A stretch of 64,000 nucleotides of DNA, taken from the NCBI RefSeq assembly GCF_000807775.2, contig NZ_CP047385.1, positions 3,534,001 through 3,598,000 of the forward strand. The letters are read 5' to 3'. Numbering within the stretch: the first letter of the stretch is position 1; every line of letters begins with the position of its first letter. Source of the DNA: Pandoraea fibrosis. Lineage in GTDB: Bacteria; Pseudomonadota; Gammaproteobacteria; Burkholderiales; Burkholderiaceae. A program made the translations under genes and the position numbers. The notes beneath the pieces are model-generated. The model was not told the DNA's origin and made no database searches. It saw nothing but the letters and a program-made list of their open reading frames with translations. This document shows positions 1-64,000 of the stretch, in pieces.

Positions 1-1053
1 CAGTCCGATACCGGGGGCATCGCTGACGCAGAACGTGTGACCATCACGGATCGACGACAGATCAATCAGCCAGGCTGCCGGGTCGACGTACAGATATTCC
101 ACCTGCATCGTGTCGCGGAAGGCCGTAGCGAGGTGCAGCGTCGCGAGGAAGCCCGGACCGAAGTAGGGGCTGTGCGGGAGCACGCCAAGCTTGGCCTCGC
201 GAGCGATGCCCATGATCTCGACGAACTCGGTGATGCCGCCGACCTTGCTCACGCTCGGTTGCAGATAGTCCACGGCGCCCGCCGCAGCGGCCTGGCGGAA
301 TTGCATGGCCGTGCACCAGTTCTCGCCAGCCGCGAGCGGTACACCCGGGCCGCGAAGGCTGGCCAGCGTGGCGAAGTCTTCCGGCGGGAAGATCGGCTCT
401 TCCAGCCATTCGATGCCGCCCAGCGCATTGAGACGTTGCAGATTGGCACGGGTCGTCTCCGCATCCCAGGCGCAGTTCACGTCGACGGAAATCGACGCGC
501 GGCCATTGACCGTTGCATGGCAGGCCTCGATCACCGGCATGGCGATCTCGTGCAGCTTGATATTGCGGAAACCTTCGGCGAGCGCGCGCTCGCAGACCGT
601 CGCTGCCACTTCCGGATGGCCATAGCGCGTCATGCTCGCGTACGTGGTGAGCGTGGCGGGCGCTTCGCCGCCCAGCAGCCGGTACAGCGGCACGCCGGCA
701 CGTTTGGCTTTCAGATCCCACAACGCCATGTCGACGCCGGAAATCGCGAACATCGTGATGCCATAGCGCCCGAAGATATGCAGCAGCTTTTGCGTCTGCC
801 GGGTCCAGGCCTCGACCGATTCAACCGTCGCGCCCTCGAGCAGCGGCTTGATGCGCGTCTCGATCACGCTGCGCGTGGCCTCGGGAACGAAGTAACCGAA
901 GCCTTCGCCCCAGCCGACGTTGCCGTCGGTATCTTCCACCCGGACCAGCACGGTCTCGAACGACCGCCAGGCCGACGGCGTGATGCCGAGCCCGGCGCCG
1001 CCGTCGTCGAACGGAATCTCGACGATGCGTGTCTGCAATGATTTGATTTTCAC
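1..1053 (-). CDS. Mandelate racemase/muconate lactonizing enzyme family protein (partial, C-terminus off window)
   Basis: An enolase-superfamily enzyme that abstracts a proton alpha to a carboxylate; here it probably acts on a sugar acid or aldarolactone. The frame is open for 351 codons and runs off the left edge. It carries an N-terminal capping domain and barrel motifs SVDVN (metal Asp), WLEEPI (metal Glu), AGEN (metal Glu), the SVSKVGG strand and a PHSPYFGPG loop. The GTG start overlaps the TGA of the upstream dehydrogenase (GTGA), so the two are translationally coupled. Neighbouring uronate-dehydrogenase-like and ketoglutarate-semialdehyde dehydrogenase genes suggest galactarolactone cycloisomerase or aldarate dehydratase activity. 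Family assignment is secure; the substrate is inference. Confidence 0.9.
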   Translation of the reverse strand, partial: MKIKSLQTRIVEIPFDDGGAGLGITPSAWRSFETVLVRVEDTDGNVGWGEGFGYFVPEATRSVIETRIKPLLEGATVESVEAWTRQTQKLLHIFGRYGITMFAISGVDMALWDLKAKRAGVPLYRLLGGEAPATLTTYASMTRYGHPEVAATVCERALAEGFRNIKLHEIAMPVIEACHATVNGRASISVDVNCAWDAETTRANLQRLNALGGIEWLEEPIFPPEDFATLASLRGPGVPLAAGENWCTAMQFRQAAAAGAVDYLQPSVSKVGGITEFVEIMGIAREAKLGVLPHSPYFGPGFLATLHLATAFRDTMQVEYLYVDPAAWLIDLSSIRDGHTFCVSDAPGIGL

Positions 1054-1850
1054 GACGGCACCCCGACCACCAGCGGCTTCGGCACATACGGCCCGCCCAC
1101 ATGATCGGGGCCGCTCGAGGCCGGCATCTGCGCGCGCGGCACAAATTCGGGCGACAGGTTGTCGCTGGCATCGTCCTGCGGCACGTAGCCCAGCTCGACG
1201 GCGCGACGGTTCTCGAAGAACGGGGCGGGACAGCGCGACACGCCGTAGACCACGTCTGCGCCGATATCGGCATGCTCCAGCCCGATGCGAACGAGCTGGG
1301 CCATGTCGCGTCCGCTCACCCAGATATGCTGACGGCGGCCATCGGCCACTTTCAGATCGGCATTGCCGATGCGGATCGACAGGCTCTTGATGCCGTGACG
1401 ATGCGAGTACAACGCACAAGCCGCCTCGCCGAAGACCTTGCTCAGGGCATAGAAGCCATCGGGCGCGACCGGGGCGTCGTCACCCGCAAAGCCGTCGATG
1501 CGATGGTGGCCGACGGTGTGGTGGCTGCTGGCGAAGATGAAACGCGAAATGCCGAATTCCCGGCAGGCGTCGAGCAGATAGAGCTGCGCGCGGTAGTTGG
1601 CGTCGAGCGTGGCTTCGAACGTGATGTCGAGGCTGTAGCTGCACGCCAGATGCAGGATGCCGTCGACGCCTTGCGCGGCGCGACGCACGGTATCGGCTTC
1701 GGTGATGTCACCGACGATCACGCTTTCGTTTTCCGCGAGATCGAGCGGTTCGCGCAGGTCCATCAGGCGCAGATGATAATGCTCGCGCAGCCACGGCCGT
1801 ACACGGGCCGCCACGCCACCGGCAGCGCCGGTCACCAGCAGGGTTTTCAT
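1050..1850 (-). CDS. NAD-dependent epimerase/dehydratase family, uronate-dehydrogenase-like
   Basis: An extended short-chain dehydrogenase of 266 residues, the usual size for uronate dehydrogenases. It starts with a Rossmann motif variant (VTGAAGGVA near residue 6) and contains VGDITEAD for the adenine pocket, FASSHHTVG carrying the catalytic Ser region, and YALSKVFGE with the YxxxK catalytic pair near residue 136. Uronate dehydrogenase oxidises a hexuronate to an aldarolactone, which fits the enolase-superfamily gene that follows with a 4-bp overlap and the semialdehyde dehydrogenase upstream. An AGGAAA ribosome site sits about 10 nt before the ATG. Other sugar dehydrogenases of this fold cannot be excluded. 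Confidence 0.85.
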   Translation of the reverse strand: MKTLLVTGAAGGVAARVRPWLREHYHLRLMDLREPLDLAENESVIVGDITEADTVRRAAQGVDGILHLACSYSLDITFEATLDANYRAQLYLLDACREFGISRFIFASSHHTVGHHRIDGFAGDDAPVAPDGFYALSKVFGEAACALYSHRHGIKSLSIRIGNADLKVADGRRQHIWVSGRDMAQLVRIGLEHADIGADVVYGVSRCPAPFFENRRAVELGYVPQDDASDNLSPEFVPRAQMPASSGPDHVGGPYVPKPLVVGVPS

Positions 1851-1989
1851 GTGAGGTGTTTCCTTTCAGACAACGCTTTCGTTCTGTACACGGCCTCGTG
1901 CTTTGCCGGGGCGTGCAGTCTCCATGCCATGACGGCCGGCCGCGGCCCTACTGTAACGCGAAGGCGATCGCCGGCCGTCAATCTCCGAT

Positions 1990-2286
1990 TCAGGCCGTCG
2001 TGTAGTCGACTGCCACCCACTCGAAGTAGGGTTTGAGGTCTGCCACCAGCGCCTGATGCGCCGGGTGCGGCAGATAGCGGGCTACCGCATCGGCGTCGTC
2101 AAACACCGACTCCAGCAGGTAGTCCCAGCAAATCGGACGATCTAGTTCGTTCGCCGACACACGCCATTCACGCACGAAATCGATCTCGCGCTCGAGGTTG
2201 CGCATGCGAACGATCAGCGCCTGCTCGCGTTCGAGATCCTTCTCGATGTGCGGATGGCGGCGGAACATCACGACGTGTTTCATCAT
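1990..2286 (-). CDS. Dabb (stress-responsive alpha/beta barrel) domain protein
   Basis: A 98-residue single-domain protein beginning MMKHVVMFRR, the typical opening of the Dabb/EthD-like dimeric barrel family. The body contains WRVSANELDRPICWDYLLES and ends YFEWVAVDYTTA. The ATG overlaps the stop of the aldehyde dehydrogenase (ATGATGA), so it belongs to the same mRNA. An upstream reading extension exists to 2442 but is antisense-like sequence without family similarity, so the short start is preferred. Relatives sit in sugar-acid and aromatic catabolic operons with poorly defined roles, so no function is assigned. Confidence 0.8.
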   Translation of the reverse strand: MMKHVVMFRRHPHIEKDLEREQALIVRMRNLEREIDFVREWRVSANELDRPICWDYLLESVFDDADAVARYLPHPAHQALVADLKPYFEWVAVDYTTA

Positions 2287-3725
2287 GCCGGCAGCCCTCC
2301 ACGACGGGCGTCGAGATACCAGTCCGGCGCGTCCTGCAGGGCCACGGGACGCAGGAAACGCTCGATGGCCGCATAGCCGACCGACGTCGACTGCGGGTGC
2401 GTCGATGCGGGCCACGGGCCGCCATGCTGTTGCGCGTGGCACACGGCAACCCCCGTCGGGACGCCGCCGAACAACACGCGTCCGCCGATCTGCTCAGCCG
2501 CTGCGGCCAGTGCACGGTGCTGCGCCGTGTCGTCGAGCGCGCCCCAGAGCGTGACGGTCAGCGTGCCTTCGACCGCGGCGAGCACGCGCAGCAGGTCGTC
2601 ATGTGACTTGACGCGCACCACCAGGGCGGCGGGGCCGAACATCTCCTCGCGCAGCGCGGGCTGGGCCAGGAAGGCGTCGGCATCGATCTCGTACAGGCGC
2701 GGGGCCGGCGTCGCGGTATCGGCGCCGGTGCTCGGCGCCAGTCGGGTGCGCACACCCGTTTGCGAGGCAACGTGGGCGCTGGCGGCTTCAAACCCGCTGC
2801 GTATGGCGGGCGTGAGCATGCGGTGCGGGGTCTGGCTGGCCAGCGCGGCGGCCAGGTCGACGACGAACTGTTCACCTTCCTTGTCGTCCGACACGAGCAG
2901 CAGGCCCGGGCTCGTGCAGAACTGACCGCAGCCCATCGTGATGGAAGCGGCCAATGCCTTGGCCGGGGCCTCGGTGCCATCGGCCAGGGCGGCGGGCAAC
3001 ACGACCAGCGGGTTGATGGAGCCCAGCTCGCCGAAGAACGGGATCGGTCGCACACGTGCATTGGCGGCGCGCCAAAGGGCTACGCCGCCCTGATAGGAAC
3101 CGGTGAAGGCGACCGCAGAGACGACCGGGTGGCTCACCAGATGGGTGCCGCCTTCGCGCGAGGTCTGGCCGACGAAGGTCAGCACGCCTTCGGGCAGGCC
3201 TTGTGCGCGCACGACGTCGGCCGCCAGCGCAAACACGCGGCGCGACAGTTCCGGGTGGCCGGCGTGCGGCTTGACGATGACGACGCAACCGGCGGCCAGT
3301 GCCGCGGCCGTATCGCCGCCGAGCACCGAGAAGGCGAACGGGAAGTTGCTGGCGGAGAACATCGCCACGGGCCCCAGCGGTGCGAACACGCGGGTGAGGT
3401 GCGGGCGACCGGCGGGCGGTGCGCCGGCGACGGCCGCATCGTCAATCTGATGGAACGGTACGCCCCGCTCGACATCGTCGGCAAAGCCGCGCAGTTGATA
3501 GGCAGTGCGGGCGAGTTCGCCCGTCAGGCGGGCCGTACCGAGACCGCTCTCTTCGTCGGCGAGGGCGATCAGGGCAGGGGCTTGCGCTTCGAGCGCGTCG
3601 GCCAGTCCGCGCAGCAGTCGTGCGCGGGTCGACGCGTTCGAGGCGCCATACACCGGCTGGGCGGCGTCGGCGAGTGCGACAGCGTGATCGATGGGCGCGA
3701 AGGCGCCGTTATCCAGTTGGCTCAC
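2283..3725 (-). CDS. Aldehyde dehydrogenase, 2,5-dioxovalerate (ketoglutarate semialdehyde) dehydrogenase type
   Basis: A 480-residue NAD(P)-dependent aldehyde dehydrogenase, the last step (2,5-dioxovalerate to 2-oxoglutarate) of oxidative hexuronate and pentose routes. It shows SASNFPFAFSVLGGDTAAAL, the VKPHAGHPE cofactor strand, the FTGSYQGG loop, the ELGSINP motif with the general base Glu, and MGCGQFCTSPG with the nucleophilic Cys. These are hallmarks of the KGSADH subgroup rather than generic betaine-type enzymes. The GTG start overlaps the preceding TGA (GTGA); a longer frame to 4373 is antisense to the SnoaL gene and rejected. Coupled translation with both neighbours supports one operon. 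Confidence 0.9.
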   Translation of the reverse strand: MSQLDNGAFAPIDHAVALADAAQPVYGASNASTRARLLRGLADALEAQAPALIALADEESGLGTARLTGELARTAYQLRGFADDVERGVPFHQIDDAAVAGAPPAGRPHLTRVFAPLGPVAMFSASNFPFAFSVLGGDTAAALAAGCVVIVKPHAGHPELSRRVFALAADVVRAQGLPEGVLTFVGQTSREGGTHLVSHPVVSAVAFTGSYQGGVALWRAANARVRPIPFFGELGSINPLVVLPAALADGTEAPAKALAASITMGCGQFCTSPGLLLVSDDKEGEQFVVDLAAALASQTPHRMLTPAIRSGFEAASAHVASQTGVRTRLAPSTGADTATPAPRLYEIDADAFLAQPALREEMFGPAALVVRVKSHDDLLRVLAAVEGTLTVTLWGALDDTAQHRALAAAAEQIGGRVLFGGVPTGVAVCHAQQHGGPWPASTHPQSTSVGYAAIERFLRPVALQDAPDWYLDARRGGLPA

Positions 3726-4174
3726 GATTGCGGCTCCAGATGGTAGCCGCGGCCACGGTAGTCGAAGGCGACCAGCTCGTTGATGGCCACCGACTTGTCG
3801 GCCGGCGATGCGTAATAGGCGCGAATTTCCTTGATGCGACAGGTGTCGGCGTCGAACACGTACCACTCGTCGCCGCGCAGTGCCGTGCCTTGCCTGGACT
3901 TCCAGTGCGTCCATTCGATGACGGCTTCGTGGGAGTCGTGCGAGACAAGAATCTTCTCGATGGTCCACTGCGAGCCCAGTTCGGCCACGCACCATTGCCA
4001 CTTGCGGGCGATGGTGCCGGCGCCAACCCACGGCACCTCCGGCAGGCCGGCCGGGAAGTAGTGAACGGCGTCGGGCGTGAAGCACGAGACGAGCTTGTCG
4101 TAGTCGGCTTCGTTGCAAGCGTCGAAGTAGCGGCGAATCAGCGCCGCATATGCTGCTTGGTCGATGTTTGCCAT
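3722..4174 (-). CDS. SnoaL-like nuclear-transport-factor-2 fold protein
   Basis: A 150-residue protein of the SnoaL/NTF2-like alpha-beta cone fold, recognisable from the N-terminal helix (AALIRRYFDACNEADYDKL), the FTPDAVHYFPAG strand and a TIEKILVSHDSHEAVIEWTH sheet ending near YYASPAD. Members are isomerases, dehydratases or hydrolases, or lack a known activity. The ATG at 4174 has an AGGAG site 10-12 nt upstream. It is the first gene of the SnoaL-KGSADH-Dabb unit, and an IclR-type palindrome lies about 120 bp upstream (4294-4310). Its exact contribution to sugar-acid breakdown is unknown. Confidence 0.8.
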   Translation of the reverse strand: MANIDQAAYAALIRRYFDACNEADYDKLVSCFTPDAVHYFPAGLPEVPWVGAGTIARKWQWCVAELGSQWTIEKILVSHDSHEAVIEWTHWKSRQGTALRGDEWYVFDADTCRIKEIRAYYASPADKSVAINELVAFDYRGRGYHLEPQS

Positions 4175-4293
4175 CGAGGGGGTCTCCTGGGTGGGCGCGC
4201 GACGCACCTGTGCCGCGCGCATGGGAACACGTCGTGAGTGTAGAAGCCGCATCGTCGGGTGTCGGCCTCCCCAAGAGGCGCGGCATCCACTCA

Positions 4294-4310
4294 GTTCCAG
4301 CATCTGGGAC
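4294..4310. promoter_or_regulatory. Candidate IclR-family operator, copy 3
   Basis: GTTCCAGCATCTGGGAC is a palindrome with 5-bp arms and a 5-bp spacer. It matches the site at 7015-7031 (read on the minus strand, GTTCCAACATGTGGGAC) at 15 of 17 positions. It lies in the 174-bp spacer upstream of the SnoaL-KGSADH-Dabb unit. Confidence 0.6.
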
Positions 4311-4348
4311 CCTTTGCGGCACGAGGTACGCGGACGTGATTTCCCGCC

Positions 4349-5248
4349 TTATGGGCGCGGTGCGGCCACCCATTGCAACCGGGTCGTGGCCTGTGCCGAC
4401 TCACCAGGCCCCAGCACCAGCATTCCCGTTTCAGTTTCGCCTTGTGCGGCCAAATTGAAGCCGTTGGCCACGTGGCTGACCGGCTCGACGCAAAGATAGG
4501 GCGCGCCGCGCGGCACGAAAGCGATCAGATGGGTCAGCGGCGCGTCGGCGTGCATGGCGAGGTGTCCCGAATGGCGGGATACGATGGCCGGGCCGGTCCA
4601 TTCGCTCGCATAGATGACGCAGTCGGCGGTTTGCCAGTCGGCGGCGCCGAGTTCGGTGGGGGCGCTCTGCTGCTGCCGTGCGCCGGTAGGCACGAACTTG
4701 TCGTCGAGCTGCCAGTGGGTGGATGCGTCGAAGCGGATGCCGGCGTGGTCATCGGCCACCAGAAACGGATGCCATCCAAGACCGGCCGGCATCGGCCTGG
4801 TGTCGGCGTTACGTACCGAGAGGTCGACGTGCAACGTAGCGCCGTCGAGGCGGTAGCCGAGGCTGGCATCGAAGGCCCACGGCCAGTGTTCGCCGTCATA
4901 GTGCAGCGTCAGTATGGCGTGCGTAGCGTCATGTGACTCGACCTCCCATGCACACAGATGGCTGTTGCCGTGCAGGGCGTTCGGCAGATCGAGCGGGTGC
5001 GGCGGCAGGTCGTGCGTCGCGCCGTCGAAACGGAGCCGGGCGCCAGCGATGCGGTTGGAGTACGGGATCAGCGGATAGGCGCCGGCTTTGGGCCAACCGT
5101 GCGCGGGCGCTTCCCATCGGTCCAGTGGCACGATCAGGTCGGTGCCGTTGGCGACGGTGCGCAGATGCGTCAGTCGGCCGCCAAGTTGCGGGGCGATGCG
5201 CGCGTACAGCACATCGTTGGAAAGCGTAAGGCGAAATGCGTCGTTCAT
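4349..5248 (-). CDS. Aldose 1-epimerase family protein
   Basis: A 299-residue beta-sandwich mutarotase of the galactose mutarotase-like superfamily. Visible landmarks are LGGRLTHLRTVANG near the start, YPLIPYSNRIAGARL (substrate-pocket Asn-Arg), LPNALHGNSHLCAWEV (catalytic His region), GLGWHPFLVADD and a C-terminal LCVEPVSHVANGFN carrying the catalytic Glu. It probably speeds anomer interconversion of the sugar or uronic acid feeding the pathway. ATG at 5248 is chosen because the alignable sequence begins MNDAFRLTLSND; upstream residues are low-complexity. Same strand and order as the other catabolic genes, 77 bp after the regulator gene. Confidence 0.88.
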   Translation of the reverse strand: MNDAFRLTLSNDVLYARIAPQLGGRLTHLRTVANGTDLIVPLDRWEAPAHGWPKAGAYPLIPYSNRIAGARLRFDGATHDLPPHPLDLPNALHGNSHLCAWEVESHDATHAILTLHYDGEHWPWAFDASLGYRLDGATLHVDLSVRNADTRPMPAGLGWHPFLVADDHAGIRFDASTHWQLDDKFVPTGARQQQSAPTELGAADWQTADCVIYASEWTGPAIVSRHSGHLAMHADAPLTHLIAFVPRGAPYLCVEPVSHVANGFNLAAQGETETGMLVLGPGESAQATTRLQWVAAPRP

Positions 5249-5325
5249 GAGCGAGGCCAGGCGGATAAGCGGGGAGGATTTCGACCGGCGCAGCGGCGTG
5301 GCCAACGGCGGTCAGGCAAGCGGTG

Positions 5326-6909
5326 TCAGGTGTCGATCCGCAGGCGCAGCAGCCTGCCGGACAGCGGTGCGCTCGCCAGCGATTCGATCGGCTGGTGATT
5401 GCGGTCGCTGGTGATGAACAGCGAGGCGTCGGTGTCGCTGCGCACGAAGGCGAGGCCGGTCGGGGCGGCGACGGGCAGGCTGACGATGCGATCGACGGCC
5501 CCGTCGGCGTTGAAGCGCATCAGGCTCCAGCCATCGCGCAAGGCGACCCAGATGCCGTCGCGATCGTCCAGCGCAATGCCGCACAGCCGGCCGGAGCCGG
5601 GTGTCATCGAGGCGAAGCGGCGTACGTTGCTGCTACTGCGCTGCAGGGTGTAGATCGCACCGGCCGACGAGCTGATGACGTAGGCGGTCGTGCCGTCGGC
5701 AGACCAGGCCATGGCGTCAATGGTCTGCTGGAACGGCCAGCGCGCCTCAAAGCGTTGTGCAGCGTTGATGAACCCGAGATGGCCGGCGCCGTCGCGTTGC
5801 AGCCATGCCCAGGTCATGCCTTGAGCGTCGGTACACAGCAGCTTCATGGCGGGGTCGTTCCAGGCGCTGACGCCTTCCTGCGTCGATACGCTGCCGTCCG
5901 CCGCGATGTGCAGGCAACGAGCTTCCTGAGTGACGAGCAGCCCTTCCGGTCGCAGTTGCATGCCGGTGATCGGGCCGTCCAGTTGGGCGACGATGCGGTT
6001 GTGGGTGCCGTCGAATGCGTACACCGCAGGCGCCAGCGTATCTGCCCAATACAGCGAGTTCTGTGCCGACGCCCAGAGCGGGAAGGCGCCGTGGAAGGCC
6101 CAGCGATCGCCGGCGGGGGTGACTTCCTCCTGTTCCGGCGCGACGCGCGGCGCTTCGAGTTGCGCGCCGACGCGTCGCGCGGCTTCGGCGAGTTCCGGGC
6201 CGAGCAGTTCCAGCCGCTGCATCGACATCCGGTAAGCCGGGCCGGCCACGCTCAGCGCGCCACGAACCCGACCTGCCATGTCGACGACCGGCGCGGCGAC
6301 GCAGCGCACGCCCAGCACGATCTCCTCGTCGTCGATGGCGTAGCCGCGTGCCGAGGTGATGCGCAATTCGACCTGCAGCCGACGCCGATCGGTGATGGTG
6401 CGCGGCGTGAGCGCCGTCATGGTAACGCTGCGCAGCAGGGCGTCGCGTTCCTCACGGGACATGCGCGAGAGGATGGCCTTGCCTTGGCCGGTGCAGTACA
6501 CGGGCTTGCTGCGCCCGAGTGCGGCCGAGGAGCGTTGGGAATGCGCGCCGTCGCAACGTTCGAGCGAAATGACCTCGTTGCCGTCGAGTGCTGCCAGGTA
6601 GGTGGTCTCGCCGGTCAGGTCCCGTAGCGCACGTAGTTCCGGCGTGGCGGCGGCGACCAGGTCCGGCATGAGATAGGAGTTGCGCACGAGTTCCAGATAG
6701 CGGAACCCCAGGCGATAGACGCGGTGACTGGCGTCGCGTCGCAGCAGGCCGTGTTCGATCAGTGTTGCGAGAATGCGGTAGAGCGTTGTTTTGGGAAGTC
6801 CTGCGAGCTCGAGCAACTCGGCATTCGTCATGCCCTGAGGGGATGCGCCGACCAATTCGAGCACCGTCAGGGCCTTGCCCAGCGATGCGGTTCCGTCTCC
6901 GATTGCCAC
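5326..6909 (-). CDS. IclR-type transcriptional regulator fused to an SMP-30/gluconolactonase-like beta-propeller
   Basis: A 527-residue fusion. Residues 8-70 form the IclR winged helix (TNAELLELAGLPKTTLYRIL), about 80-250 the IclR effector domain (YCTGQGKAILSRM, ARGYAIDDEEIVLGVRCVAA). Residues 265-520 are an SMP-30/regucalcin-type propeller. Compared with active lactonases, the metal ligands are replaced: GEGP is GAFP (274-277), the NG(L) Asn is Asp at 398, and the PDG Asp is Cys at 443. I infer a retired lactonase used for ligand sensing. The GTG start follows AAGGTGG, and that ribosome site lies inside a palindromic operator (6912-6926), suggesting autoregulation. It heads the catabolic operon and is divergent from the RraA-like gene. 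Confidence 0.9.
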   Translation of the reverse strand: MAIGDGTASLGKALTVLELVGASPQGMTNAELLELAGLPKTTLYRILATLIEHGLLRRDASHRVYRLGFRYLELVRNSYLMPDLVAAATPELRALRDLTGETTYLAALDGNEVISLERCDGAHSQRSSAALGRSKPVYCTGQGKAILSRMSREERDALLRSVTMTALTPRTITDRRRLQVELRITSARGYAIDDEEIVLGVRCVAAPVVDMAGRVRGALSVAGPAYRMSMQRLELLGPELAEAARRVGAQLEAPRVAPEQEEVTPAGDRWAFHGAFPLWASAQNSLYWADTLAPAVYAFDGTHNRIVAQLDGPITGMQLRPEGLLVTQEARCLHIAADGSVSTQEGVSAWNDPAMKLLCTDAQGMTWAWLQRDGAGHLGFINAAQRFEARWPFQQTIDAMAWSADGTTAYVISSSAGAIYTLQRSSSNVRRFASMTPGSGRLCGIALDDRDGIWVALRDGWSLMRFNADGAVDRIVSLPVAAPTGLAFVRSDTDASLFITSDRNHQPIESLASAPLSGRLLRLRIDT

Positions 6910-6911
6910 TT

Positions 6912-6926
6912 TTCCACCTTTTGGAA
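6912..6926. promoter_or_regulatory. Candidate IclR-family operator, copy 1 (autoregulatory)
   Basis: TTCCACCTTTTGGAA has perfect 5-bp inverted arms around a 5-bp spacer, the geometry expected for IclR-family dimers. It begins three bases upstream of the GTG start codon of the IclR fusion and covers its Shine-Dalgarno sequence, so bound protein would block initiation. Confidence 0.65.
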
Positions 6927-7014
6927 TTCAAGCGCCGCGTGCGGCGCGGGTGTCGTTTTTTGATGATTACTTTAGCAGTAGGATCGATTCCATCGCGACG
7001 TCACTGTCGCGGAA

Positions 7015-7031
7015 GTCCCACATGTTGGAAC
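7015..7031. promoter_or_regulatory. Candidate IclR-family operator, copy 2
   Basis: GTCCCACATGTTGGAAC, arms inverted with one mismatch and the same 5-bp spacer as copy 1. It lies 36-52 bp upstream of the RraA-like gene start, a promoter-proximal position in the divergent spacer. Confidence 0.6.
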
Positions 7032-7066
7032 TTTGGCTGATTTATTTTTATTGACAGGGAATTGAC

Positions 7067-7861
7067 GTGACCATCCACCAATATTCGGACGGACTCGACC
7101 GCGAGATCGATCGCGGCGTGCATGTGAGTGACGAGACGCTGGCGCGCCTGGCGAAGGTCAGCAGCGGGTCGCTGACGACGCAGCTCTTCAAGCGGGGCTT
7201 TCGTCAGCCGGCGCTGGTGGGATTGCGCGCGCTGAACCATGAGGTCAAGCCGTTTGCCGGGCGGGCGTACACGATGCGCTTCATTCCGGCGCGAGAGGAC
7301 ATCGACACCTACGGCACGATGACCACCAAGCCGAACGGCGACAACCTTCAGTGGCAGGGTGTGGAGCAGGTGCGTGAGGGGGATGTGCTGGTGATCGACA
7401 GCCGCGACGATCCTCGTGCGGCGTCGGCGGGCAATATTTTGGTGACGCGTCTGTTGGCGCGCGGTGCGCGTGCGATCGTCACCGACGGTGCGTTGCGGGA
7501 CGGCTCGGAAATCGCGGCGATGTCGCTGCCGGCGTATGCGCGTGAAGTGACGGCGACGACGCGCATTTCGTATCATCACGTGGCGGATCTGCAGGTGCCG
7601 ATCGGGTGTGCGGGTGTCGCGGTGTATCCCGGCGATGTGATCGTCGGTGACAAGGATGGTCTGACCGTCGTGCCGGCGCATCTGGCCGAAGAGTTGGCTG
7701 AAATCTGCGAGAAGCAGGACGACATCGAGCACTACCTGGCGATGCGCATTGCGGGTGGCGAGCCGCTGTGGGGCGTGTATCCGCCGAGCCAGCAGTCGTA
7801 TGCCGACTATGAAGCGTGGGTGGCCGCCGGACGTCCGGCACTGGAGAAGAAGTTCGGTTAA
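7067..7861 (+). CDS. RraA-like / HMG-aldolase family protein
   Basis: A 264-residue member of the RraA/4-hydroxy-4-methyl-2-oxoglutarate aldolase family. The core includes LVIDSRDDPRAASAGNILVT, ARGARAIVTDGALRDG (the GGxxRD-like turn with catalytic Arg-Asp) and the PGDVIVGDKDGLTVVPAH segment typical of the group. Enzymatic relatives are divalent-metal lyases acting on oxo-acids, often inside sugar-acid operons; true RraA is an RNase E inhibitor of about 160 residues. The larger size and context favour a catabolic lyase. GTG start with AGGGA about 8 nt upstream. Divergent from the IclR fusion and probably controlled by it; a hairpin terminator follows. Confidence 0.85.
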   Translation: MTIHQYSDGLDREIDRGVHVSDETLARLAKVSSGSLTTQLFKRGFRQPALVGLRALNHEVKPFAGRAYTMRFIPAREDIDTYGTMTTKPNGDNLQWQGVEQVREGDVLVIDSRDDPRAASAGNILVTRLLARGARAIVTDGALRDGSEIAAMSLPAYAREVTATTRISYHHVADLQVPIGCAGVAVYPGDVIVGDKDGLTVVPAHLAEELAEICEKQDDIEHYLAMRIAGGEPLWGVYPPSQQSYADYEAWVAAGRPALEKKFG

Positions 7862-7907
7862 GTCGGCGCCGACGGAAAACGTCCGCAGTCGCGATGGCAG
7901 GGAAAGA

Positions 7908-7938
7908 GGCCGGAACCCTTCAAGGGGCCGGCCGTTTT
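7908..7938 (+). terminator. Rho-independent terminator after the RraA-like gene
   Basis: GGCCGG pairs with CCGGCC around a CCC/GGG inner stem and short loop, followed by TTTT. It lies 47 bp after the stop codon. Confidence 0.7.
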
Positions 7939-7987
7939 ACGTTCCCAGTTTACCGCGCACGCTTATCCGACGTTACGTTTCATTTAA

Positions 7988-8003
7988 CATAATGTACATT
8001 ATG
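7988..8003. repeat. 16-bp perfect palindrome in a convergent intergenic region
   Basis: CATAATGTACATTATG is exactly self-complementary. It lies after the RraA terminator and before the 3' end of the convergent lipocalin-like gene, so it is not near the promoter of either annotated gene. A 38-codon frame (7993-8108) starts inside it but I cannot support it as a gene. Confidence 0.6.
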
Positions 8004-8094
8004 CGAATAATGGCGATCCTGACGTGTCTGGAAGCCGCCGGATATGCGTGTCATAACGGGGTGGCGTATCCGTCGGTACCTGGCACCGGAAAAC

Positions 8095-8520
8095 CTACTC
8101 GCGTCTAAAACCTAGAACGGCCCGTCCTATTGGATTGCCTGGCACCAAGGGGTTCGGCATCCAGGCCGTACTGACGACGAGCGTGTCCCCGTCGAGTTTG
8201 TAGACTCGTTCCTGCTCAGTGCCATTCCAGGCTTCATTCCAGGAGGCATCAATCTTTGTGATGAATCTATCTCCGTCTATCCGATATCGCCCGGTGTAAG
8301 CCACCGCCGTGCGGAACAGTTCGGCCAGTTCAGCATCGGTACTCCCCGGTTCCCGTGACTCTGCCGTAATCAGCACCATCATTCGCCCATCGACACCGAA
8401 AATGAGGCGGCCATTCGGTTCGGCGCCCCACGGTTGAGTGCGCTCACCTGTGTCCTGAAGTTCGGTATGGAACGAAGTCAGCCGCCAGCAGCCGTGAAGT
8501 TTGGTTTCGTGTACAGACAT
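8095..8520 (-). CDS. Lipocalin-like domain protein
   Basis: A 141-residue protein with the Lipocalin_5-type pattern: an opening LHGCWRLTSFHTELQDTGER, GRLIFGVDGRMMVLITAESR, a YTGRYRIDGDRFITKIDASW strand pair and a terminal VYKLDGDTLVVSTAW. The fold is a small beta barrel that may bind a hydrophobic ligand; no signal peptide is visible, so it should be cytoplasmic. It is preceded by its own 87-bp spacer after cysC. No link to the sulfotransferase genes is evident beyond shared strand. Confidence 0.8.
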   Translation of the reverse strand: MSVHETKLHGCWRLTSFHTELQDTGERTQPWGAEPNGRLIFGVDGRMMVLITAESREPGSTDAELAELFRTAVAYTGRYRIDGDRFITKIDASWNEAWNGTEQERVYKLDGDTLVVSTAWMPNPLVPGNPIGRAVLGFRRE

Positions 8521-8607
8521 ATTCCCTCCCTGAATAGCTCGTCAAATAGACCTACCTTCGAAGGTCAGGCTTCTATTGATAGTCGCTACCGGCCGAAACC
8601 GCCCTAT

Positions 8608-9219
8608 TTATGTTTTGCGCGGCAAGACCTCAAGTACATAGGCAACAAGTTTGCTCAGACTGGCGGTCAGGGGCTCCGAGGCGGTATCGACCACGCAATC
8701 TGCTCGCTCAGGTGCTTCGTAAGGTGCACTGATGCCAGTGAACTCCCCGATTTCCCCTGCACGCGCCCTTTTGTACAAACCTTTGGGATCGCGTGCCTCG
8801 CATGTTGCGAGGTCAGCCGATACATGGATTTCGTGAAATGCTCGCTTACAGCGCAAACGTGCCTGATCACGGTCCACACGATACGGCGAGATGAACGCCG
8901 TAATGCAGATCAGTCCTGCATCCGCGAACAAGGCAGCGACTTCGCTCACGCGGCGAATGTTCTCTGTCCTGTCTTCCGGACTGAAGCCCAAATTAGCATT
9001 CAGACCGCCGCGAATGTTATCGCCGTCGAGCACGTAGCACGAATACCCCAACTGCATCAGCGTCTGTTCCAGCGCCATCGCCAAGCTGGATTTTCCCGAC
9101 GCCGACAAGCCGGTGAGCCATAGCACAGCACCATCGTGGCCGTAGTGAACGTGACGGTCCGTGGCGGTGAGCGCATGTGCGGTTACGCTCAGGTTGTGAG
9201 GATGAGATGGCACACTCAT
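8608..9219 (-). CDS. cysC: Adenylyl-sulfate (APS) kinase
   Basis: A 203-residue APS kinase that phosphorylates adenylyl-sulfate to PAPS, the universal sulfonate donor. Walker A is GLSASGKS (residues 37-44), followed by DGDNIRGGLNANLGFSPEDR for substrate binding, the FISPYR signature and KGLYKRARAGEIGEFTGI near the lid. Length matches stand-alone CysC. The ATG sits 1 bp after the stop of the sulfotransferase gene, so the two are co-translated. No cysD/cysN or PAPS reductase gene is nearby, which points to a PAPS supply dedicated to the adjacent sulfotransferase rather than to general assimilation (inference). Confidence 0.95.
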   Translation of the reverse strand: MSVPSHPHNLSVTAHALTATDRHVHYGHDGAVLWLTGLSASGKSSLAMALEQTLMQLGYSCYVLDGDNIRGGLNANLGFSPEDRTENIRRVSEVAALFADAGLICITAFISPYRVDRDQARLRCKRAFHEIHVSADLATCEARDPKGLYKRARAGEIGEFTGISAPYEAPERADCVVDTASEPLTASLSKLVAYVLEVLPRKT

Positions 9220-9220
9220 G

Positions 9221-11329
9221 TCAAAGTCCCGCATCACCAGATTCGGCAATACCAAGTGCCGTCAGCAGCGGCCCCAGTTGCGATGCGTGGCGACGCCAGC
9301 GCCCTTTCGATGTTGCGTAAATCGGTTGCCGTACCTGGCTCACGCTCGCCGTGCGCACCGCGCGGCGCGTCTTGTGGAAACTGAGACAGGCGTCGTCCCA
9401 CGGCAGATCGACAAAGGCAATCAGGCGCCGCGCCTCGCGCTCCAGATGATCCACTACGTCTTCGTAGTCGACCTCAAGAAAACGTTCCGGCGGCAAAACC
9501 TTGCGTAAGTTCTCCATGAACATCTGATAGTCGCGATGGAAAGCCCCCAATTCATCAAGACGATAGGCAAACATCTGCTCGCCCGCAAAGTGCTTGCTGT
9601 AACACGACAGGCAGGTATCCACCGGATCACGCCGGCAATGGATGATGCGCGCGCCCGGCAGAATTAACGGAATCGCACCGGCATACAGGAAGTTGGCCGG
9701 CAACTTGTCAACCACCCGCAGTGCATCCGGAGCGAGGCCGTCGATACGGGACAAGTAGTCACGACCGACCCGGGCAAAATCCCCCCTGCCCCAGTGCGTC
9801 AGCGCATCGGGAAATGGTCCGGCGCTTTCGAGGGCGTGGCGCAAGGCGCTCAGCTCTCCGGCACCGTGAATGCCAGGGTGCGATGCCAGGATCTGCTCCA
9901 CAAGCGTTGTGCCCGAACGCGGCATCCCAATAATGAACACGGGGCGTTGCGAAGCCGTGCCGGCATCGGCGAATTTCGCCATCAATTCCGGCGTAAAGAT
10001 CGCAGCGACTTGTCGCATCCAGGCACTGGCAGCATCGGCATCGTAATCGAACGTGGCTCGTTTGATGCCGTTCCCCTTGTGGAGATGGAAAAACGCCCGA
10101 TCCGAATCACCGGTATCGAGATACGCTTTGCCAAGCGCGAAATGCAAACTCATCTGATCGACGATCGTCGGCTGTATCGTTCGCGCTAGCGCCGCTTCCA
10201 TCGCAACGATGTCGCTATCGTCGCCGCGATACGTCTTGGTGTCGGCACGCGCTGCCATCACCCGCACCGAGCCGGGAAACCGCTCAAGCGTGCGCTCAAA
10301 CGCAGCAATGGCTGCCTCCTTGTCACCAATCTCCATCAACAATGATGCGCGTGCAACGAGCGCTTCTTCAGCAACCGTTCCCGGCAAAGCTGCCGCGCGA
10401 TCAAAAGACGCGATCGCGTCGTCATGCTGTCCTAGCGCTTGCAAAACCTGCCCGAGCACCTTATGCCCGCTCGCGCTATCGGGGGCGAGACTCACTGCCT
10501 GACGCGCGCAGGCGAGCGCGTCCTGAAAGTGATCGTCATGCATCAACAATTGCGCGCGTGCCGACAACGCCCCTGCGTGCTGCGGCGCGAATGCGATAAG
10601 GGCGTCGACCCAGCGACCGGCGTCGGCACGGCGCATGCGTGACATCTCGATCTGGGCCAGATTGAAGTAGGCATCGGCCAGTTGTGGGTTGATCTCGATG
10701 GCTCGCGACGCAGACGTTATGGCTTCGTCGAAGCGGCCAAGATCGTTCCACAGCACCGCCAGGTTGCAGTGCGCTTCAGCATAGTCAGGCCGCAACGCCA
10801 GCGCTCTCAGATAGCTGGCGTGTGCTTGCTCCAGCGCGCCCGTGTGCTTTTGCGTATTCGCAAGATTATTGTGCGCTTCAGGGCTATCGGGAAGCAACGA
10901 GACGACACGTTTCAGGCATTCCAGAGCAGCGTCAAATTTTCCGCTTTCCTGCAGGATGATGCCCAGATTGTTCCAAGCCGCAACGAGCTGCGGCTCTTGG
11001 TCCACCGCCCGTCGGGCGGCTTGTTCTGCTTCCGCCAGCAACCCCTTCTGGCGACACATTTCAGCCAGATTGCTGCAATACGTTGCGGGCGCAACGGGCG
11101 ACAGACAAGCCTTACGCAAGTAATCGATGGCCAGATCGAGCAAGCGATGAGCATGGGCAATCAGGCCCATCAAATGCAGGGCATCCGGTTGCTCGGGCAA
11201 GACTTGCAAGACGCGCAGACAGCATTCTTCAGCCTGACGCGCCTGTCCCGCATTCCAATGCGCATAGGCCAGATTCAGTGCCTCACGAATGGTGATCTGT
11301 TGAGCATCAGGGTTGTGGTTCTTATTCAA
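9221..11329 (-). CDS. Tetratricopeptide-repeat sulfotransferase
   Basis: About 702 residues. Roughly residues 20-330 are TPR repeats (for example AHNNLANTQKHTGALEQA, ADAYFNLAQIEMS), and the C-terminal half is a PAPS-dependent sulfotransferase. The 5'-phosphosulfate loop is FIIGMPRSGTTLVEQI near residue 461 and the 3'-phosphate site is CRRDPVDTCLSCY near 563. TPR domains of this class usually recognise protein acceptors. I chose a TTG start at 11329 behind GGTGGAG; the next upstream ATG would be 11437 but adds unconvincing sequence. It is coupled to cysC and diverges from an autotransporter, which may be its acceptor (inference). Confidence 0.88.
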   Translation of the reverse strand: MNKNHNPDAQQITIREALNLAYAHWNAGQARQAEECCLRVLQVLPEQPDALHLMGLIAHAHRLLDLAIDYLRKACLSPVAPATYCSNLAEMCRQKGLLAEAEQAARRAVDQEPQLVAAWNNLGIILQESGKFDAALECLKRVVSLLPDSPEAHNNLANTQKHTGALEQAHASYLRALALRPDYAEAHCNLAVLWNDLGRFDEAITSASRAIEINPQLADAYFNLAQIEMSRMRRADAGRWVDALIAFAPQHAGALSARAQLLMHDDHFQDALACARQAVSLAPDSASGHKVLGQVLQALGQHDDAIASFDRAAALPGTVAEEALVARASLLMEIGDKEAAIAAFERTLERFPGSVRVMAARADTKTYRGDDSDIVAMEAALARTIQPTIVDQMSLHFALGKAYLDTGDSDRAFFHLHKGNGIKRATFDYDADAASAWMRQVAAIFTPELMAKFADAGTASQRPVFIIGMPRSGTTLVEQILASHPGIHGAGELSALRHALESAGPFPDALTHWGRGDFARVGRDYLSRIDGLAPDALRVVDKLPANFLYAGAIPLILPGARIIHCRRDPVDTCLSCYSKHFAGEQMFAYRLDELGAFHRDYQMFMENLRKVLPPERFLEVDYEDVVDHLEREARRLIAFVDLPWDDACLSFHKTRRAVRTASVSQVRQPIYATSKGRWRRHASQLGPLLTALGIAESGDAGL

Positions 11330-11644
11330 AGATGCTCCACCGCAAAACGCGAAAAGTCGGGCATTCTCATTGAAGATGGCGTGAAGGTATTCGTGACAAG
11401 CCTCGTCGACCCGTCGTCTGCAATGCATTTGCATCATCTACGGCATTGCAAGTCCCCAGAAAATCGTAGCCGAAGGCGCATTCGGTCGTCAAAAAAAGCA
11501 TGTTTCGCCTGCCAGCACAGTTGCAGTGACGACGGCCTTTCGTCCCGTTTCGGGAATCCTTGAGTTTTCGGGAGAATCAATTGATACTCCTCGTCGAAAG
11601 TTGAATTGTCCGACAAAAATATTGAAAAATTATCAAAAGAACAA
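11330..11644. promoter_or_regulatory. Divergent spacer between the sulfotransferase and autotransporter genes, with a near-palindrome
   Basis: This AT-richer 315-bp spacer holds two symmetric elements: TCCCGTTTCGGGA (11543-11555) and GGAGAATCAATTGATACTCC (11571-11590), a 20-bp palindrome with one A:A mismatch pair and a perfect ATCAATTGAT core. The latter ends 54 bp before the autotransporter ATG and is a plausible operator. Nothing else recognised. Confidence 0.45.
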
Positions 11645-14377
11645 ATGGGCCGATCAAAAAAACAACCTCGCTTTTCTGCGGGCGAGCAGACCTGTCTTGC
11701 GCTATCGCTGACGGCCGCATGTGCAACATTGATTGCTACCCCGGCAAAAGCGGTCACGGTCACGGGGACCGCCACTGTCACTGGCTCGACGTCCAACGTG
11801 TTCTGGAACGGCATCGGGACGATGACCGTCAATAGTGGCGTTCTTGTCACCGGCACACCAGTGTTCAGCATTAGCACCACGAACGGCACTCTGCAGAACA
11901 ACGGCACGCTTAGTGGTTCCACTGGGGTTGCCAATACAGGCTTGCTTACTACCCTCAACAACGGGAACGGCGCAGTCGGCGGTTCAATTACCGGCGGCAC
12001 AGGCATTGACAATGCCGCGAATGGCACGATCATCACGCTGCACAACTTCTCCGGCAGCGAGATCACCGCCGTTACCGGCATCAAGAATAGCGGCACCATC
12101 GGTACGGTAACCAATGACAGTGGCGGTTCGATATCCAACGGCGCAACGGGGATCTTCAACTATTCAGGCGGCACGATTGGCACGCTGAGCAACAGTGGTT
12201 TGATTAGCCAGGCTGGTTTCGGGATCAACAATAACAACGCCGCCATCACCACGCTGCAGAACGGCGCAGGCGGCACCATCAGTGGCGTCACCGCGATCCA
12301 GAACAATAATGGCAGCATCGGGACGCTGACCAACACGGGGTTCATCAATGCCCATAGCGCGGGTATCGCCAACCTCGGCAACAGTACCATTGCCATACTC
12401 AGCAACGGCGGCTTAATTGACGCCCAGACGGCCATCTCCAACGACGCCGCGATTGGTACGTTGACCAACACGGGCACTATCAAGGGGACCCAAGCTGCGA
12501 TCTCCAACACCGGCACCATCAACGTCATCGCCAACGATGGCGGCGTCATTTCCGGCAAGATAGTCAACACAACGCAACCCTTGAGCCTGACCGGCGGTAG
12601 CGGAACCACCTTCGGCACCCTCACCGGCGCCGGCAGCGGAATCGACGCCGGCAATATCGGGCTGATCACCAATACGGCGTCAAACCTGACCTTCAGCGCC
12701 GGCAATCAGTTGCTCAACGACCATATCAACGTGGGTGGCAACACCGTGTTCAATGCAGGCGGTACGCTGCAGGTCAACAACGCGATCACGATCACCGGCA
12801 ACTACACCCAGAACGCCGGCGCAACACTCAACATCGGCGTGGCGGACGGGGCGGTTGCCACCGGTGTCGCCAGTGCCGACAGCGGCTACGGCCGGCTAGT
12901 CGTGTCGGGCGCAGCGACTTTCGACGCCGGCGCCAGCGTCGCGCTGAAAAAGCTCAATAGCTATGGCTTTGCGCAGGGACAGCGCTTTGTTGTGGCACAG
13001 GCGAGTCACGCCAGCACGAATTACAACGCAGGATCGCTGAACTATTCCGCTGACGGCTACACCGGCACATATTCGGGCGCCAGCGTGGTCGATAGCGACG
13101 ACAACACCAAGACCGATCTTGTCGTCACCCTGGCAGCGCCAGCCACTGGTACAAATCCGGGCGGCACCGACCCTGGCTCGACGCCAGGCGGTTCCAGCCC
13201 TGGCGGCACCAGCCCCGGCACAAGTCCGGGCGCGACCAGTCCGATCATGCGGGCAACGACGCCAAACGCCATTTCCGCGTTGTCGGGATTGTTTCGTTAT
13301 GGTGGCACCAACGCCGACATGCTCAACATGTTCAATGCTGCTGTCGCCCTCGATTCCGCAGGCGACGCCAATCGCGCTGGCGCTCAATTGAGTCCGGCGG
13401 CAATTACCGCTTCGGCCGTCCAATCAGCACAGGCGACAACGCAAGCCGTACTCAATATCGCCGCATCCCACATCGACATCCTGCGCTCGGCGCAAAGCGC
13501 CGGCAGTGGTGTGGCAACCGGCGAGTCTGCCAGTGATATTGCCCTGTGGGGACAGGCGTTCGGCGGTCAGGCAAATCAGAGCGGTCGCAGCGGCGCCAGC
13601 GGGTATCGTGCCAGCTACGGAGGCCTTCTCATCGGCGCCGACACTGCGCTCAACGATGCGTGGCGTGTCGGCGGCTTATTCAACTATGCAGATACGTCGG
13701 TCGATGGCCGCGATGACAGCACAGGTAGCTCGGCACGTGTCAAAGCGTATGGACTTACCGGATATGGCGGCTATACGGCGCAACGCTGGTACGTGAATCT
13801 CGCCAGCGGCATCGTCTGGCAAAAGTACGACACCCATCGCAGCGTCGACTACACGGGTTTCAGCGGTAACGCTGCCGGTCGATTCAACGGTGCGCAATAC
13901 ATTGCGTCGGCGCAGGCGGGCTACCCCATCAAACTGGACGCCGTGACGACCCTCACACCGATCGTCGGCCTGACCTACAGTCGCATGACGCAGGATGCCT
14001 ATACGGAAACCGGCAGCGTCGCCGCGTTGCGTGTCAATTCCTCCAGTGCCTCGTCCTTGAAGAGCGAACTGGGTGCAAAACTGGCGCGCACATTCACGAC
14101 TTCGTATGGCGAAATCACGCCGTCGATTCAACTGAGCTGGCGACATGAATACCTCGATACCAACATACAGTCGATCGCTAACTTCGCGGCTGACACCAGC
14201 GGCGCTACCAGTTTCATTACGCAAGGGGCGCTGGCTAACCGCGATACCGGCGTAATGGTGTTGGGGGCGGCACTGGCACGCAGCCAGAATCTGACGCTCG
14301 TGGCGCGTTATACCCTGGAGGCCTCGCGAGGCTATACAGCACAAACGGCAGATCTGCGGCTGCGCTATCAATTCTGA
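11645..14377 (+). CDS. Type Va autotransporter with beta-helix passenger and outer-membrane barrel
   Basis: About 910 residues. An N-terminal signal segment (LALSLTAACATLIATPAKA) leads to a passenger of short Gly/Asn/Thr/Ser-rich repeats such as GTIGTLTNTG, typical of a right-handed beta helix. A low-complexity Pro/Gly/Ser/Thr linker follows (about 500-535, repeats like PGGTDPGSTPGG). Residues from about 632 form the barrel, opening DIALWGQAFGG and ending LRLRYQF with the C-terminal Phe needed for outer-membrane insertion. The ATG at 11645 is chosen; an in-frame TTG at 11606 would add 13 residues. It diverges from the TPR-sulfotransferase and is followed by a strong terminator. Its ligand or surface role is unknown. 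Confidence 0.9.
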   Translation: MGRSKKQPRFSAGEQTCLALSLTAACATLIATPAKAVTVTGTATVTGSTSNVFWNGIGTMTVNSGVLVTGTPVFSISTTNGTLQNNGTLSGSTGVANTGLLTTLNNGNGAVGGSITGGTGIDNAANGTIITLHNFSGSEITAVTGIKNSGTIGTVTNDSGGSISNGATGIFNYSGGTIGTLSNSGLISQAGFGINNNNAAITTLQNGAGGTISGVTAIQNNNGSIGTLTNTGFINAHSAGIANLGNSTIAILSNGGLIDAQTAISNDAAIGTLTNTGTIKGTQAAISNTGTINVIANDGGVISGKIVNTTQPLSLTGGSGTTFGTLTGAGSGIDAGNIGLITNTASNLTFSAGNQLLNDHINVGGNTVFNAGGTLQVNNAITITGNYTQNAGATLNIGVADGAVATGVASADSGYGRLVVSGAATFDAGASVALKKLNSYGFAQGQRFVVAQASHASTNYNAGSLNYSADGYTGTYSGASVVDSDDNTKTDLVVTLAAPATGTNPGGTDPGSTPGGSSPGGTSPGTSPGATSPIMRATTPNAISALSGLFRYGGTNADMLNMFNAAVALDSAGDANRAGAQLSPAAITASAVQSAQATTQAVLNIAASHIDILRSAQSAGSGVATGESASDIALWGQAFGGQANQSGRSGASGYRASYGGLLIGADTALNDAWRVGGLFNYADTSVDGRDDSTGSSARVKAYGLTGYGGYTAQRWYVNLASGIVWQKYDTHRSVDYTGFSGNAAGRFNGAQYIASAQAGYPIKLDAVTTLTPIVGLTYSRMTQDAYTETGSVAALRVNSSSASSLKSELGAKLARTFTTSYGEITPSIQLSWRHEYLDTNIQSIANFAADTSGATSFITQGALANRDTGVMVLGAALARSQNLTLVARYTLEASRGYTAQTADLRLRYQF

Positions 14378-14402
14378 CATCGGATCGATGCATCGTCTGG
14401 AG

Positions 14403-14428
14403 AAAGCCGCCTATGCGGCTTTTTTCTT
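14403..14428 (+). terminator. Rho-independent terminator after the autotransporter
   Basis: AAAGCCGC-CTAT-GCGGCTTT is a perfect 8-bp stem with a 4-base loop followed by a T-rich tract, 25 bp after the stop codon. Confidence 0.9.
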
Positions 14429-14642
14429 TAACGAGAGATGACTCATGCTCGCCCCCTGGCATGGACCGTCTTTTCACACCAGCGGCGCATCGTGCGCGCT
14501 CGGGTTCGTCGACGCGTGAGACGCGAGTGCGCGCATCTCGCCCGATCCGGCAGGAGACAATGGTGCGCTGCATCCATCGCCTCGCTGACCTGCGGGTAGA
14601 ATCGGGTCTAGATATTTCACTCTTCCCATTTCGGAGGCAGAT

Positions 14643-15770
14643 GTGCCCGGACTACTTCCCGATGTCGACCACGAGGGACTCCTCGAATATTCGGTCGTGT
14701 ACACCGATCGATCCATCAATCATATGTCGCAGCGCTTTCAAGGCGTCATGCGCGATATTTCCGAGGTCCTGAAGCAGGTCTACAACGCCCGGTCCGTCGC
14801 CATCGTTCCGGGTAGCGGCACGTTCGGCATGGAAGCCGTTGCCCGCCAGTTCGCGACGAACAAGAAATGTCTGGTCATTCGCAACGGCTGGTTCAGTTTC
14901 CGCTGGTCGCAGATTTTCGACATGGGCAACATTCCGTCCGAATCCATCGTGCTTAAAGCCCGTCCGGTCGAGCAAGGCAGGCAAGCGGCATATGCACCGG
15001 CCCCGATCGAGGAGGTTGTCGCCGCGATCAGGGAACACAAGCCCGATTTGGTCTTCGCACCGCATGTCGAGACCGCTTCCGGCATGATGCTGCCCGACGC
15101 CTATTTGCGCGCGGTGGCCGACGCAGTCCACGATGTCGGTGGCATGTTTGTCCTCGACTGCATAGCCTCCGGTACGGTCTGGGTCGACATGCAGGCCTGC
15201 GGCATCGATGTACTGATCAGTGCCCCTCAAAAGGGGTGGAGTGCGTCGCCCTGCTGTGCCATGGTCATGCTCAGCCCGCTCGCCCGCGAGCGAATCGAGT
15301 CGACCACGAGCACCAGCTTCGCCTGCGATCTCCGGCAGTGGCTCCAGATCATGGAAGCCTACGAGAAAGGTGGCTTTGCCTATCACGCCACCATGCCGAC
15401 CGACAGCCTCACGACATTGCGCGACGTCATGAAAGAGACCGAGGCCTACGGTTTCGAGAAGGTTCGGGCGGAACAACTTGAACTCGGGCAGCGTGTTCGA
15501 TCGCTCTTGGCCGCGAAAGGCTTCAAGAGTCTCGCGGCGAAAGGATTCGAGGCGGCAGGTGTCGTGGTTTGCTATACCGATGACGACGGCATTCGTTCGG
15601 GGAAGAAATTTGTCGATGTGGGCCTGCAGATCGCGGCCGGTGTGCCGCTTCGCGTCGACGAACCGGACGATTTCAAGACCTTCCGCATCGGCCTGTTCGG
15701 CCTGGACAAACTGCACGACGTCGAAGGCGCAGTGAATCGGCTCGCCAAGGCGCTGGACAGCATTTCCTAA
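14643..15770 (+). CDS. Class V aminotransferase (alanine-glyoxylate aminotransferase family)
   Basis: A 375-residue fold-type I PLP enzyme. It begins LLPDVDHEGLLEYSVVYTDR, contains VPGSGTFGMEAVARQF (phosphate-binding turn), FVLDCIASGTVWVDM (Asp contacting the cofactor) and SAPQKGWSASPC with the Schiff-base Lys. The family transfers amino groups between small amino acids and glyoxylate or related oxo-acids. The GTG start has GGAGG five nt upstream. It is followed at 98 bp by an Ldh2-type dehydrogenase that could reduce the resulting oxo-acid, so the pair may form a short amino-acid or hydroxy-acid pathway (inference). Confidence 0.88.
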   Translation: MPGLLPDVDHEGLLEYSVVYTDRSINHMSQRFQGVMRDISEVLKQVYNARSVAIVPGSGTFGMEAVARQFATNKKCLVIRNGWFSFRWSQIFDMGNIPSESIVLKARPVEQGRQAAYAPAPIEEVVAAIREHKPDLVFAPHVETASGMMLPDAYLRAVADAVHDVGGMFVLDCIASGTVWVDMQACGIDVLISAPQKGWSASPCCAMVMLSPLARERIESTTSTSFACDLRQWLQIMEAYEKGGFAYHATMPTDSLTTLRDVMKETEAYGFEKVRAEQLELGQRVRSLLAAKGFKSLAAKGFEAAGVVVCYTDDDGIRSGKKFVDVGLQIAAGVPLRVDEPDDFKTFRIGLFGLDKLHDVEGAVNRLAKALDSIS

Positions 15771-15868
15771 CGCGCCTTTCCGGAAAATTGAGGGTGTGCG
15801 GCGCTCCACTATCGCGTGGCGGAAGAGTATGACACTCAATCCCGCCACGCCGTCACCGATTGGAAACC

Positions 15869-16873
15869 ATGCGACTCAGGATCGATGAGGCTCGGGCACT
15901 TGCCCGACGAGCCGCGCTGGCGGCCGGCGCGAACGAGCAGACCGCCACGTCGCTCGCCAACGCTACGGTTGCCGCAGAACGCGCGGGCCATCGATCAGTG
16001 GGCTTCGCCCACTTGCCGGACTATCTGGAAGGCCTCTCGTCAGGCCGTATTGCGGGCACTGCCCGACCCGAAATCCGCTTTCCCGCCCCGACGACCATTC
16101 GCGTCGACGCCGATGCCGGCATTGCGCAACTCGGCTTCGACCTGACTTTCGACAAACTCGTCGAGAACGCCAGACAATTTGGCGTGGCGCTATTCCTGCA
16201 AGGCAATAGTTTCACAGTGGGCGAGTTGGGCTATTACACCCGTCGCTTGGCCGAGGCAGGCCTCGTCTGTCTGGCGACCTCCAACGGACCCGCGATGGTG
16301 ACCACGCCACAGAGCCGCCAACCTGTGTTCGGCACCAATCCGATGTCGTTCGCTGCACCGGTTGCGGGCGGCGTCCCGCTCGTCATCGATCAGGCGTCGA
16401 GCGCCACCGCCTTCGTCAACATTCGCGACGCAGCGACGCGCGGCGAAACGATTCCCGAGACGTGGGCGCTGGATACTGCCGGCGAGCCCACGACCGACTC
16501 CCGGAGCGCGCTGTCAGGCATGCTGCTGGCATTTGGCGGCGCCCGAGGGGCCAACATCGCCCTGATGGTCGAAATCCTCTCGGCCGGCATGACCGGTGCA
16601 AACTGGTCGTTGGATACCCCATCGTTCCAGCACGGAGCGCAGTCTCCGGGCGTGGGGCTCTTCATTGTCGCGATCGATCCCGCGATCCTGGCGCCCGACT
16701 TGCCTGACCGGTTGACATCCCAGATCGAGCGCCTGTCGGCGAAGGGTATCTACATTGCCGGCCGTGGCGAGACGCCCGATCACGTCTGCCTTCCCCCTTC
16801 CCTCCTGTCTGTCATCGAACACTACTGTCGCTTCGACAACCCGACACCATCGCCAATCAGCACGAACCGATAG
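15869..16873 (+). CDS. Ldh2 (malate/L-lactate/ureidoglycolate) family dehydrogenase
   Basis: A 334-residue NAD(P)-dependent enzyme with the non-Rossmann Ldh2 fold. Diagnostic stretches are GVALFLQGNSFTVGELGYY, ATSNGPAMVTTPQS, VFGTNPMSFAAPV and FGGARGANIALMVEILSAG. In classical malate dehydrogenases of the family the first stretch reads NSxHxG with a catalytic His; here the position is Thr (NSFTVG), a variant that I believe marks a separate subgroup. Substrate is therefore open. The ATG at 15869 is preferred over a TTG nine bases upstream. Probably co-transcribed with the aminotransferase before it. Confidence 0.85.
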   Translation: MRLRIDEARALARRAALAAGANEQTATSLANATVAAERAGHRSVGFAHLPDYLEGLSSGRIAGTARPEIRFPAPTTIRVDADAGIAQLGFDLTFDKLVENARQFGVALFLQGNSFTVGELGYYTRRLAEAGLVCLATSNGPAMVTTPQSRQPVFGTNPMSFAAPVAGGVPLVIDQASSATAFVNIRDAATRGETIPETWALDTAGEPTTDSRSALSGMLLAFGGARGANIALMVEILSAGMTGANWSLDTPSFQHGAQSPGVGLFIVAIDPAILAPDLPDRLTSQIERLSAKGIYIAGRGETPDHVCLPPSLLSVIEHYCRFDNPTPSPISTNR

Positions 16874-16989
16874 CCGTCGGAGAACCACAGGTGACCCGCC
16901 GGCGGCCGGGTTTCGGGCTGCGACTGGCGCTTTTCGGTAAACTGCCGGTATTCGGGGCACATCGCGTCCCGCAGCTTACTTAGTCTCAC

Positions 16990-17838
16990 ATGTCGAATAC
17001 CCACGAAATCCGCCCTGGTCAGTCCGTCGAATTGCTCAAGGAACTGCATATCCTGACGCGCGACGGCAAGATGAATCAGGACAGTCGCCGCAAGCTCAAG
17101 CAGGTCTATCACCTGTTCCAGTTCATCGAGCCCCTGCTTCAGGAAGTCAAGACCGACAGCGGTCGCGTCACGTTGGCCGACCACGGGGCGGGCAAGTCGT
17201 ATCTGGGGTTCATCCTCTACGATCTGTTCTTCAAGGCATTGGCCGACGATTCGCACATCTTCGGCATCGAAACCCGCGAGGAACTGGTCAAGTCGTCGCA
17301 GGCGCTGGCCACGCGCCTGGGCTTTCCCGGCATGTCGTTCCTGAATCTGTCCGTTGCGGAATCGATCACGTCGCCGGCACTCCCGGAAACGATCGACGTC
17401 GTCACAGCGCTTCACGCCTGCAATACCGCCACCGACGACGCCATTCGCTTCGCACTCGCCAAGAAAGCACGCCACATTGTGCTTGTCCCATGCTGTCAGG
17501 CCGAAGTGGCCGGCGTATTACGCAAGCACAAAGGCAAGCTGCTGGCAGGCAATCCGCTGACCGAAATCTGGCGGCATCCGCTGCACACGCGCGAGTTCGG
17601 GAGTCAGGTCACCAACGTGCTGCGCTGCTTGCAGTTGGAGGCACATGGCTACCACGTCACCGTCACCGAGTTGGTGGGCTGGGAACATTCGATGAAGAAC
17701 GAGCTGATCATCGCGCAGTACAAGGACCTGCCCCGCCGCCGCCCCGCCGAACGACTGGAAACCGTGCTGGAATCGCTCGGGCTGGAAGAGCTGCGCGAGC
17801 GATTTTCCACCACGCTCGTGCCGCAGACGCAAACGTAA
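16990..17838 (+). CDS. Class I SAM-dependent methyltransferase-like protein
   Basis: A 282-residue protein with a Rossmann-type methyltransferase core: VTLADHGAGKSYLGFILYDL corresponds to motif I (usually DxGxGxG), HIFGIETREELV to motif II and TIDVVTALHACNTATDDAI to motif IV. Downstream VLVPCCQAEVAGVL is characteristic of a conserved bacterial group annotated only as methyltransferase domain proteins. No acceptor is known to me; the HACNTATD and PCC signatures recall nucleic-acid methylases but this is weak. It is monocistronic in appearance and ends at a shared terminator facing a GntR gene. Confidence 0.75.
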   Translation: MSNTHEIRPGQSVELLKELHILTRDGKMNQDSRRKLKQVYHLFQFIEPLLQEVKTDSGRVTLADHGAGKSYLGFILYDLFFKALADDSHIFGIETREELVKSSQALATRLGFPGMSFLNLSVAESITSPALPETIDVVTALHACNTATDDAIRFALAKKARHIVLVPCCQAEVAGVLRKHKGKLLAGNPLTEIWRHPLHTREFGSQVTNVLRCLQLEAHGYHVTVTELVGWEHSMKNELIIAQYKDLPRRRPAERLETVLESLGLEELRERFSTTLVPQTQT

Positions 17839-17880
17839 GGTCTTTTAGACCACGCGCCTTCCCTCCCCCAAGCCAAGCAA

Positions 17881-17904
17881 GAAGCCGCCCTCCCAGGCGG
17901 CTTC
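17881..17904. terminator. Bidirectional hairpin between convergent genes
   Basis: GAAGCCGCC-CTCCCA-GGCGGCTTC is a perfect 9-bp stem centred between the methyltransferase stop at 17838 and the GntR stop at 17908. The flanking T tract is short. Confidence 0.7.
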
Positions 17905-17907
17905 CAT

Positions 17908-18693
17908 TCATTTCGATGGCGCAGGGGAGTCATCCGACACGGGATCGCGTCTGGCCAGCGAGTCGAATCGCTCTCGCGCCGAGTGAAGCATGTGCAACGT
18001 GATTTGTTTGACCTCGGACTGACTCTGCTGGATATGGGCCTCGATTCGCGACTGTGCAAGGCCCAGGTCGCGGGACTGAATGGCATCGAGAATTGCCGCG
18101 TGTTCTTCGTAGGTCGCCAGCACACGCGGCGCCTTGGTAAAGTCCAGTCGCCGAATGATCCGGATTCGCTCGGTCACATCGAAATGCATCCGGACCATCT
18201 CCAGATTCCCGGTCGCCGTGATCAGGCCAGCGTGAAACGCTTCGTCCAATGACGCGAGCTTCGCCGGCTCGGGCTCATACTGTGCAGGCGCCACGCACCA
18301 TATCTCGCGCAGCGGCATGAGCGCCCTAAAAGCAGCCCCCTTGGCCAGCCGGGCGATGGCCGCGGACTCCATCATGATGCGGATCTCATACAGGTCTTCG
18401 AAGTACTTGAAGTCAAACTCCCGCACCTGCCAGCCGCTCTTGAAGTGGACTTCGACATAACCCTCGCGTTGCAGCCAGAACAGCGCCTGCCTCACCGGTG
18501 TGCGGCTGACCTGCATTCGCGTCGCCACGTCGCTCTCGCTGAACCGGTCGCCCGGCAGCAAACGAAAGTCGAAGATGTCGGCCTTGAGTCTGGCGTAAAT
18601 CTGGGCGGCCAGCGACCCGGCACTGCTCGCCGGGCCAAATTCGGGCGTATGCGCGGCGGCCGGTTCAACGACGTCGCTTGCAGCAGTTTTCAT
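17908..18693 (-). CDS. GntR-family transcriptional regulator (FCD/FadR subfamily)
   Basis: A 261-residue regulator. Residues about 28-95 form the winged helix with FSESDVATRMQVSRTPVRQAL and LQREGYVEVH; residues about 105-235 are an all-helical FCD ligand domain (DLYEIRIMMESAAIARL, DEAFHAGLITATGN, EEHAAILDAIQSRD). FCD regulators typically sense small carboxylates. ATG at 18693 is used. A palindrome matching GntR half-sites (TTGT/ACAA) lies 29-40 bp upstream and suggests autorepression. Its other targets are unclear, since neither flanking gene is an obvious carboxylate pathway. Confidence 0.88.
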   Translation of the reverse strand: MKTAASDVVEPAAAHTPEFGPASSAGSLAAQIYARLKADIFDFRLLPGDRFSESDVATRMQVSRTPVRQALFWLQREGYVEVHFKSGWQVREFDFKYFEDLYEIRIMMESAAIARLAKGAAFRALMPLREIWCVAPAQYEPEPAKLASLDEAFHAGLITATGNLEMVRMHFDVTERIRIIRRLDFTKAPRVLATYEEHAAILDAIQSRDLGLAQSRIEAHIQQSQSEVKQITLHMLHSARERFDSLARRDPVSDDSPAPSK

Positions 18694-18721
18694 GCGTCCA
18701 TCCACGCATTTGGTACTCCTT

Positions 18722-18733
18722 CTTGTGTACAAG
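18722..18733. promoter_or_regulatory. Candidate GntR operator
   Basis: CTTGTGTACAAG has inverted CTTGT/ACAAG arms around a 2-bp centre, resembling the GT...AC core of FadR-subfamily sites. It lies 29 bp upstream of the GntR start codon. Confidence 0.45.
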
Positions 18734-18924
18734 TCTGCGTGGATCAACTCAAGTTTCGTGCCAACGCCCATGGCCAAAGGCGCTATCCCGGAATTGCCCC
18801 GAAAGCATGCACGACTACCTGCCGGACACACCCTTCCGATGGGGCAGATTCCGCACCAATGCAAGGCGTGCGCACCATTCGCAGGCGTGCGACACCGCCT
18901 TGGCATGCGTGGCAAACGAAACGC

Positions 18925-19569
18925 CTAGCGCGAATACCCGGGCTGCTGGAAAGGATGCGCCTGTGCGAACGCCGGCAGTTCGAAACATCGCTTCGTCAAC
19001 GCCGCAACGTTCGGAAATGCGTCGATATCCAGCTTATGTAGATCCGCGATGATCTTCTGGCCGGCAATACAGATGTCGGCGAGCGTGAGTGCCGTACCCA
19101 GTGCAAAGGGGGTGGCCGGGCGTTGCACGAGCATGCGCTCATAGGTCGCCAGCCCCTCCTCCGCCCAGTGCCTGCACCATGCATCAATGGCATTGGCGTC
19201 TGCGCCAAAGGTATCAGTCAGATGTTTGCGAACGCGCGGTACCACAAGCGGATGGGCGTCTGCGACCGAAACGAGCGACAGGGCTCTGGTATAGGCACGA
19301 TCTTCGACGTTATCCGGCATCAGCCGCGGCGACGGGTGAATCTCGTCGAGATACTCCAAGATCGCGAGGGACTGGAAAATCCGACGGCCGTCGTGGACCA
19401 ACGTCGGCACGACACGCTCGGCATTCACCTCGGCGTAGCCGGCATCGAATTGGCGTCCAGCCAACAGATCGATCTCGATTTCCTCGAAAGGTAGTTGCTT
19501 CAGGGCGAGCGCCACGCGCACGCGAAAGGCGGCATTCGATCGCCAAAAGCCGTAAAGCTGAATTGCCAT
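18925..19569 (-). CDS. Glutathione S-transferase, zeta/maleylacetoacetate-isomerase-like
   Basis: A 214-residue GST with an N-terminal thioredoxin domain (MAIQLYGFWRSNAAFRVRVA, FQSLAILEYLDEIHP for glutathione binding) and an all-helical C-terminal domain (GTALTLADICIAGQK, FPNVAALTKRCFELPAF). Overall pattern and length fit maleylacetoacetate isomerase. However, the zeta-class catalytic SSCxWRVR is here RSNAAFRVR, so the second Ser and the Cys are missing and isomerase activity is doubtful. No tyrosine-catabolism genes are adjacent. AAGGA lies 8-10 nt before the ATG, and two inverted repeats lie upstream. Confidence 0.8.
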   Translation of the reverse strand: MAIQLYGFWRSNAAFRVRVALALKQLPFEEIEIDLLAGRQFDAGYAEVNAERVVPTLVHDGRRIFQSLAILEYLDEIHPSPRLMPDNVEDRAYTRALSLVSVADAHPLVVPRVRKHLTDTFGADANAIDAWCRHWAEEGLATYERMLVQRPATPFALGTALTLADICIAGQKIIADLHKLDIDAFPNVAALTKRCFELPAFAQAHPFQQPGYSR

Positions 19570-19633
19570 TGAGCCATCCTTCTTCAGAGTCGTTAAGGGA
19601 AAATTGCGACGTGCCGACGTGCATCGACATACG

Positions 19634-19690
19634 ATTGCATTTGCAATTCAATTGCCGGCGATCATGCCACGCAACGATTGCACTTGCAAC
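19634..19690. promoter_or_regulatory. Pair of inverted repeats in the GST/sigma-factor divergent spacer
   Basis: ATTGCATTTGCAAT (19634-19647, perfect 6-bp arms) and ATTGCACTTGCAAC (19677-19690, one mismatch) share the pattern ATTGCA-N2-TGCAAT. They are 43 bp apart, about four helical turns, one nearer the GST gene and one just upstream of the sigma promoter. Confidence 0.55.
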
Positions 19691-19704
19691 TCACATGTCG
19701 ACGT

Positions 19705-19732
19705 TGCATCCGATGGGGGGTGTCATTCGTAT
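19705..19732 (+). promoter_or_regulatory. Candidate ECF sigma promoter of the sigma/anti-sigma operon
   Basis: TGCATCC, 16 bp, CGTAT. The same two blocks with identical spacing recur at 21338-21365 in front of the downstream five-gene operon, as expected of an autoregulated ECF sigma factor and its regulon. Confidence 0.6.
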
Positions 19733-19860
19733 TTCCTGCCATGACCTCCTTCCCACACCTCGCCATGCCGAATGCCGGTCGCCCCCTGCCCGACAGGACG
19801 CCCTTTGCTGCGGTGAAGGTGCTATATTGCGCGGAACGCCAACGCTACGGCCTCGTCCGC

Positions 19861-20478
19861 ATGAACGATATGCCCGAAAGCACTGACCAAGATCGAGCTT
19901 CAGGTACGCAGCGCACAATCGATTCAGGCGGCGACAACGAATTGCGCGACACGTTGAACCGCACGCTGTCGGCCGTTGCTCAGGAAGATCGCGACGCGTT
20001 TGCCACGCTTTACCGGCTGGCCTCCGCGCGCGTGTTTGGCGTCATCTTGCGAATGGTTCGCGACCGGGCCGAGGCAGAAGACCTGCTCCAGGACGTTTTC
20101 GTCAATGTCTGGCGGCGGGCCAGCGCCTTCGATCCCGCACGGGGCAGCGCCATGACCTGGCTGATCACGCTGGCGCGCAACCGCACCATCGATCGCTTAC
20201 GCGAGCATCGCGAATCGGCCCTCGACGAGCCTGACGCCCTTGCCATCCCATCCGAAGACCCCACGCCCGCTGCCCTTGCCGAAGCCTCCGAGGCACGACA
20301 ACGCCTGGAAGAGTGCATGCAGCGCCTTGAACCACAGCAACGTGGCGTGGTGCGCGAGGCCTTCTTCAGCGGTGCGTCCTATAGCGAACTGGCCAGCCGT
20401 CTGAGCGTGCCGCTCGGGACGATGAAAAGCTGGATTCGCCGCAGCCTGATGCAATTGAAGATGTGCCTCGAGCAATGA
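19861..20478 (+). CDS. ECF RNA polymerase sigma factor (SigK-like)
   Basis: A 205-residue group IV sigma factor. Region 2 spans about residues 40-110 with MVRDRAEAEDLLQDVFVNVW and TWLITLARNRTIDRLREH; region 4 is at 140-200 with LEPQQRGVVREAFF, GASYSELASRL and GTMKSWIRRSL. The ATG at 19861 is preferred because upstream sequence carries the promoter. Its stop overlaps the start of an RskA-type anti-sigma factor (ATGA), the classic paired arrangement. The following genes match operons that, in other proteobacteria, respond to singlet oxygen or light; whether that signal applies here is inference. Confidence 0.92.
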   Translation: MNDMPESTDQDRASGTQRTIDSGGDNELRDTLNRTLSAVAQEDRDAFATLYRLASARVFGVILRMVRDRAEAEDLLQDVFVNVWRRASAFDPARGSAMTWLITLARNRTIDRLREHRESALDEPDALAIPSEDPTPAALAEASEARQRLEECMQRLEPQQRGVVREAFFSGASYSELASRLSVPLGTMKSWIRRSLMQLKMCLEQ

Positions 20479-21212
20479 ATACGCCCGCCAACCCAGACGA
20501 CGAACTGCGCTGCGCCGAATACGCCCTCGGGGTATTGGACGCGACCGAGCGGCGCGAGCTTGAGCAAGACGCCAACGAGAACCCGCTATTGCAGGGTAGC
20601 CTGCATCAATGGCAAGCCCGCGTTGCGCCATTGGCCGAGGATGTCCCGGCCATCGAGCCGCCGCCTCGCGTCTGGCAACGGATTCAGCGCGATCTCGGTA
20701 TCTCGCCTGGAGTTCAGGCTGCCCGACCGGCTTCGTCGACCGCCATCACCTGGTGGGACAATCTGCGCCTCTGGCGCTGGCTGGGGATGGGGGCGAGCGT
20801 TGCCGCGCTGGCGCTGCTGGCCGTCAACTTCCGCTCGTTTGTGCCATCGGGGCCACCGAGCGTTGCGACCAGTGCCTATCTGGTCGCGACCATCGCGCGG
20901 CAAGACGGCGTGGCCCACTGGACGGCAACCGTCGATACCCGCCGCGCCAGCATGGTCGTCGTGCCAGCCGACAAGCCCGTCATTGCCGCTGGACGCGCCA
21001 CGGAACTCTGGCTGATACCGCCAAACGCGAAGCCCATTCCGCTCGGGGTATTCCCCGCCGATCAGCCAGCGTCGATGACCCTCTCGCCGGAAATCCTCGC
21101 CCAGATTGGCACGAACGCCGTGCTGGCCGTGTCTGTCGAACCGCCGGGTGGTTCGCCAACCGGCCAACCGACCGGCCCCGTGGTGGCGACGGGCGCGATC
21201 CGCCCGGCCTGA
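20475..21212 (+). CDS. RskA-type anti-sigma factor
   Basis: A 245-residue membrane anti-sigma factor. The N-terminal cytoplasmic part (DDELRCAEYALGVLDATERR, HQWQARVAPLAEDVP) is the sigma-binding domain of the SigK-regulator family, lacking a zinc-binding HxxxCxxC motif. One transmembrane helix lies near residues 100-118 (WLGMGASVAALALLAVNF). The rest (YLVATIARQDGVAHWTATVD, ATELWLIPPNAKPIPLGVF) is the periplasmic sensor domain. Translation is coupled to the sigma gene. Release of the sigma factor would normally require regulated proteolysis of this protein. Confidence 0.9.
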   Translation: MNTPANPDDELRCAEYALGVLDATERRELEQDANENPLLQGSLHQWQARVAPLAEDVPAIEPPPRVWQRIQRDLGISPGVQAARPASSTAITWWDNLRLWRWLGMGASVAALALLAVNFRSFVPSGPPSVATSAYLVATIARQDGVAHWTATVDTRRASMVVVPADKPVIAAGRATELWLIPPNAKPIPLGVFPADQPASMTLSPEILAQIGTNAVLAVSVEPPGGSPTGQPTGPVVATGAIRPA

Positions 21213-21337
21213 TCACGCCGATCCGTATCCGCAATCGTTCTCGCTGCAAGGGTTGCCCAGACGTTACGGCAACCCTTGCGTGGTTTCCCCACACTCGCCC
21301 CCCTTCCCCGGCCCTGCCGAAATATTTCATCCACGTG

Positions 21338-21365
21338 TGCATCCGGTAGCGCATGGCTTCCGTAT
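21338..21365 (+). promoter_or_regulatory. Candidate ECF sigma promoter of the fatty-acid-modification operon
   Basis: TGCATCC, 16 bp, CGTAT, identical in both blocks and spacing to the element at 19705-19732. It lies 38-66 bp upstream of the first structural gene. Confidence 0.6.
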
Positions 21366-21403
21366 AGAGCGGTATCACCTTTCGATCCGCTACTGGAGTC
21401 CGC

Positions 21404-22201
21404 ATGCCGCATGCCGCCGTCATCCTCCTCGCGTTTGCCGGGGTGAGCCTCTCGCTACTTGCCGTCTGGGCTTACCAGCGGCACTCGCGCAATGCCGGCA
21501 TGGTCGACCCGGTCTGGGCCGCCGCGCTCGCGGGGGTTGCCGTCCTGGCGGCAGCACTCGGTGCAGGTCATACCACCTACCGGGTTTTCGTCGGACTCGC
21601 GGGCGGCCTCTGGGGCCTGCGTCTCGCGGTGCATCTCTGGCGACGCAATTACGGACATCCGGAAGATGCGCGCTACCGGCAGTTCCGTGAGCAATGGGGC
21701 GTGCACGCCGAGCGCGACATGTTCTGGTTCTTCCAGTTGCAAGGCGTCATCGCGATGCTGCTGGCCACGGCGTTCTTCGTGCCCGCCTTCAGCCAGCGGG
21801 CCCCCGCCCCGCTTGCTGTTGCGATCGCCATGCTCGTTTGGTTGGCCGCCGTCGCGGGCGAGGCCTCGGCCGATCGTCAGCTTCGACGATTCACCTCCGA
21901 CGCAACGCATCGCGCTCAGGTCTGCCAAGTTGGCTGGTGGCGATACTCGCGTCATCCCAACTACTTCTTCGAATGTCTGCACTGGTGCGCATATCCCGTG
22001 CTCGCCATTGGCACGCCATGGGTCTGGGCCACGCTCTTCCCACCCTTGCTCATGGCGTGGCTGTTGCTCAAGGTGTCGGGCATTCCGCTGCTCGAAGCCC
22101 ATCTGGTGCAATCGCGTCCCGCATACAAAACCTACATGCAGAGCACCAGCGCTCTGATTCCTTGGCCACCGAAAAAGACCGTCGAGACATCGATGTCATG
22201 A
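21404..22201 (+). CDS. DUF1295 / steroid 5-alpha-reductase-like membrane protein
   Basis: A 265-residue integral membrane protein with about six hydrophobic helices. The C-terminal signature CQVGWWRYSRHPNYFFECLH is the NADPH-binding end of the steroid 5-alpha-reductase/DUF1295 superfamily, and SGIPLLEAH is also conserved. It probably reduces a double bond in a lipid. First gene of the operon behind the ECF-type promoter; its stop overlaps an ATG of the next frame. Relatives commonly accompany the same methyltransferase, FAD oxidoreductase and DUF1365 genes. Confidence 0.88.
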   Translation: MPHAAVILLAFAGVSLSLLAVWAYQRHSRNAGMVDPVWAAALAGVAVLAAALGAGHTTYRVFVGLAGGLWGLRLAVHLWRRNYGHPEDARYRQFREQWGVHAERDMFWFFQLQGVIAMLLATAFFVPAFSQRAPAPLAVAIAMLVWLAAVAGEASADRQLRRFTSDATHRAQVCQVGWWRYSRHPNYFFECLHWCAYPVLAIGTPWVWATLFPPLLMAWLLLKVSGIPLLEAHLVQSRPAYKTYMQSTSALIPWPPKKTVETSMS

Positions 22202-22233
22202 AACCCGCACGTCGAAGCCAGGAGCCCGACACC

Positions 22234-23346
22234 ATGACCGTATCCCTGACGCAACCGCCTGCCGCCCCCGCCGCCGGCTCGGACGAGACCGGCCTGATCC
22301 GCCTCTGCGAACGTGGCCTTGTGCCGGACATTGTGCTGCGGGCAGGCATGCGCATGCTGATGCGTCAGCGTCTGCGCGACGCCCATGCGCACAACCCCGC
22401 GCGCCGTGCCGAATCGCTCGCGACATTGCTGAACGACCTTCGCGTCAGCCCGATTGCTGTCGACGCTCAGGCCGCCAACACCCAGCACTATGAAGTGCCC
22501 AGCCACTTCTTCGTCGAGCATCTCGGACCCGCGATGAAGTACTCATGCTGCTACTACCCCAACGGCAACGAAACGTTATCGCAAGCCGAACAGGCCATGC
22601 TCGCGCTTTATGGCAAGCGCGCCGAGATTGTCGACGGGCAGCGGATTCTCGATCTCGGCTGCGGGTGGGGCTCGCTCTCGCTCTGGCTCGCGACACGATA
22701 TCCACACGCGCAGATCGTCGGATTGTCGAACTCGCACGGGCAGCGCCGTTTCATCGAGTCGGCGGCCGCGCGTCGCGGGCTTCGCAACCTGCGCATCGTG
22801 ACCGGCAATGTGGCCGACTTCGAATTCGACGACGCCCTGCCCTTCCGTTTCGACCGCATCCTGTCCATCGAGATGTTCGAGCACATGAAGAACTACGGCG
22901 CGTTGCTCGGCAAGGTGGCGCGCTGGCTCAAGGACGATGGAAAGCTGTTCGTTCATCTTTTCGCCCACCGTCACGTTGCCTATCACTTTCAGAACCACGA
23001 TGGCAGCGACTGGATGTCCCGGCACTTCTTCACCGGCGGCACCATGCCCAGTGCAGATCTGCTCCTGCATTTTCAGGACGACTTGCGCGTGGTGAACCGC
23101 TGGTGGCTCGACGGCCGCCATTACCAGCGCACTGCGAACGACTGGCTGGCGGCGCTCGACGCCTCGCGCGCCCTGACGCTGCCGATCCTGGAAGCCGGTT
23201 ACGGCGCGCAGGCGAGCATTCAGTTTCAGCGGTGGCGCATGTTCTACATGGCCGTTGCCGAACTGTTCGGCTACGCCCATGGCAGCGAATGGGGCGTCGG
23301 CCATTACCTCTTTGTCCGGAACCGCGCCGAAGGAAGCGGGCAATGA
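22234..23346 (+). CDS. Cyclopropane-fatty-acid-synthase-like SAM methyltransferase (fatty-acyl C-methyltransferase)
   Basis: A 370-residue member of the CFA synthase superfamily acting on acyl chains of phospholipids. It carries QHYEVPSHFFVEHLGPAMKY, the SAM loop ILDLGCGWGSLSLWLATRYP, and FDRILSIEMFEHMKNYG. It lacks the CFA N-terminal domain and resembles the methylases that put a methyl group on cis-vaccenoyl chains in branched or furan fatty acid pathways. Two starts are possible: ATG 22198, overlapping the preceding stop, or ATG 22234 behind GGAG with 9-nt spacing; I prefer the latter. Followed without gap by the FAD oxidoreductase. Confidence 0.88.
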   Translation: MTVSLTQPPAAPAAGSDETGLIRLCERGLVPDIVLRAGMRMLMRQRLRDAHAHNPARRAESLATLLNDLRVSPIAVDAQAANTQHYEVPSHFFVEHLGPAMKYSCCYYPNGNETLSQAEQAMLALYGKRAEIVDGQRILDLGCGWGSLSLWLATRYPHAQIVGLSNSHGQRRFIESAAARRGLRNLRIVTGNVADFEFDDALPFRFDRILSIEMFEHMKNYGALLGKVARWLKDDGKLFVHLFAHRHVAYHFQNHDGSDWMSRHFFTGGTMPSADLLLHFQDDLRVVNRWWLDGRHYQRTANDWLAALDASRALTLPILEAGYGAQASIQFQRWRMFYMAVAELFGYAHGSEWGVGHYLFVRNRAEGSGQ

Positions 23347-24647
23347 CCACGCCAACCTTCGCGTTCCCGCCAGGACGCCGCGTCGCCGTCGTCGGCGCGG
23401 GCATCGCCGGACTCGCCAGCGCCTACCTGCTCGCTCGCAAACATCAAGTGACGTTGTTCGAAGCCGGGGGCTACCCCGGCGGCCACACGAACACGGTCGA
23501 TGTTTCGCTCGACGGCCGAGAAGCACCGGTCGACACCGGGTTTCTGGTCTTCAACGATCGCACCTATCCCAATCTGATCGCCTTGTTCGACGAACTCGGC
23601 GTAAGCACCATCGCCAGCGCCATGTCCTTCTCCGTGTCGGTCGACGGCGGTGCGCTCGAATGGGCCGGCACGAATCTCAATACGGTGTTTGCACAACGCC
23701 GCAACCTCTACTCCCCGCGCTTCTTGGGCATGTTGCGCGACGTCCTGCGTTTTAACGCCCGGGCGCAGGAGCATTTGAGGGAAGCCCTCAGTCGACGTCA
23801 GTCCGTGGGAGACCTGTTGCTGGCCAACGGCTATGGACAGTCGTTTCAGCATCATTACCTCCTGCCGATGGCCGCAGCCATCTGGTCGAGCCGGGCGGCA
23901 GACATTCTGCACTTTCCGGCCGCGACGTTTCTTCGTTTCTGCCTGAACCACGCGTTGCTCCAGATTCGCCATCGGCCTCAGTGGAAAACAGTGGCAGGCG
24001 GGGGGCGCGACTATGTGCGACGCATGGTCGCAACGCTCGACGATATCCGTCTGCGAACGCCCGTGCGTCGCGTCACACGCGATCCGGAAGGCGTCACGCT
24101 ATCGTTCGGCGACGATCAGTCGCAACGCTTCGATGCTGTCGTGCTGGCAGGACATGCACCGGATAGCTTGCGACTGCTGAGTGATGCCAGCCCGGCGGAG
24201 CATCGCGTTCTCGGCGCGGTGCGCTATCAGCCGAACCGCGCAGTACTGCACACGGACCCGAAGCTGCTGCCACGACGCCGCCGCGTCTGGTCGGCGTGGA
24301 ATTACGTCAGTCAGACAGGACAGTCCATGCATGCACAGCTCCCCGTATGTGTGAGCTATCTGATCAATCAACTCCAGGCGTTGCCCTTCACCTCTCCCGT
24401 GATCGTCACGCTCAACCCTGTCGAGGAGCCTGCGCCCCATACGGTACTGGGACGCTACGCCTACGAACACCCCCTCCTCGACCTCGCGGCAGTCGATGCG
24501 CAATCGCGCTTGCCTGAGTTGCAGGGCCGCCAGAACACCTGGTTCGCAGGCGCCTGGACGGGCTACGGCTTCCATGAAGACGGCCTGAAATCTGCACTAC
24601 GCGTGGCCCGCGACTTCGGCGTCATTCCGGCATGGGCGAGGTTATGA
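23343..24647 (+). CDS. FAD-dependent amine-oxidase-like oxidoreductase
   Basis: A 434-residue flavoprotein. The dinucleotide-binding motif is VVGAGIAGLASAYLLARKHQ, followed by YPGGHTNTV; further marks are DTGFLVFNDRTYPNLI, AAIWSSRAADILHFPA and the C-terminal FAGAWTGYGFHEDGLKSAL closing the FAD site. Relatives form pairs with the CFA-like methylase in branched and furan fatty acid synthesis, probably handling the double bond next to the new methyl group. It overlaps both neighbours (ATGA), so translation is coupled throughout the operon. Confidence 0.9.
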   Translation: MTTPTFAFPPGRRVAVVGAGIAGLASAYLLARKHQVTLFEAGGYPGGHTNTVDVSLDGREAPVDTGFLVFNDRTYPNLIALFDELGVSTIASAMSFSVSVDGGALEWAGTNLNTVFAQRRNLYSPRFLGMLRDVLRFNARAQEHLREALSRRQSVGDLLLANGYGQSFQHHYLLPMAAAIWSSRAADILHFPAATFLRFCLNHALLQIRHRPQWKTVAGGGRDYVRRMVATLDDIRLRTPVRRVTRDPEGVTLSFGDDQSQRFDAVVLAGHAPDSLRLLSDASPAEHRVLGAVRYQPNRAVLHTDPKLLPRRRRVWSAWNYVSQTGQSMHAQLPVCVSYLINQLQALPFTSPVIVTLNPVEEPAPHTVLGRYAYEHPLLDLAAVDAQSRLPELQGRQNTWFAGAWTGYGFHEDGLKSALRVARDFGVIPAWARL

Positions 24648-25477
24648 ACCGCGATACGCCAATATCCTTGCCCGCTGGCTCCTCCCCAGCGATCTGGTTG
24701 TTGCGCGGCTGCGTGACCCATGAGCGTCTGCATCCTGTGCGGCATGCGTTCGCATACCCGATGTTTCAGGTCGCCTGCGACATCGGCCGTGCGCAGGCGC
24801 TGCGCGGTCGTTGGTTCGCCATGGATTGCCGCCGGCCGCTCTCTGTGCGCTCACGCGACTACGGCCCACGTGACGGAAGCGCCCTCATGCCGTGGATGCG
24901 GGCACGTCTCGTGGAAGCAGGCATTCCGGCCGACGGCGACATGTGGTTGCAGACGATTCCCCGCATGGCGGGCTTCGCCTTTAACCCAGTGAGCTTCTGG
25001 TATTGCCACGACCGCGAGGGAAATCTGCGCGCGTTGTATGCAGATGTGCGAAACACGTTCGGCCAGCACCACGGGTATCTGCTCAGCGCCCCCGGGCACG
25101 CGGTAATTCACAACGACACGCTGCTCGTCTGTCGCAAGGTGTTTCACGTCTCGCCGTTCTGCGATGTGGAGGGGCAGTATGAATTTCGCGTTCGCCGAGA
25201 AGGCTTGTCGTGGTCGCTCGCTATCGACTATCGCGTCGGCGAGCTGCTCTTGCTGCGCACGGCGATCGCGATGCGTGCGGAACCCTTCACCGCGCGCCGC
25301 GTGTTGCGCGCGGTCCTGTCACAGCCATGCAATGCGATCAATGTTGTCATCAGAATTCACTGGCAGGCGCTGCGCCTTTGGTTCAAGCGCGTGCCGTTCT
25401 ATGGAAAGACCCCGCCGGCGTTATCGGCAACGACGACCGAATGCCCAGCCTCCTCAGATCAGGAGATCCATCCATGA
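24644..25477 (+). CDS. DUF1365 family protein
   Basis: A 277-residue protein of uncharacterised family DUF1365, recognised by HPVRHAFAYPMF, AGFAFNPVSFWYCHDREGNL, YADVRNTFGQHHGYLL and CRKVFHVSPF. Conserved His, Asn and Cys residues suggest a catalytic or metal site. The ATG at 24644 overlaps the stop of the FAD gene (ATGA), the pattern used elsewhere in the operon, rather than ATG 24632. The family is nearly always beside the FAD oxidoreductase and CFA-like enzyme, so it very likely takes part in the same lipid modification. Confidence 0.9.
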   Translation: MNRDTPISLPAGSSPAIWLLRGCVTHERLHPVRHAFAYPMFQVACDIGRAQALRGRWFAMDCRRPLSVRSRDYGPRDGSALMPWMRARLVEAGIPADGDMWLQTIPRMAGFAFNPVSFWYCHDREGNLRALYADVRNTFGQHHGYLLSAPGHAVIHNDTLLVCRKVFHVSPFCDVEGQYEFRVRREGLSWSLAIDYRVGELLLLRTAIAMRAEPFTARRVLRAVLSQPCNAINVVIRIHWQALRLWFKRVPFYGKTPPALSATTTECPASSDQEIHP

Positions 25478-26685
25478 TTCCGCTACGACTTTTCTCACCG
25501 CATGCCGTTGTGCCGATCTGGGCGCATTTGTTTCTCACCCTGGTGCGCCGGATTCGGAGCGGCCACCTAACGCTCGTCTGTCCCGATGGCACCGTGCATG
25601 TGTTCGGTGATTCGCACAGCCCGCCGCACGCCACGCTTCAGGTGCGAGATTGGCGTGCCTGCCGTCGCATCCTGCATGCCGGCGATATCGGCTTCGCAGA
25701 GGCCTACCGGGCCGGATGGGTCGACTCGCCGGACATCGTGGCGCTGCTCAGGCTGGCCATACGGAATCTGCCGTCGGTCTCTACGGCCGCGACGGGTTCG
25801 CGAATCGCGCGTATCTGGTATCACCTCCGGCATCGGCTTCGCGCTAACTCGCGCGCGGGGAGTCGGCGCAATATTCATGCGCATTACGATCTGGGCAACG
25901 CGTTCTACCGCCTGTGGCTCGATACGACATGGACGTATTCCAGCGCGTGGTTCGACGGCGACGACCAGCGCTCGCTCGCCGACGCACAGCATGCCAAGTA
26001 TCAACGAATCATCGACACTCTCGGGCTTCGCCCCGGCGAGCGCGTGCTGGAAATCGGCTGCGGCTGGGGCGGCTTCGCATTGCATGCAGCCCGGCAAGGC
26101 ATCGCGGTGCATGGCATCACCCTATCGCCGGCCCAGTACGCCATCGCCACCTCGCGCATCGACGCCGAAGGATTGGGTCACCTCGCACAGATTTCGCTGA
26201 CCGACTATCGTGACGTGCAGGGGCAATTCGCCGCCATTGTCTCCATCGAGATGTTCGAAGCCGTGGGTGAGGCCTACTGGCCGGCCTACTTCGCCGTGCT
26301 CAAGTCCCGCCTGCTCCCCGGCGGCCGGGCACTCATCCAATCGATCACCATCGACGACGACGCCTTCGACGCGTACCGCATATCGAGCGACTTCATCCGC
26401 GAGTTCATCTTCCCCGGCGGCATGCTGCCCAGCGCCGAACGCTTTGCGACGGCATCCCGAAACGGTGGCTTGCATGTATCCCAGACCCTGAGTTTCGGGC
26501 TGGATTACGCCAGAACGTTACGGCTTTGGCACGCCGCCTTCGAATCGCAGATCGACGCCGTGCGCGCACAGGGCTTCGACGATACGTTCATCCGGACCTG
26601 GCGCCTGTACCTCCAATACTGCGAGGCGGCGTTCGAAGAGCGGCGCATCGACGTCAGGCATTTCGTCGTGACCCTCCCGGTGTGA
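25474..26685 (+). CDS. cfa: Cyclopropane-fatty-acyl-phospholipid synthase
   Basis: A 403-residue CFA synthase using SAM to cyclopropanate unsaturated acyl chains in membrane phospholipids. The N-terminal domain (LTLVCPDGTVHVFG, DIGFAEAYRAGWVDSPDI) precedes the catalytic part with NIHAHYDLGNAFYRLWLD, the SAM loop VLEIGCGWGGFALHA, SIEMFEAVGEAYWPAYF and IREFIFPGGMLPS. This complete two-domain form differs from the shorter methylase earlier in the operon, so the operon holds two distinct acyl methyltransferases. AGGAG precedes the ATG, which overlaps the DUF1365 stop. It ends the operon; a GC palindrome follows. Confidence 0.92.
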   Translation: MIPLRLFSPHAVVPIWAHLFLTLVRRIRSGHLTLVCPDGTVHVFGDSHSPPHATLQVRDWRACRRILHAGDIGFAEAYRAGWVDSPDIVALLRLAIRNLPSVSTAATGSRIARIWYHLRHRLRANSRAGSRRNIHAHYDLGNAFYRLWLDTTWTYSSAWFDGDDQRSLADAQHAKYQRIIDTLGLRPGERVLEIGCGWGGFALHAARQGIAVHGITLSPAQYAIATSRIDAEGLGHLAQISLTDYRDVQGQFAAIVSIEMFEAVGEAYWPAYFAVLKSRLLPGGRALIQSITIDDDAFDAYRISSDFIREFIFPGGMLPSAERFATASRNGGLHVSQTLSFGLDYARTLRLWHAAFESQIDAVRAQGFDDTFIRTWRLYLQYCEAAFEERRIDVRHFVVTLPV

Positions 26686-26703
26686 CATGTTTCCCCAAAT
26701 TCC

Positions 26704-26721
26704 TGCCCCCTCGAGGGGGCA
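26704..26721. terminator. Possible hairpin after the fatty-acid operon
   Basis: TGCCCCCTCGAGGGGGCA is an 18-bp perfect palindrome 19 bp after the cfa stop. No T tract follows, so termination is uncertain. Confidence 0.4.
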
Positions 26722-26735
26722 CCTTGCGCATCGAT

Positions 26736-26763
26736 TGAATATTCCATATTATTGGAAATATCA
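26736..26763. promoter_or_regulatory. Candidate ArsR box upstream of arsH
   Basis: An AT-rich inverted repeat TTCCA-TATTAT-TGGAA (26742-26757). Read on the minus strand it contains GATATTTCC...GGAAT, the same two blocks as the element in the arsR/arsC spacer (27935-27948). Confidence 0.45.
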
Positions 26764-26784
26764 AATCAATGATCGGACACTGTT

Positions 26785-27537
26785 ATGCATGTGGTCTCGT
26801 CTCAACCCACCCTTCCTGCCGTGAAGCCCGGCAGTCTCGATGTCTCCATTGCCGCCAGACTCGGGATGCCCGACGCCGCGCCTGCCCGCATTCTGCTTCT
26901 GTACGGTTCGCTGCGCGAGCGGTCTTACTCTCGCTTGCTGACCGAAGAGGCGGCCCGGCTGCTGGAGCGGATGGGCGCAGACGTGCGTATCTTCGACCCT
27001 CGCGGACTGCCAATGCCCGACGAAGTCGATGGAGACGCACACCCGAAGGTCAAGGCATTACGAGAGTTGTCGGTATGGTCCGAAGGTCAGGTCTGGTGCA
27101 GTCCCGAGCGACATGGAACGATCTCCGCCGTCATGAAGACGCAGATCGATCACCTTCCGCTCTCGATGGGAGGCATCCGGCCGACCCAAGGCCGCACGCT
27201 CGCCGTCATGCAGGTCAGCGGCGGCTCTCAATCGTTCAATTCGGTCAATCAGTTGCGCCAGCTTGGCCGGTGGATGCGCATGTTCACGATCCCCAATCAG
27301 TCCTCGGTCGCGAAGGCATTTCAGGAATTTGACGAGGCGGGCCGGATGAAGCCGTCGGCCTATTACGATCGCGTCGTGGATGTGATGGAAGAGTTGATCA
27401 AGTTCACGCTATTGCTGCGCGCAAATCGCGACTATCTCGTCGATCGTTACAGCGAACGTGCCGAGGCCGATAGGCCGCTGGATGCGACAACGGACCTGTC
27501 TGCCATTGCTATCGGCGCAGCGTCACGCGCGAAATGA
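26785..27537 (+). CDS. arsH: ArsH, NADPH-dependent FMN oxidoreductase (organoarsenical resistance)
   Basis: A 250-residue flavodoxin-like protein. It shows [18 protein letters not shown] (FMN phosphate loop), [40 protein letters not shown] and [20 protein letters not shown], all characteristic of ArsH. ArsH oxidises trivalent organoarsenicals to less toxic pentavalent forms. It has its own promoter region with an ArsR-like box and converges on arsR; with arsC and acr3 it forms a complete resistance island. Confidence 0.95.
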
Positions 27538-27559
27538 TGGCAACACAACGAAACATGAC

Positions 27560-27895
27560 TCAGCACTTCCGTGGCGACGCCGGCTCGCAGCGTTCCGGCA
27601 CGCCCTGACAGCAGTTTTCGGTGAGAAAGCCGATCAAGGCGTTCATCTTGTCGATGGCCGCCGCATAGTAGATGTAACGCCCTTCGTGTCTGGACGAGAT
27701 CAGGCCCGCGTTGACTAGCTCCTTGAGATGGAATGACAAGGTGGCATTGGCAAGCCCGAGCGTCTCGGCAATGTTGCCGACGCTAAGTCCTTCCGGACCG
27801 GCAACGACCAGCAGTCGAAACACGGCAAGCCGGCTGCCTTGCGCGAGTGCGGCAAGCGCTTTGACAGCGTCGGTATCGTTCAAGGTGGTTTGCAT
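27560..27895 (-). CDS. arsR: ArsR-family arsenite-responsive repressor
   Basis: A 111-residue winged-helix repressor: KALAALAQGSRLAVFRLLV, GNIAETLGLANATLSFHL (recognition helix) and ISSRHEGRYIYYAA. The C-terminus has NCCQGVPERC, a Cys cluster that probably binds As(III) as in other proteobacterial ArsR with C-terminal thiol sites. An ATG at 27928 would extend the frame but would put the shared operator inside the coding region and leave only 29 bp for a divergent promoter, so ATG 27895 is chosen; the start remains uncertain. Divergent from arsC-acr3. Confidence 0.88.
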   Translation of the reverse strand: MQTTLNDTDAVKALAALAQGSRLAVFRLLVVAGPEGLSVGNIAETLGLANATLSFHLKELVNAGLISSRHEGRYIYYAAAIDKMNALIGFLTENCCQGVPERCEPASPRKC

Positions 27896-27934
27896 GTCGT
27901 CGATTACCCCGTGATCCCACGGGTCCATTATTTC

Positions 27935-27948
27935 GATATTTCCGGAAT
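27935..27948. promoter_or_regulatory. Candidate ArsR box in the arsR/arsC spacer
   Basis: GATATTTCCGGAAT, with blocks matching the arsH upstream element. It lies between the divergent arsR and arsC starts. Confidence 0.45.
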
Positions 27949-27957
27949 CTTTGCGTC

Positions 27958-28479
27958 ATGATACAAGCAGATATCGCCAAGCACCACGTGCTCTTCCTCT
28001 GCACACACAATTCGGCTCGTTCGATCCTGGCCGAAGCCATTCTCAACGACCTGGGGGCCGACCGGTTTGTTGGCTTCAGCGCGGGCAGTCAGCCTTCCGG
28101 ACAGCCCAATCCCCATGCGATTGCGTTGCTGGCATCGCGTGGGAACGACACGTCGGCACTGCGCAGCAAGTCCTGGGACGAATTCGCCCGGGCCGGCGCA
28201 CCCCGAATCGACTTCATCTTTACCGTCTGCGACAACGCGGCGGGCGAGACGTGCCCCATCTGGCCCGGCCATCCCGCCAAGGCGCATTGGGGCGTGCCCG
28301 ACCCGTCGCAGACACAGGGCACGCCAGACGACATTCGCAAAGCCTTCCTCCAGACCTATCTGCAACTCCGCGCGCGCATCGAGTTGCTGCTGGAGCTTCC
28401 CTTGGAAAAGCTCGACCCGGCGGCAGCGCTTGAGCAACTTCAGGCGATCGGCAACCGCCTTCGCGCCGGGGAGGCGTAA
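27958..28479 (+). CDS. arsC: Arsenate reductase, thioredoxin-linked low-molecular-weight phosphatase type
   Basis: A 173-residue enzyme reducing arsenate to arsenite for export. The P-loop is FLCTHNSARSILAEA, holding the nucleophilic Cys near residue 15, and the redox pair appears in VCDNAAGETCPIWPG (two Cys eight residues apart), as in LMW-PTPase-like ArsC. A C-terminal helix (EKLDPAAALEQLQAIGNRL) is longer than in the shortest homologues. Its TAA shares bases with the acr3 ATG, so the two are coupled. Expressed divergently from arsR. Confidence 0.93.
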   Translation: MIQADIAKHHVLFLCTHNSARSILAEAILNDLGADRFVGFSAGSQPSGQPNPHAIALLASRGNDTSALRSKSWDEFARAGAPRIDFIFTVCDNAAGETCPIWPGHPAKAHWGVPDPSQTQGTPDDIRKAFLQTYLQLRARIELLLELPLEKLDPAAALEQLQAIGNRLRAGEA

Positions 28480-29567
28480 TGAGCCGTTCGCTTCCCGACA
28501 TCGATTCATCCAAAGCGAAGCCCGAACCGGCAGCGGTCATGGGCACTTTCGAGCGATATCTATCGGTTTGGGTACTGCTCTGTATGGGAGCCGGCATCTT
28601 CATCGGACACTTTGCACCGACGCATATCGTGCTTGTCTCCCGGTTCGAAGTCGCCCACGTCAACATCGTCATTGCGATGCTGATCTGGGTCATGATCGTT
28701 CCCATGCTCGTGAAGATCGACTTCGGCGCGTTGCGACATGTTGCCGAGCATTGGCGCGGCGTTGGCGTGACCGTCGCAGTGAATTGGCTGGTCAAACCTT
28801 TCTCGATGGCGTTGCTCGCGTGGCTGTTCATTCGTCATGCGTTTGCGGCATGGTTACCCGCCGATCAATTGGACAGCTATACCGCGGGACTGATCCTGCT
28901 GGCTGCGGCGCCATGCACGGCGATGGTGTTCGTGTGGTCTCAACTATGCAAAGGGGACGCCTATTTCACGCTCTCGCAGGTCGCGCTGAACGACGCCATT
29001 ATGGTTATCGCGTTCGCCCCCATCGTGGCTTTACTGCTCGGCGTTTCGGCCATTGCCATTCCATGGGAGACGTTGCTCGTCTCGGTCGCCGTCTACATTC
29101 TGATTCCGGTGGCGATTGCGCAGGGCCTGCGTCGCGCCCTGCTCCGGCGCAATGCGAATGCGCCGGCCAGTGCCGCGGCGGCCTCTGCGCCCTACGCCAT
29201 GGGCGCGCTGCTTGCCACGCTGGTATTGCTCTTTGCCTTTCAGGCAGACGTGATGATCGAGCAGCCCGTGGTCATCGGATTGCTTGCCGTTCCCATCGTG
29301 ATACAGGTGATGCTCAACGCCGGGCTGGCGTACGTGTTGAATCGAAGACTCGGTGTTGCGCACTGCGTAGCCGGGCCGTCGAGCCTGATTGCGGCCAGCA
29401 ACTTCTTCGAGTTGGCGGTTGCCACGGCCATCAGCGTTTTCGGCCTTCGCTCGGGCGCGGCACTCGCGACCGTGGTAGGTGTGCTGGTCGAAGTGCCGCT
29501 GATGCTTGTCGTCGTGCGCGTCGTCAACAGAACTCAGTCCTGGTACGAGCGCAAGCGCGCTGCCTGA
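28479..29567 (+). CDS. acr3: Acr3-type arsenite efflux permease
   Basis: A 362-residue inner-membrane transporter with about ten helices. The family signature LAAAPCTAMVFVWSQLCKGD includes the conserved Cys thought to bind arsenite, and SLIAASNFFELAVATAISVF is the second conserved Acr3 segment. It exports As(III) produced by ArsC using the proton gradient. The N-terminus (first 25 residues) is a hydrophilic extension. Last gene of the arsC-acr3 unit. Confidence 0.94.
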   Translation: MSRSLPDIDSSKAKPEPAAVMGTFERYLSVWVLLCMGAGIFIGHFAPTHIVLVSRFEVAHVNIVIAMLIWVMIVPMLVKIDFGALRHVAEHWRGVGVTVAVNWLVKPFSMALLAWLFIRHAFAAWLPADQLDSYTAGLILLAAAPCTAMVFVWSQLCKGDAYFTLSQVALNDAIMVIAFAPIVALLLGVSAIAIPWETLLVSVAVYILIPVAIAQGLRRALLRRNANAPASAAAASAPYAMGALLATLVLLFAFQADVMIEQPVVIGLLAVPIVIQVMLNAGLAYVLNRRLGVAHCVAGPSSLIAASNFFELAVATAISVFGLRSGAALATVVGVLVEVPLMLVVVRVVNRTQSWYERKRAA

Positions 29568-29679
29568 TGACAAAATTCACCAGTTAAGCCAGAATTTCCC
29601 CGGCTCGCCCCGTATTGGCCCGAAAGTTTGGCGTGCCAACGTCCGATTGCACCGACCAACTCTGCTGAAGGCTCAAGAC

Positions 29680-30570
29680 ATGTCACATCCTGTCTTTCTC
29701 GAGAGTCCGCCTTGGCCACGCATGCCGGAGGGCCGTAAAGGCGAACTGAAGACGTACTTTTCCGCCGATGGTCCCTCGTTGGAGGCGAACGCCCATATCC
29801 CGCTCTTCTGGCGCGCATTATTCGCTCCAGACGATATTCACTTCGCCTACGTCATCGACGACTTCGATCCCGACGACGCGGCGGTGGAACTCGAAGAGTT
29901 TCTGGAAAGCGCCACACAAGCTGAAAAGGATGCCCAATACCCCTATCTGGTGACGAGCAAGGCGCTGGCGCTCGAGCGCGCTGGCCGCCGACGCGATTCT
30001 GTAATTGCGCTCCTCGGCGAGCGTTTTCGCCCGATTTACGACGCCTTTGTCAGCTATCTTTCGACGGCCTACGGCACGTTCATTCTGGTTCGCACCAGTG
30101 GGCTGCCCGACGTCACCGACGCCACCGAATGGCTAACGGCGGAACTCGAACAGATCACGGCACTGGATCACGGCACCCGCGTCCACGCGGATCTGGCTGA
30201 GGAAATCGCAGATCTGAAACGGGTGGCCGACGCCGACGCCGTCTGGCGCACCACCGGTGCGGGCAATCCCGGCGCCGAGGTCAATCCGTGGCCCAGCCAA
30301 TCCCTGGTGGAGGCTTTTCCCGCATGTGCACCGCGTGCACGATATGCCGCCGCCACATCGTCAGGCGAGCCCCCTGCTGGAGACAAACACCGTTATCGCG
30401 ATCCGAACATGCTCGACAAGGGACTCGAATGGATCGCGATTTTCGTGTTCGCGGGGGCGTTCGTCGGAACATGGATCACCACACACTCCGTCTGGAAGTC
30501 GATTCTTGCGACGGTCGTTGCTACGGCGGTGATGGTCTGGCTGCTGGTGCGCGTGCGCCGCATCGACTGA
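29680..30570 (+). CDS. Hypothetical protein with two C-terminal transmembrane helices
   Basis: I do not recognise this 296-residue protein. Residues 1-200 are soluble and acidic with helical, repeat-like stretches (DDFDPDDAAVELEEFLESAT, YPYLVTSKALALERAGRRRD, LLGERFRPIYDAFVSYL). A polar linker follows, then two hydrophobic helices near 247-265 and 267-285 (WIAIFVFAGAFVGTWI, ILATVVATAVMVWLLV) and a basic tail, suggesting a membrane-anchored cytoplasmic protein. The ATG at 29680 is chosen because upstream frame overlaps the end of acr3. No functional context: acr3 lies upstream and a convergent DUF1311 gene downstream. Confidence 0.65.
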   Translation: MSHPVFLESPPWPRMPEGRKGELKTYFSADGPSLEANAHIPLFWRALFAPDDIHFAYVIDDFDPDDAAVELEEFLESATQAEKDAQYPYLVTSKALALERAGRRRDSVIALLGERFRPIYDAFVSYLSTAYGTFILVRTSGLPDVTDATEWLTAELEQITALDHGTRVHADLAEEIADLKRVADADAVWRTTGAGNPGAEVNPWPSQSLVEAFPACAPRARYAAATSSGEPPAGDKHRYRDPNMLDKGLEWIAIFVFAGAFVGTWITTHSVWKSILATVVATAVMVWLLVRVRRID

Positions 30571-30604
30571 GCGACAGGGACGACACCGTACACGGCAACA
30601 CCAG

Positions 30605-31447
30605 TCAGTTGGCGTCGATCATCGCTTCGAGATGAACGAGCTTCTGCAGGCGTGCGAGGGTTTCATTGCGCGCCTGCACGGCTCGGCAAGCCTGTCCCTG
30701 CGAGGTGTCGGCCGCGGGACAAACCGCTGCCACGAGCGCTTTCTCCATCGACATAAACGTTCGCCACTGGCTGGCAGATGCGCGCATCGCGGCGCGTGAC
30801 GCCACCGGCAATCGCTGCTCGATGCGCCGCGTTTCGTCGTCGATATCCTTTGTGTAGTGTGCTGTCGCCTGAGCTGCGCAGCGGGCAATGGTCGCCGGCT
30901 CGGTCAGCCCGTGGCAGTGTTTTCGCTCGAATGCCAGACCTCTCTGTGGCACAGCGCTGCCGCCCTCTTCTTTTTCCACCTTCGCAGGCGTGAGCCGTCC
31001 ATCCATGCGGAAGGCGCTCGCCGAAGCATTCTCGATATCCGCGCTGTAACGCGTCAAGATCTGAGCGCGTCGTCGGGTCAGCACCATCACGTCGTTGGCA
31101 TTCATTGGGGCGTACATCGTGCCTCGTACCGTGGCGTACACCGCAGCGATCAGCTTGAGGTCCGCATCGCGACTCGCCAGCCACGCCCGTTGCGCCTTCA
31201 ACAGTGCCGGGCGTGCCGCCTCCGGCAACGCGCCACGTAGCGTCTCGTAGCTGGCGTTCAGACGTGCGTCCCACGCATGCGTGGCTTCGCTGATGCATTG
31301 ATCCTGATCGCCGGTGGATGGTTCGTCTGGATCGGCCAGACACCGGTTCAGGCGCTGATCGAGGTCGATGCCGCTGGCCGACGGCGGCCCGTCTGCCGCC
31401 ATTGCCACGAAGGACAGGCACAACGCCAATACCGGCAAGGATTTCAT
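30605..31447 (-). CDS. Periplasmic protein with two DUF1311 (LprI-type) domains
   Basis: A 280-residue exported protein: signal peptide LPVLALCLSFVAMAADG, then a first DUF1311/LprI domain (QDQCISEATHAWDARLNASY with KAQRAWLASRDAD) and a second, more divergent copy (ARCAAQATAHYTKDIDDETR, ASQWRTFMSMEKALV). Each has the paired Cys that likely form a disulfide. Relatives of the LprI group include a lysozyme inhibitor, but a role here is not established. ATG 31447 gives a clean signal peptide; frames further upstream do not. Confidence 0.78.
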   Translation of the reverse strand: MKSLPVLALCLSFVAMAADGPPSASGIDLDQRLNRCLADPDEPSTGDQDQCISEATHAWDARLNASYETLRGALPEAARPALLKAQRAWLASRDADLKLIAAVYATVRGTMYAPMNANDVMVLTRRRAQILTRYSADIENASASAFRMDGRLTPAKVEKEEGGSAVPQRGLAFERKHCHGLTEPATIARCAAQATAHYTKDIDDETRRIEQRLPVASRAAMRASASQWRTFMSMEKALVAAVCPAADTSQGQACRAVQARNETLARLQKLVHLEAMIDAN

Positions 31448-31564
31448 CAGGGTGCGAATCACGGGCTCCGCCTCGAACGCAAGGAATACCGGATTCAAGC
31501 GCGTGCAGGTCCAAAAATCAAGCGCTGACCCACGCGCCGGTGTACGAGCCATGTCGAACCGGCG

Positions 31565-32170
31565 TCAATCGTCCTCGTGGGACTCGCCGATCGGACTGCC
31601 CCCGCGCCCGTGCGCGGCGCGCACCGTCCCCGTGCGCACCCCGTGGTGACCGAGCGCCTCGGCCAGCGCCACGCGTGCCGCCATCAACATGGCGGTCAAC
31701 TCCTCAGCGTGCACGCGCAAGGCATGATTCTCGATTTCGAGACGCTGCAATCGGCGGTAAGCGTCAACCGCATCGAACGGATGGTCCCCGGTGTAATCCG
31801 GGGACGAAAAACCCATGCCGTCCGGACTGAGCAATGCCATCACGCGAGCGACGTGCTGGGCCAGTGTGTGCTGCTCGGCGGCTCGCATGGCCGGGCCGGT
31901 CACCGCAGTCGGGGTCGTAGACACCGCGCGCGCTCTCGAAATGGCGCGCTGGACCGTGCCCGCACTCGGCAGACGTTCGATACCCGCGCCCGCCAGCACA
32001 CGCAGGTATGTCTGAGCACTGTGCAACCGATGCGTCGTCCCCCTCACGTCCCGAATGAACTGATCAAGAAACGCAGTGTTGGAGTCCCGATGCTCCCTAT
32101 CGGCCTGCCGGGCCGCTGCATGCAGCAGACCAAGTGTGACGTCGTCGAAGCTGGGTGGAGTTCTTGGCAT
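31565..32170 (-). CDS. Hypothetical protein with a C-terminal coiled coil
   Basis: Not recognised. The 201-residue product has a basic helical N-terminal half (VTLGLLHAAARQADREHRDS, HSAQTYLRVLAGAGIERLPS) that could bind DNA and a coiled-coil-like stretch later (YRRLQRLEIENHALRVHAEE). The overall look recalls KfrA-like nucleoid or plasmid proteins but I see no secure motif. ATG 32170 is preferred with GAGG upstream; ATG 32182 and 32218 are also open. It reads away from an AT-rich spacer, which may indicate horizontal acquisition. Confidence 0.55.
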   Translation of the reverse strand: MPRTPPSFDDVTLGLLHAAARQADREHRDSNTAFLDQFIRDVRGTTHRLHSAQTYLRVLAGAGIERLPSAGTVQRAISRARAVSTTPTAVTGPAMRAAEQHTLAQHVARVMALLSPDGMGFSSPDYTGDHPFDAVDAYRRLQRLEIENHALRVHAEELTAMLMAARVALAEALGHHGVRTGTVRAAHGRGGSPIGESHEDD

Positions 32171-32525
32171 CGGGCGCCTCATCAATTGGGAGGGAGACGG
32201 CTGAAACGGCGTGGGCACGCCACTGGCTCCCGACCGAGCACCGCGTCGCCGATATGTCTTTCAGATTCAATAATGGCATTTATCATAATGACGATAATTT
32301 AAATTATTTATTAATAACTCAGCGCCTATCTCGTCACAATGATTCAGCATGAACATTAATTAATAAGACGCATATCGTCAAAGATTTATTTCATTAGTCA
32401 TTCAAAATATCAATTGAGTTTGTGCAAATTAAATAATAGTCTTTAAGCCAACTCCCGGGCGGTAGCCGTGTGATGGCGTGCCCTGGTCGCTCGGCGAAAC
32501 CCGAATGTCGCTTAAGGTCACCACC
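32171..32525. other. AT-rich intergenic spacer
   Basis: A 355-bp spacer whose middle (about 32260-32450) is strikingly AT-rich compared with the GC-rich surroundings. It contains a perfect 14-bp palindrome ATAATTTAAATTAT (32294-32307) and several TTAATTAA-like tracts. It probably holds promoters for the divergent hypothetical gene and the outer-membrane protein, and could be a silencer (H-NS-type) binding region. No coding frame supported. Confidence 0.6.
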
Positions 32526-33548
32526 ATGCCCCAGTTGCACCCCACGTCTGCCACCTCGACCATGAATCCGCCTGCACGACGTTCGCGACGGCGACCGGCG
32601 CTAGCGCTGGCGTCGAGCGTTGCGCTCGCCGCACTGGCGCTGGTTTCGCCGCATGCCGATGCGACGGAAGGCGCGCTTGGCCGCCCGGTCAGCGGCACGG
32701 GTGTCCAGCCGGATGCAGGCGTCGTCTCGCCAACCCCGATGTGGGCCGTGAATTTGTCGGAAATCTATTTCGACGGGAACATCGGCTCAAGCCGTCAGGT
32801 GCCGATTGCGGGCAAAACGTCGCTGGGTCTGGAGGGTGAACTGTCGTTCACGCTCGCGACCTTTCTGAAGACATGGGACACAGGCGCCGGCGCTTGGAAC
32901 TTCGCGTCGAGCTTCACACTGCCATACCTTTGGACCAAGACGACGGCGTCGCTCAGTGCGGGCGGACGCACCGCAAGCACGTCGCAGAACGCATCGAACC
33001 TGTTCGACATCACGTTCACGCCGATCATCGCGGGCTATCACTTCTCGAAGACCGACCACATCGCGTTCTCCGTTGCGGTCTGGGCACCGACCGGCCGATA
33101 CGATCCGAACGCCCTCGCCAACCCCAGTCTGAATAACTGGACCTTCATCCCGCAGGTCGCCTACACCAAGTTCGTGCCGGCCTACGACCTCGAATTCGAC
33201 GTCATCGCCGGTTTGCAGTTCTACACGCGCAACACGGCCACCGACTACCAGAACGCGCCGCTCTTCACGCTCGACGTGATGGGGCTGAAGAAATTCTCGA
33301 ACGGCCTGGGCGTCGGGCTGGTTCTAGGTACAACGCAACAGTTGGGCAGCGATAGCGGCCCGACCGCAGATCGCCTGAACGGCTTTCGCGGGCACGACTT
33401 CGCGATGGGGCCAATCGTCACGTATGACACGAAACTCGACGGCAAACATCCCTTGTCGTTCTCCGCTCGCTGGGTGCCGACTATCGCGAGTACCAACCGT
33501 CTGAAAAGTACTGCGACGTTCATGGCAACAGCCACATTGGTCTTCTAG
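32526..33548 (+). CDS. Outer-membrane transporter of the phenol MetA-pathway (SphA-like) family
   Basis: A 340-residue protein. The start MPQLHPTS has AAGG nine nt upstream; a signal peptide (ALALASSVALAALALVSPHADA) ends near residue 47 (an internal ATG at 32562 is also possible). The mature part matches the Phenol_MetA_deg barrel: NLSEIYFDGNIGSSRQ, YLWTKTTASLSAGGRT, IAFSVAVWAPTGRYD, FIPQVAYTKFVP and a terminal TATLVF strand ending in Phe. These proteins are thought to take up hydrophobic or aromatic compounds. No aromatic degradation genes are adjacent, so substrate is unknown. Confidence 0.82.
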   Translation: MPQLHPTSATSTMNPPARRSRRRPALALASSVALAALALVSPHADATEGALGRPVSGTGVQPDAGVVSPTPMWAVNLSEIYFDGNIGSSRQVPIAGKTSLGLEGELSFTLATFLKTWDTGAGAWNFASSFTLPYLWTKTTASLSAGGRTASTSQNASNLFDITFTPIIAGYHFSKTDHIAFSVAVWAPTGRYDPNALANPSLNNWTFIPQVAYTKFVPAYDLEFDVIAGLQFYTRNTATDYQNAPLFTLDVMGLKKFSNGLGVGLVLGTTQQLGSDSGPTADRLNGFRGHDFAMGPIVTYDTKLDGKHPLSFSARWVPTIASTNRLKSTATFMATATLVF

Positions 33549-33709
33549 TTGCCAGTCTCCGAACAGACCGACACGCTTCGCCGCGCCGTCTGTCTGACGG
33601 ACGTATTAGTCGTTGCCGCGCTTTAGGTAGAAGAAAACTCGCGAAACACTGTCCGATTGGTGACAGATCGCACCTGCGCCTCACTTCCACAATGGCCCTG
33701 TCGAGTCTG

Positions 33710-34528
33710 TCAGGGCCACACTTCTTTGCCCTCGCTGATCTCCCGCAACGCCTCCATGTTCAGTAAAGACACGCGGCCATAGCGCACGCGCACCCATTGC
33801 CGGTCGAGGAACCACCGGAATTCCCGGTTGAGGTACTGCCGAGACGCCATGAGTAGCGCCGCGAGGTCCTCTTGCGACAGCCGCAGGCTCAGGGTCACGC
33901 CGTCGCCGTCGGGCACGCCATAGCGTCTGGCCAGCGCCAGCAACTGATAGGCGAGACGCGCGCGAAACGGCATGAGGCTGTGCCGCCCGAGCCGGTCGTG
34001 CAACCCGCGCGCCCGGCCGGCGATCAGGCGCAGAAGCGACGCTGTCAGCGTCGGGTCGCGCACCAGTTGGTCGTGCAGTGCCTGCGCGGGAATATGGAAC
34101 AGCCGGGTGAGCCCTCGGGCCCGCTGGTGGTGGACGGACGTCTCCCCCGTGAGCACCGCGATGAAGTTCGCGACCTCGCCGGGCGGAATGAAGTCTTCGA
34201 CGGCACGGCCACCGTCCGGACTCGTCCACTGCCACTCGAGCACGCCGGAGAGGATCACGTGGATGTCCGGACAAGGCGCTCCGGCCGCGTAGATAAGCGC
34301 TCCGTCCGAATAGGTCTGCAAATGGCCGGCCTGGATCAGCGTGTTGAGTACGTCGTCGGACCACGTGCGCAAGCCCGCATTGTTGCGAAACGCCGTCCAG
34401 ATGACTTCGCGCTGCTGCGCGGTGAGGTCGCGCCCGTTCGAGCGCAGGGGCAAATGCGAGGCGGCCTGAACGGCAATGTCTTGGCCGGCATTCGCGTAGC
34501 CGACAGGAAGTACGGAAGGTGACTGCAT
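33710..34528 (-). CDS. Crp/Fnr-family transcriptional regulator
   Basis: A 272-residue regulator with an N-terminal cyclic-nucleotide-binding-like beta roll (about 65-170: LQTYSDGALIYAAGAPCPD, ILSGVLEWQWTSPDGGRAVE, DFIPPGEVANFIAVLTGE) and a C-terminal winged helix (LSQEDLAALLMASRQYLNRE). The Cys quartet of Fnr is absent and the phosphate-binding RxS of Crp is not evident, so the effector is unknown. It is divergent from the flavoprotein-ferredoxin-binding protein operon, its most likely target. The stop codon region can form a TGGCCCTG/CAGGGCCA hairpin. Confidence 0.87.
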   Translation of the reverse strand: MQSPSVLPVGYANAGQDIAVQAASHLPLRSNGRDLTAQQREVIWTAFRNNAGLRTWSDDVLNTLIQAGHLQTYSDGALIYAAGAPCPDIHVILSGVLEWQWTSPDGGRAVEDFIPPGEVANFIAVLTGETSVHHQRARGLTRLFHIPAQALHDQLVRDPTLTASLLRLIAGRARGLHDRLGRHSLMPFRARLAYQLLALARRYGVPDGDGVTLSLRLSQEDLAALLMASRQYLNREFRWFLDRQWVRVRYGRVSLLNMEALREISEGKEVWP

Positions 34529-34662
34529 GACGCCGTGGGATGTCTTGGGAGGTGTGGGGATGGGCGTGGTTGAACATGGAGCGAGCGGTCACGGTACCGC
34601 GTTTCACCCATTGGCCAAGTGATGAATCGGCATATCGAAATTCAACTCGGGAGCGTATGGAA

Positions 34663-36342
34663 ATGACACAGACAAATGCACAGCGACGCAAAGTCACCGA
34701 TGCCTTCGCCGGCAAGCGCCACGATGTGGACGTGCTCGTGATCGGCGGTGGCCCCGCCGGAACGTGGGCGGCGATCAGCGCGGCGGCCAACGGCGCCAAG
34801 GTGGTATTGGCCGACAAGGGGTACTGCGGCACTTCGGGGGCGACCGCGCCCTCGGGCACGGCCGTCTGGTACGTGCCGGACGACGGCGACACGCGCGAAC
34901 GCGCCAAGGCAAGCCGTTTCGAGATGGGTGGCCGTCTGGCCGAACACGAATGGATGGACCGCGTGCTGGCGCAGACATGGGACAACGTTCAACAATTGGC
35001 CGATTGGGGCTATCCGTTCCCGGTCGACGAGTTCGGGCAATCGCAGCGCACCTCGGTTCAGGGGCCGGAGTACATGCGCCTGATGCGCAAGCGCGTCAAG
35101 GAAAGCGGCGCGCGCATTCTCGATCACAGTCCGGCGCTCGAACTGCTCGTCGATGGTGACGGTGCGGTGGCAGGCGCGGCCGGGGTGAATCGTCAGACGG
35201 GCGAGACTTGGCAGGTGCGTGCGAACGCCGTGGTGATCGCCACGGGCGGCTGCGCCTTCCTCAGCCGCGCACTCGGCTGCAACGTGCTCACGGGCGACGG
35301 GCAACTCATGGCCGCCGAGGTCGGTGCGGAATTGTCCGGCATGGAGTTCTCGAACGCTTACGGACTCGGGCCGGCATTCGCGTCCGTGACCAAGTCGATG
35401 TTCTACAAATGGGCCACCTTTTACGACGAAGACGGCCAGAAGATCGAGGGCGCCGGATCGGCTCGCGGACGCGGCGTGATCGCGCGTGAACTGGCATCGC
35501 GCAAGGTTTTCGGCTGCCTCGATCTGGCAGACGACCAGATCCGCGCCTGGATGCGCACGGCGCAGCCGAACTTCTTCCTGCCATTCGACCGGCTTGGCAT
35601 CGACCCCTTCACGCAGCACTTCCCCGTCACCTTGCGCCTGGAAGGGACCGTGCGCGGTACGGGCGGGCTAAACGTGACTGGGCGCGACTGCGCGACATCG
35701 GTGCACGGCCTCTATGCGGCAGGCGACGCCGCCACGCGCGAATTGATTTGCGGCGGCTTTACCGGCGGTGGCAGCCACAACGCCGCGTGGGCAATGTCGA
35801 CGGGATTCTGGGCAGGCGCCGGTGCCGCCACGTTCGCGCGCGCCAATCGGCGCGCGGCATCGGCGGCGCGATATCACACGGGAGGCGTGGCGTTGCAGGA
35901 GGCTGCGACCCACGACGGTATCGACAGCGCACAGATCGTTCGCGCCGTTCAGGACGAGGTGTTTCCTTACGAGCGCAACTGGTGGCGCAGTGCGGATCTG
36001 CTGGCAGATTCGCTCGGCCGTCTCGACGCCCTATGGGGACAACTGCGCGCGAGCGCCCCCACACGGAACGCGCAGGAGGCAGTACGTGCACGCGAAGCGG
36101 CGGCGATGCTCGCCACGGCCCGCTGGATGTATCGCAGCGCACAGGCCCGCACGGAAACGCGCGGCATGCATCGCCGGGTCGAGTACACCACGACCGACGA
36201 CTCGCAGCATCACCGGCTGCTCAGCGGCGGGCTCGATGACATCTGGGTGCGTCGCCATCCGGTCGCCGCACGTGTGCCGCACGCCGCTCCCGAGCGCGTG
36301 CCGGCAGCCGCCAACCTCGCAGTGACCGGAGCCCTCGCATGA
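34663..36342 (+). CDS. FAD-binding flavoprotein of the fumarate reductase/AprA superfamily
   Basis: A 559-residue flavoprotein. The Rossmann motif is VLVIGGGPAGTWAAISAAA, followed by the flavin loop YCGTSGATAPSG, then VVIATGGCAFLSRALGCNVL, GDGQLMAAEVGAELSGME and GLYAAGDAATRELICGGFTG. This order is typical of succinate dehydrogenase/fumarate reductase and adenylylsulfate reductase alpha subunits. GGGAG lies nine nt before the ATG at 34663 (ATG 34657 is also open). Its stop overlaps the start of a two-cluster ferredoxin, so the pair probably forms one redox complex, as in AprAB. No substrate can be assigned. Confidence 0.87.
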   Translation: MTQTNAQRRKVTDAFAGKRHDVDVLVIGGGPAGTWAAISAAANGAKVVLADKGYCGTSGATAPSGTAVWYVPDDGDTRERAKASRFEMGGRLAEHEWMDRVLAQTWDNVQQLADWGYPFPVDEFGQSQRTSVQGPEYMRLMRKRVKESGARILDHSPALELLVDGDGAVAGAAGVNRQTGETWQVRANAVVIATGGCAFLSRALGCNVLTGDGQLMAAEVGAELSGMEFSNAYGLGPAFASVTKSMFYKWATFYDEDGQKIEGAGSARGRGVIARELASRKVFGCLDLADDQIRAWMRTAQPNFFLPFDRLGIDPFTQHFPVTLRLEGTVRGTGGLNVTGRDCATSVHGLYAAGDAATRELICGGFTGGGSHNAAWAMSTGFWAGAGAATFARANRRAASAARYHTGGVALQEAATHDGIDSAQIVRAVQDEVFPYERNWWRSADLLADSLGRLDALWGQLRASAPTRNAQEAVRAREAAAMLATARWMYRSAQARTETRGMHRRVEYTTTDDSQHHRLLSGGLDDIWVRRHPVAARVPHAAPERVPAAANLAVTGALA

Positions 36343-36668
36343 TCGAGATCGTGAACGATGCTCGCTGCACGGGTTGCAACATCTGTGTGAGGGCGTGCCC
36401 AACCAACGTGTTCGAAGCGGTGGACGGCGGTGCGCCACGTATTGCCCGGCAGGACGACTGCCAGACCTGCTTCATGTGCGAACTCTATTGCCCGGAGGAC
36501 GCCCTGTTTGTCGCCCCGCAGGCCGACAGACCCGCGACTGCGGATGACGCGCAAATCTTGCGCGATGCCATGTGGGGCAGCTATCGCGACGCCGTGGGCT
36601 GGGGCCCCGGGCGCCGCTCCACCGCCGCACTCGATGCCAGTTATGTTTTATTGACGAAGGCCCATTGA
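36339..36668 (+). CDS. 2x[4Fe-4S] ferredoxin-type protein
   Basis: A 109-residue iron-sulfur protein with two complete cluster motifs, CTGCNICVRACP (residues 10-21) and CQTCFMCELYCP (about 45-56). The last 45 residues (ADDAQILRDAMWGSYRDAVG and beyond) are a non-cysteine tail that could contact the flavoprotein. It overlaps both neighbours by a few bases (ATGA and TGATG), implying fixed stoichiometry. By analogy with AprB it should carry electrons to or from the flavoprotein; direction and partner are unknown. Confidence 0.92.
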   Translation: MIEIVNDARCTGCNICVRACPTNVFEAVDGGAPRIARQDDCQTCFMCELYCPEDALFVAPQADRPATADDAQILRDAMWGSYRDAVGWGPGRRSTAALDASYVLLTKAH

Positions 36669-37648
36669 TGACGAAAGACACACGATTCGAGGTTTCCTCC
36701 ACCCGCCGCGCATTGCTCAAGAGGGCCGCCGCCGGCGGTCTGTGGCTCGCGGGCAGCGGCGTGCGTGCCGCGAGCGGCAATGGCAAGACGTTGCGCTTTG
36801 GCGTGATCGGCCCGGCGCGGGCACCGGCCGCCCCGACCGGTTATGCGCTCTCACGCGGCTATCTGTTGCGCGAACTGGCGCCGCTCGGGTTCAAGGACGT
36901 TCGCTTCGACATGTTCCTGAACGGCCCCGACCTGAACGAAGCCTTCTTCTCGGGAACATTGGACGTCGGCATTTATGGCGACACCCCGGCGGTCGTGGCG
37001 CGTTCGCAAGGACTCAAGGGCCGTCTGATCGGCTTTGAAGAAATCGGTCTGGCTGCCTGGTTGCTGACGCCACGCGGCGGTGTTCGCAGCGTGAAGGAAC
37101 TCGACGGCAAGACCGTGGGCGTGCCGCTCGGCTCGTACATCCATCGCTACCTGCTCGGTGTGCTCGACGGCGCGGGCCTCACGGGACGCACGAGGGTCGT
37201 CCATATGCTCGGGCGCGACGCGGGCGCCGCGCTCGAACATGGCGCCGTCGGCGCTTATGCCGCGCAATCGGATCTCGCGCCAACGCTGGCGGCATTGGGC
37301 TATCCCGTCATCGATCGAGCGACGCAACACCCCGAACTCCTCGGCTCGTCGGTCATCGTGGCGTCGGCGGATGTGCTGGCTCGGGCCCCGGACTTGCCGG
37401 CCGCATGGAACCGGGCACGCCGGGCCGCGTTGGCGGACATCGACCGCGACCCGGTGGCGTACTTCGACTTTCACCAACGCACGAGCGGTGTGACGCTCGA
37501 CGCCATCAAGATCGCCCATCCGATCTCGAACTATCCGGCCGAGGCGCTGCCGCCGTCGGGCATTCAACTGCTCGACGGCGTGAAGCGCTTCCTGCTGAAC
37601 GGACGCCTCATTCGCAACGACTTTGCCGTGCAGCAGTGGCAAACGTAG
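36668..37648 (+). CDS. Tat-exported ABC-type solute-binding protein (NitT/TauT/Ssu-like)
   Basis: A 326-residue periplasmic binding protein. The N-terminus STRRALLKRAAAGGLWLAG is a twin-arginine signal, so the protein is exported folded. The mature part is a type II binding fold (LRFGVIGPARAP, LNEAFFSGTLDVGIYGDTPA, SVKELDGKTVGVPLGSY, GAVGAYAAQSDLAPTLAALG) like those for sulfonates, taurine or nitrate. Translation is coupled to the ferredoxin gene. No permease or ATPase gene is in the window, so it is an orphan here and may either borrow another transporter or act as a sensor. A hairpin follows. Confidence 0.85.
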   Translation: MTKDTRFEVSSTRRALLKRAAAGGLWLAGSGVRAASGNGKTLRFGVIGPARAPAAPTGYALSRGYLLRELAPLGFKDVRFDMFLNGPDLNEAFFSGTLDVGIYGDTPAVVARSQGLKGRLIGFEEIGLAAWLLTPRGGVRSVKELDGKTVGVPLGSYIHRYLLGVLDGAGLTGRTRVVHMLGRDAGAALEHGAVGAYAAQSDLAPTLAALGYPVIDRATQHPELLGSSVIVASADVLARAPDLPAAWNRARRAALADIDRDPVAYFDFHQRTSGVTLDAIKIAHPISNYPAEALPPSGIQLLDGVKRFLLNGRLIRNDFAVQQWQT

Positions 37649-37653
37649 GCCGG

Positions 37654-37690
37654 GGCCACTCGCCCTCCCGATGCCGGTGGGCAAGTGGCC
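37654..37690. terminator. Hairpin between convergent genes
   Basis: GGCCACTCGCCC pairs with GGGCAAGTGGCC with one G:U-type mismatch over 12 bp and a 13-base loop. It lies between the binding-protein stop (37648) and the hydrolase stop (37712). No T tract. Confidence 0.5.
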
Positions 37691-37711
37691 GCGCACGGCG
37701 CCCCGGCAGCG

Positions 37712-38737
37712 TCAGAGCGTCACGACTTCGAGAATGGCATCGGCAAACGCCTTCGGCGCCTCCTGCGGCAAGTTGTGCCCGATGCCGCCACCGATATCGC
37801 GATGCAGATACTTCCCGATGAACTTCTTCGCGTAAGCGGCCGGTGCGGGATGAGGTGCACCGTTCGCGTCGCCTTCCATCGTGATGGTCGGCACGGAGAT
37901 CGCTGGCGCGCTCGCCAGACGTTGCTCCAGCGCATCGAAGCGCGACTCGCCTTGCGCCAGCCCCAGACGCCAGCGGTAATTGTGAATCACGATGGCCACG
38001 TGATCGGGGTTGTGGAACGCCCCGGCCGAGCGCGCGTAAGTCGCGTCGTCGAAATGCCACTGCGGCGAGGCAAGTTGCCAGATGAGCTTGTTGAAGGCGT
38101 CGGTGTTGGCGGCATAGCCTTTCGCCCCGCGCTCCGTCGCAAAGTAGAACTGATACCACCACTGCAACTCGGCCTGCGGCGGCAGCGGCTGACGATTCGC
38201 CTCCTGACTGCCGATGAGATAGCCGCTCACGCTGACCAGCGCCTTCACGCGCTCCGGCCAGATTGCCGCGAGAATATTCGCCGTGCGTGCCCCCCAATCG
38301 TAGCCGCCGAGAATCGCCTGATCGATCTTCAGCGCGTCCATCAGCGCGATGATGTCGGCCGCCACCACGGCCTGTTGACCGTTGCGCGGCGTCGCGGCCG
38401 AAAGCAAGCGGGTCGTACCGTAACCGCGCAGATAGGGCACGATGACCCGATAACCCGCCGCCGCCAGTTGCGGCGCCACGTCGACATAGCTGTAGATGTC
38501 GTAAGGCCAGCCGTGCAACAGAATGACCACCTCTCCGTCTTTCGGGCCAGCTTCGGCGTACCCGACATTCAGGTCGCCGGCCTCGATCTGACGAAGGGCT
38601 TCGAACGACGTGTGCCCGCCCACGGACGATGGCGAGGCGGCATGCGCCAGTTGCGACAGCCCGAGTTCGATAAGGGTAGCGCCCGCGAGTGTAGTACCAA
38701 GCAGGCGACGGCGACGAAGATTGACCGGTTCCGACAT
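37712..38737 (-). CDS. Secreted alpha/beta hydrolase, epoxide-hydrolase-like
   Basis: A 341-residue hydrolase. A twin-arginine-like signal (NLRRRRLLGTTLAGATLIEL) precedes the alpha/beta fold: oxyanion-hole motif HGWPYD, IVPYLRGYGTTR, nucleophile elbow GGYDWGARTAN with Asp, and the catalytic His in GGGIGHNLPQEAP. An Asp nucleophile fits epoxide hydrolases and haloalkane dehalogenases rather than esterases. The ATG at 38737 has GAGAGGA upstream. Converges on the binding-protein operon; no functional link is evident. Confidence 0.85.
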   Translation of the reverse strand: MSEPVNLRRRRLLGTTLAGATLIELGLSQLAHAASPSSVGGHTSFEALRQIEAGDLNVGYAEAGPKDGEVVILLHGWPYDIYSYVDVAPQLAAAGYRVIVPYLRGYGTTRLLSAATPRNGQQAVVAADIIALMDALKIDQAILGGYDWGARTANILAAIWPERVKALVSVSGYLIGSQEANRQPLPPQAELQWWYQFYFATERGAKGYAANTDAFNKLIWQLASPQWHFDDATYARSAGAFHNPDHVAIVIHNYRWRLGLAQGESRFDALEQRLASAPAISVPTITMEGDANGAPHPAPAAYAKKFIGKYLHRDIGGGIGHNLPQEAPKAFADAILEVVTL

Positions 38738-39067
38738 GACTGAGTCCTCTCTGAGTGATGTTCCGGCGCAGGTGCCGGGACGTTGTACCTGCACGCCCGA
38801 GGCCAATTCAGTGCCGACCGGACGCTTACCCAGCGTTATATCTGCGTGCTCGCTGCCGTTTATGTCCGAATGTATCCGCCCTGATAAATGACACATACGG
38901 ATTCAAAAATCCTGTCTCGGCCAGTGCGTGCGGTTGGCCGCACCGGCCGCTCCGGCCCCTGCGCCTTATGTATCCCGGCGGGTTTGGTTATCTGAAATCC
39001 GTGATCTGCACGACCGGGCCGCGTGATAGCATTCCGGCTTGCCTCGCACGACTCTCGCCCCCGACAC
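38738..39067. other. Divergent intergenic region without recognised gene
   Basis: A 330-bp spacer between the hydrolase start and the DUF2946 start. It must hold promoters for both genes, but I see no convincing -35/-10 pair, palindrome or RNA element. Confidence 0.4.
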
Positions 39068-39496
39068 ATGTCTTTCACCGCACGCAAACGCTTATTCGCA
39101 TGGCTCGGCCTCGCCGCCATGTGGCTCGCGATTTGCATGCCGGCTGTCAGCCAGGTAATCGCTGCACATCGCGCGGAACAAGCGCGCGTGCTGGACGTGG
39201 CCTTCTGCACCGTCGACGGACTGACGTCTGCGACCGCGCTCGCCGCCTCGGCCTCGACCCACGACGCCCGCGATAGGCACGGCGCGTCCATGTCCCATGC
39301 CGCACATGACAGTCAGGGCGACGTCTGCGGCTACTGTTCGCTGCTTGCCAATCATCCGCCGCTCGTCATGCCCGCGCTCGCCGGTGCAGTGTCGTTCGCG
39401 TGGATTGCCCGTGCGGGGCCGGGCATCGAGACCCGCCCCACCAATACCGCCCTCGCCTTCACGCCGCCCGCGCGCGCGCCACCTGCCGTTTCCTGA
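39068..39496 (+). CDS. DUF2946 family membrane/periplasmic protein
   Basis: A 142-residue protein: RKRLFAWLGLAAMWLAICMP is an N-terminal signal or anchor, followed by VLDVAFCTVDGL, a His-rich segment (RHGASMSHAAHDSQGD), CGYCSLLANHPPLVMP and a hydrophobic helix. The FC..DG and CGYC elements are diagnostic of DUF2946, a family that often accompanies copper or TonB-linked uptake genes; the Cys and His residues suggest metal binding. Located 162 bp before a PepSY protein with its own His/Met-rich loop, so a shared role in metal handling is plausible (inference). Confidence 0.78.
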   Translation: MSFTARKRLFAWLGLAAMWLAICMPAVSQVIAAHRAEQARVLDVAFCTVDGLTSATALAASASTHDARDRHGASMSHAAHDSQGDVCGYCSLLANHPPLVMPALAGAVSFAWIARAGPGIETRPTNTALAFTPPARAPPAVS

Positions 39497-39658
39497 TCTC
39501 GCGTTCAGTCCGATGCCTCGCCGTTGCCGGTGAGCGCGTCGTCCATCACTCGCGCCTGATGCCCCCCACGGTTCACCATGACGGCATTCACGCGCTGTCG
39601 CTGCGATGGCTGCAATGCCTTGCATCCCAGCGGCAACACGAGACGGAATTGTTGTTCC

Positions 39659-41212
39659 ATGCAGATCCCTTATTCGCAAACGCGCGACGCGCAACCTGCC
39701 ACCACCGCCGGGCAGTATCGAACCCTCTGGCGCTGGCACTTCTACGCCGGGCTTTTCGTCATGCCGTGGCTCATGGTGCTCGCGATCACCGGCACGCTCT
39801 ACGTCTTCCAGCCGCAAATCGAACCGTGGCTGTATCACGACCGGATGGTCGTCGCCGCGTCGACGTCGCCCCGGCTGAGCGATCAGGCCTTGATGGAACG
39901 CGCCGCGGCGTCGCTGCCCGCCGGGTCGCAGATCAGTTCCGTCGAAGTCAATCGTGACCCCGGGCGCAGCGCCGAATTCATCTTCCGTCTGCCCGATGGC
40001 GAGCGCGAAAGCGTCTACGTGAATCCATACACAGGCACAGTGCTTGGCACCCTGAGTGTCGAGCATCGCCTGATGAAGCAAGCCCGCGCCCTGCACCGCT
40101 CGCTCATGCTGGGCAAACCGGGCGAATGGCTCATGGAGCTGGCCGGTTGCTGGACACTCGTGATGCTCGCGACGGGGCTCGCCTTGTGGTGGCCACGTGC
40201 CGGCGCCACGTGGGCGGCGGCTTGGCGCCCGCGTCTGCAATTGCGCGGGCGCCCACTGCTGCGCAATCTGCACGGCGTGGCAGGCCTCTGGCTGGCCGCC
40301 GGCGGGCTGGCCTTCGTACTGACGGGATTGCCGTGGTCCGGTTTGTGGGGCACACAGTTCAAGGCGCTGGCGACGAAAGCCGGCATGGGATCGCCCGCCG
40401 GGGTTTGGGGGGAAGCCCCCGTGCGCTCGCAAATTCCGGCCAGGCCCATGAAGATGGACGACCTGCCCATCGCGCAGATTCCCTGGGCCGTCGGAAATAC
40501 GACGGTGCCCGTCTCGACCCCGCCGGCATCGAACGCGCACGCCTCGCATGGAATGTCAGGCATGGCGGGGATGGAAAGCATGACGTCGATGCCCGGCACG
40601 ACGCATGGCGGTGCCGGCGAACACAGCGAGCACGAGGGGCATGAAGGACACGAAGGCATGGGTAGCACGGGCATGTCTCCTGCCAGCCTGCGCGCCGGTG
40701 GGGCTCTGCCGGTCGACGACGTCATCGCCATTGCCGCGAAGCATGGCGTCGAGAGCGGCTACAGCCTTGTCGTGCCGTCGCGGCCGGACGGCGTCTACAC
40801 GGTCTCATACTTCCCGGCAGATCCGCGCGACGAACGGACATTGCACATCGACCAGTACAGCGGCAAGGTCTTGCGCGACATCGACTACAGCGCTTACGGC
40901 GTGGTTGCGCAGGCGATTTCATACGGCACCTCGTTGCATATGGGCAAGTACTTCGGTGTCGCCAATCAGTGGCTGTGTGCGCTGATTTCGATGGGACTAT
41001 TCGCGATGGCCACGACCGGTGCCGTCATGTGGTGGATGCGTCGTCCTGCACGTTCGCTCGGCGCCCCGACCCGACCGCAAGCTCGACCGCCGATGCGCGG
41101 CTGGACGATCGGCATGTTCGCGCTTGGCTGCTTCTTCCCGCTGATGGGTGCGACGATGGCACTCGTCTGGGCGGGCGACCGCCTCGTTTTCGGACAACGC
41201 GCGCGCGGATAA
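39659..41212 (+). CDS. PepSY-associated transmembrane protein with His/Met-rich loop
   Basis: A 517-residue membrane protein of the PepSY-TM (PiuB-like) family. N-terminal helix LWRWHFYAGLFVMPWLMVLA is the family hallmark; PepSY segments include GERESVYVNPYTGTVLG and TLHIDQYSGKVLRDIDY. Further helices lie near residues 160, 205, 440 and 480. Between the two halves is an unusual loop (about 290-340) rich in His, Met, Glu and Gly (HASHGMSGMAGMESM, HSEHEGHEGHEGMG), a probable metal-binding segment. The frame is open upstream to an ATG at 39578 through a Cys-rich stretch (CRCDGC, CC), but the conserved domain starts after 39659. Confidence 0.85.
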   Translation: MQIPYSQTRDAQPATTAGQYRTLWRWHFYAGLFVMPWLMVLAITGTLYVFQPQIEPWLYHDRMVVAASTSPRLSDQALMERAAASLPAGSQISSVEVNRDPGRSAEFIFRLPDGERESVYVNPYTGTVLGTLSVEHRLMKQARALHRSLMLGKPGEWLMELAGCWTLVMLATGLALWWPRAGATWAAAWRPRLQLRGRPLLRNLHGVAGLWLAAGGLAFVLTGLPWSGLWGTQFKALATKAGMGSPAGVWGEAPVRSQIPARPMKMDDLPIAQIPWAVGNTTVPVSTPPASNAHASHGMSGMAGMESMTSMPGTTHGGAGEHSEHEGHEGHEGMGSTGMSPASLRAGGALPVDDVIAIAAKHGVESGYSLVVPSRPDGVYTVSYFPADPRDERTLHIDQYSGKVLRDIDYSAYGVVAQAISYGTSLHMGKYFGVANQWLCALISMGLFAMATTGAVMWWMRRPARSLGAPTRPQARPPMRGWTIGMFALGCFFPLMGATMALVWAGDRLVFGQRARG

Positions 41213-41223
41213 CGATGTCGCGT

Positions 41224-41255
41224 ATCGGGCGAGGATCGGGCGAGGATCGGGCGGG
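41224..41255. repeat. Short tandem repeat, 11-bp unit
   Basis: ATCGGGCGAGG occurs twice in tandem (41224-41245) followed by a third partial copy ATCGGGCGGG, in the 43-bp gap between convergent genes. Confidence 0.7.
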
Positions 41256-42461
41256 TCACGCCGGCGGGAATGCCGTCGGCTGCACGCCGACATACGCTGC
41301 GCGGGGGCGAATCAACTGCGTGCTGTCGCGCTGCTCCATCGCGTGCGCGATCCAGCCGATGGTGCGGCCCAGCGCAAACAGACCGAATGCCGCACCCACT
41401 GGCAAATTGAGGTGACGCCGCACCGCCACGAGTGCGAAATCGAGTGATGGCCGTTGTCCGACGAGGGCATCGGCAGCGTCGATCATCGTCTGCCACGCCG
41501 GATGCGCGGGCAACACCCGCGCAAGCATCGCGCTTGCACGCACATCTCCCGCCGGATACAGGTGATGCCCGAACCCAGGCAGCTTCTCGCCGCGCGCCAG
41601 TCGCTCTCGCATGTGCGCCGCGATGTCCGTTTCACCGACTTCGTCCCACATCGCCTCATTGCGGGCCGTGGTGCCACCGTGACGGCCGCCGGTCAAGGCG
41701 GAGAGTCCGGCGATGACCGCGGCGCGCAGACTCGCACCTGTCGACGCAACGCACCGTGCCGTAAAACTCGATGCATTCAACTCGTGATCGGCACATAGCA
41801 CGAGTGCCATGCGAATCAGATCGGCACCATCGGCGCCTCGCACGCCCCAGGCTTGCGCACATTGATCGTGGATCGGCGCGTCGCTGGGCGACGTTCCCAG
41901 CAAACAGGCGGTCATCAACCGTAGCAGGGCCGCACTTCCCTGCGCCACTCGCACCGGATCGCGTTGCCAGATCGCGGTGGATGCGTCGTCGCTCGCCACA
42001 GTGAACGTGGGCAACAAAGCCTCTTCCGCGCGTCGGCCGCGGTAGCGTTCGAGCAACAGCACCGGCCAATCGGCCAGTGCATGACTGCGCCCGTCGAGCG
42101 TCGCGAACGCCGACGCCTCATCGCATTGCCACAGCCACGCCGCCGTCGCCTCGACCGAGGCAGTCTCGGCCATCGTGAGCGCATCGCGTCCGCGGTAGTA
42201 GCAACGGCCGTCTTCGATCAACGTAATCGAAGACTCCATCACCGGCATCCCCCAATCCAGGGCAGCCTTTGCCACCTCTTTCGGCTTGCGCCCTCGCGTG
42301 CGCTGAACGGCCAGTCGTTCCACGTCCGCCACCCGATAACGACGCTCGCGATGTGTTTTGCCGGGCTCCGCACGCAGCAACCCACGGCTCACATAGGCAT
42401 AAAGGGTTTGCAGCGACACGCCGAGGTGCTCGGCAGCCTGCGCGGCAGTGAAGTAATCCAT
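41256..42461 (-). CDS. Citrate synthase family protein with N-terminal helix-turn-helix domain
   Basis: A 401-residue fusion. Residues 1-60 are a MerR/excisionase-type HTH (FTAAQAAEHLGVSLQTLYAY, RERRYRVADVERLA). The rest is citrate synthase: CADHELNASSFTARCVASTG with the first catalytic His, GGRHGGTTARNEAMWDEV, LPGFGHHLYPAGDVRASAM with the second His, and PSLDFALVAVRRHL with the catalytic Asp. The triad is thus present, although the usual GHRVY Arg is His. ATG 42461 with GGAA upstream. Divergent from a CoA-transferase with a perfect palindrome between, so the protein might act on its own promoter in response to acyl-CoA (inference). Confidence 0.88.
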   Translation of the reverse strand: MDYFTAAQAAEHLGVSLQTLYAYVSRGLLRAEPGKTHRERRYRVADVERLAVQRTRGRKPKEVAKAALDWGMPVMESSITLIEDGRCYYRGRDALTMAETASVEATAAWLWQCDEASAFATLDGRSHALADWPVLLLERYRGRRAEEALLPTFTVASDDASTAIWQRDPVRVAQGSAALLRLMTACLLGTSPSDAPIHDQCAQAWGVRGADGADLIRMALVLCADHELNASSFTARCVASTGASLRAAVIAGLSALTGGRHGGTTARNEAMWDEVGETDIAAHMRERLARGEKLPGFGHHLYPAGDVRASAMLARVLPAHPAWQTMIDAADALVGQRPSLDFALVAVRRHLNLPVGAAFGLFALGRTIGWIAHAMEQRDSTQLIRPRAAYVGVQPTAFPPA

Positions 42462-42502
42462 CGTATTCCGTGCCAATGGCCAAGGAGATATGGCTCAACA
42501 AC

Positions 42503-42519
42503 TTGATTAAGTTAATCAA
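42503..42519. promoter_or_regulatory. 17-bp palindrome in the citrate-synthase/CoA-transferase spacer
   Basis: TTGATTAA-G-TTAATCAA has perfect 8-bp arms about one central base. A TTGACA (42522-42527) lies directly after it with a weak TAAGCT 16 bp further, oriented toward the CoA-transferase. A probable operator. Confidence 0.6.
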
Positions 42520-42618
42520 TATTGACAATAAAATCCATCAGCATAAGCTTCAATGCGCCGGCAGTCTCGCATCGCGACGCATTGCGATGCACCGTATCGA
42601 ATCGTCTAAGGATTTCTT

Positions 42619-44094
42619 ATGCATTCCTCCGTTCCCGGGCAAGTCGTGCCGCTCGCCGAGGCTCCCGATTTTGTCGCCCCCTATTGGCACGATATGCGTC
42701 TGGCGATCACCGGGCAGGACGCCAGGCGCCAGACCGCCCCCGCCAACCTGACGGTCAGCGGCCATGGCGCGTTAGCGTGCGCCTTTCCCTTTACCGACTT
42801 CGCCACGGCAGCGATTGCCAGCGCAACGCTCGCCGTTGCCGGACTCACGACCGGCGCGGCCGGCGACTACGGGCTTGAGGATCATGCCGCGATCCCCGCG
42901 GTGAATGTCGACCGGCGGCTCGCGTCGTTCTGGTTTCTCTCGTCGTTGCGCCCTCAGGGATGGGCGTTGCCACCGATGTGGGACCCGTTGGCGGGTGACT
43001 ACCGAACGGCCGACGGCTGGATTCGCTTGCATACGAATTCGCCGTCTCATCGCGCCGCCGCGCTTACCGTGCTTGATGTGCAAGCCGATCGCGACGCCAT
43101 CGCACGTGTTGTCGCCAACTGGCAGGCGGATGCGCTGGAAACGGCCGTCGTGGCGAATGGAGGATGTGCCGCCGCCATGCGCACGCTCGCCCAATGGGAC
43201 GCCCATCCGCAGGGCGAAGCCGTGGCCCGCGAACCTCTGTTGCATTGGGAGACGTTCGAGGTGGGATCGGCGGCTGGCGCGCGGCGCGACGTCGCCGAGT
43301 GGAAACCGATGCGCGAACGCCCCCTGAACGGCATTCGCGTGCTCGATCTCACGCGCATTCTCGCGGGACCGACGGCAACACGTTTTCTGGCCGGGTTCGG
43401 CGCACAAGTGCTGCGTATCGATCCGCCCGGCTGGGACGAACCCGGCACCGTGCCGGAAGTCGTACTCGGCAAGCGCTGTGCACGCCTCGATCTGAAACAG
43501 GCCGATGGCCGCGCAACCCTCGAAGCCCTGCTGCGCGACGCCGACATCGTTGTGCACGGCTACCGCCCCGATGCACTCGAACATCTCGGCCTCGGCACGG
43601 CGCGGCGCCGCGAACTCAATCCGATGCTGATCGATATCTCGCTCGACGCCTACGGGTGGCAAGGTCCGTGGCAGGCAAGACGCGGATACGACAGTCTTCT
43701 GCAGATGAGTACCGGGATCGCCGACGCCGGCATGCGGGCATTCGGTGCGCAGCGCCCGACGCCGCTACCAGGGCAAGGCATCGACTACGCCACGGGATAT
43801 CTGATGGCGGCGGCGGCGGTTCATGCGCTGGCGCGTCGCCAGACGCAGCACGTGGGAAGCACCGTGCGGGCGTCGCTGGCCCGGACCGCCCGCCTGCTCG
43901 CGACGCATCGCACGCCTGAGCACGCCCCGCCGCCGCTCGCGGCCGAAACGCCTGACGATCTGTCCGCCCGAATCGAAGACACCTCGTGGGGACCGGTGCG
44001 GCGCGTGGCAACGCCGATGTCGATTGCGGGCACCCCCGTCGATTGGGCCTTGCCGGCAATGGCGCTGGGTACGGCCACGCCGCAGTGGCCCTGA
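42619..44094 (+). CDS. CaiB/BaiF family III CoA-transferase with N-terminal extra half
   Basis: A 491-residue CoA-transferase. The family opening motif LNGIRVLDLTRILAGPTATR appears only near residue 235, followed by PEVVLGKRCARLDLKQADGR, ADIVVHGYRPDALEHLGLG and PGQGIDYATGYLMAAAAVHA with the likely catalytic Asp. The first 230 residues resemble the part normally found after these motifs (GDYRTADGWIRLHTNSPSHR, WQADALETAVVANGG), so segment order looks permuted or derived from a tandem protein. It should move CoA between carboxylic acids, a fitting partner for the divergent citrate-synthase-like gene. Confidence 0.85.
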   Translation: MHSSVPGQVVPLAEAPDFVAPYWHDMRLAITGQDARRQTAPANLTVSGHGALACAFPFTDFATAAIASATLAVAGLTTGAAGDYGLEDHAAIPAVNVDRRLASFWFLSSLRPQGWALPPMWDPLAGDYRTADGWIRLHTNSPSHRAAALTVLDVQADRDAIARVVANWQADALETAVVANGGCAAAMRTLAQWDAHPQGEAVAREPLLHWETFEVGSAAGARRDVAEWKPMRERPLNGIRVLDLTRILAGPTATRFLAGFGAQVLRIDPPGWDEPGTVPEVVLGKRCARLDLKQADGRATLEALLRDADIVVHGYRPDALEHLGLGTARRRELNPMLIDISLDAYGWQGPWQARRGYDSLLQMSTGIADAGMRAFGAQRPTPLPGQGIDYATGYLMAAAAVHALARRQTQHVGSTVRASLARTARLLATHRTPEHAPPPLAAETPDDLSARIEDTSWGPVRRVATPMSIAGTPVDWALPAMALGTATPQWP

Positions 44095-44101
44095 TCCCCG
44101 C

Positions 44102-45877
44102 TTACTCGATGACGTGACGCCGCGCCTGCCGCGCGGCGTTGAGTTGGCGTTCCGCCTGACTCAGGAGTGCCGACACGTCGGGCGGCTCGCCGGTCGTCTT
44201 GTCATTCGCGTCGAATGTCACGGCATCACCGATCGCAATACCGAAGCTCGCCGTGAGTGGCAATACGGTGCCCTGCGACAAGGTCAAGTCCGTGGCTTCG
44301 ATGCGCCCGCGCAGCAGTTCCGCGAATTGCCGCGCGCGCGAGGCGTCGAGCACCCGGGCGAGGATCACGAATGCGTCTGCGCCCAGTCGCGCCACCACGT
44401 CGCCGGGCTGGCAGGTATTCAGGCAAACAGTCCCGACGCGACGCAGCACCTCGTCGCCCGCCGCATGCCCCCACGTCGCATTGATCTGGGAAAAGTTGTC
44501 GATGTCGAACTTGATCAGCGCCACCCGTCCCGGCGAGGGCATCGCGCACAGCACGCGCGCCTGTCGCTCGAATGCCCGCCAGTTCATCAGACGTGTCAAC
44601 GGGTCGGTGTCGGCGCATATCTCCAGCTCGCCGACCAGACGCGTGCGCTCGCGTCGCAATTGCACCAACTCGATGGCATTCTGCTTGAGCACGTGCAACG
44701 CATCGAACACGGCACGCACCTGCGCACGCCGCATCGGCAATCCTTCGCCGGGCAACGGTGCGTTGAGCTCGCCTTGAGCGAGCGCATCGACGAAGCGCGT
44801 TGCCTCCTCGAATGGCTGCACCACGCTGCGACGGAAATTGCGTAATGCGAAGAAGATCAGTAGCACTAGCGCGACCTCGGTCAATGCGATGAAGATCAGC
44901 AACCTGAGCGCACTCGTGCGGCGCTCGTCGACCTGATGTGCTGCCAGCCGCAGCATGGTGTCGCGAAAGTCCGTGATCGCCCTCATCGTCGGCACATAGT
45001 TGCGCGCGAATTCGGCGGTCGTCACCGAGGTCGGCCGAGGTTGGCTTGCCAGCGTGCGCACGGTCGCCACGTAGTGCAGTCCGGCGGCGAAGTACTGTGC
45101 GTTGAGCGCCTTGAGCGTTTCAGGGCCAAGCTCCGGCGGCATGATCATGCGCGAGGCGATCATCTCGCGCAGTTGGTCGATGCGGCCGAGCGTGCGTTCC
45201 ATGGTGCGCTGGTCCGCTTCCGTGAGGGTCCTGCCGGTCGTCAGCGGGGCGGTGAAGTTCGACCCCAGTTGGCCCGCGAACTCCCGTAAATCGGCTGCCA
45301 GACGCGCCAGAATGATGTAGTGCAGCGCGGCGGGTGCACCTCGCGAAATCACATCGATACGCGACGATGCCACGGGACTGAAATCGGCGATCACACGGAC
45401 CATCCGGTCCACGGCGTCGCGCACGGCCGCGTCGCTGCGCATGTCGCGCGGGCGTTGCACCAGCAGATCGACGTTGGCACTCGCGGCAGCCAGATCGAGA
45501 CGCGCACGTTCGACGGCACGCAAACCGCCCGCACATTGATCGCATGCGTTGACTGAGAGCGCGGAAAGCAATTCCTGGAGACGTGCGTTGGTCGCCTCGC
45601 GCGCATCGCGTAACGCCATGACGGCATCGTTCGGCAGGGGAAGATCGGCGCCCAGCACCGCATTGGCCGGGCCGCGTTCGGCAGACGCCTTCTCCATCGC
45701 CAGCAAGGTGGCACGCAGCGCATCGAGCGCCACAGACGCGTCATCGGCGCGCCGATAACTTCCCCAGGCCCAGGTCAGCAGACTGGTGCAAAGGATGACA
45801 ACGACGGAGACGACGGCGAGGTTCTGCAACCGCAGACGGCCGTTGAGCGAAATGGCCGAGAGTAACTTGTGCTTCAT
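44102..45877 (-). CDS. Membrane GGDEF-domain protein with degenerate active site
   Basis: A 591-residue sensor-type protein. TM1 is LAVVSVVVILCTSLLTWAWG and TM2 ALRLLIFIALTEVALVLLIF near residue 300, bracketing a large periplasmic domain of helical type. A HAMP-like linker precedes the GGDEF domain (about 420-575): TDPLTRLMNWRAFERQ, FDIDNFSQINATWGHAAGDE, then RLGADAFVIL where GGDEF should be. The signature is GADAF, lacking the second Gly and the Glu, and the inhibitory-site Arg of RxxD is missing (CQPGD). I infer little or no diguanylate cyclase activity; it may bind GTP or act by interaction. Confidence 0.85.
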   Translation of the reverse strand: MKHKLLSAISLNGRLRLQNLAVVSVVVILCTSLLTWAWGSYRRADDASVALDALRATLLAMEKASAERGPANAVLGADLPLPNDAVMALRDAREATNARLQELLSALSVNACDQCAGGLRAVERARLDLAAASANVDLLVQRPRDMRSDAAVRDAVDRMVRVIADFSPVASSRIDVISRGAPAALHYIILARLAADLREFAGQLGSNFTAPLTTGRTLTEADQRTMERTLGRIDQLREMIASRMIMPPELGPETLKALNAQYFAAGLHYVATVRTLASQPRPTSVTTAEFARNYVPTMRAITDFRDTMLRLAAHQVDERRTSALRLLIFIALTEVALVLLIFFALRNFRRSVVQPFEEATRFVDALAQGELNAPLPGEGLPMRRAQVRAVFDALHVLKQNAIELVQLRRERTRLVGELEICADTDPLTRLMNWRAFERQARVLCAMPSPGRVALIKFDIDNFSQINATWGHAAGDEVLRRVGTVCLNTCQPGDVVARLGADAFVILARVLDASRARQFAELLRGRIEATDLTLSQGTVLPLTASFGIAIGDAVTFDANDKTTGEPPDVSALLSQAERQLNAARQARRHVIE

Positions 45878-46090
45878 TGACGATGACACCGTCGGCCACA
45901 CGGTACAGGCTCCCACAACAGCCGCAACGGGTGCCGCCGCGATGGCAGCACGCCGCAGCGCGCTCCGACAAACGTTGTGCCCGGCACAAGACACGCACGC
46001 TTTGGCTTCGCTTCGGCGCGAGCAGGCTGTCCGGGCCGAAGCGGCGCCATTGTCGCACACCGCCTCGCCCGCCCATCACGCGCCGCATGC

Positions 46091-48199
<2,109 letters not shown>

Positions 48200-48200
48200 T

Positions 48201-48218
48201 TATGCAACTCGTTGCATA
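48201..48218. promoter_or_regulatory. PadR operator, copy 1
   Basis: TATGCAAC-TC-GTTGCATA, perfect 8-bp arms around 2 bp. Located 83 bp upstream of fadH, centre 50 bp from copy 2. Confidence 0.75.
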
Positions 48219-48248
48219 GTTGTCGGCGATTTTATGTGCCCGATGCGA

Positions 48249-48270
48249 ACTATGCAACGGGTTGCATAGT
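48249..48270. promoter_or_regulatory. PadR operator, copy 2
   Basis: ACTATGCAAC-GG-GTTGCATAGT, perfect 10-bp arms around 2 bp, 28 bp upstream of the padR start codon. It shares the core of copy 1. Confidence 0.78.
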
Positions 48271-48297
48271 GGAATTAGAGTCCCTACACTGCCCGTC

Positions 48298-48867
48298 ATG
48301 CCGCTCGCTCACGCCCTCATGACCTCGCTGCTGGAGAAATCCTCCTCGGGGTACGATCTCGCCCGCCGATTCGACAAGTCGATCGGCTTCTTCTGGCACG
48401 CCACACATCAACAGATCTATCGCGAATTGGCACGCATGGAGGCGTCTGGCTGGATCGACTCGATGGCCGCGCCCGACGGGGGACGCACCCGCAAGCGGGT
48501 GTATCGCGTGCTCGACGCCGGCCGGGACGAGTTACTTGCCTGGGCCGCCACCCCGACAGCCCCATCCGATCTTCGCGATGACCTCATGGTCCGGCTGCGC
48601 GCCGACGCCGCCATCGGCCCGCTCGGGCTACAGCCCGAGTTGCGACGCCGGGCGGCGCTGCACGCGCAAAAGCTCGCGGCCTATCGCGCCATCGAGGCCC
48701 GCGATTTTCCGTCAGGCGAAACCCTCACGCGGGAGGCGTCGCTGCAACGGCACATCCTTCTGCTGGGCGTGCGCTATGAACAGGGGTGGCTGGACTGGAC
48801 GCGCGATGCCCTGACCCTGCTGGAACGCTGGGATGGCGCGGCTCTCGACGAGGATGCATCGGCCTGA
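48298..48867 (+). CDS. PadR-family transcriptional regulator
   Basis: A 189-residue winged-helix repressor: LAHALMTSLLEKSSSGYDLA opens the domain, FFWHATHQQIYRELARMEAS holds the recognition helix and GGRTRKRVYRVLDAGRDELL the wing. The C-terminal half (about 85-185) is the helical dimerisation domain typical of PadR-s1/Vir_act_alpha_C proteins. Two near-identical palindromes sit between it and divergent fadH, indicating autoregulation plus fadH control. Effector unknown; phenolic acids are the classical PadR ligands. Confidence 0.9.
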   Translation: MPLAHALMTSLLEKSSSGYDLARRFDKSIGFFWHATHQQIYRELARMEASGWIDSMAAPDGGRTRKRVYRVLDAGRDELLAWAATPTAPSDLRDDLMVRLRADAAIGPLGLQPELRRRAALHAQKLAAYRAIEARDFPSGETLTREASLQRHILLLGVRYEQGWLDWTRDALTLLERWDGAALDEDASA

Positions 48868-49042
48868 GACGCCTGATATACCGGCCTGAGGTCTGGCCCG
48901 GACCGAAGCCGGCCCTATCGTCGTGACCACCAAATCGTCCCATTTTCTTGTCAACGGATGGGGCACATGGCGCGTTTAACGAAGGAATCGATGTCGGGCT
49001 TACCGGCCCGCGTTACCGTTTTTCGCCCCACCCTAGGCATTC

Positions 49043-50074
49043 ATGGTGTTTTCTTCCAAGCTCTCTCAGCTTTCCCGGCTGACCGGCCGTGTTCGCACCC
49101 TCGCAACACTGTCCGCCCTGGTCGCCACCGTCCTCCCGTTTTCCTCCGCCCACGCGGGTACGGTCATCGTGCTCGACTCCGGTGCCGCCCAGCTTTCGCT
49201 CATCGATCAGGCCACCCATAAGGTCGTTGGGACGATGCCGACGGGCAAAGAGCCGCATCACCTGATGATTACGCCCGACAAGCGTTCGCTGATTGTGGCG
49301 AATTCGGTGTCGAACAGCCTGATGTTCCTCGACCCGAACACCGGCAAGCTGCAACGCCAGGTCGCCGACATCGACGACCCCTACCAGCTCGGCTTCTCGC
49401 CCGACCGCAAATGGTTCGTGACGGCAGCGCTGCGTCTGGACCGGGTCGACCTCTATCGCTACGACGGTGAGAACGTTGTCGTCGCCAAACGTATTCCGCT
49501 GGCCAAAACGCCCAGCCACATGACGTTCTCGTCCGATAGCAAGACGGTATTCGTCACGTTGCAGGATTCGGGTGAACTGGCGGCCATCGACCTCGCTACG
49601 CAAACGATCAAATGGCGCATGCCGGTGGGCAAGACCCCCGCCGGCCTGTGGATGACGCCGGGCGACAAGTATCTGCTGGTTGGCATGACCGGCGAAGACG
49701 ACGTCGCCGTGGTCGACTGGCGTGCACAGAAGGTGATCAAACGTATCCAGACGGGTCGCGGCGCACACAACTTCCGTTCGCTCTCCGACGGCCGTCATAT
49801 CGCCGTGAGCAATCGTGTCGAGAGCACGATCAGCATCCTGGACTACGAGTCGCTCACCAAGGTCGCCGACATCACCGGCCTCATGCCGGGGCCCGATGAC
49901 ATGGAATTGTCCGCGGACAAGCGCTATCTTTGGGTGACGTTCCGGTTTGCACGCCACGTGGGCGTGATCGACCTGACGACGCGTCAACTGGTCGACCGCA
50001 TTGCTGTCAACCGGTCGCCGCACGGCATCTTCTTCGCCGACCGAGCCCCAGTACTTTCGCCGAATCCGGACTGA
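49043..50074 (+). CDS. Periplasmic YVTN-type seven-bladed beta-propeller protein
   Basis: A 343-residue exported protein. Signal peptide TLATLSALVATVLPFSSAHA, then repeats of about 42 residues with the PxG/SPDxxxxxV pattern: GTMPTGKEPHHLMITPDKRS, LAKTPSHMTFSSDSKTVFVT, RMPVGKTPAGLWMTPGDKYL, ADITGLMPGPDDMELSADKR. The C-terminal repeat ends ADRAPVLSP. Such propellers act as binding or scaffold modules, some as quinoprotein-like accessory factors. Only 12 bp separate it from a sterol-desaturase-family gene, so the two form an operon. Confidence 0.85.
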   Translation: MVFSSKLSQLSRLTGRVRTLATLSALVATVLPFSSAHAGTVIVLDSGAAQLSLIDQATHKVVGTMPTGKEPHHLMITPDKRSLIVANSVSNSLMFLDPNTGKLQRQVADIDDPYQLGFSPDRKWFVTAALRLDRVDLYRYDGENVVVAKRIPLAKTPSHMTFSSDSKTVFVTLQDSGELAAIDLATQTIKWRMPVGKTPAGLWMTPGDKYLLVGMTGEDDVAVVDWRAQKVIKRIQTGRGAHNFRSLSDGRHIAVSNRVESTISILDYESLTKVADITGLMPGPDDMELSADKRYLWVTFRFARHVGVIDLTTRQLVDRIAVNRSPHGIFFADRAPVLSPNPD

Positions 50075-50086
50075 TAAGGCCGCAAG

Positions 50087-51079
50087 ATGATTCAGGAAGC
50101 CCTCAACGTCGTCGACAGCGCAATCTCCGCCGTACAAACGCTCATCTACGTTGATGTGGTGCAGCCGCTGCTGTTTCACTTCAACCTGATGGGCTACGAC
50201 GATGACATCTATGACGCGCTGTACTGGGTGCTCATCGGTGTGTTGCAGATTGGCGTGACGTACGCACTGCTGCGTCCGCTCGAGGCGCTGCGCCCGGTCG
50301 AACAGTGGCAGGACCGCCGTCAGGTGCGCGCCGACGTGATCTACACGTGGATCGCCAAGCTCGGCATTCTGAATCTGCTGTTCTTTGTGGTGTTGCAACC
50401 GGTCTTCAACGAATTGCAGAGCCAGATGGTGATTCACGGCTTGCCGAGCGTCGATCTCGATGGCCTGTATCCGGGCGTGACGGATCAGCCGCTGGTGTCG
50501 TTCCTGATGTATCTGATCGTGCTTGACTTCGCCGGTTACTGGTATCACCGCTGGCAGCATCGCTTCGGCGTGTGGTGGGAGCTTCACGCGGTGCATCACA
50601 GCCAGCAGCAGATGTCGCTGTGGTCGGATGACCGCAACCACTTCCTCGACGACATCGTGCAGGCTGGGTTCTTCGCCGCGATTGCGCTCTTCATCGGCGT
50701 GCAGCCGGCGCAGTACGTCGTGCTCGTGGCCGTGGGTAACTTCCTGCAAAGCGTGCAGCATGTCAACGCCCGCCTGCCTTTCGGCCCGGTGCTCGAGCGT
50801 CTGATCGTCAGTCCGATCTTCCATCGCCGCCATCACGCGATCGGCTACGGCCACGAAGGCACGCGCTACGGGTGCAACTTCGGCGTGCTGTTCCCGTGGT
50901 GGGACATGCTGTTCCGCACGGCGTCATGGGAACGTACCGTGGAGCCGACCGGCATTCGCGACCAACTCCCTGCCCCGCAGGGCCGGTCGCGCCGATACGG
51001 TATGGGCGTGCTCGCCCAGCAGGTGCGTGCATTCGGGCGCATCGTCCGTCGCCTCGCCCCACGCCGTCGGGCGATTTGA
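50087..51079 (+). CDS. Sterol desaturase / fatty acid hydroxylase family membrane protein
   Basis: A 330-residue di-iron membrane oxygenase. The histidine boxes are visible: YWYHRWQHRF, ELHAVHHSQQQM and IFHRRHHAIGYG, within a framework of four to five membrane helices (YWVLIGVLQIGVTYALLRPL, VSFLMYLIVLDFAGYWYH, YVVLVAVGNFLQSVQH). The family hydroxylates or desaturates lipids at the membrane using O2. Co-transcribed with the upstream periplasmic propeller; a lipid substrate is likely but not identified. The basic C-terminal tail is long. Confidence 0.9.
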   Translation: MIQEALNVVDSAISAVQTLIYVDVVQPLLFHFNLMGYDDDIYDALYWVLIGVLQIGVTYALLRPLEALRPVEQWQDRRQVRADVIYTWIAKLGILNLLFFVVLQPVFNELQSQMVIHGLPSVDLDGLYPGVTDQPLVSFLMYLIVLDFAGYWYHRWQHRFGVWWELHAVHHSQQQMSLWSDDRNHFLDDIVQAGFFAAIALFIGVQPAQYVVLVAVGNFLQSVQHVNARLPFGPVLERLIVSPIFHRRHHAIGYGHEGTRYGCNFGVLFPWWDMLFRTASWERTVEPTGIRDQLPAPQGRSRRYGMGVLAQQVRAFGRIVRRLAPRRRAI

Positions 51080-51150
51080 CTTCGCCGAGGCGTTCGGCCA
51101 ACGTTTGGGCGACGGCTCGCGCATTGCGAAGCCAGCGCAGTCAACGCTGG

Positions 51151-51852
51151 TCACTTCGCGCCGGCGGGCCTGGCTGGCGTGCAGCAATGCTGCGTGTCGA
51201 TGGACTTCCCGCGACACGCCGGCAATGACGGCTGGGTCTTGCAAAGCAGCGCCTGATACGGCCAGCCATATTGGAACCCCTTGTCGAGCATGCAGAGCTG
51301 AGCGGCGGCGATGTCGTTCAGCATCATGACGTCCGAGGGCGTAGACAATTCCGTATAGCCGCAAGCGGTCATCTCGCGCTTCACGGTATCGACGTCTTCC
51401 CCCGGTCGGCGCCAATACGTATAGGCCGGTGGTAACGGCTCGCGAGCCTTCACAGCCTTGGGGTCGAAATCCGGCGCCGTCCCGAACGTCTTCCCGCGCG
51501 GCACATTGGCGCATGCCGGCAAACGCGGCTGGGTGGCGCACAAAATCCGCTGGTCCTGATACGCGAAGCCCCGATCGATCATGCACAACTCGCCCGCGGC
51601 ATAGGCGTTGGTGGTCATGTCTTCACTGCCCACATAGGCCGAATCGGGGAATCCGCAAGCGAGCAAGGCACTGCGCACGCCCGACTCGGCCACGCCCGGC
51701 TTCGCCCACAGTTGGAAAAGCGGCGGCGCAGGCTGGAATGGTCGCGTGGTGCAAGCCGCCAGCCCGATCGCACAGGCGAGCGAGGCAGTCAACGCAGCCA
51801 TCCCGGTAGTTTTGGCGCGGCGCAAGGCCAGGATCGATCGACGCGTCAGCAT
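51151..51852 (-). CDS. Lipoprotein with internal duplication of a Cys-rich module
   Basis: A 233-residue lipoprotein: positively charged start MLTRRSILALRR, hydrophobic core and lipobox GLAAC. The ATG at 51852 follows GAGGTGGG. The mature part has two related modules of about 75 residues. Module 1 carries LLACGFPDSAYVG, ELCMIDRGFAYQD and CATQPRLPAC; module 2 carries MTACGYTELSTPS, QLCMLDKGFQYGW and CKTQPSLPAC. Four Cys per module occupy matching positions and probably form disulfides. I do not recognise a named family. Monocistronic, converging on the sterol-desaturase gene across a short hairpin (51132-51150). Confidence 0.75.
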   Translation of the reverse strand: MLTRRSILALRRAKTTGMAALTASLACAIGLAACTTRPFQPAPPLFQLWAKPGVAESGVRSALLACGFPDSAYVGSEDMTTNAYAAGELCMIDRGFAYQDQRILCATQPRLPACANVPRGKTFGTAPDFDPKAVKAREPLPPAYTYWRRPGEDVDTVKREMTACGYTELSTPSDVMMLNDIAAAQLCMLDKGFQYGWPYQALLCKTQPSLPACRGKSIDTQHCCTPARPAGAK

Positions 51853-52102
51853 TCCCACCTCATGAAATCTCCTGATAGTCCCCCGCGCCATCCGCAATGA
51901 CGCACTCGCGCGCGAGAAGGTCCGCATTGTACCGTTTTGCATCCCTTCCCTCGGATGCCTAAACTTGTGCCATTCCTCCCGGCCCAGGCTGCGAGCAGGG
52001 CAAGCGGCTCATCGGTACCGGAGCCAGTCTGCTGGTATGCTTTCGCGCTGAACGTGAACAATGGCCGTACACTCCGCCGGCCGTGCCGAGCGGCTGACAA
52101 TC

Positions 52103-53176
52103 ATGGTGCAACTGCAATCTCACGCCGGCGACGCGCTCGCCGGCCCTCACATCGCGTGGTACGTCTATGGACTGCGCTCGTTTCTTGCGCTCGTCGTGCT
52201 CGGCGCTTGCGCGTGGGGGGGCATGGCCCTCGCCTACCGCTGCCCTGGCCCAGCGGTTGTCCGGTATCCCGTTGTCGCCCTGTGGGTCGTACTCGGCGTT
52301 GCGGCGATCGTCGCCTTGCTGCGCGTGCGAGCAGGGGTGCCGCTCAGGGGCTGGCCGCTTGGCTTTCTGGTCGCGACGATCCTGCTGCTCAGCTGGTGGC
52401 ACACGCTTAAGCCTTCCAACGACCGCAACTGGGCTGCCGACGTCGCGCAACTGCTCGCCCCTGAGCAGGACGGTTCGCGCATCACCCTGCACAACGTGCG
52501 CAACTTCGAATGGCGCACCGAGACCGACTTCACGCCGCGCTGGGAAACGCGCGAGTACGACCTTGACAAACTCGTAAGCGCCGATCTCGTGCTCTCGTAC
52601 TGGATGGGCCCTGCCATTGCCCACACGCTGGTGTCGTTCGGTTTTTCGGACGGCAAGCGTGTCGTGTTCTCCATCGAGATTCGCAAGAAGCAAGGGCAGA
52701 AGTTCTCGGCGGTCGGCGGCTTTTTCAAGGACTTCGAAGCCACGCTGGTCGCCGCCGACGAGCGTGACATTCTGCGCGTGCGCAGCAATGTGCGCGGCGA
52801 AACGGTCTATCTGTATCGGCTCAACATTCCGCCCAAGGCGCTACGCGAAGTCTTCCTCGGCTACCTCGAACGGGCACGCGAACTGCGCCGCGAACCCGCC
52901 TGGTACAACACGCTCACCAGCAATTGCACGACCATCGTGTTCGAACTGGCACGCATCATCGCGCCGGGCCTGCCGCTCGACTACCGCCTGCTGCTGTCGG
53001 GCTACTTTGCCGAATACGCCTACGATCAGGGGGGGCTCACGCCAGGCTTCACCTACGCGCAACTGCATGAGCGCGGCAACATCGTCGCACGTGCGCTGGC
53101 GGCAGGCGACGCCCCCGACTTCTCGACGCTGATACGCCAAGGCGTGCCCGGTGACGACCCCAAGGTGAGGCCATGA
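52103..53176 (+). CDS. DUF4105 (Lnb N-terminal periplasmic) family membrane protein
   Basis: A protein of about 357 residues with three N-terminal membrane helices (FLALVVLGACAWGGMALAY, VVALWVVLGVAAIVALLRV, GFLVATILLLSWWH) and a periplasmic DUF4105 domain: RNFEWRTETDFTPRWETREY, LVSFGFSDGKRVVFSIEIRK and YNTLTSNCTTIVFELAR with the invariant Asn-Cys. The Asn-Cys core suggests a papain-like catalytic site. ATG 52103 is chosen, ATG 52061 is also open. Its stop overlaps the lipase-like lipoprotein gene (ATGA), implying a joint role in the envelope. Confidence 0.82.
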   Translation: MVQLQSHAGDALAGPHIAWYVYGLRSFLALVVLGACAWGGMALAYRCPGPAVVRYPVVALWVVLGVAAIVALLRVRAGVPLRGWPLGFLVATILLLSWWHTLKPSNDRNWAADVAQLLAPEQDGSRITLHNVRNFEWRTETDFTPRWETREYDLDKLVSADLVLSYWMGPAIAHTLVSFGFSDGKRVVFSIEIRKKQGQKFSAVGGFFKDFEATLVAADERDILRVRSNVRGETVYLYRLNIPPKALREVFLGYLERARELRREPAWYNTLTSNCTTIVFELARIIAPGLPLDYRLLLSGYFAEYAYDQGGLTPGFTYAQLHERGNIVARALAAGDAPDFSTLIRQGVPGDDPKVRP

Positions 53177-55368
53177 CGCGCACGACGGTCGCCCCGTCCA
53201 TGCCAACCCACTGGCAACGCCAATGCCGGAAAGCCACCAGGCTCGGCGCGATGCTTTGGTTAGCGGCCCTGTCGGGTTGCGCCATGGTCGAAGTTCGCTC
53301 GCTCGGCCCGGAGCAGTACATCGCCATGAAGCGCGGCGACATTCTGTCCACGGGCAAGCTCAGCACATCGACCGACGATGTGATTCGCGTCGCGGGGCTC
53401 GACGGAACGATTTGCGCCAAGCCGTCGCTCGACTGTATCGATGCGCTGGGCCGCGCCAAGGAAATCGACGTCGACCGGCGTCTGGCCGCCATGGCCGAGA
53501 TGTCGATGCAGCTTGCCATTGCCCAGACGCCAACGGGCGAAAAGCAATGGAACGACGCTCAGTTCGACCTCTGGCTGCGCTCCGCGCGCTATGCGTATGC
53601 CTATCTTTTCTACGGCGACCGGCCATCGAGCGAACGCGCCTTTGAAGACCGTCAGACGCAGGTACGGGACTACTACAACTTTGCCGTGCAGACGTTCTCC
53701 GTCGCGCTCTTTCGTCGCGTGCAGCAAACGGGCAAGGACCAGATCGCCGGGTGGACGTTGCCGGTCGACGCCAGCAGCGTGCGCTTCGCCGACGAGCGCA
53801 TCCAGCCACGCGAGGTGTTGCCTGCATCCACCCTCTCGTTTGCGGGCTTGCGCAGCCCATACCGTCGCGACGGTTTCGGTGCGGAACTGGTCGCGGTGCT
53901 CGATGAAAAATCGGCCGCCGACGCCCTGTCGTCGGTCGGCCGTACCCCGGCACCGCGTGGCGACGCGTCGACCGGGCCCGATAACGACAACGTCTATTCG
54001 TCGCCCGACGAACAGCACAGCGGCGCGCACAACCATCGCGAGAGCCGTGCGTCGCGCGACTTTCGCCGCGCCACCGATCCCAATGCAGGGCCGGTATATA
54101 GCGAAATGCCGTCGCCATCGCTCACGCTGCTGCTTCGCTTCGACGGCACCACACTCGACGAAGTCCTGACCACGCATGTCGCCACGCTCGTCGTCTATGA
54201 CCCGTACCGTCAGGCGTCGGTCGAGTTGAATCGTCAGACGGTGCCGCTGGCAGGCAACTTCACCGCCGGGTATGGCCTGTGGCTCGCGCGTTCGGGCTTT
54301 GCCGAGCAATCGTTACGCACGTTGTTTGGCCGCGACCGGGGGATCGTGCGTCCGCATATCTACCTGATGCAGCCCTTCGATCCGGGGCGCCGCGTCATTT
54401 TGATGCTGCACGGATTGGCGAGCAGTCCGGAAGCGTGGGTGAATCTCGCCAACGAAATTCAGGGCGACGCCACGCTGCGCGAACACTTTCAGGTCTGGCA
54501 GGTGTATTACCCGACGAATTCGCCGATTCTCGTGAATGCCATGGCGATCCGCAATGCGTTCGACGCGACCCTGAAGCACTTCGATCCGGACGGACTGTCT
54601 GCGGCGTCGCACGACGCCGTGGTCATCGGTCACAGCATGGGGGGCGTGATTGCCCGGCTGATGGTATCGAGTGCGCACGACGAGTTGTGGTCCGCCTTCC
54701 AGACCGACTACCACCTCGATGACGATCAGATCGACCGGGCGCGCGACCGACTCGATCCGTTGTTCCAGTTCAAGCCAGTGCCGCAATTCGAGCGCGCCAT
54801 TTTCATCGCCGCACCGCACCGCGGCACGCCCTTTGCGCGCAATCGCCTGGGACGCTGGGTTTCCAACCTCATCAAGCTCCCCGTCACGCTGCTCTCGGGG
54901 ATCGACGACGTGCTGCACTTCGCGACCGGCTCCGAAGACTCACCGTCCGAAGGCAAGACACGCTACGTGCCGAACAGCGTCGATCAGTTACGGGATACCG
55001 ATCCCTATGTGGTGGCGGCCGCCGGGCTGAAGATCTCGCCGTCGGTGCAATATCACTCGATCATTGCGCGACGCGACCCCAAGGGGCCGCTGGAGACATC
55101 GAGCGACGGCGTGGTGCCCTACATGAGCGCCCATCTGGCCGGCGCGGCGTCGGAGCGCGTGATTGTCTCGGGCCATAGCGTGCAGGAAACCCCGCAGGCG
55201 ATTCTCGAAATCCGCCGCATCCTGCATGAGGATGTCGACGAACTCGATCCGATCAAGCATCCGGGCCGTCCGGGACCGTTTCAGGCTATCGATCCCCCGC
55301 CCCTCGCCATTCCGGCGAAGCCCGGGACGCCAGCGAATCCCACGGCCGGTCGCCCCACGTCGCGTTGA
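53173..55368 (+). CDS. Lipase-like alpha/beta hydrolase lipoprotein
   Basis: A 731-residue protein. Residues 1-36 end in a lipobox (LAALSGC), so it should be anchored in the envelope. About 40-380 is a helical or mixed region without a recognised domain (QFDLWLRSARYAYAYLFYGD). The hydrolase domain begins near 400: MLHGLASSPEAWVNLANEIQ (oxyanion hole), VVIGHSMGGVIARLMVSS (nucleophile Ser) and SGHSVQETPQAILEIRRIL with the likely catalytic His. The tail is Pro-rich. Coupled to the DUF4105 gene. Lipase, esterase or acyltransferase action on envelope lipids is plausible. Confidence 0.85.
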   Translation: MTRTTVAPSMPTHWQRQCRKATRLGAMLWLAALSGCAMVEVRSLGPEQYIAMKRGDILSTGKLSTSTDDVIRVAGLDGTICAKPSLDCIDALGRAKEIDVDRRLAAMAEMSMQLAIAQTPTGEKQWNDAQFDLWLRSARYAYAYLFYGDRPSSERAFEDRQTQVRDYYNFAVQTFSVALFRRVQQTGKDQIAGWTLPVDASSVRFADERIQPREVLPASTLSFAGLRSPYRRDGFGAELVAVLDEKSAADALSSVGRTPAPRGDASTGPDNDNVYSSPDEQHSGAHNHRESRASRDFRRATDPNAGPVYSEMPSPSLTLLLRFDGTTLDEVLTTHVATLVVYDPYRQASVELNRQTVPLAGNFTAGYGLWLARSGFAEQSLRTLFGRDRGIVRPHIYLMQPFDPGRRVILMLHGLASSPEAWVNLANEIQGDATLREHFQVWQVYYPTNSPILVNAMAIRNAFDATLKHFDPDGLSAASHDAVVIGHSMGGVIARLMVSSAHDELWSAFQTDYHLDDDQIDRARDRLDPLFQFKPVPQFERAIFIAAPHRGTPFARNRLGRWVSNLIKLPVTLLSGIDDVLHFATGSEDSPSEGKTRYVPNSVDQLRDTDPYVVAAAGLKISPSVQYHSIIARRDPKGPLETSSDGVVPYMSAHLAGAASERVIVSGHSVQETPQAILEIRRILHEDVDELDPIKHPGRPGPFQAIDPPPLAIPAKPGTPANPTAGRPTSR

Positions 55369-55438
55369 GGGGGATCCGCGTCCTTAAGTAAGCATGGTGA
55401 GGAGCGCGTCTACGTCCGACCTGACGCACGCCCACCCG

Positions 55439-56872
55439 TCACGGCTGGCGTTTTCCGCGACCACCCAATGGCTTTGCCGCAGGCTTACGTGAACCCGAAG
55501 GAGGCTTGCCGGCGGGTTTGCCATGGGGCTTGGGCGCGCCAAACGGGTTACCGCTGGACACGCTTGCGTCTTTTCCCGGGCGCGTTACCGGCTTGCGCTT
55601 GTTCTCGCCACCTTGCGTGTGCGGCTGTTGACGCCGCACCTGAACAGCACCCGGCGTAACTTGCAACCCCTTGGGCTTCTTCGGCTTTTTGGGTTTCTTG
55701 ATGATCTGCCCAGTCGCGCTCGTTTGCGGCACACGATGTTCGGCCTCAAAGCCCGGCTCCTCTTCCCGGGGCAACGTTTGCCGGATCAGCGCTTCGATCG
55801 CTGCGAGTTGCGGCGCTTCGTCGGCACACACGAGGGATACCGCCACCCCGCTCGCCCCGGCGCGACCCGTGCGGCCGATCCGGTGCACATAGTCTTGCGC
55901 CACGATCGGCAGATCGACGTTGATCACCAGTGGCAGGTCGTCGATATCCAGCCCGCGCGCAGCCACGTCGGTGGCCACAAGCATCGAGACTTCGCCCGTC
56001 TTGAAACGCTCCAGTGCGCGCAGGCGCGCGGGTTGCGGTTTGTCACCGTGGATGGTGTCGACCGCGTAGCCCGCTTCATCGAGGATGGCCGCCAGATACT
56101 CCACCCCGTTGCGCGTTTTGACGAACACCAGAGCATGCTCCCAGCGGTTTTCGGCCACCAGATGCATGAAGAGGTCGGGCTTGTTCTTTTTGTCCACCGG
56201 CACCACCCACTGCTTGACCTTGCTCGCGGTCGCATTGGGCGCGCTGACGCTGATGTCGACCGGGTCGCGCAGAATACTCGCCGCCAGGGTGCGGATTTCG
56301 TCGGAAAACGTGGCAGAGAACAGCAGGGTCTGGCGCTTCGCGGGCAAGGCAGCAAAGACGGCGTTCAGTTCGCGCGCAAAACCCAGATCCAGCATGCGGT
56401 CGGCTTCGTCCAGCACGAGCGCTTGTATCTGATCGAACTGCACGGCGTTCTGACGATGCAGGTCGAGCAAACGGCCCGGCGTGGCAACGAGAACATCCAC
56501 GCCTTTGCGCAACTTCATCATTTGGGGATTGATACTGACGCCGCCATAGGCCGCCAGAAATCGCAGGTCCAGGCCTTTGCCGTAATCGATAAAGCTCTGT
56601 AGCACCTGTTCGGCCAGTTCGCGCGTCGGCACCAGCACCAGAACGCGTGCGCGGTTGCTCGACACGGCGGGCCCGTGCTGCACCAGCCGCTGCAACAGTG
56701 GCAGCGCAAAACCCGCCGTCTTGCCTGTGCCCGTCTGCGCCGCAGCCATGACGTCCTTACCGCTGAGCACAGCAGGAATCGCCTTGGCCTGTACCGGCGT
56801 GGGTGTCTGGTAGTTGAGATCCTGCAGATTGCGCTGCAAGGGATCCATCAGGCCAAGTGAGGCAAAAGACAT
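55439..56872 (-). CDS. rhlE: DEAD-box ATP-dependent RNA helicase RhlE-like
   Basis: A 477-residue helicase. All motifs are present: Q motif (YQTPTPVQAKAI), AAQTGTGKTAGF (I), VPTRELAEQ (Ia), ATPGRLLD (Ib), VLDEADRML (II), LFSATFSDE (III), ALVFVKTRNGVEYLA (IV), VATDVAARGLDIDDL (V) and YVHRIGRTGRAG (VI). A basic low-complexity tail (KKPKKPKKPKG, KPAGKPPSGSRKPAAK) follows residue 380 and should bind RNA non-specifically. It acts in ribosome assembly and RNA turnover. ATG 56872 gives the family start MSFASLGL. Confidence 0.94.
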   Translation of the reverse strand: MSFASLGLMDPLQRNLQDLNYQTPTPVQAKAIPAVLSGKDVMAAAQTGTGKTAGFALPLLQRLVQHGPAVSSNRARVLVLVPTRELAEQVLQSFIDYGKGLDLRFLAAYGGVSINPQMMKLRKGVDVLVATPGRLLDLHRQNAVQFDQIQALVLDEADRMLDLGFARELNAVFAALPAKRQTLLFSATFSDEIRTLAASILRDPVDISVSAPNATASKVKQWVVPVDKKNKPDLFMHLVAENRWEHALVFVKTRNGVEYLAAILDEAGYAVDTIHGDKPQPARLRALERFKTGEVSMLVATDVAARGLDIDDLPLVINVDLPIVAQDYVHRIGRTGRAGASGVAVSLVCADEAPQLAAIEALIRQTLPREEEPGFEAEHRVPQTSATGQIIKKPKKPKKPKGLQVTPGAVQVRRQQPHTQGGENKRKPVTRPGKDASVSSGNPFGAPKPHGKPAGKPPSGSRKPAAKPLGGRGKRQP

Positions 56873-56968
56873 GGGGGTATTCCGGGCTAAAACCGCAATT
56901 CTAGCGGTTACCACCCGCCCACAGCACGTCGCAGCGCCTCCCGGGCCCGAAATCCGATGCTCGTCGAC

Positions 56969-57559
56969 TCAGGCAACGGCGTTGATCTGAATGTGATAAA
57001 CGCCCCACGGGCAAAGCGAGAACCGCTCCTTGAGCGGTTTGCCCGCGAGCAAGGGAATCTGCGCCGGGTCATAGACTGCCCACAACGGCCCCAGACCGCC
57101 GAGCGGGAGCGGCTTGTCGTCGAGATGCGTGGCGAGCAGGAACCGATAGTTGCGAACCTGCTCAAGCGTGGTCGAAACGATATACCCGTCGATGGCGCGC
57201 AGCAGCACCTGCGTTTGGGCGTTACCGGGGACACCCGCTTGCGCGAGCACATCGATCAGATGCGGACCTCGCAGCGTATGTGGCTTGGCATCGTATTCCA
57301 GCGTGGGGCGGATCGTCTGCGTGGGCAGGCGCGCGAGCATACCGAAATCGAAGGCATAGGCGGCATCGAAGCGCACCAGTTGCTTATGAAAAAGCTGATC
57401 GAGTGCCGGATCGACAGGCCCTCGATTGCGCTGCCGGATGGCGCCACTGATCGTGACGAGCGGCGTAGTGGGCGATCCCGACGAACCGGCTGCCTTGGCG
57501 AACGCCGGCACCGACGCGCCGAGTGCGGCTGCACCAGCCAGAAATTCTCTTTTTTTCAT
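56969..57559 (-). CDS. Small exported molybdopterin-dependent-oxidoreductase-fold protein
   Basis: A 196-residue protein with a signal peptide (KKREFLAGAAALGASVPAFA) and a sulfite-oxidase-like Moco domain: FDFGMLARLPTQTIRPTLEY, HTLRGPHLIDVLAQAGVP, LLRAIDGYIVSTTLEQVRNY and LPLGGLGPLWAVYDPAQ. The cofactor-binding Cys expected early in true enzymes of the fold is absent (only one Cys, near the C-terminus, in FSLCPWG), so the protein may not carry molybdopterin. Function unknown. Located between rhlE and a two-component system. Confidence 0.78.
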   Translation of the reverse strand: MKKREFLAGAAALGASVPAFAKAAGSSGSPTTPLVTISGAIRQRNRGPVDPALDQLFHKQLVRFDAAYAFDFGMLARLPTQTIRPTLEYDAKPHTLRGPHLIDVLAQAGVPGNAQTQVLLRAIDGYIVSTTLEQVRNYRFLLATHLDDKPLPLGGLGPLWAVYDPAQIPLLAGKPLKERFSLCPWGVYHIQINAVA

Positions 57560-57918
57560 GAGGGTTGCCGAAGGTGATGACGCATGACGGCACCCGCGCC
57601 GCAGCGTCGCCCGAGCGTATCACGAAGGCGCTACAGTCCTTCACCCAGACAAAAGCTGGCGGCAGTGAATGTGCTCGCCCACGGGCATCCGCCCAAAAGG
57701 CCTGCGGCGCGCGCCCCTACATCGGCATCACATGAAAAATCCTCGCTAAGTCATTGATTCACAGTGGCTTTGCATGGCATAGTCGCGCGGGCGTACATCG
57801 TCGCAACCTAAGTGTCTCCTAAGTTTCGCGCGCTATCGTGCGCCCGTGCCATCCTCGGTGACTGGCGGAATATCGGGCGCGGGCCGTGGTGGCCGGGCCG
57901 GAACGTGTTTGGAAAACC
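57560..57918. promoter_or_regulatory. Promoter region of the two-component system with CTAAGT direct repeats
   Basis: In this 359-bp spacer CCTAAGT occurs twice at an 11-bp period (57807-57813 and 57818-57824), the spacing bound by OmpR/PmrA-type regulators, and a further GCTAAGT lies at 57745-57751. The direct pair is about 95 bp upstream of the response regulator start. No RNA gene seen. Confidence 0.5.
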
Positions 57919-58578
57919 ATGCGGATATTGCTCGTAGAAGACGACACCATGATCGGTGAGGCCATGATGCAGGCGCTCAAGGACGCCTCGTATGCGGCCG
58001 ACTGGTGCCGCGACGGCGATGCCGCGCTGGCGGCACTCGCCGCCCATGCCTACGATCTCATGCTGCTCGACCTGGGCCTGCCCGGCCGTGACGGCTGGGA
58101 AGTGCTGCGCGCCCACCGCGGCGCAGGCGGGCACACGCCGATCATCGTCGTGACGGCCCGCGACGGTGCGGAGGACATCATTCAGGGGCTCGATCTCGGG
58201 GCCGACGACTTCGTCGTGAAACCGTTCGAAGTCGGTGAGTTGCTCGCGCGCATGCGCGCGGTGATCCGTCGCCAGGCAGGCGTGGCCGTGCCGGTACTGA
58301 CCAACGGCGCCCTCGCGCTCGATCCCGCGACCCATCAGGCAAGCTACGGCGAAAACAGCTGCGTGCTCTCGGCGCGCGAATACGCGTTGCTCCACGCGCT
58401 GATGCTGCGCCCCGGCACGATCCTCTCGCGCGACGCGCTGGAACACCGCTTGTACGGCTGGGGGGAAGAGATCGAGAGCAACATGATCGACTTTCTGATC
58501 CACTCGATTCGTAAAAAGCTCGGTGCGGATGTCATCCGCAATATCCGTGGCGCAGGCTGGCTGGTGCCCAAGGCATGA
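57919..58578 (+). CDS. OmpR/PmrA-type response regulator
   Basis: A 219-residue regulator. Receiver domain 1-115: MRILLVEDDTMIGEAM (acidic pocket), YDLMLLDLGLPGRDGWEVL with the phospho-Asp near residue 51, VTARDGAEDIIQGLDLGADD (Thr) and FVVKPFEVGELLARM (Lys). The DNA-binding winged helix follows (SAREYALLHALMLRPGTILS, IDFLIHSIRKKLGADVIRNI). It is most like QseB/PmrA. The start MRILLV is chosen over an upstream frame. Coupled to the kinase (ATGA) and followed by an ArnT-like gene. Confidence 0.93.
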   Translation: MRILLVEDDTMIGEAMMQALKDASYAADWCRDGDAALAALAAHAYDLMLLDLGLPGRDGWEVLRAHRGAGGHTPIIVVTARDGAEDIIQGLDLGADDFVVKPFEVGELLARMRAVIRRQAGVAVPVLTNGALALDPATHQASYGENSCVLSAREYALLHALMLRPGTILSRDALEHRLYGWGEEIESNMIDFLIHSIRKKLGADVIRNIRGAGWLVPKA

Positions 58579-59936
58579 TGCGCTCGTTGCAGTCCCGGCT
58601 GGTGGTCACGCTCTCGGCTTGCGCGCTGGGACTGGCCATCGTCGCGGGCTTCGTGTCGTATGGGTCGGCGTTTCGCGAAGCGTACCGATTTCAGGACGAT
58701 CAACTGCTGCAACTGGCTGCCCTCGTCGATACGCGCAATCTGGCTGCCGCCGACAGCGCCATGCACGGGCTGCCGATTCAGGATCACGATTACCGGCTGA
58801 CGGTTCAGCGCCTTGGCGGCACCTTCCCGGTCACCCTCGCCGACGGCTTTCACACGGTGAGCACGGGCGACCACACATGGCGGGCGTTCGTGCGCACGAT
58901 CGCACCGGAATTGCGCATCGTCGTTGCCCAGCCGACGGAAGGCCGTAACGAGATCGCCCGTAACAGTGGCCTGCGCACCGCGCTGCCCTTCGTGGGTTTC
59001 GTGCCGTTGCTGATCGGCGCCATTGTCGTGACGGTACGCCGCGCATGGCGGCCGGTACAACGTCTGGCCGACGAAATCGATACGCGGCGAGATATCGACC
59101 TGCATGCCATCGATACCCAGGGTGCTCCCACGGAAATCGAGCCGTTCATCGTCTCGATCAATCGCCTGCTGGCCCGGCTGGCCAAGGCGCTCGACGAGCA
59201 GCGCCGGTTCGTTGCCGACGCAGCCCACGAATTGCGCTCGCCCGTCACGGCGCTCGTGATCCAGTCCGAGAACCTCGACCGGGCACTCGCGCCAGCGGGG
59301 CTCGACACGGAAACGCGCAATCGCCTCACCAAGCTCAAGAGCGGCTTGCAGCGCACGCGTACCCTGATCGAACAACTGCTGACACTCGCCAGAGCGCAAA
59401 GCGCCCCGACGGTCGCCGCCGCCCCGCTCACGCTGCTGCCCGCCGTGCATGAGGCGCTCGAAGACGTGTTCGTCCTTGCCGACCGCAAGCAGATCGTGCT
59501 CGACCTGATCGATGCGTCGTCGAGCGTGCCCGGCCGCTCCCATCTGCGGGTAACGGGATCGAAACGCGATATTGTCACGCTGCTAAGTAATCTTGTTGGC
59601 AACGCCGTGCGTTATACCCCTGCGGGCGGCACCGTCTCGGTCCGTCTGTCGGCGACAGGCGCCGACGTGGTCATCGACGTGATCGACTCGGGCCCCGGGA
59701 TCGACGCCGACAAACGCGAGCGCGTGTTCGATGCGTTTTACCGGGCGACCGAGCAACGAGACTCGCGCGAGCATGGCGGCGAAGGAACCGGGCTGGGCCT
59801 GGCTATCGTGCGCGCCATCGTCGATCGCCTCGGCGGGCAGGTTGTTCTGAAGGACGCCAGCCCGACACCGCCGCGCGGTCTTCATGTCCGCGTCTCGTTA
59901 CCGAACCCCGACGTCACCTCCAACCCCAGCCCCTGA
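58575..59936 (+). CDS. Sensor histidine kinase (QseC/PmrB-like)
   Basis: A 453-residue membrane kinase: TM1 LVVTLSACALGLAIVAGFVS, a periplasmic domain of about 120 residues, TM2 LPFVGFVPLLIGAIVVTVRR near residue 145, HAMP-like linker, then the dimerisation helix with FVADAAHELRSPVTALVIQ (phospho-His near 224). The ATPase domain has LLSNLVGNAVRYTPAGGTV (N box), VIDVIDSGPGIDADKRE (G1) and GEGTGLGLAIVRAIV (G2). Translationally coupled to its regulator. The link to LPS modification rests on the next gene. Confidence 0.93.
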   Translation: MMRSLQSRLVVTLSACALGLAIVAGFVSYGSAFREAYRFQDDQLLQLAALVDTRNLAAADSAMHGLPIQDHDYRLTVQRLGGTFPVTLADGFHTVSTGDHTWRAFVRTIAPELRIVVAQPTEGRNEIARNSGLRTALPFVGFVPLLIGAIVVTVRRAWRPVQRLADEIDTRRDIDLHAIDTQGAPTEIEPFIVSINRLLARLAKALDEQRRFVADAAHELRSPVTALVIQSENLDRALAPAGLDTETRNRLTKLKSGLQRTRTLIEQLLTLARAQSAPTVAAAPLTLLPAVHEALEDVFVLADRKQIVLDLIDASSSVPGRSHLRVTGSKRDIVTLLSNLVGNAVRYTPAGGTVSVRLSATGADVVIDVIDSGPGIDADKRERVFDAFYRATEQRDSREHGGEGTGLGLAIVRAIVDRLGGQVVLKDASPTPPRGLHVRVSLPNPDVTSNPSP

Positions 59937-59996
59937 GCGTCGTTGGCCAGACGCCTCACATTGACCCTATTCATCAAGACCGGAAGCCTCGCATTC

Positions 59997-61712
59997 ATGT
60001 CCACACGCCCTCAACGTGACGCCGGGTTAGAACCCTGGCCGATCTCTCCCGCCGCCTTGCTGTGGCTGCTCGCCGTGTTCGCTCTGGTTTGGTTTGGCGT
60101 ATTGAACCTGCGCCACCTGATCCCGAGCGACGAAGGCCGCTACGCCGAAATGGCGCGCGAAATGCTTGCCACGGGCGACTGGGTCACGCCGCGCTACAAC
60201 GGCTATCTGTACTTCGAGAAACCGCCCCTTCAAACCTGGATGAACGCGCTGACGTTCATGATCTTCGGCCTGGGCGACTGGCAGGCACGCCTGTGGACCG
60301 CCCTGACCGGGTTCGGCGGCGTGCTGCTGGTCGGCTACACCGGGCGCCGCGTGTTCAGCGCGCGCGCGGGCTTCTTCGCCGCGCTCACGCTGGCGAGCGC
60401 CCCACTGTGGAGCTTGCTCGGTCACTTCAACGTGCTCGACATGGGCCTGTCGTTCATGATGACGCTGGTGCTGTGCTCGCTGTTGTTGGCGCAGCGCCCG
60501 GGGCTCACCGACACGCAGACCCGCTACTGGATGTGGTTGTGCTGGGCCGCGATGGGGCTGTCGATCCTGAGCAAAGGACTGATCGGCGTGGTGTTGCCGG
60601 GCGCCGTGCTCGTGATCTACACGCTGATTTCGCGCGACTGGGCGCTGTGGAAGCGTCTGCATATCGTCAGCGGTCTGATCGTTTTGCTCGCCGTGACAGT
60701 GCCATGGTTCGCCGCCGTGATGGCGCGTAACCCGTCGTTCTTCGACTTCTTCTTCATCAACGAACACTTCAACCGCTTCCTGAAACCGGATCACCACCGC
60801 CCTGGCGCACTGTGGTATTTCGTGCCGGTGCTGATCGTCGGCTTCCTGCCGTGGCTGTCGATGGTCCCGCGCGCCTTCTCCGCGTCGCGCGCCATTCCCC
60901 GTCAGGCCAACGGCTTCCGTCCGGTGCTGATGACAACGGTCTGGGCCGTCTTCATCTTCTGCTTCTTCTCGCTGTCGCACTCGAAGCTCATTTCCTACGT
61001 GCTGCCGATCGTGCCGGCCATTGCGCTGCTTATCGGGCTGGGCATTGCAGGCATCTCGCGGGAATCGCTGCGCAAGCATCTCATCGTGTCCGCCGTGTTG
61101 TTCGTTGCCACGATCGTGACGTGTCTGGTATTCCTTTCCCATCACTCGGACAGCCGTAATCCGGTGGAAGCCTATCGCGCGTTCTCGTATTACCTGTACG
61201 CGGCGAGCATCGTCGGCCTGATCGGCATCGGCATCACCCGCTGGCTGAGTCAGCGCAGCACCAAGCAGGCGCTCATCGCCTTCGCGGGAACATGGCTGGC
61301 CTTCACGATGATCGGCGGCACCGGCCACGAAGCCTTCGGACGCGCGAGTTCGGGGATCGATCTGGTGCCTGCTGTGCGTGCGGAAATGGATCGTCTGGGA
61401 CCGGACACGCCGTTCTACTCGGTCGGTACGCTCGATCACACCATGCCGTATTACCTGCGTCAGCCCATGACGATGGTGGCCGTGCAGGACGAACTGGAGT
61501 TCGGTATCTCGCAGGCGCCGGATAGCTGGATTCCGACGCTCGCCAAGTTCGCCGATGTCTGGATGGCTGCGCCCAAGGCCCTCGCGCTGGTCGATCCGGA
61601 GAAGTTCACGGTGCTCGAAACGCTCGGCCTGCCGATGAAGGTCATTGCCCGCGACAACCGCCGCGTGATCATCGAGAAGCCCTCCGACGCACCGTCTCCC
61701 GCAGCCAACTGA
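59997..61712 (+). CDS. ArnT-like GT39-fold glycosyltransferase (lipid A aminoarabinose transferase family)
   Basis: A 571-residue inner-membrane protein with about a dozen helices. The catalytic first periplasmic loop reads SDEGRYAEMAREMLATGDWV followed by YNGYLYFEKPPL, the GT-C pattern of ArnT. Other marks: LSILSKGLIGVVLPGA, NEHFNRFLKPDHHRPGALWY and FFSLSHSKLISYVLPIVPAI. The soluble C-terminal domain (about 450-571) is present. ArnT moves aminoarabinose from undecaprenyl phosphate to lipid A; other sugars are used by relatives. 60 bp after the kinase gene, so probably part of the same regulated unit. Strong terminator follows. Confidence 0.88.
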   Translation: MSTRPQRDAGLEPWPISPAALLWLLAVFALVWFGVLNLRHLIPSDEGRYAEMAREMLATGDWVTPRYNGYLYFEKPPLQTWMNALTFMIFGLGDWQARLWTALTGFGGVLLVGYTGRRVFSARAGFFAALTLASAPLWSLLGHFNVLDMGLSFMMTLVLCSLLLAQRPGLTDTQTRYWMWLCWAAMGLSILSKGLIGVVLPGAVLVIYTLISRDWALWKRLHIVSGLIVLLAVTVPWFAAVMARNPSFFDFFFINEHFNRFLKPDHHRPGALWYFVPVLIVGFLPWLSMVPRAFSASRAIPRQANGFRPVLMTTVWAVFIFCFFSLSHSKLISYVLPIVPAIALLIGLGIAGISRESLRKHLIVSAVLFVATIVTCLVFLSHHSDSRNPVEAYRAFSYYLYAASIVGLIGIGITRWLSQRSTKQALIAFAGTWLAFTMIGGTGHEAFGRASSGIDLVPAVRAEMDRLGPDTPFYSVGTLDHTMPYYLRQPMTMVAVQDELEFGISQAPDSWIPTLAKFADVWMAAPKALALVDPEKFTVLETLGLPMKVIARDNRRVIIEKPSDAPSPAAN

Positions 61713-61734
61713 TTGCGGCAGCGGCCATAAAAAA

Positions 61735-61770
61735 ACGGCTGAGGGCGATATCTTGCCCTCAGCCGTTTTT
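61735..61770. terminator. Bidirectional rho-independent terminator
   Basis: ACGGCTGAGGGC pairs perfectly with GCCCTCAGCCGT around an 8-base loop, with a run of A before and T after, so it works for both the ArnT-like gene and the convergent encapsulin gene. Confidence 0.92.
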
Positions 61771-61806
61771 CTTTTACCGTCAGAGACTTGCCCGTCTTAC
61801 CTCAAG

Positions 61807-62637
61807 TCACTTCGACTTCTTCTTGCCGTCCACAGGTTTGGCCGGCCCCACCGAGACACCCGCCTCGGCGGTCAGCATCAGGAACGTGAAGGTCTCTTCG
61901 AGGTACAGGCGAACCGTAGTCGCCGTGTGATCGAGGTAGCCGATCGAGACATCCTGACCGATGTGCATCTCGTAATCGCCGCCGCGCGTCGACAGGATGC
62001 AGCCGCCGTCGATGGCCGGGGCCCAGATGATCTCGCCGCTCACGATGTGTCCGATGTGCTCGAGAATCGGGTAGCCCTGATCGTTGGCTTCGGTCACTGC
62101 CGTGTAGGCATCGGCCCCCAGCAACACGCTGTACGGACCGTCGACCCCTTCCAGACGCAACTGCTCCAGCGCCTTGGCGATCACGGTCGGATAGTCGGCG
62201 ATGTTGGCCGGCAGCGGCAACACCGGGTTCGAAGTGCCTTCGCGCACGCCCGTGATGTGTGCGGCTTTGTAACCGTCGAAAATCGCGCGGTCTTCCGCGT
62301 AAGCCAGCTTGATGGCCGCATCTTTGGCGGGTTGCCAGTCGGAGTCGTTGGCGCCGCGCTCGACATCGTCGATGGCCTCGCGCGACAGCTCGAACGGGAC
62401 ACGCAAGGCCACAAGCGGCATCACTTCGCGCTGACGCGCGCCCACGCCGTCGAGCGGCGCGTCGATGGCCTTTTGATGGCCGGTGCCAACGCCCGCGAGC
62501 GCCAGGCCGCCCGGCCCCTTGACGTCGACCACACGACGGCCGGCGACCGTGCGCTTGAACGTGCGAGCCACCTCTTCTTCGATCTGCGCCCAGGCGGCGT
62601 TCGAAATGGGGGCCAGTTCGCGATGCAGGTTATTCAT
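61807..62637 (-). CDS. Encapsulin nanocompartment shell protein (family 1)
   Basis: A 276-residue HK97-fold shell protein that self-assembles into a protein nanocompartment. It opens MNNLHRELAPISNAAWAQIE, the cargo-peptide-binding N-terminal helix of family 1 encapsulins, and contains TFKRTVAGRRVVDVKGPGGL, NDSDWQPAKDAAIKLAYAED, YSVLLGADAYTAVTE and the C-terminal VRLYLEETFTFLMLTAEA. A Lys-rich tail (GKKKSK) is unusual. Its ATG overlaps the stop of the DyP peroxidase, which carries the matching targeting peptide; together they form a peroxidase-loaded compartment. Terminates at the bidirectional hairpin. Confidence 0.95.
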   Translation of the reverse strand: MNNLHRELAPISNAAWAQIEEEVARTFKRTVAGRRVVDVKGPGGLALAGVGTGHQKAIDAPLDGVGARQREVMPLVALRVPFELSREAIDDVERGANDSDWQPAKDAAIKLAYAEDRAIFDGYKAAHITGVREGTSNPVLPLPANIADYPTVIAKALEQLRLEGVDGPYSVLLGADAYTAVTEANDQGYPILEHIGHIVSGEIIWAPAIDGGCILSTRGGDYEMHIGQDVSIGYLDHTATTVRLYLEETFTFLMLTAEAGVSVGPAKPVDGKKKSK

Positions 62638-63755
62638 GCCTGAGAAACTCCTTTAAGCGATCCGATTTGCAACGAGCCGTCCGCGGGGGCGGCGCTCGGT
62701 GGGGTGAGAGACGATACCGTGACGTCGACCACAGGCGTTGCCGTCGACGTCGCATCGATCAGAGTCTTGATTGCCGTCGATTCCGTGGCGGCCGCCACCG
62801 GCGCCTCGCGCTCGGCGAGCGCTTCGAGCAACGGTGCCGACGGCACGAAGAACAGCCCGCCCGTGACAGCGCTGCTGAAGTCGAGCAAGCGATCGTAATT
62901 GCCGGGCGGACGCCCCACGAACATGTTCTCGAGCATCTGCTCGATAGGTGCCGGGGAGCGGGCGTAACCAATGAAGTAGGTGCCGAATTCGGCCGAACCT
63001 GGGCGGCCGAACGGCATGTTGTCGCGCAGGATCTTGATTTCCTTGCCATCTTCCTCGAGCGTGGTCAACGCGCTGTGCGACCAACTGGGCTTCACGCCCT
63101 CATCGAGTTCGACGTCGGAGAGTTTGGTCCGCCCGATGATGCGCTCCTGCGCCTCGACCGGCAGTGCGTTCCAGCCCGTCATGTCATGCAGATACTTCTG
63201 CACGAGCACGTAGCTGCCGCCCTCGAATTCGGGATCCTCGTCGCCCATCACCGTGAATTCGAGCGCTTCCTTGCCCTCGGGGTTCTCGGTGCCATCGACG
63301 AAACCGACCATACTTCGCATATCGAAATAGCGGAAGCCATGCACCTCGTCGACCACGGTCACGGCGTCGCCCAGCTTGTTCAGCATGAGCGTCGCGAGAT
63401 CGAAACAGAGATCCATCTGATCGGCGCGGATGTGCAACAGCAGATCGCCGGGCGTGGCCGGCGCATGGCGCTTGCCCGAGCCAAATTCACGGAACGGATG
63501 CAGCTCGGCCGGACGCGGATCGCCGAACAGGCGGTCCCAGGCGTTGTCGCTGAAGCCCACCACACACGACAAATTGCCGGACGGCACGCGTTTGCCGACC
63601 GAGCGGACGTAGGCGGCAGCATCCGCACACCAGCCCCGCACGTTCGCGTGAGCCGCGTCGTCATCACGAATGGTCGCAACAAGGAAGATGGCGCTGCGGG
63701 TCACGGTGCCGGACACCGGCTGGGGTTCTGGAGGAGATGTCGGACGTTCGGTCAT
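62634..63755 (-). CDS. Dye-decolorizing (DyP-type) heme peroxidase, encapsulin cargo
   Basis: A 373-residue heme peroxidase. The DyP signature is GFVDGTENP with the catalytic Asp; also ADQMDLCFDLATLMLNKLGD, KPSWSHSALTT (proximal His region), NMPFGRPGSAEFGTYFIGYA and FVGRPPGNYDRLLDFSSAVT. After a Pro/Thr/Ser-rich linker the protein ends DGSLQIGSLKGVSQA, which contains the IGSLKG encapsulin targeting sequence preceded by a second GSL. AGGAAAG precedes the ATG at 63755. The product probably protects against peroxides or oxidises aromatics inside the shell. Confidence 0.95.
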   Translation of the reverse strand: MTERPTSPPEPQPVSGTVTRSAIFLVATIRDDDAAHANVRGWCADAAAYVRSVGKRVPSGNLSCVVGFSDNAWDRLFGDPRPAELHPFREFGSGKRHAPATPGDLLLHIRADQMDLCFDLATLMLNKLGDAVTVVDEVHGFRYFDMRSMVGFVDGTENPEGKEALEFTVMGDEDPEFEGGSYVLVQKYLHDMTGWNALPVEAQERIIGRTKLSDVELDEGVKPSWSHSALTTLEEDGKEIKILRDNMPFGRPGSAEFGTYFIGYARSPAPIEQMLENMFVGRPPGNYDRLLDFSSAVTGGLFFVPSAPLLEALAEREAPVAAATESTAIKTLIDATSTATPVVDVTVSSLTPPSAAPADGSLQIGSLKGVSQA

Positions 63756-63824
63756 TGCTTTCCTGCGTGGGACTGGGGTTCTCGACGCCGGTACCGTCAC
63801 TTCGGCCGGAACAGCGGGCCATAG

Positions 63825-63854
63825 GCTATCGGGCGGCGACTTTTGGTATGTCAA
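63825..63854 (-). promoter_or_regulatory. Possible sigma-70 promoter of the DyP-encapsulin operon
   Basis: On the minus strand TTGACA (63849-63854) is followed 18 bp later by GATAGC (63825-63830), 70-100 bp upstream of the peroxidase ATG. The -10 match is weak. Confidence 0.3.
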
Positions 63855-63949
63855 CTTTATAACGCAACACACCGTAATATGCCACTCCCATCGGCAGATC
63901 GGCGAGCAAAGCCTTGTGCGATGCGGCTTTGCAAGGGATGACGTCATTT

Positions 63950-63983
63950 ATGGCAATTTCGCCATTTTGGCGCCATTTTGGCG
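63950..63983. repeat. Clustered short inverted/direct repeats at the right edge
   Basis: TGGCAATTTCGCCA is followed by two adjacent copies of GCCATTTTGGC (63961-63971, 63972-63982), each with GCCA/TGGC inverted ends. They lie about 200 bp upstream of the DyP gene and could be operator half-sites. Confidence 0.55.
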
Positions 63984-64000
63984 TTGGGGGTGCGCCCCTA

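Follow-up and report, generated by a model that had tools for sequence, protein, structure and literature searches.

A metal-less SMP-30 propeller fused to an IclR regulator at a predicted sugar-acid gene cluster of Pandoraea fibrosis suggests an enzyme turned into a sensor

Organization of the locus

The region considered here, referred to as the window, is a 64,000-nucleotide stretch of the Pandoraea fibrosis genome. Within it, a gene encoding a 527-residue fusion protein heads a run of minus-strand genes for an epimerase, a SnoaL-like protein, an aldehyde dehydrogenase, a 98-residue protein that by eye we take to be Dabb-like, a uronate-dehydrogenase-like protein and an enolase-superfamily enzyme, with an RraA-like gene being divergently oriented (Table 1). 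The enolase-superfamily member scored against both talarate/galactarate dehydratase (2pp0) and 4ggb, which is presumably a galactarolactone cycloisomerase. To the left of the window, porin-like and MFS-like genes were recognized upon reading of the ORFs. Uronate dehydrogenase generates an aldarolactone, and the uronate-dehydrogenase homologue of the cluster, as judged from its sequence, would make a lactone. The first-pass annotation of this DNA had presumed that the neighboring genes produce or consume sugar lactones, a view supported by the presence of this homologue, of the aldose epimerase and of the enolase-superfamily enzyme.

Reading of ORFs elsewhere in the window pointed to an adenylyl-sulfate-kinase-like sequence (8608-9255, minus strand), adjacent to one encoding a long TPR protein whose C-terminus is sulfotransferase-like (9221-11437, minus strand), and to a 923-residue autotransporter-like protein rich in Asn, Gly and Thr and with a beta-barrel-like end (11606-14377, plus strand).

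Table 1. Positions, in window coordinates, of the fusion gene, its parts, neighboring genes and predicted operators.
Feature	Position	Strand	Basis or match
Enolase-superfamily (MR/MLE) dehydratase or cycloisomerase; gene ends 45 bases beyond the left edge of the window	1..1056	-	
Uronate-dehydrogenase-like NAD enzyme	1050..1850	-	E 7e-33 to uronate dehydrogenase 3rft, 3e-38 to 3ay3
98-residue small protein	1990..2286	-	
Aldehyde dehydrogenase	2283..3725	-	PF00171
SnoaL-like protein	3722..4174	-	PF12680
Second predicted operator, within the operon, after the stop of the epimerase gene (4349) and before the start of SnoaL (4174)	4292..4312	.	Differs from the long pattern at 3 positions and from the core at 1
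Aldose 1-epimerase	4349..5248	-	PF01263
IclR-SMP-30 fusion regulator, 527 residues	5326..6909	-	Reported ORF
Six-bladed SMP-30 propeller without metal ligands, residues 259-527	5326..6135	-	
Cys443 in place of metal ligand Asp204 (regucalcin)	5581..5583	-	
Asp398 in place of metal ligand Asn154 (regucalcin)	5716..5718	-	
Ala275 in place of metal ligand Glu18 (regucalcin)	6085..6087	-	
IclR effector domain IclR_C, residues 83-247	6169..6663	-	PF01614 and structural matches
IclR winged helix-turn-helix, HTH_IclR, residues 9-59	6733..6885	-	PF09339
Predicted operator AAGTCCCACATGTTGGAACTT, in the intergenic region separating the regulator gene from the divergent RraA gene	7013..7033	.	Perfect to the GTYCCA-N5-TGGRAC pattern
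Divergent RraA-like (aldolase-like) gene	7067..7861	+	PF03737

Architecture of the fusion protein

The first-pass annotation had described the product as an IclR regulator joined to an SMP-30 propeller in a single chain of 527 residues, a description borne out by the minus-strand ORF and by its Pfam domains. Both the HTH domain (PF09339; 57.4 bits, cut-off 22) and the effector domain (PF01614; 141.7 bits, cut-off 24) were detected above the Pfam cut-offs, as in a member of the IclR family, and none of the eight NCBIfam IclR models listed reached its cut-off with this protein. An SGL domain was assigned by Pfam to residues 277-501, and a six-bladed propeller matching PF08450, as in the SMP-30/gluconolactonase fold, is present. 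In the predicted model of the protein, the six-bladed propeller appears intact, with the arrangement of the domains being poorly constrained (pTM 0.58). The IclR_C domain is full length (142 bits) and its structural matches are IclR-family structures, some with ligand. As such, an effector could bind there, in which case the propeller may provide a second input or play a structural role.

Distribution of IclR-SMP-30 fusions

A search for proteins of this domain architecture, as envisaged in the first-pass annotation, revealed not only the lineage to which the window protein belongs but also a second, metal-keeping fusion lineage. The propeller search yielded 116 proteins, comprising fusions or fragments of the metal-less kind (P0001-P0109), one fusion with an intact metal site (P0111) and six stand-alone propellers (P0110 and P0112-P0116). 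When P0111 served as query, 774 proteins were obtained with E values no higher than 1e-30, and the 120 best of these were taken. Several of the metal-keeping fusions bear the NCBI name SMP-30 protein, and those members of the P0111 group that are named belong mostly to the Alphaproteobacteria.

Most of the best 80 of 114 loci from genome contigs contained fusions, and the organism names at these 80 loci included Burkholderia, Paraburkholderia, Caballeronia, Cupriavidus, Variovorax, Paracidovorax, Achromobacter, Pseudomonas, Bradyrhizobium and others; by organism names, the fusion is retained in Burkholderiales, Pseudomonas and Rhizobiales. The distribution is nonetheless patchy, with 7 of 249 genomes from the taxonomic family of the window organism containing a match at 1e-50. 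Among these seven, the matches in G322 and G758 are, judging by their identities, metal-keeping, and that in G816 is interrupted. None of the 20 same-genus genomes listed contained a match at this threshold, suggesting that the cluster is patchily distributed, perhaps through mobility or frequent loss. Copies of the fusion that are broken, split or truncated were seen in L027 (a second copy), L045, L048 and L077, partly in metagenome bins.

Loss of the metal site

In agreement with the first-pass annotation, the three metal ligands of the propeller are replaced in the window protein, with Ala275, Asp398 and Cys443 standing where regucalcin has Glu18, Asn154 and Asp204. That this replacement is a peculiarity of one protein was ruled out, since the loss is lineage-wide, with none of the three ligands being kept in any of the 175 rows of the metal-less lineage (107 protein clusters and 68 loci, with some proteins appearing in both). 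In the second IclR-SMP-30 lineage, 116 rows contain all three ligands and 10 more have lost one, with Lys replacing Glu in seven rows, Asn replacing Asp in two and Ala replacing Asp in one. The partial-loss rows are P0137, P0139-P0143 and P0151; P0189 and P0200; and L103. It is as if inactivation of the metal site recurs inside the metal-keeping lineage, in three further kinds of partial loss. These counts of 175, 116 and 10 rows leave out L077, L097, L100, L107-L109, L110 and L111 as copies or fragments, as well as the split or truncated copies L045, L048 and L076, and still include both L001 and P0001, each being the window protein, along with other protein-cluster/locus duplicates. Reduction at 62% propeller identity left 56 metal-less rows. 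Among stand-alone propellers (37 rows, one protein appearing twice), Asn154 and Asp204 are kept in all 37 rows, and the first ligand place is occupied by Glu in 31 rows and by a gap in three.

At the Asp204 position, Ser is the commonest residue of the metal-less lineage (112 of 175 rows) and Cys is found in 13 rows; on this alignment, Cys at that position is not a family feature. The Asn154 position is occupied by Ser (41), Gln (40), Asp (26), Thr (23), Glu (18) or Ala (12) across the same 175 rows. Given this variability, no single new pocket is conserved, a point that counts against reading the propeller as a sensor.

The window protein does not contain the Glu/Asn/Asp metal triad of an active SMP-30 lactonase, nor does it contain the substrate-residue pair Arg101/Asn103, which occurs together in none of the 175 rows, with the alignment of blade 3 being less certain. 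The first-pass annotation had allowed for metal ligands conserved elsewhere in the pocket, and no conserved replacement trio was seen in the pocket columns inspected. Near-constant acidic residues do occur elsewhere in the propeller, namely Glu395, present in 157 of 175 rows and replaced by Gln in the window protein, and Asp/Glu509, present in 174 of 175 rows. These acids, together with the purifying selection described below, would fit a propeller that is still an enzyme, be it metal-free, binding metal via other residues or catalyzing a new reaction. With no replacement trio in evidence, the Arg101/Asn103 pair gone throughout and the propeller diverging fast, unlike that of the metal-keeping lineage, such retained catalysis is considered improbable.

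Divergence, selection and the propeller pocket

At approximately 70% identity between their IclR halves, members of the metal-less lineage share 41% identity between their propellers, as compared to 70% in the metal-keeping lineage (partial-loss rows included), where the two halves keep pace. Propeller dN/dS values of 0.041-0.226 were obtained in 18 of the 19 close pairs examined, with the nineteenth being saturated. By this measure, the metal-less propeller is under purifying selection despite its fast divergence, and selection probably keeps it for something other than the old chemistry. Were the propeller a decaying leftover of an enzyme fusion, fast divergence and the broken or split copies noted above (the second copy in L027, L045, L048 and L077) would be accounted for; the low dN/dS values, the intact six-bladed model and the retention of the fusion in three bacterial groups are at odds with decay, which is accordingly disfavored as very improbable.

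The wall of the regucalcin pocket includes Cys16 and Ile202 (PMC3551927). Of the 175 rows of the metal-less lineage, 129 have His at the Cys16-equivalent position (His273) and 115 have Arg at the Ile202-equivalent position; by this mapping, His273 and Arg441 are predicted to line the pocket. All 116 rows of the metal-keeping lineage have Leu, Ile or Val at the former position, and the latter is occupied by mixed residues, most often Lys (37 of 116). The mean charge over six mapped pocket positions was +0.98 in the metal-less lineage (56 rows), -1.65 in stand-alone propellers (37 rows) and -0.73 in the metal-keeping lineage (11 rows). The gap between the metal-less and stand-alone propellers was reached by 3 of 5000 random column sets; with the two acid-ligand columns removed, the remaining gap was reached by 487 of 5000. 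As such, most of the gap reflects the loss of two acidic ligands, and any gain of positive charge beyond this is at most suggestive. Fourteen residues of the propeller are invariant, these being mostly Gly and Trp, along with two Asp, Ala, Pro and Arg.

The composition of this invariant set, the faster divergence of the propeller and the variable Asn154 position, the latter two of which fit a domain making few specific contacts, are in line with the IclR effector domain being the sole inducer sensor, with the propeller serving as a structural or assembly part or as a dock for another protein, such as a pathway enzyme. The full-length IclR_C domain, matching IclR-family structures some of which hold ligand, likewise favors a sole sensor in the IclR half. 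A scaffolding role alone would, however, leave unexplained both why a lactonase-type propeller is fused in each of the two lineages and why the mapped pocket position so often carries His273, where all metal-keeping rows have an aliphatic residue (Leu, Ile or Val). This explanation is therefore deemed rather unlikely, yet is the one to be taken more seriously than retained catalysis or decay.

Ancestry of the two fusion lineages

The metal-less propellers form one clade in the propeller tree (support 100), as do the corresponding IclR halves in the IclR tree (support 99). In an IclR tree from which four broken or truncated members (the L027 second copy, L045, L048 and L076) and the long branches L007, L159 and L171 were left out, and L164 was set aside, both fusion lineages grouped together relative to 39 non-fused IclR proteins (support 90). 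In the first IclR test, where these four members and L164 were all counted as non-fused, a single fusion clade was rejected (p-AU 2.7e-06). L164, the fortieth non-fused IclR protein, has a long branch and groups with the metal-keeping lineage (support 93), such that either the propeller was lost there or two fusions took place. At L178 (5792-6739 and 8361-9908), this non-fused IclR gene lies some 1.6 kb from a stand-alone SMP-30-like gene containing the GEGP motif; the two are possibly an unfused version of the IclR/propeller pair.

In a free search of the propeller tree, the two lineages lay apart, each beside stand-alone propellers, and when held together, the likelihood was 0.89 higher (p-AU 0.537). 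A single fusion, with the metal site lost afterwards in one lineage, would be the economical account, and the sequence data are consistent with such a single origin.

Conserved neighbors and predicted operators

Among 76 sources, the families found around the regulator were MR/MLE (55), RraA (53), ALDH (46), SnoaL (43), MFS (36), epimerase (31) and uronate-dehydrogenase-like (21). These clusters were defined by single linkage, include a few non-intact fusion loci and mix paralogues in the case of MR/MLE, ALDH and MFS; being drawn at the superfamily level, the counts are not of orthologues. The SnoaL and uronate-dehydrogenase-like genes of the window itself were missed in the clustering because over-long ORFs overlapped both. 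In a profile search of flanking ORFs of at least 150 codons, an additional three-ligand propeller was found only at L029 among the counted metal-less loci, as well as at L045, an uncounted split copy. With such propellers being rare in the flanks so searched, a lactone might persist.

The core of the palindrome, which, like the full pattern, was picked after the upstream regions had been inspected, lies upstream of the regulator in 49 of 67 metal-less loci (that of the window included), as compared to 2 of 46 other IclR genes and none of 6 metal-keeping loci; 200 shuffles in which two-base blocks were moved gave a mean of 0.32 and a largest value of 3. The palindrome as written is absent upstream in 18 of the 67 metal-less loci, including all nine Rhizobiales loci counted. 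A near-match with three mismatches is found in the metal-keeping loci L092 and L112.

Across 11 Burkholderia-group loci (205 kb), 18 exact GTYCCA-N5-TGGRAC sites were found, of which 10 are upstream of the regulator, six at or just after the end of the epimerase gene, one upstream of a transporter and one upstream of a displaced RraA gene. A site at the place of the one within the operon of the window is present in 6 of 11 relatives. Upstream of the transporter, the palindrome is exact in L009 only, has one mismatch in L013, L015 and L019, and has two in the own genome of the window. The window contains three matches with at most three mismatches, versus 0.23 expected, with the third (18058) lying elsewhere. 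In the genome as a whole, the sole perfect match is that at 7014-7032; with up to two mismatches allowed, 46 places were found versus 38 for a reversed control, hardly an enrichment, and six of the 46 fall within the 9.1-kb cluster, three of these inside genes.

Judging from these sites, the fusion regulator probably controls the adjoining cluster via palindromes at the divergent promoter and within the operon.

Discussion

The fusion architecture, the lineage-wide loss of the metal ligands, the purifying selection acting on the propeller, the conserved palindromes and the conserved neighbors are all observed here, and together suggest, at the level of sequence, an enzyme turned into a sensor for the adjoining sugar-acid genes. 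The reading we favor, and hold to be fairly probable, is that of a one-component regulator serving a catabolic cluster for sugar acids of the uronate or aldarate type, in which the metal-free propeller reads a pathway compound alongside the IclR effector domain. Here, the IclR half would bind the GTYCCA-N5-TGGRAC palindromes that lie both at the divergent promoter and within the operon. The propeller would derive from a metal-dependent lactonase that no longer holds metal and has presumably given up lactonase activity, and its pocket would bind a pathway compound, most likely a lactone or sugar acid provided by the uronate-dehydrogenase-like enzyme. Through coupling between the domains, the propeller would then pass its ligand state to the IclR half. 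The first-pass annotation had proposed a one-component sensor with a dead enzyme domain reading the pathway intermediate, an interpretation that is partly supported by the present analysis.

A broader and more tentative reading, which we consider possible but on balance doubtful, is that one ancestral IclR-lactonase fusion took two roads, leading on the one hand to a protein that is both regulator and lactone hydrolase, and on the other to a metal-less regulator with two pockets, where side-chain charge replaces that of the metal and two pathway compounds are read, via the IclR domain and the propeller. If true, the metal-keeping fusion would be an enzyme able to erase its own signal.

The IclR-SMP-30 architecture is already visible to automatic annotation, in the form of protein names, and no paper addressing it was found in the literature searches made. 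For members of the metal-less lineage, names assigned automatically, such as 'sugar lactone lactonase YvrE', are probably wrong. At the same time, an uncharacterised sugar-acid cluster is now provided with a predicted operator and regulon.

A palindrome at a divergent promoter is usual for the IclR family. Like regulators of that family, such as Thermotoga IclR (1mkm), KdgR and PcaR, the window protein has a full HTH and effector domain and a palindrome at the divergent promoter; unlike them, it contains an extra propeller of 270 residues. Relative to the SMP-30, regucalcin, gluconolactonase and xylonolactonase family, it is without the three metal ligands and the Arg101/Asn103 pair and is fused to a regulator. 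The closest documented logic would appear to be that of the Nudix regulators NrtR and AraR. Bacteroides AraR and other NrtR-family Nudix regulators combine a DNA-binding domain with an enzyme-derived domain that has lost its catalytic motif and binds a small sugar-type effector, with the ligand and structures being known for AraR (PMC4666351). The window protein similarly joins a DNA-binding domain to an enzyme-derived domain that has lost its metal ligands and would bind a small effector. It differs from NrtR and AraR, which have a Nudix fold and another DNA-binding domain, in having an SMP-30 propeller and a second effector domain, IclR_C; with no Nudix match among the Pfam families listed for the window protein, the likeness is one of analogy only.

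Also related are the metal-keeping IclR-SMP-30 fusions of the P0111 group, which share the same architecture and whose IclR halves group with those of the metal-less lineage at the support of 90 given above. Unlike the window protein, these keep the metal site in 116 rows; at all six loci viewed, their neighbors are ABC transporter genes and other MR/MLE genes, and the core palindrome is found in 0 of 6 of their upstream regions. Enzyme domains turned sensors are already known from NrtR and AraR; in the present case, nature offers a single regulator architecture both with and without the metal site, such that the change from enzyme to sensor is amenable to testing by comparison of natural proteins.
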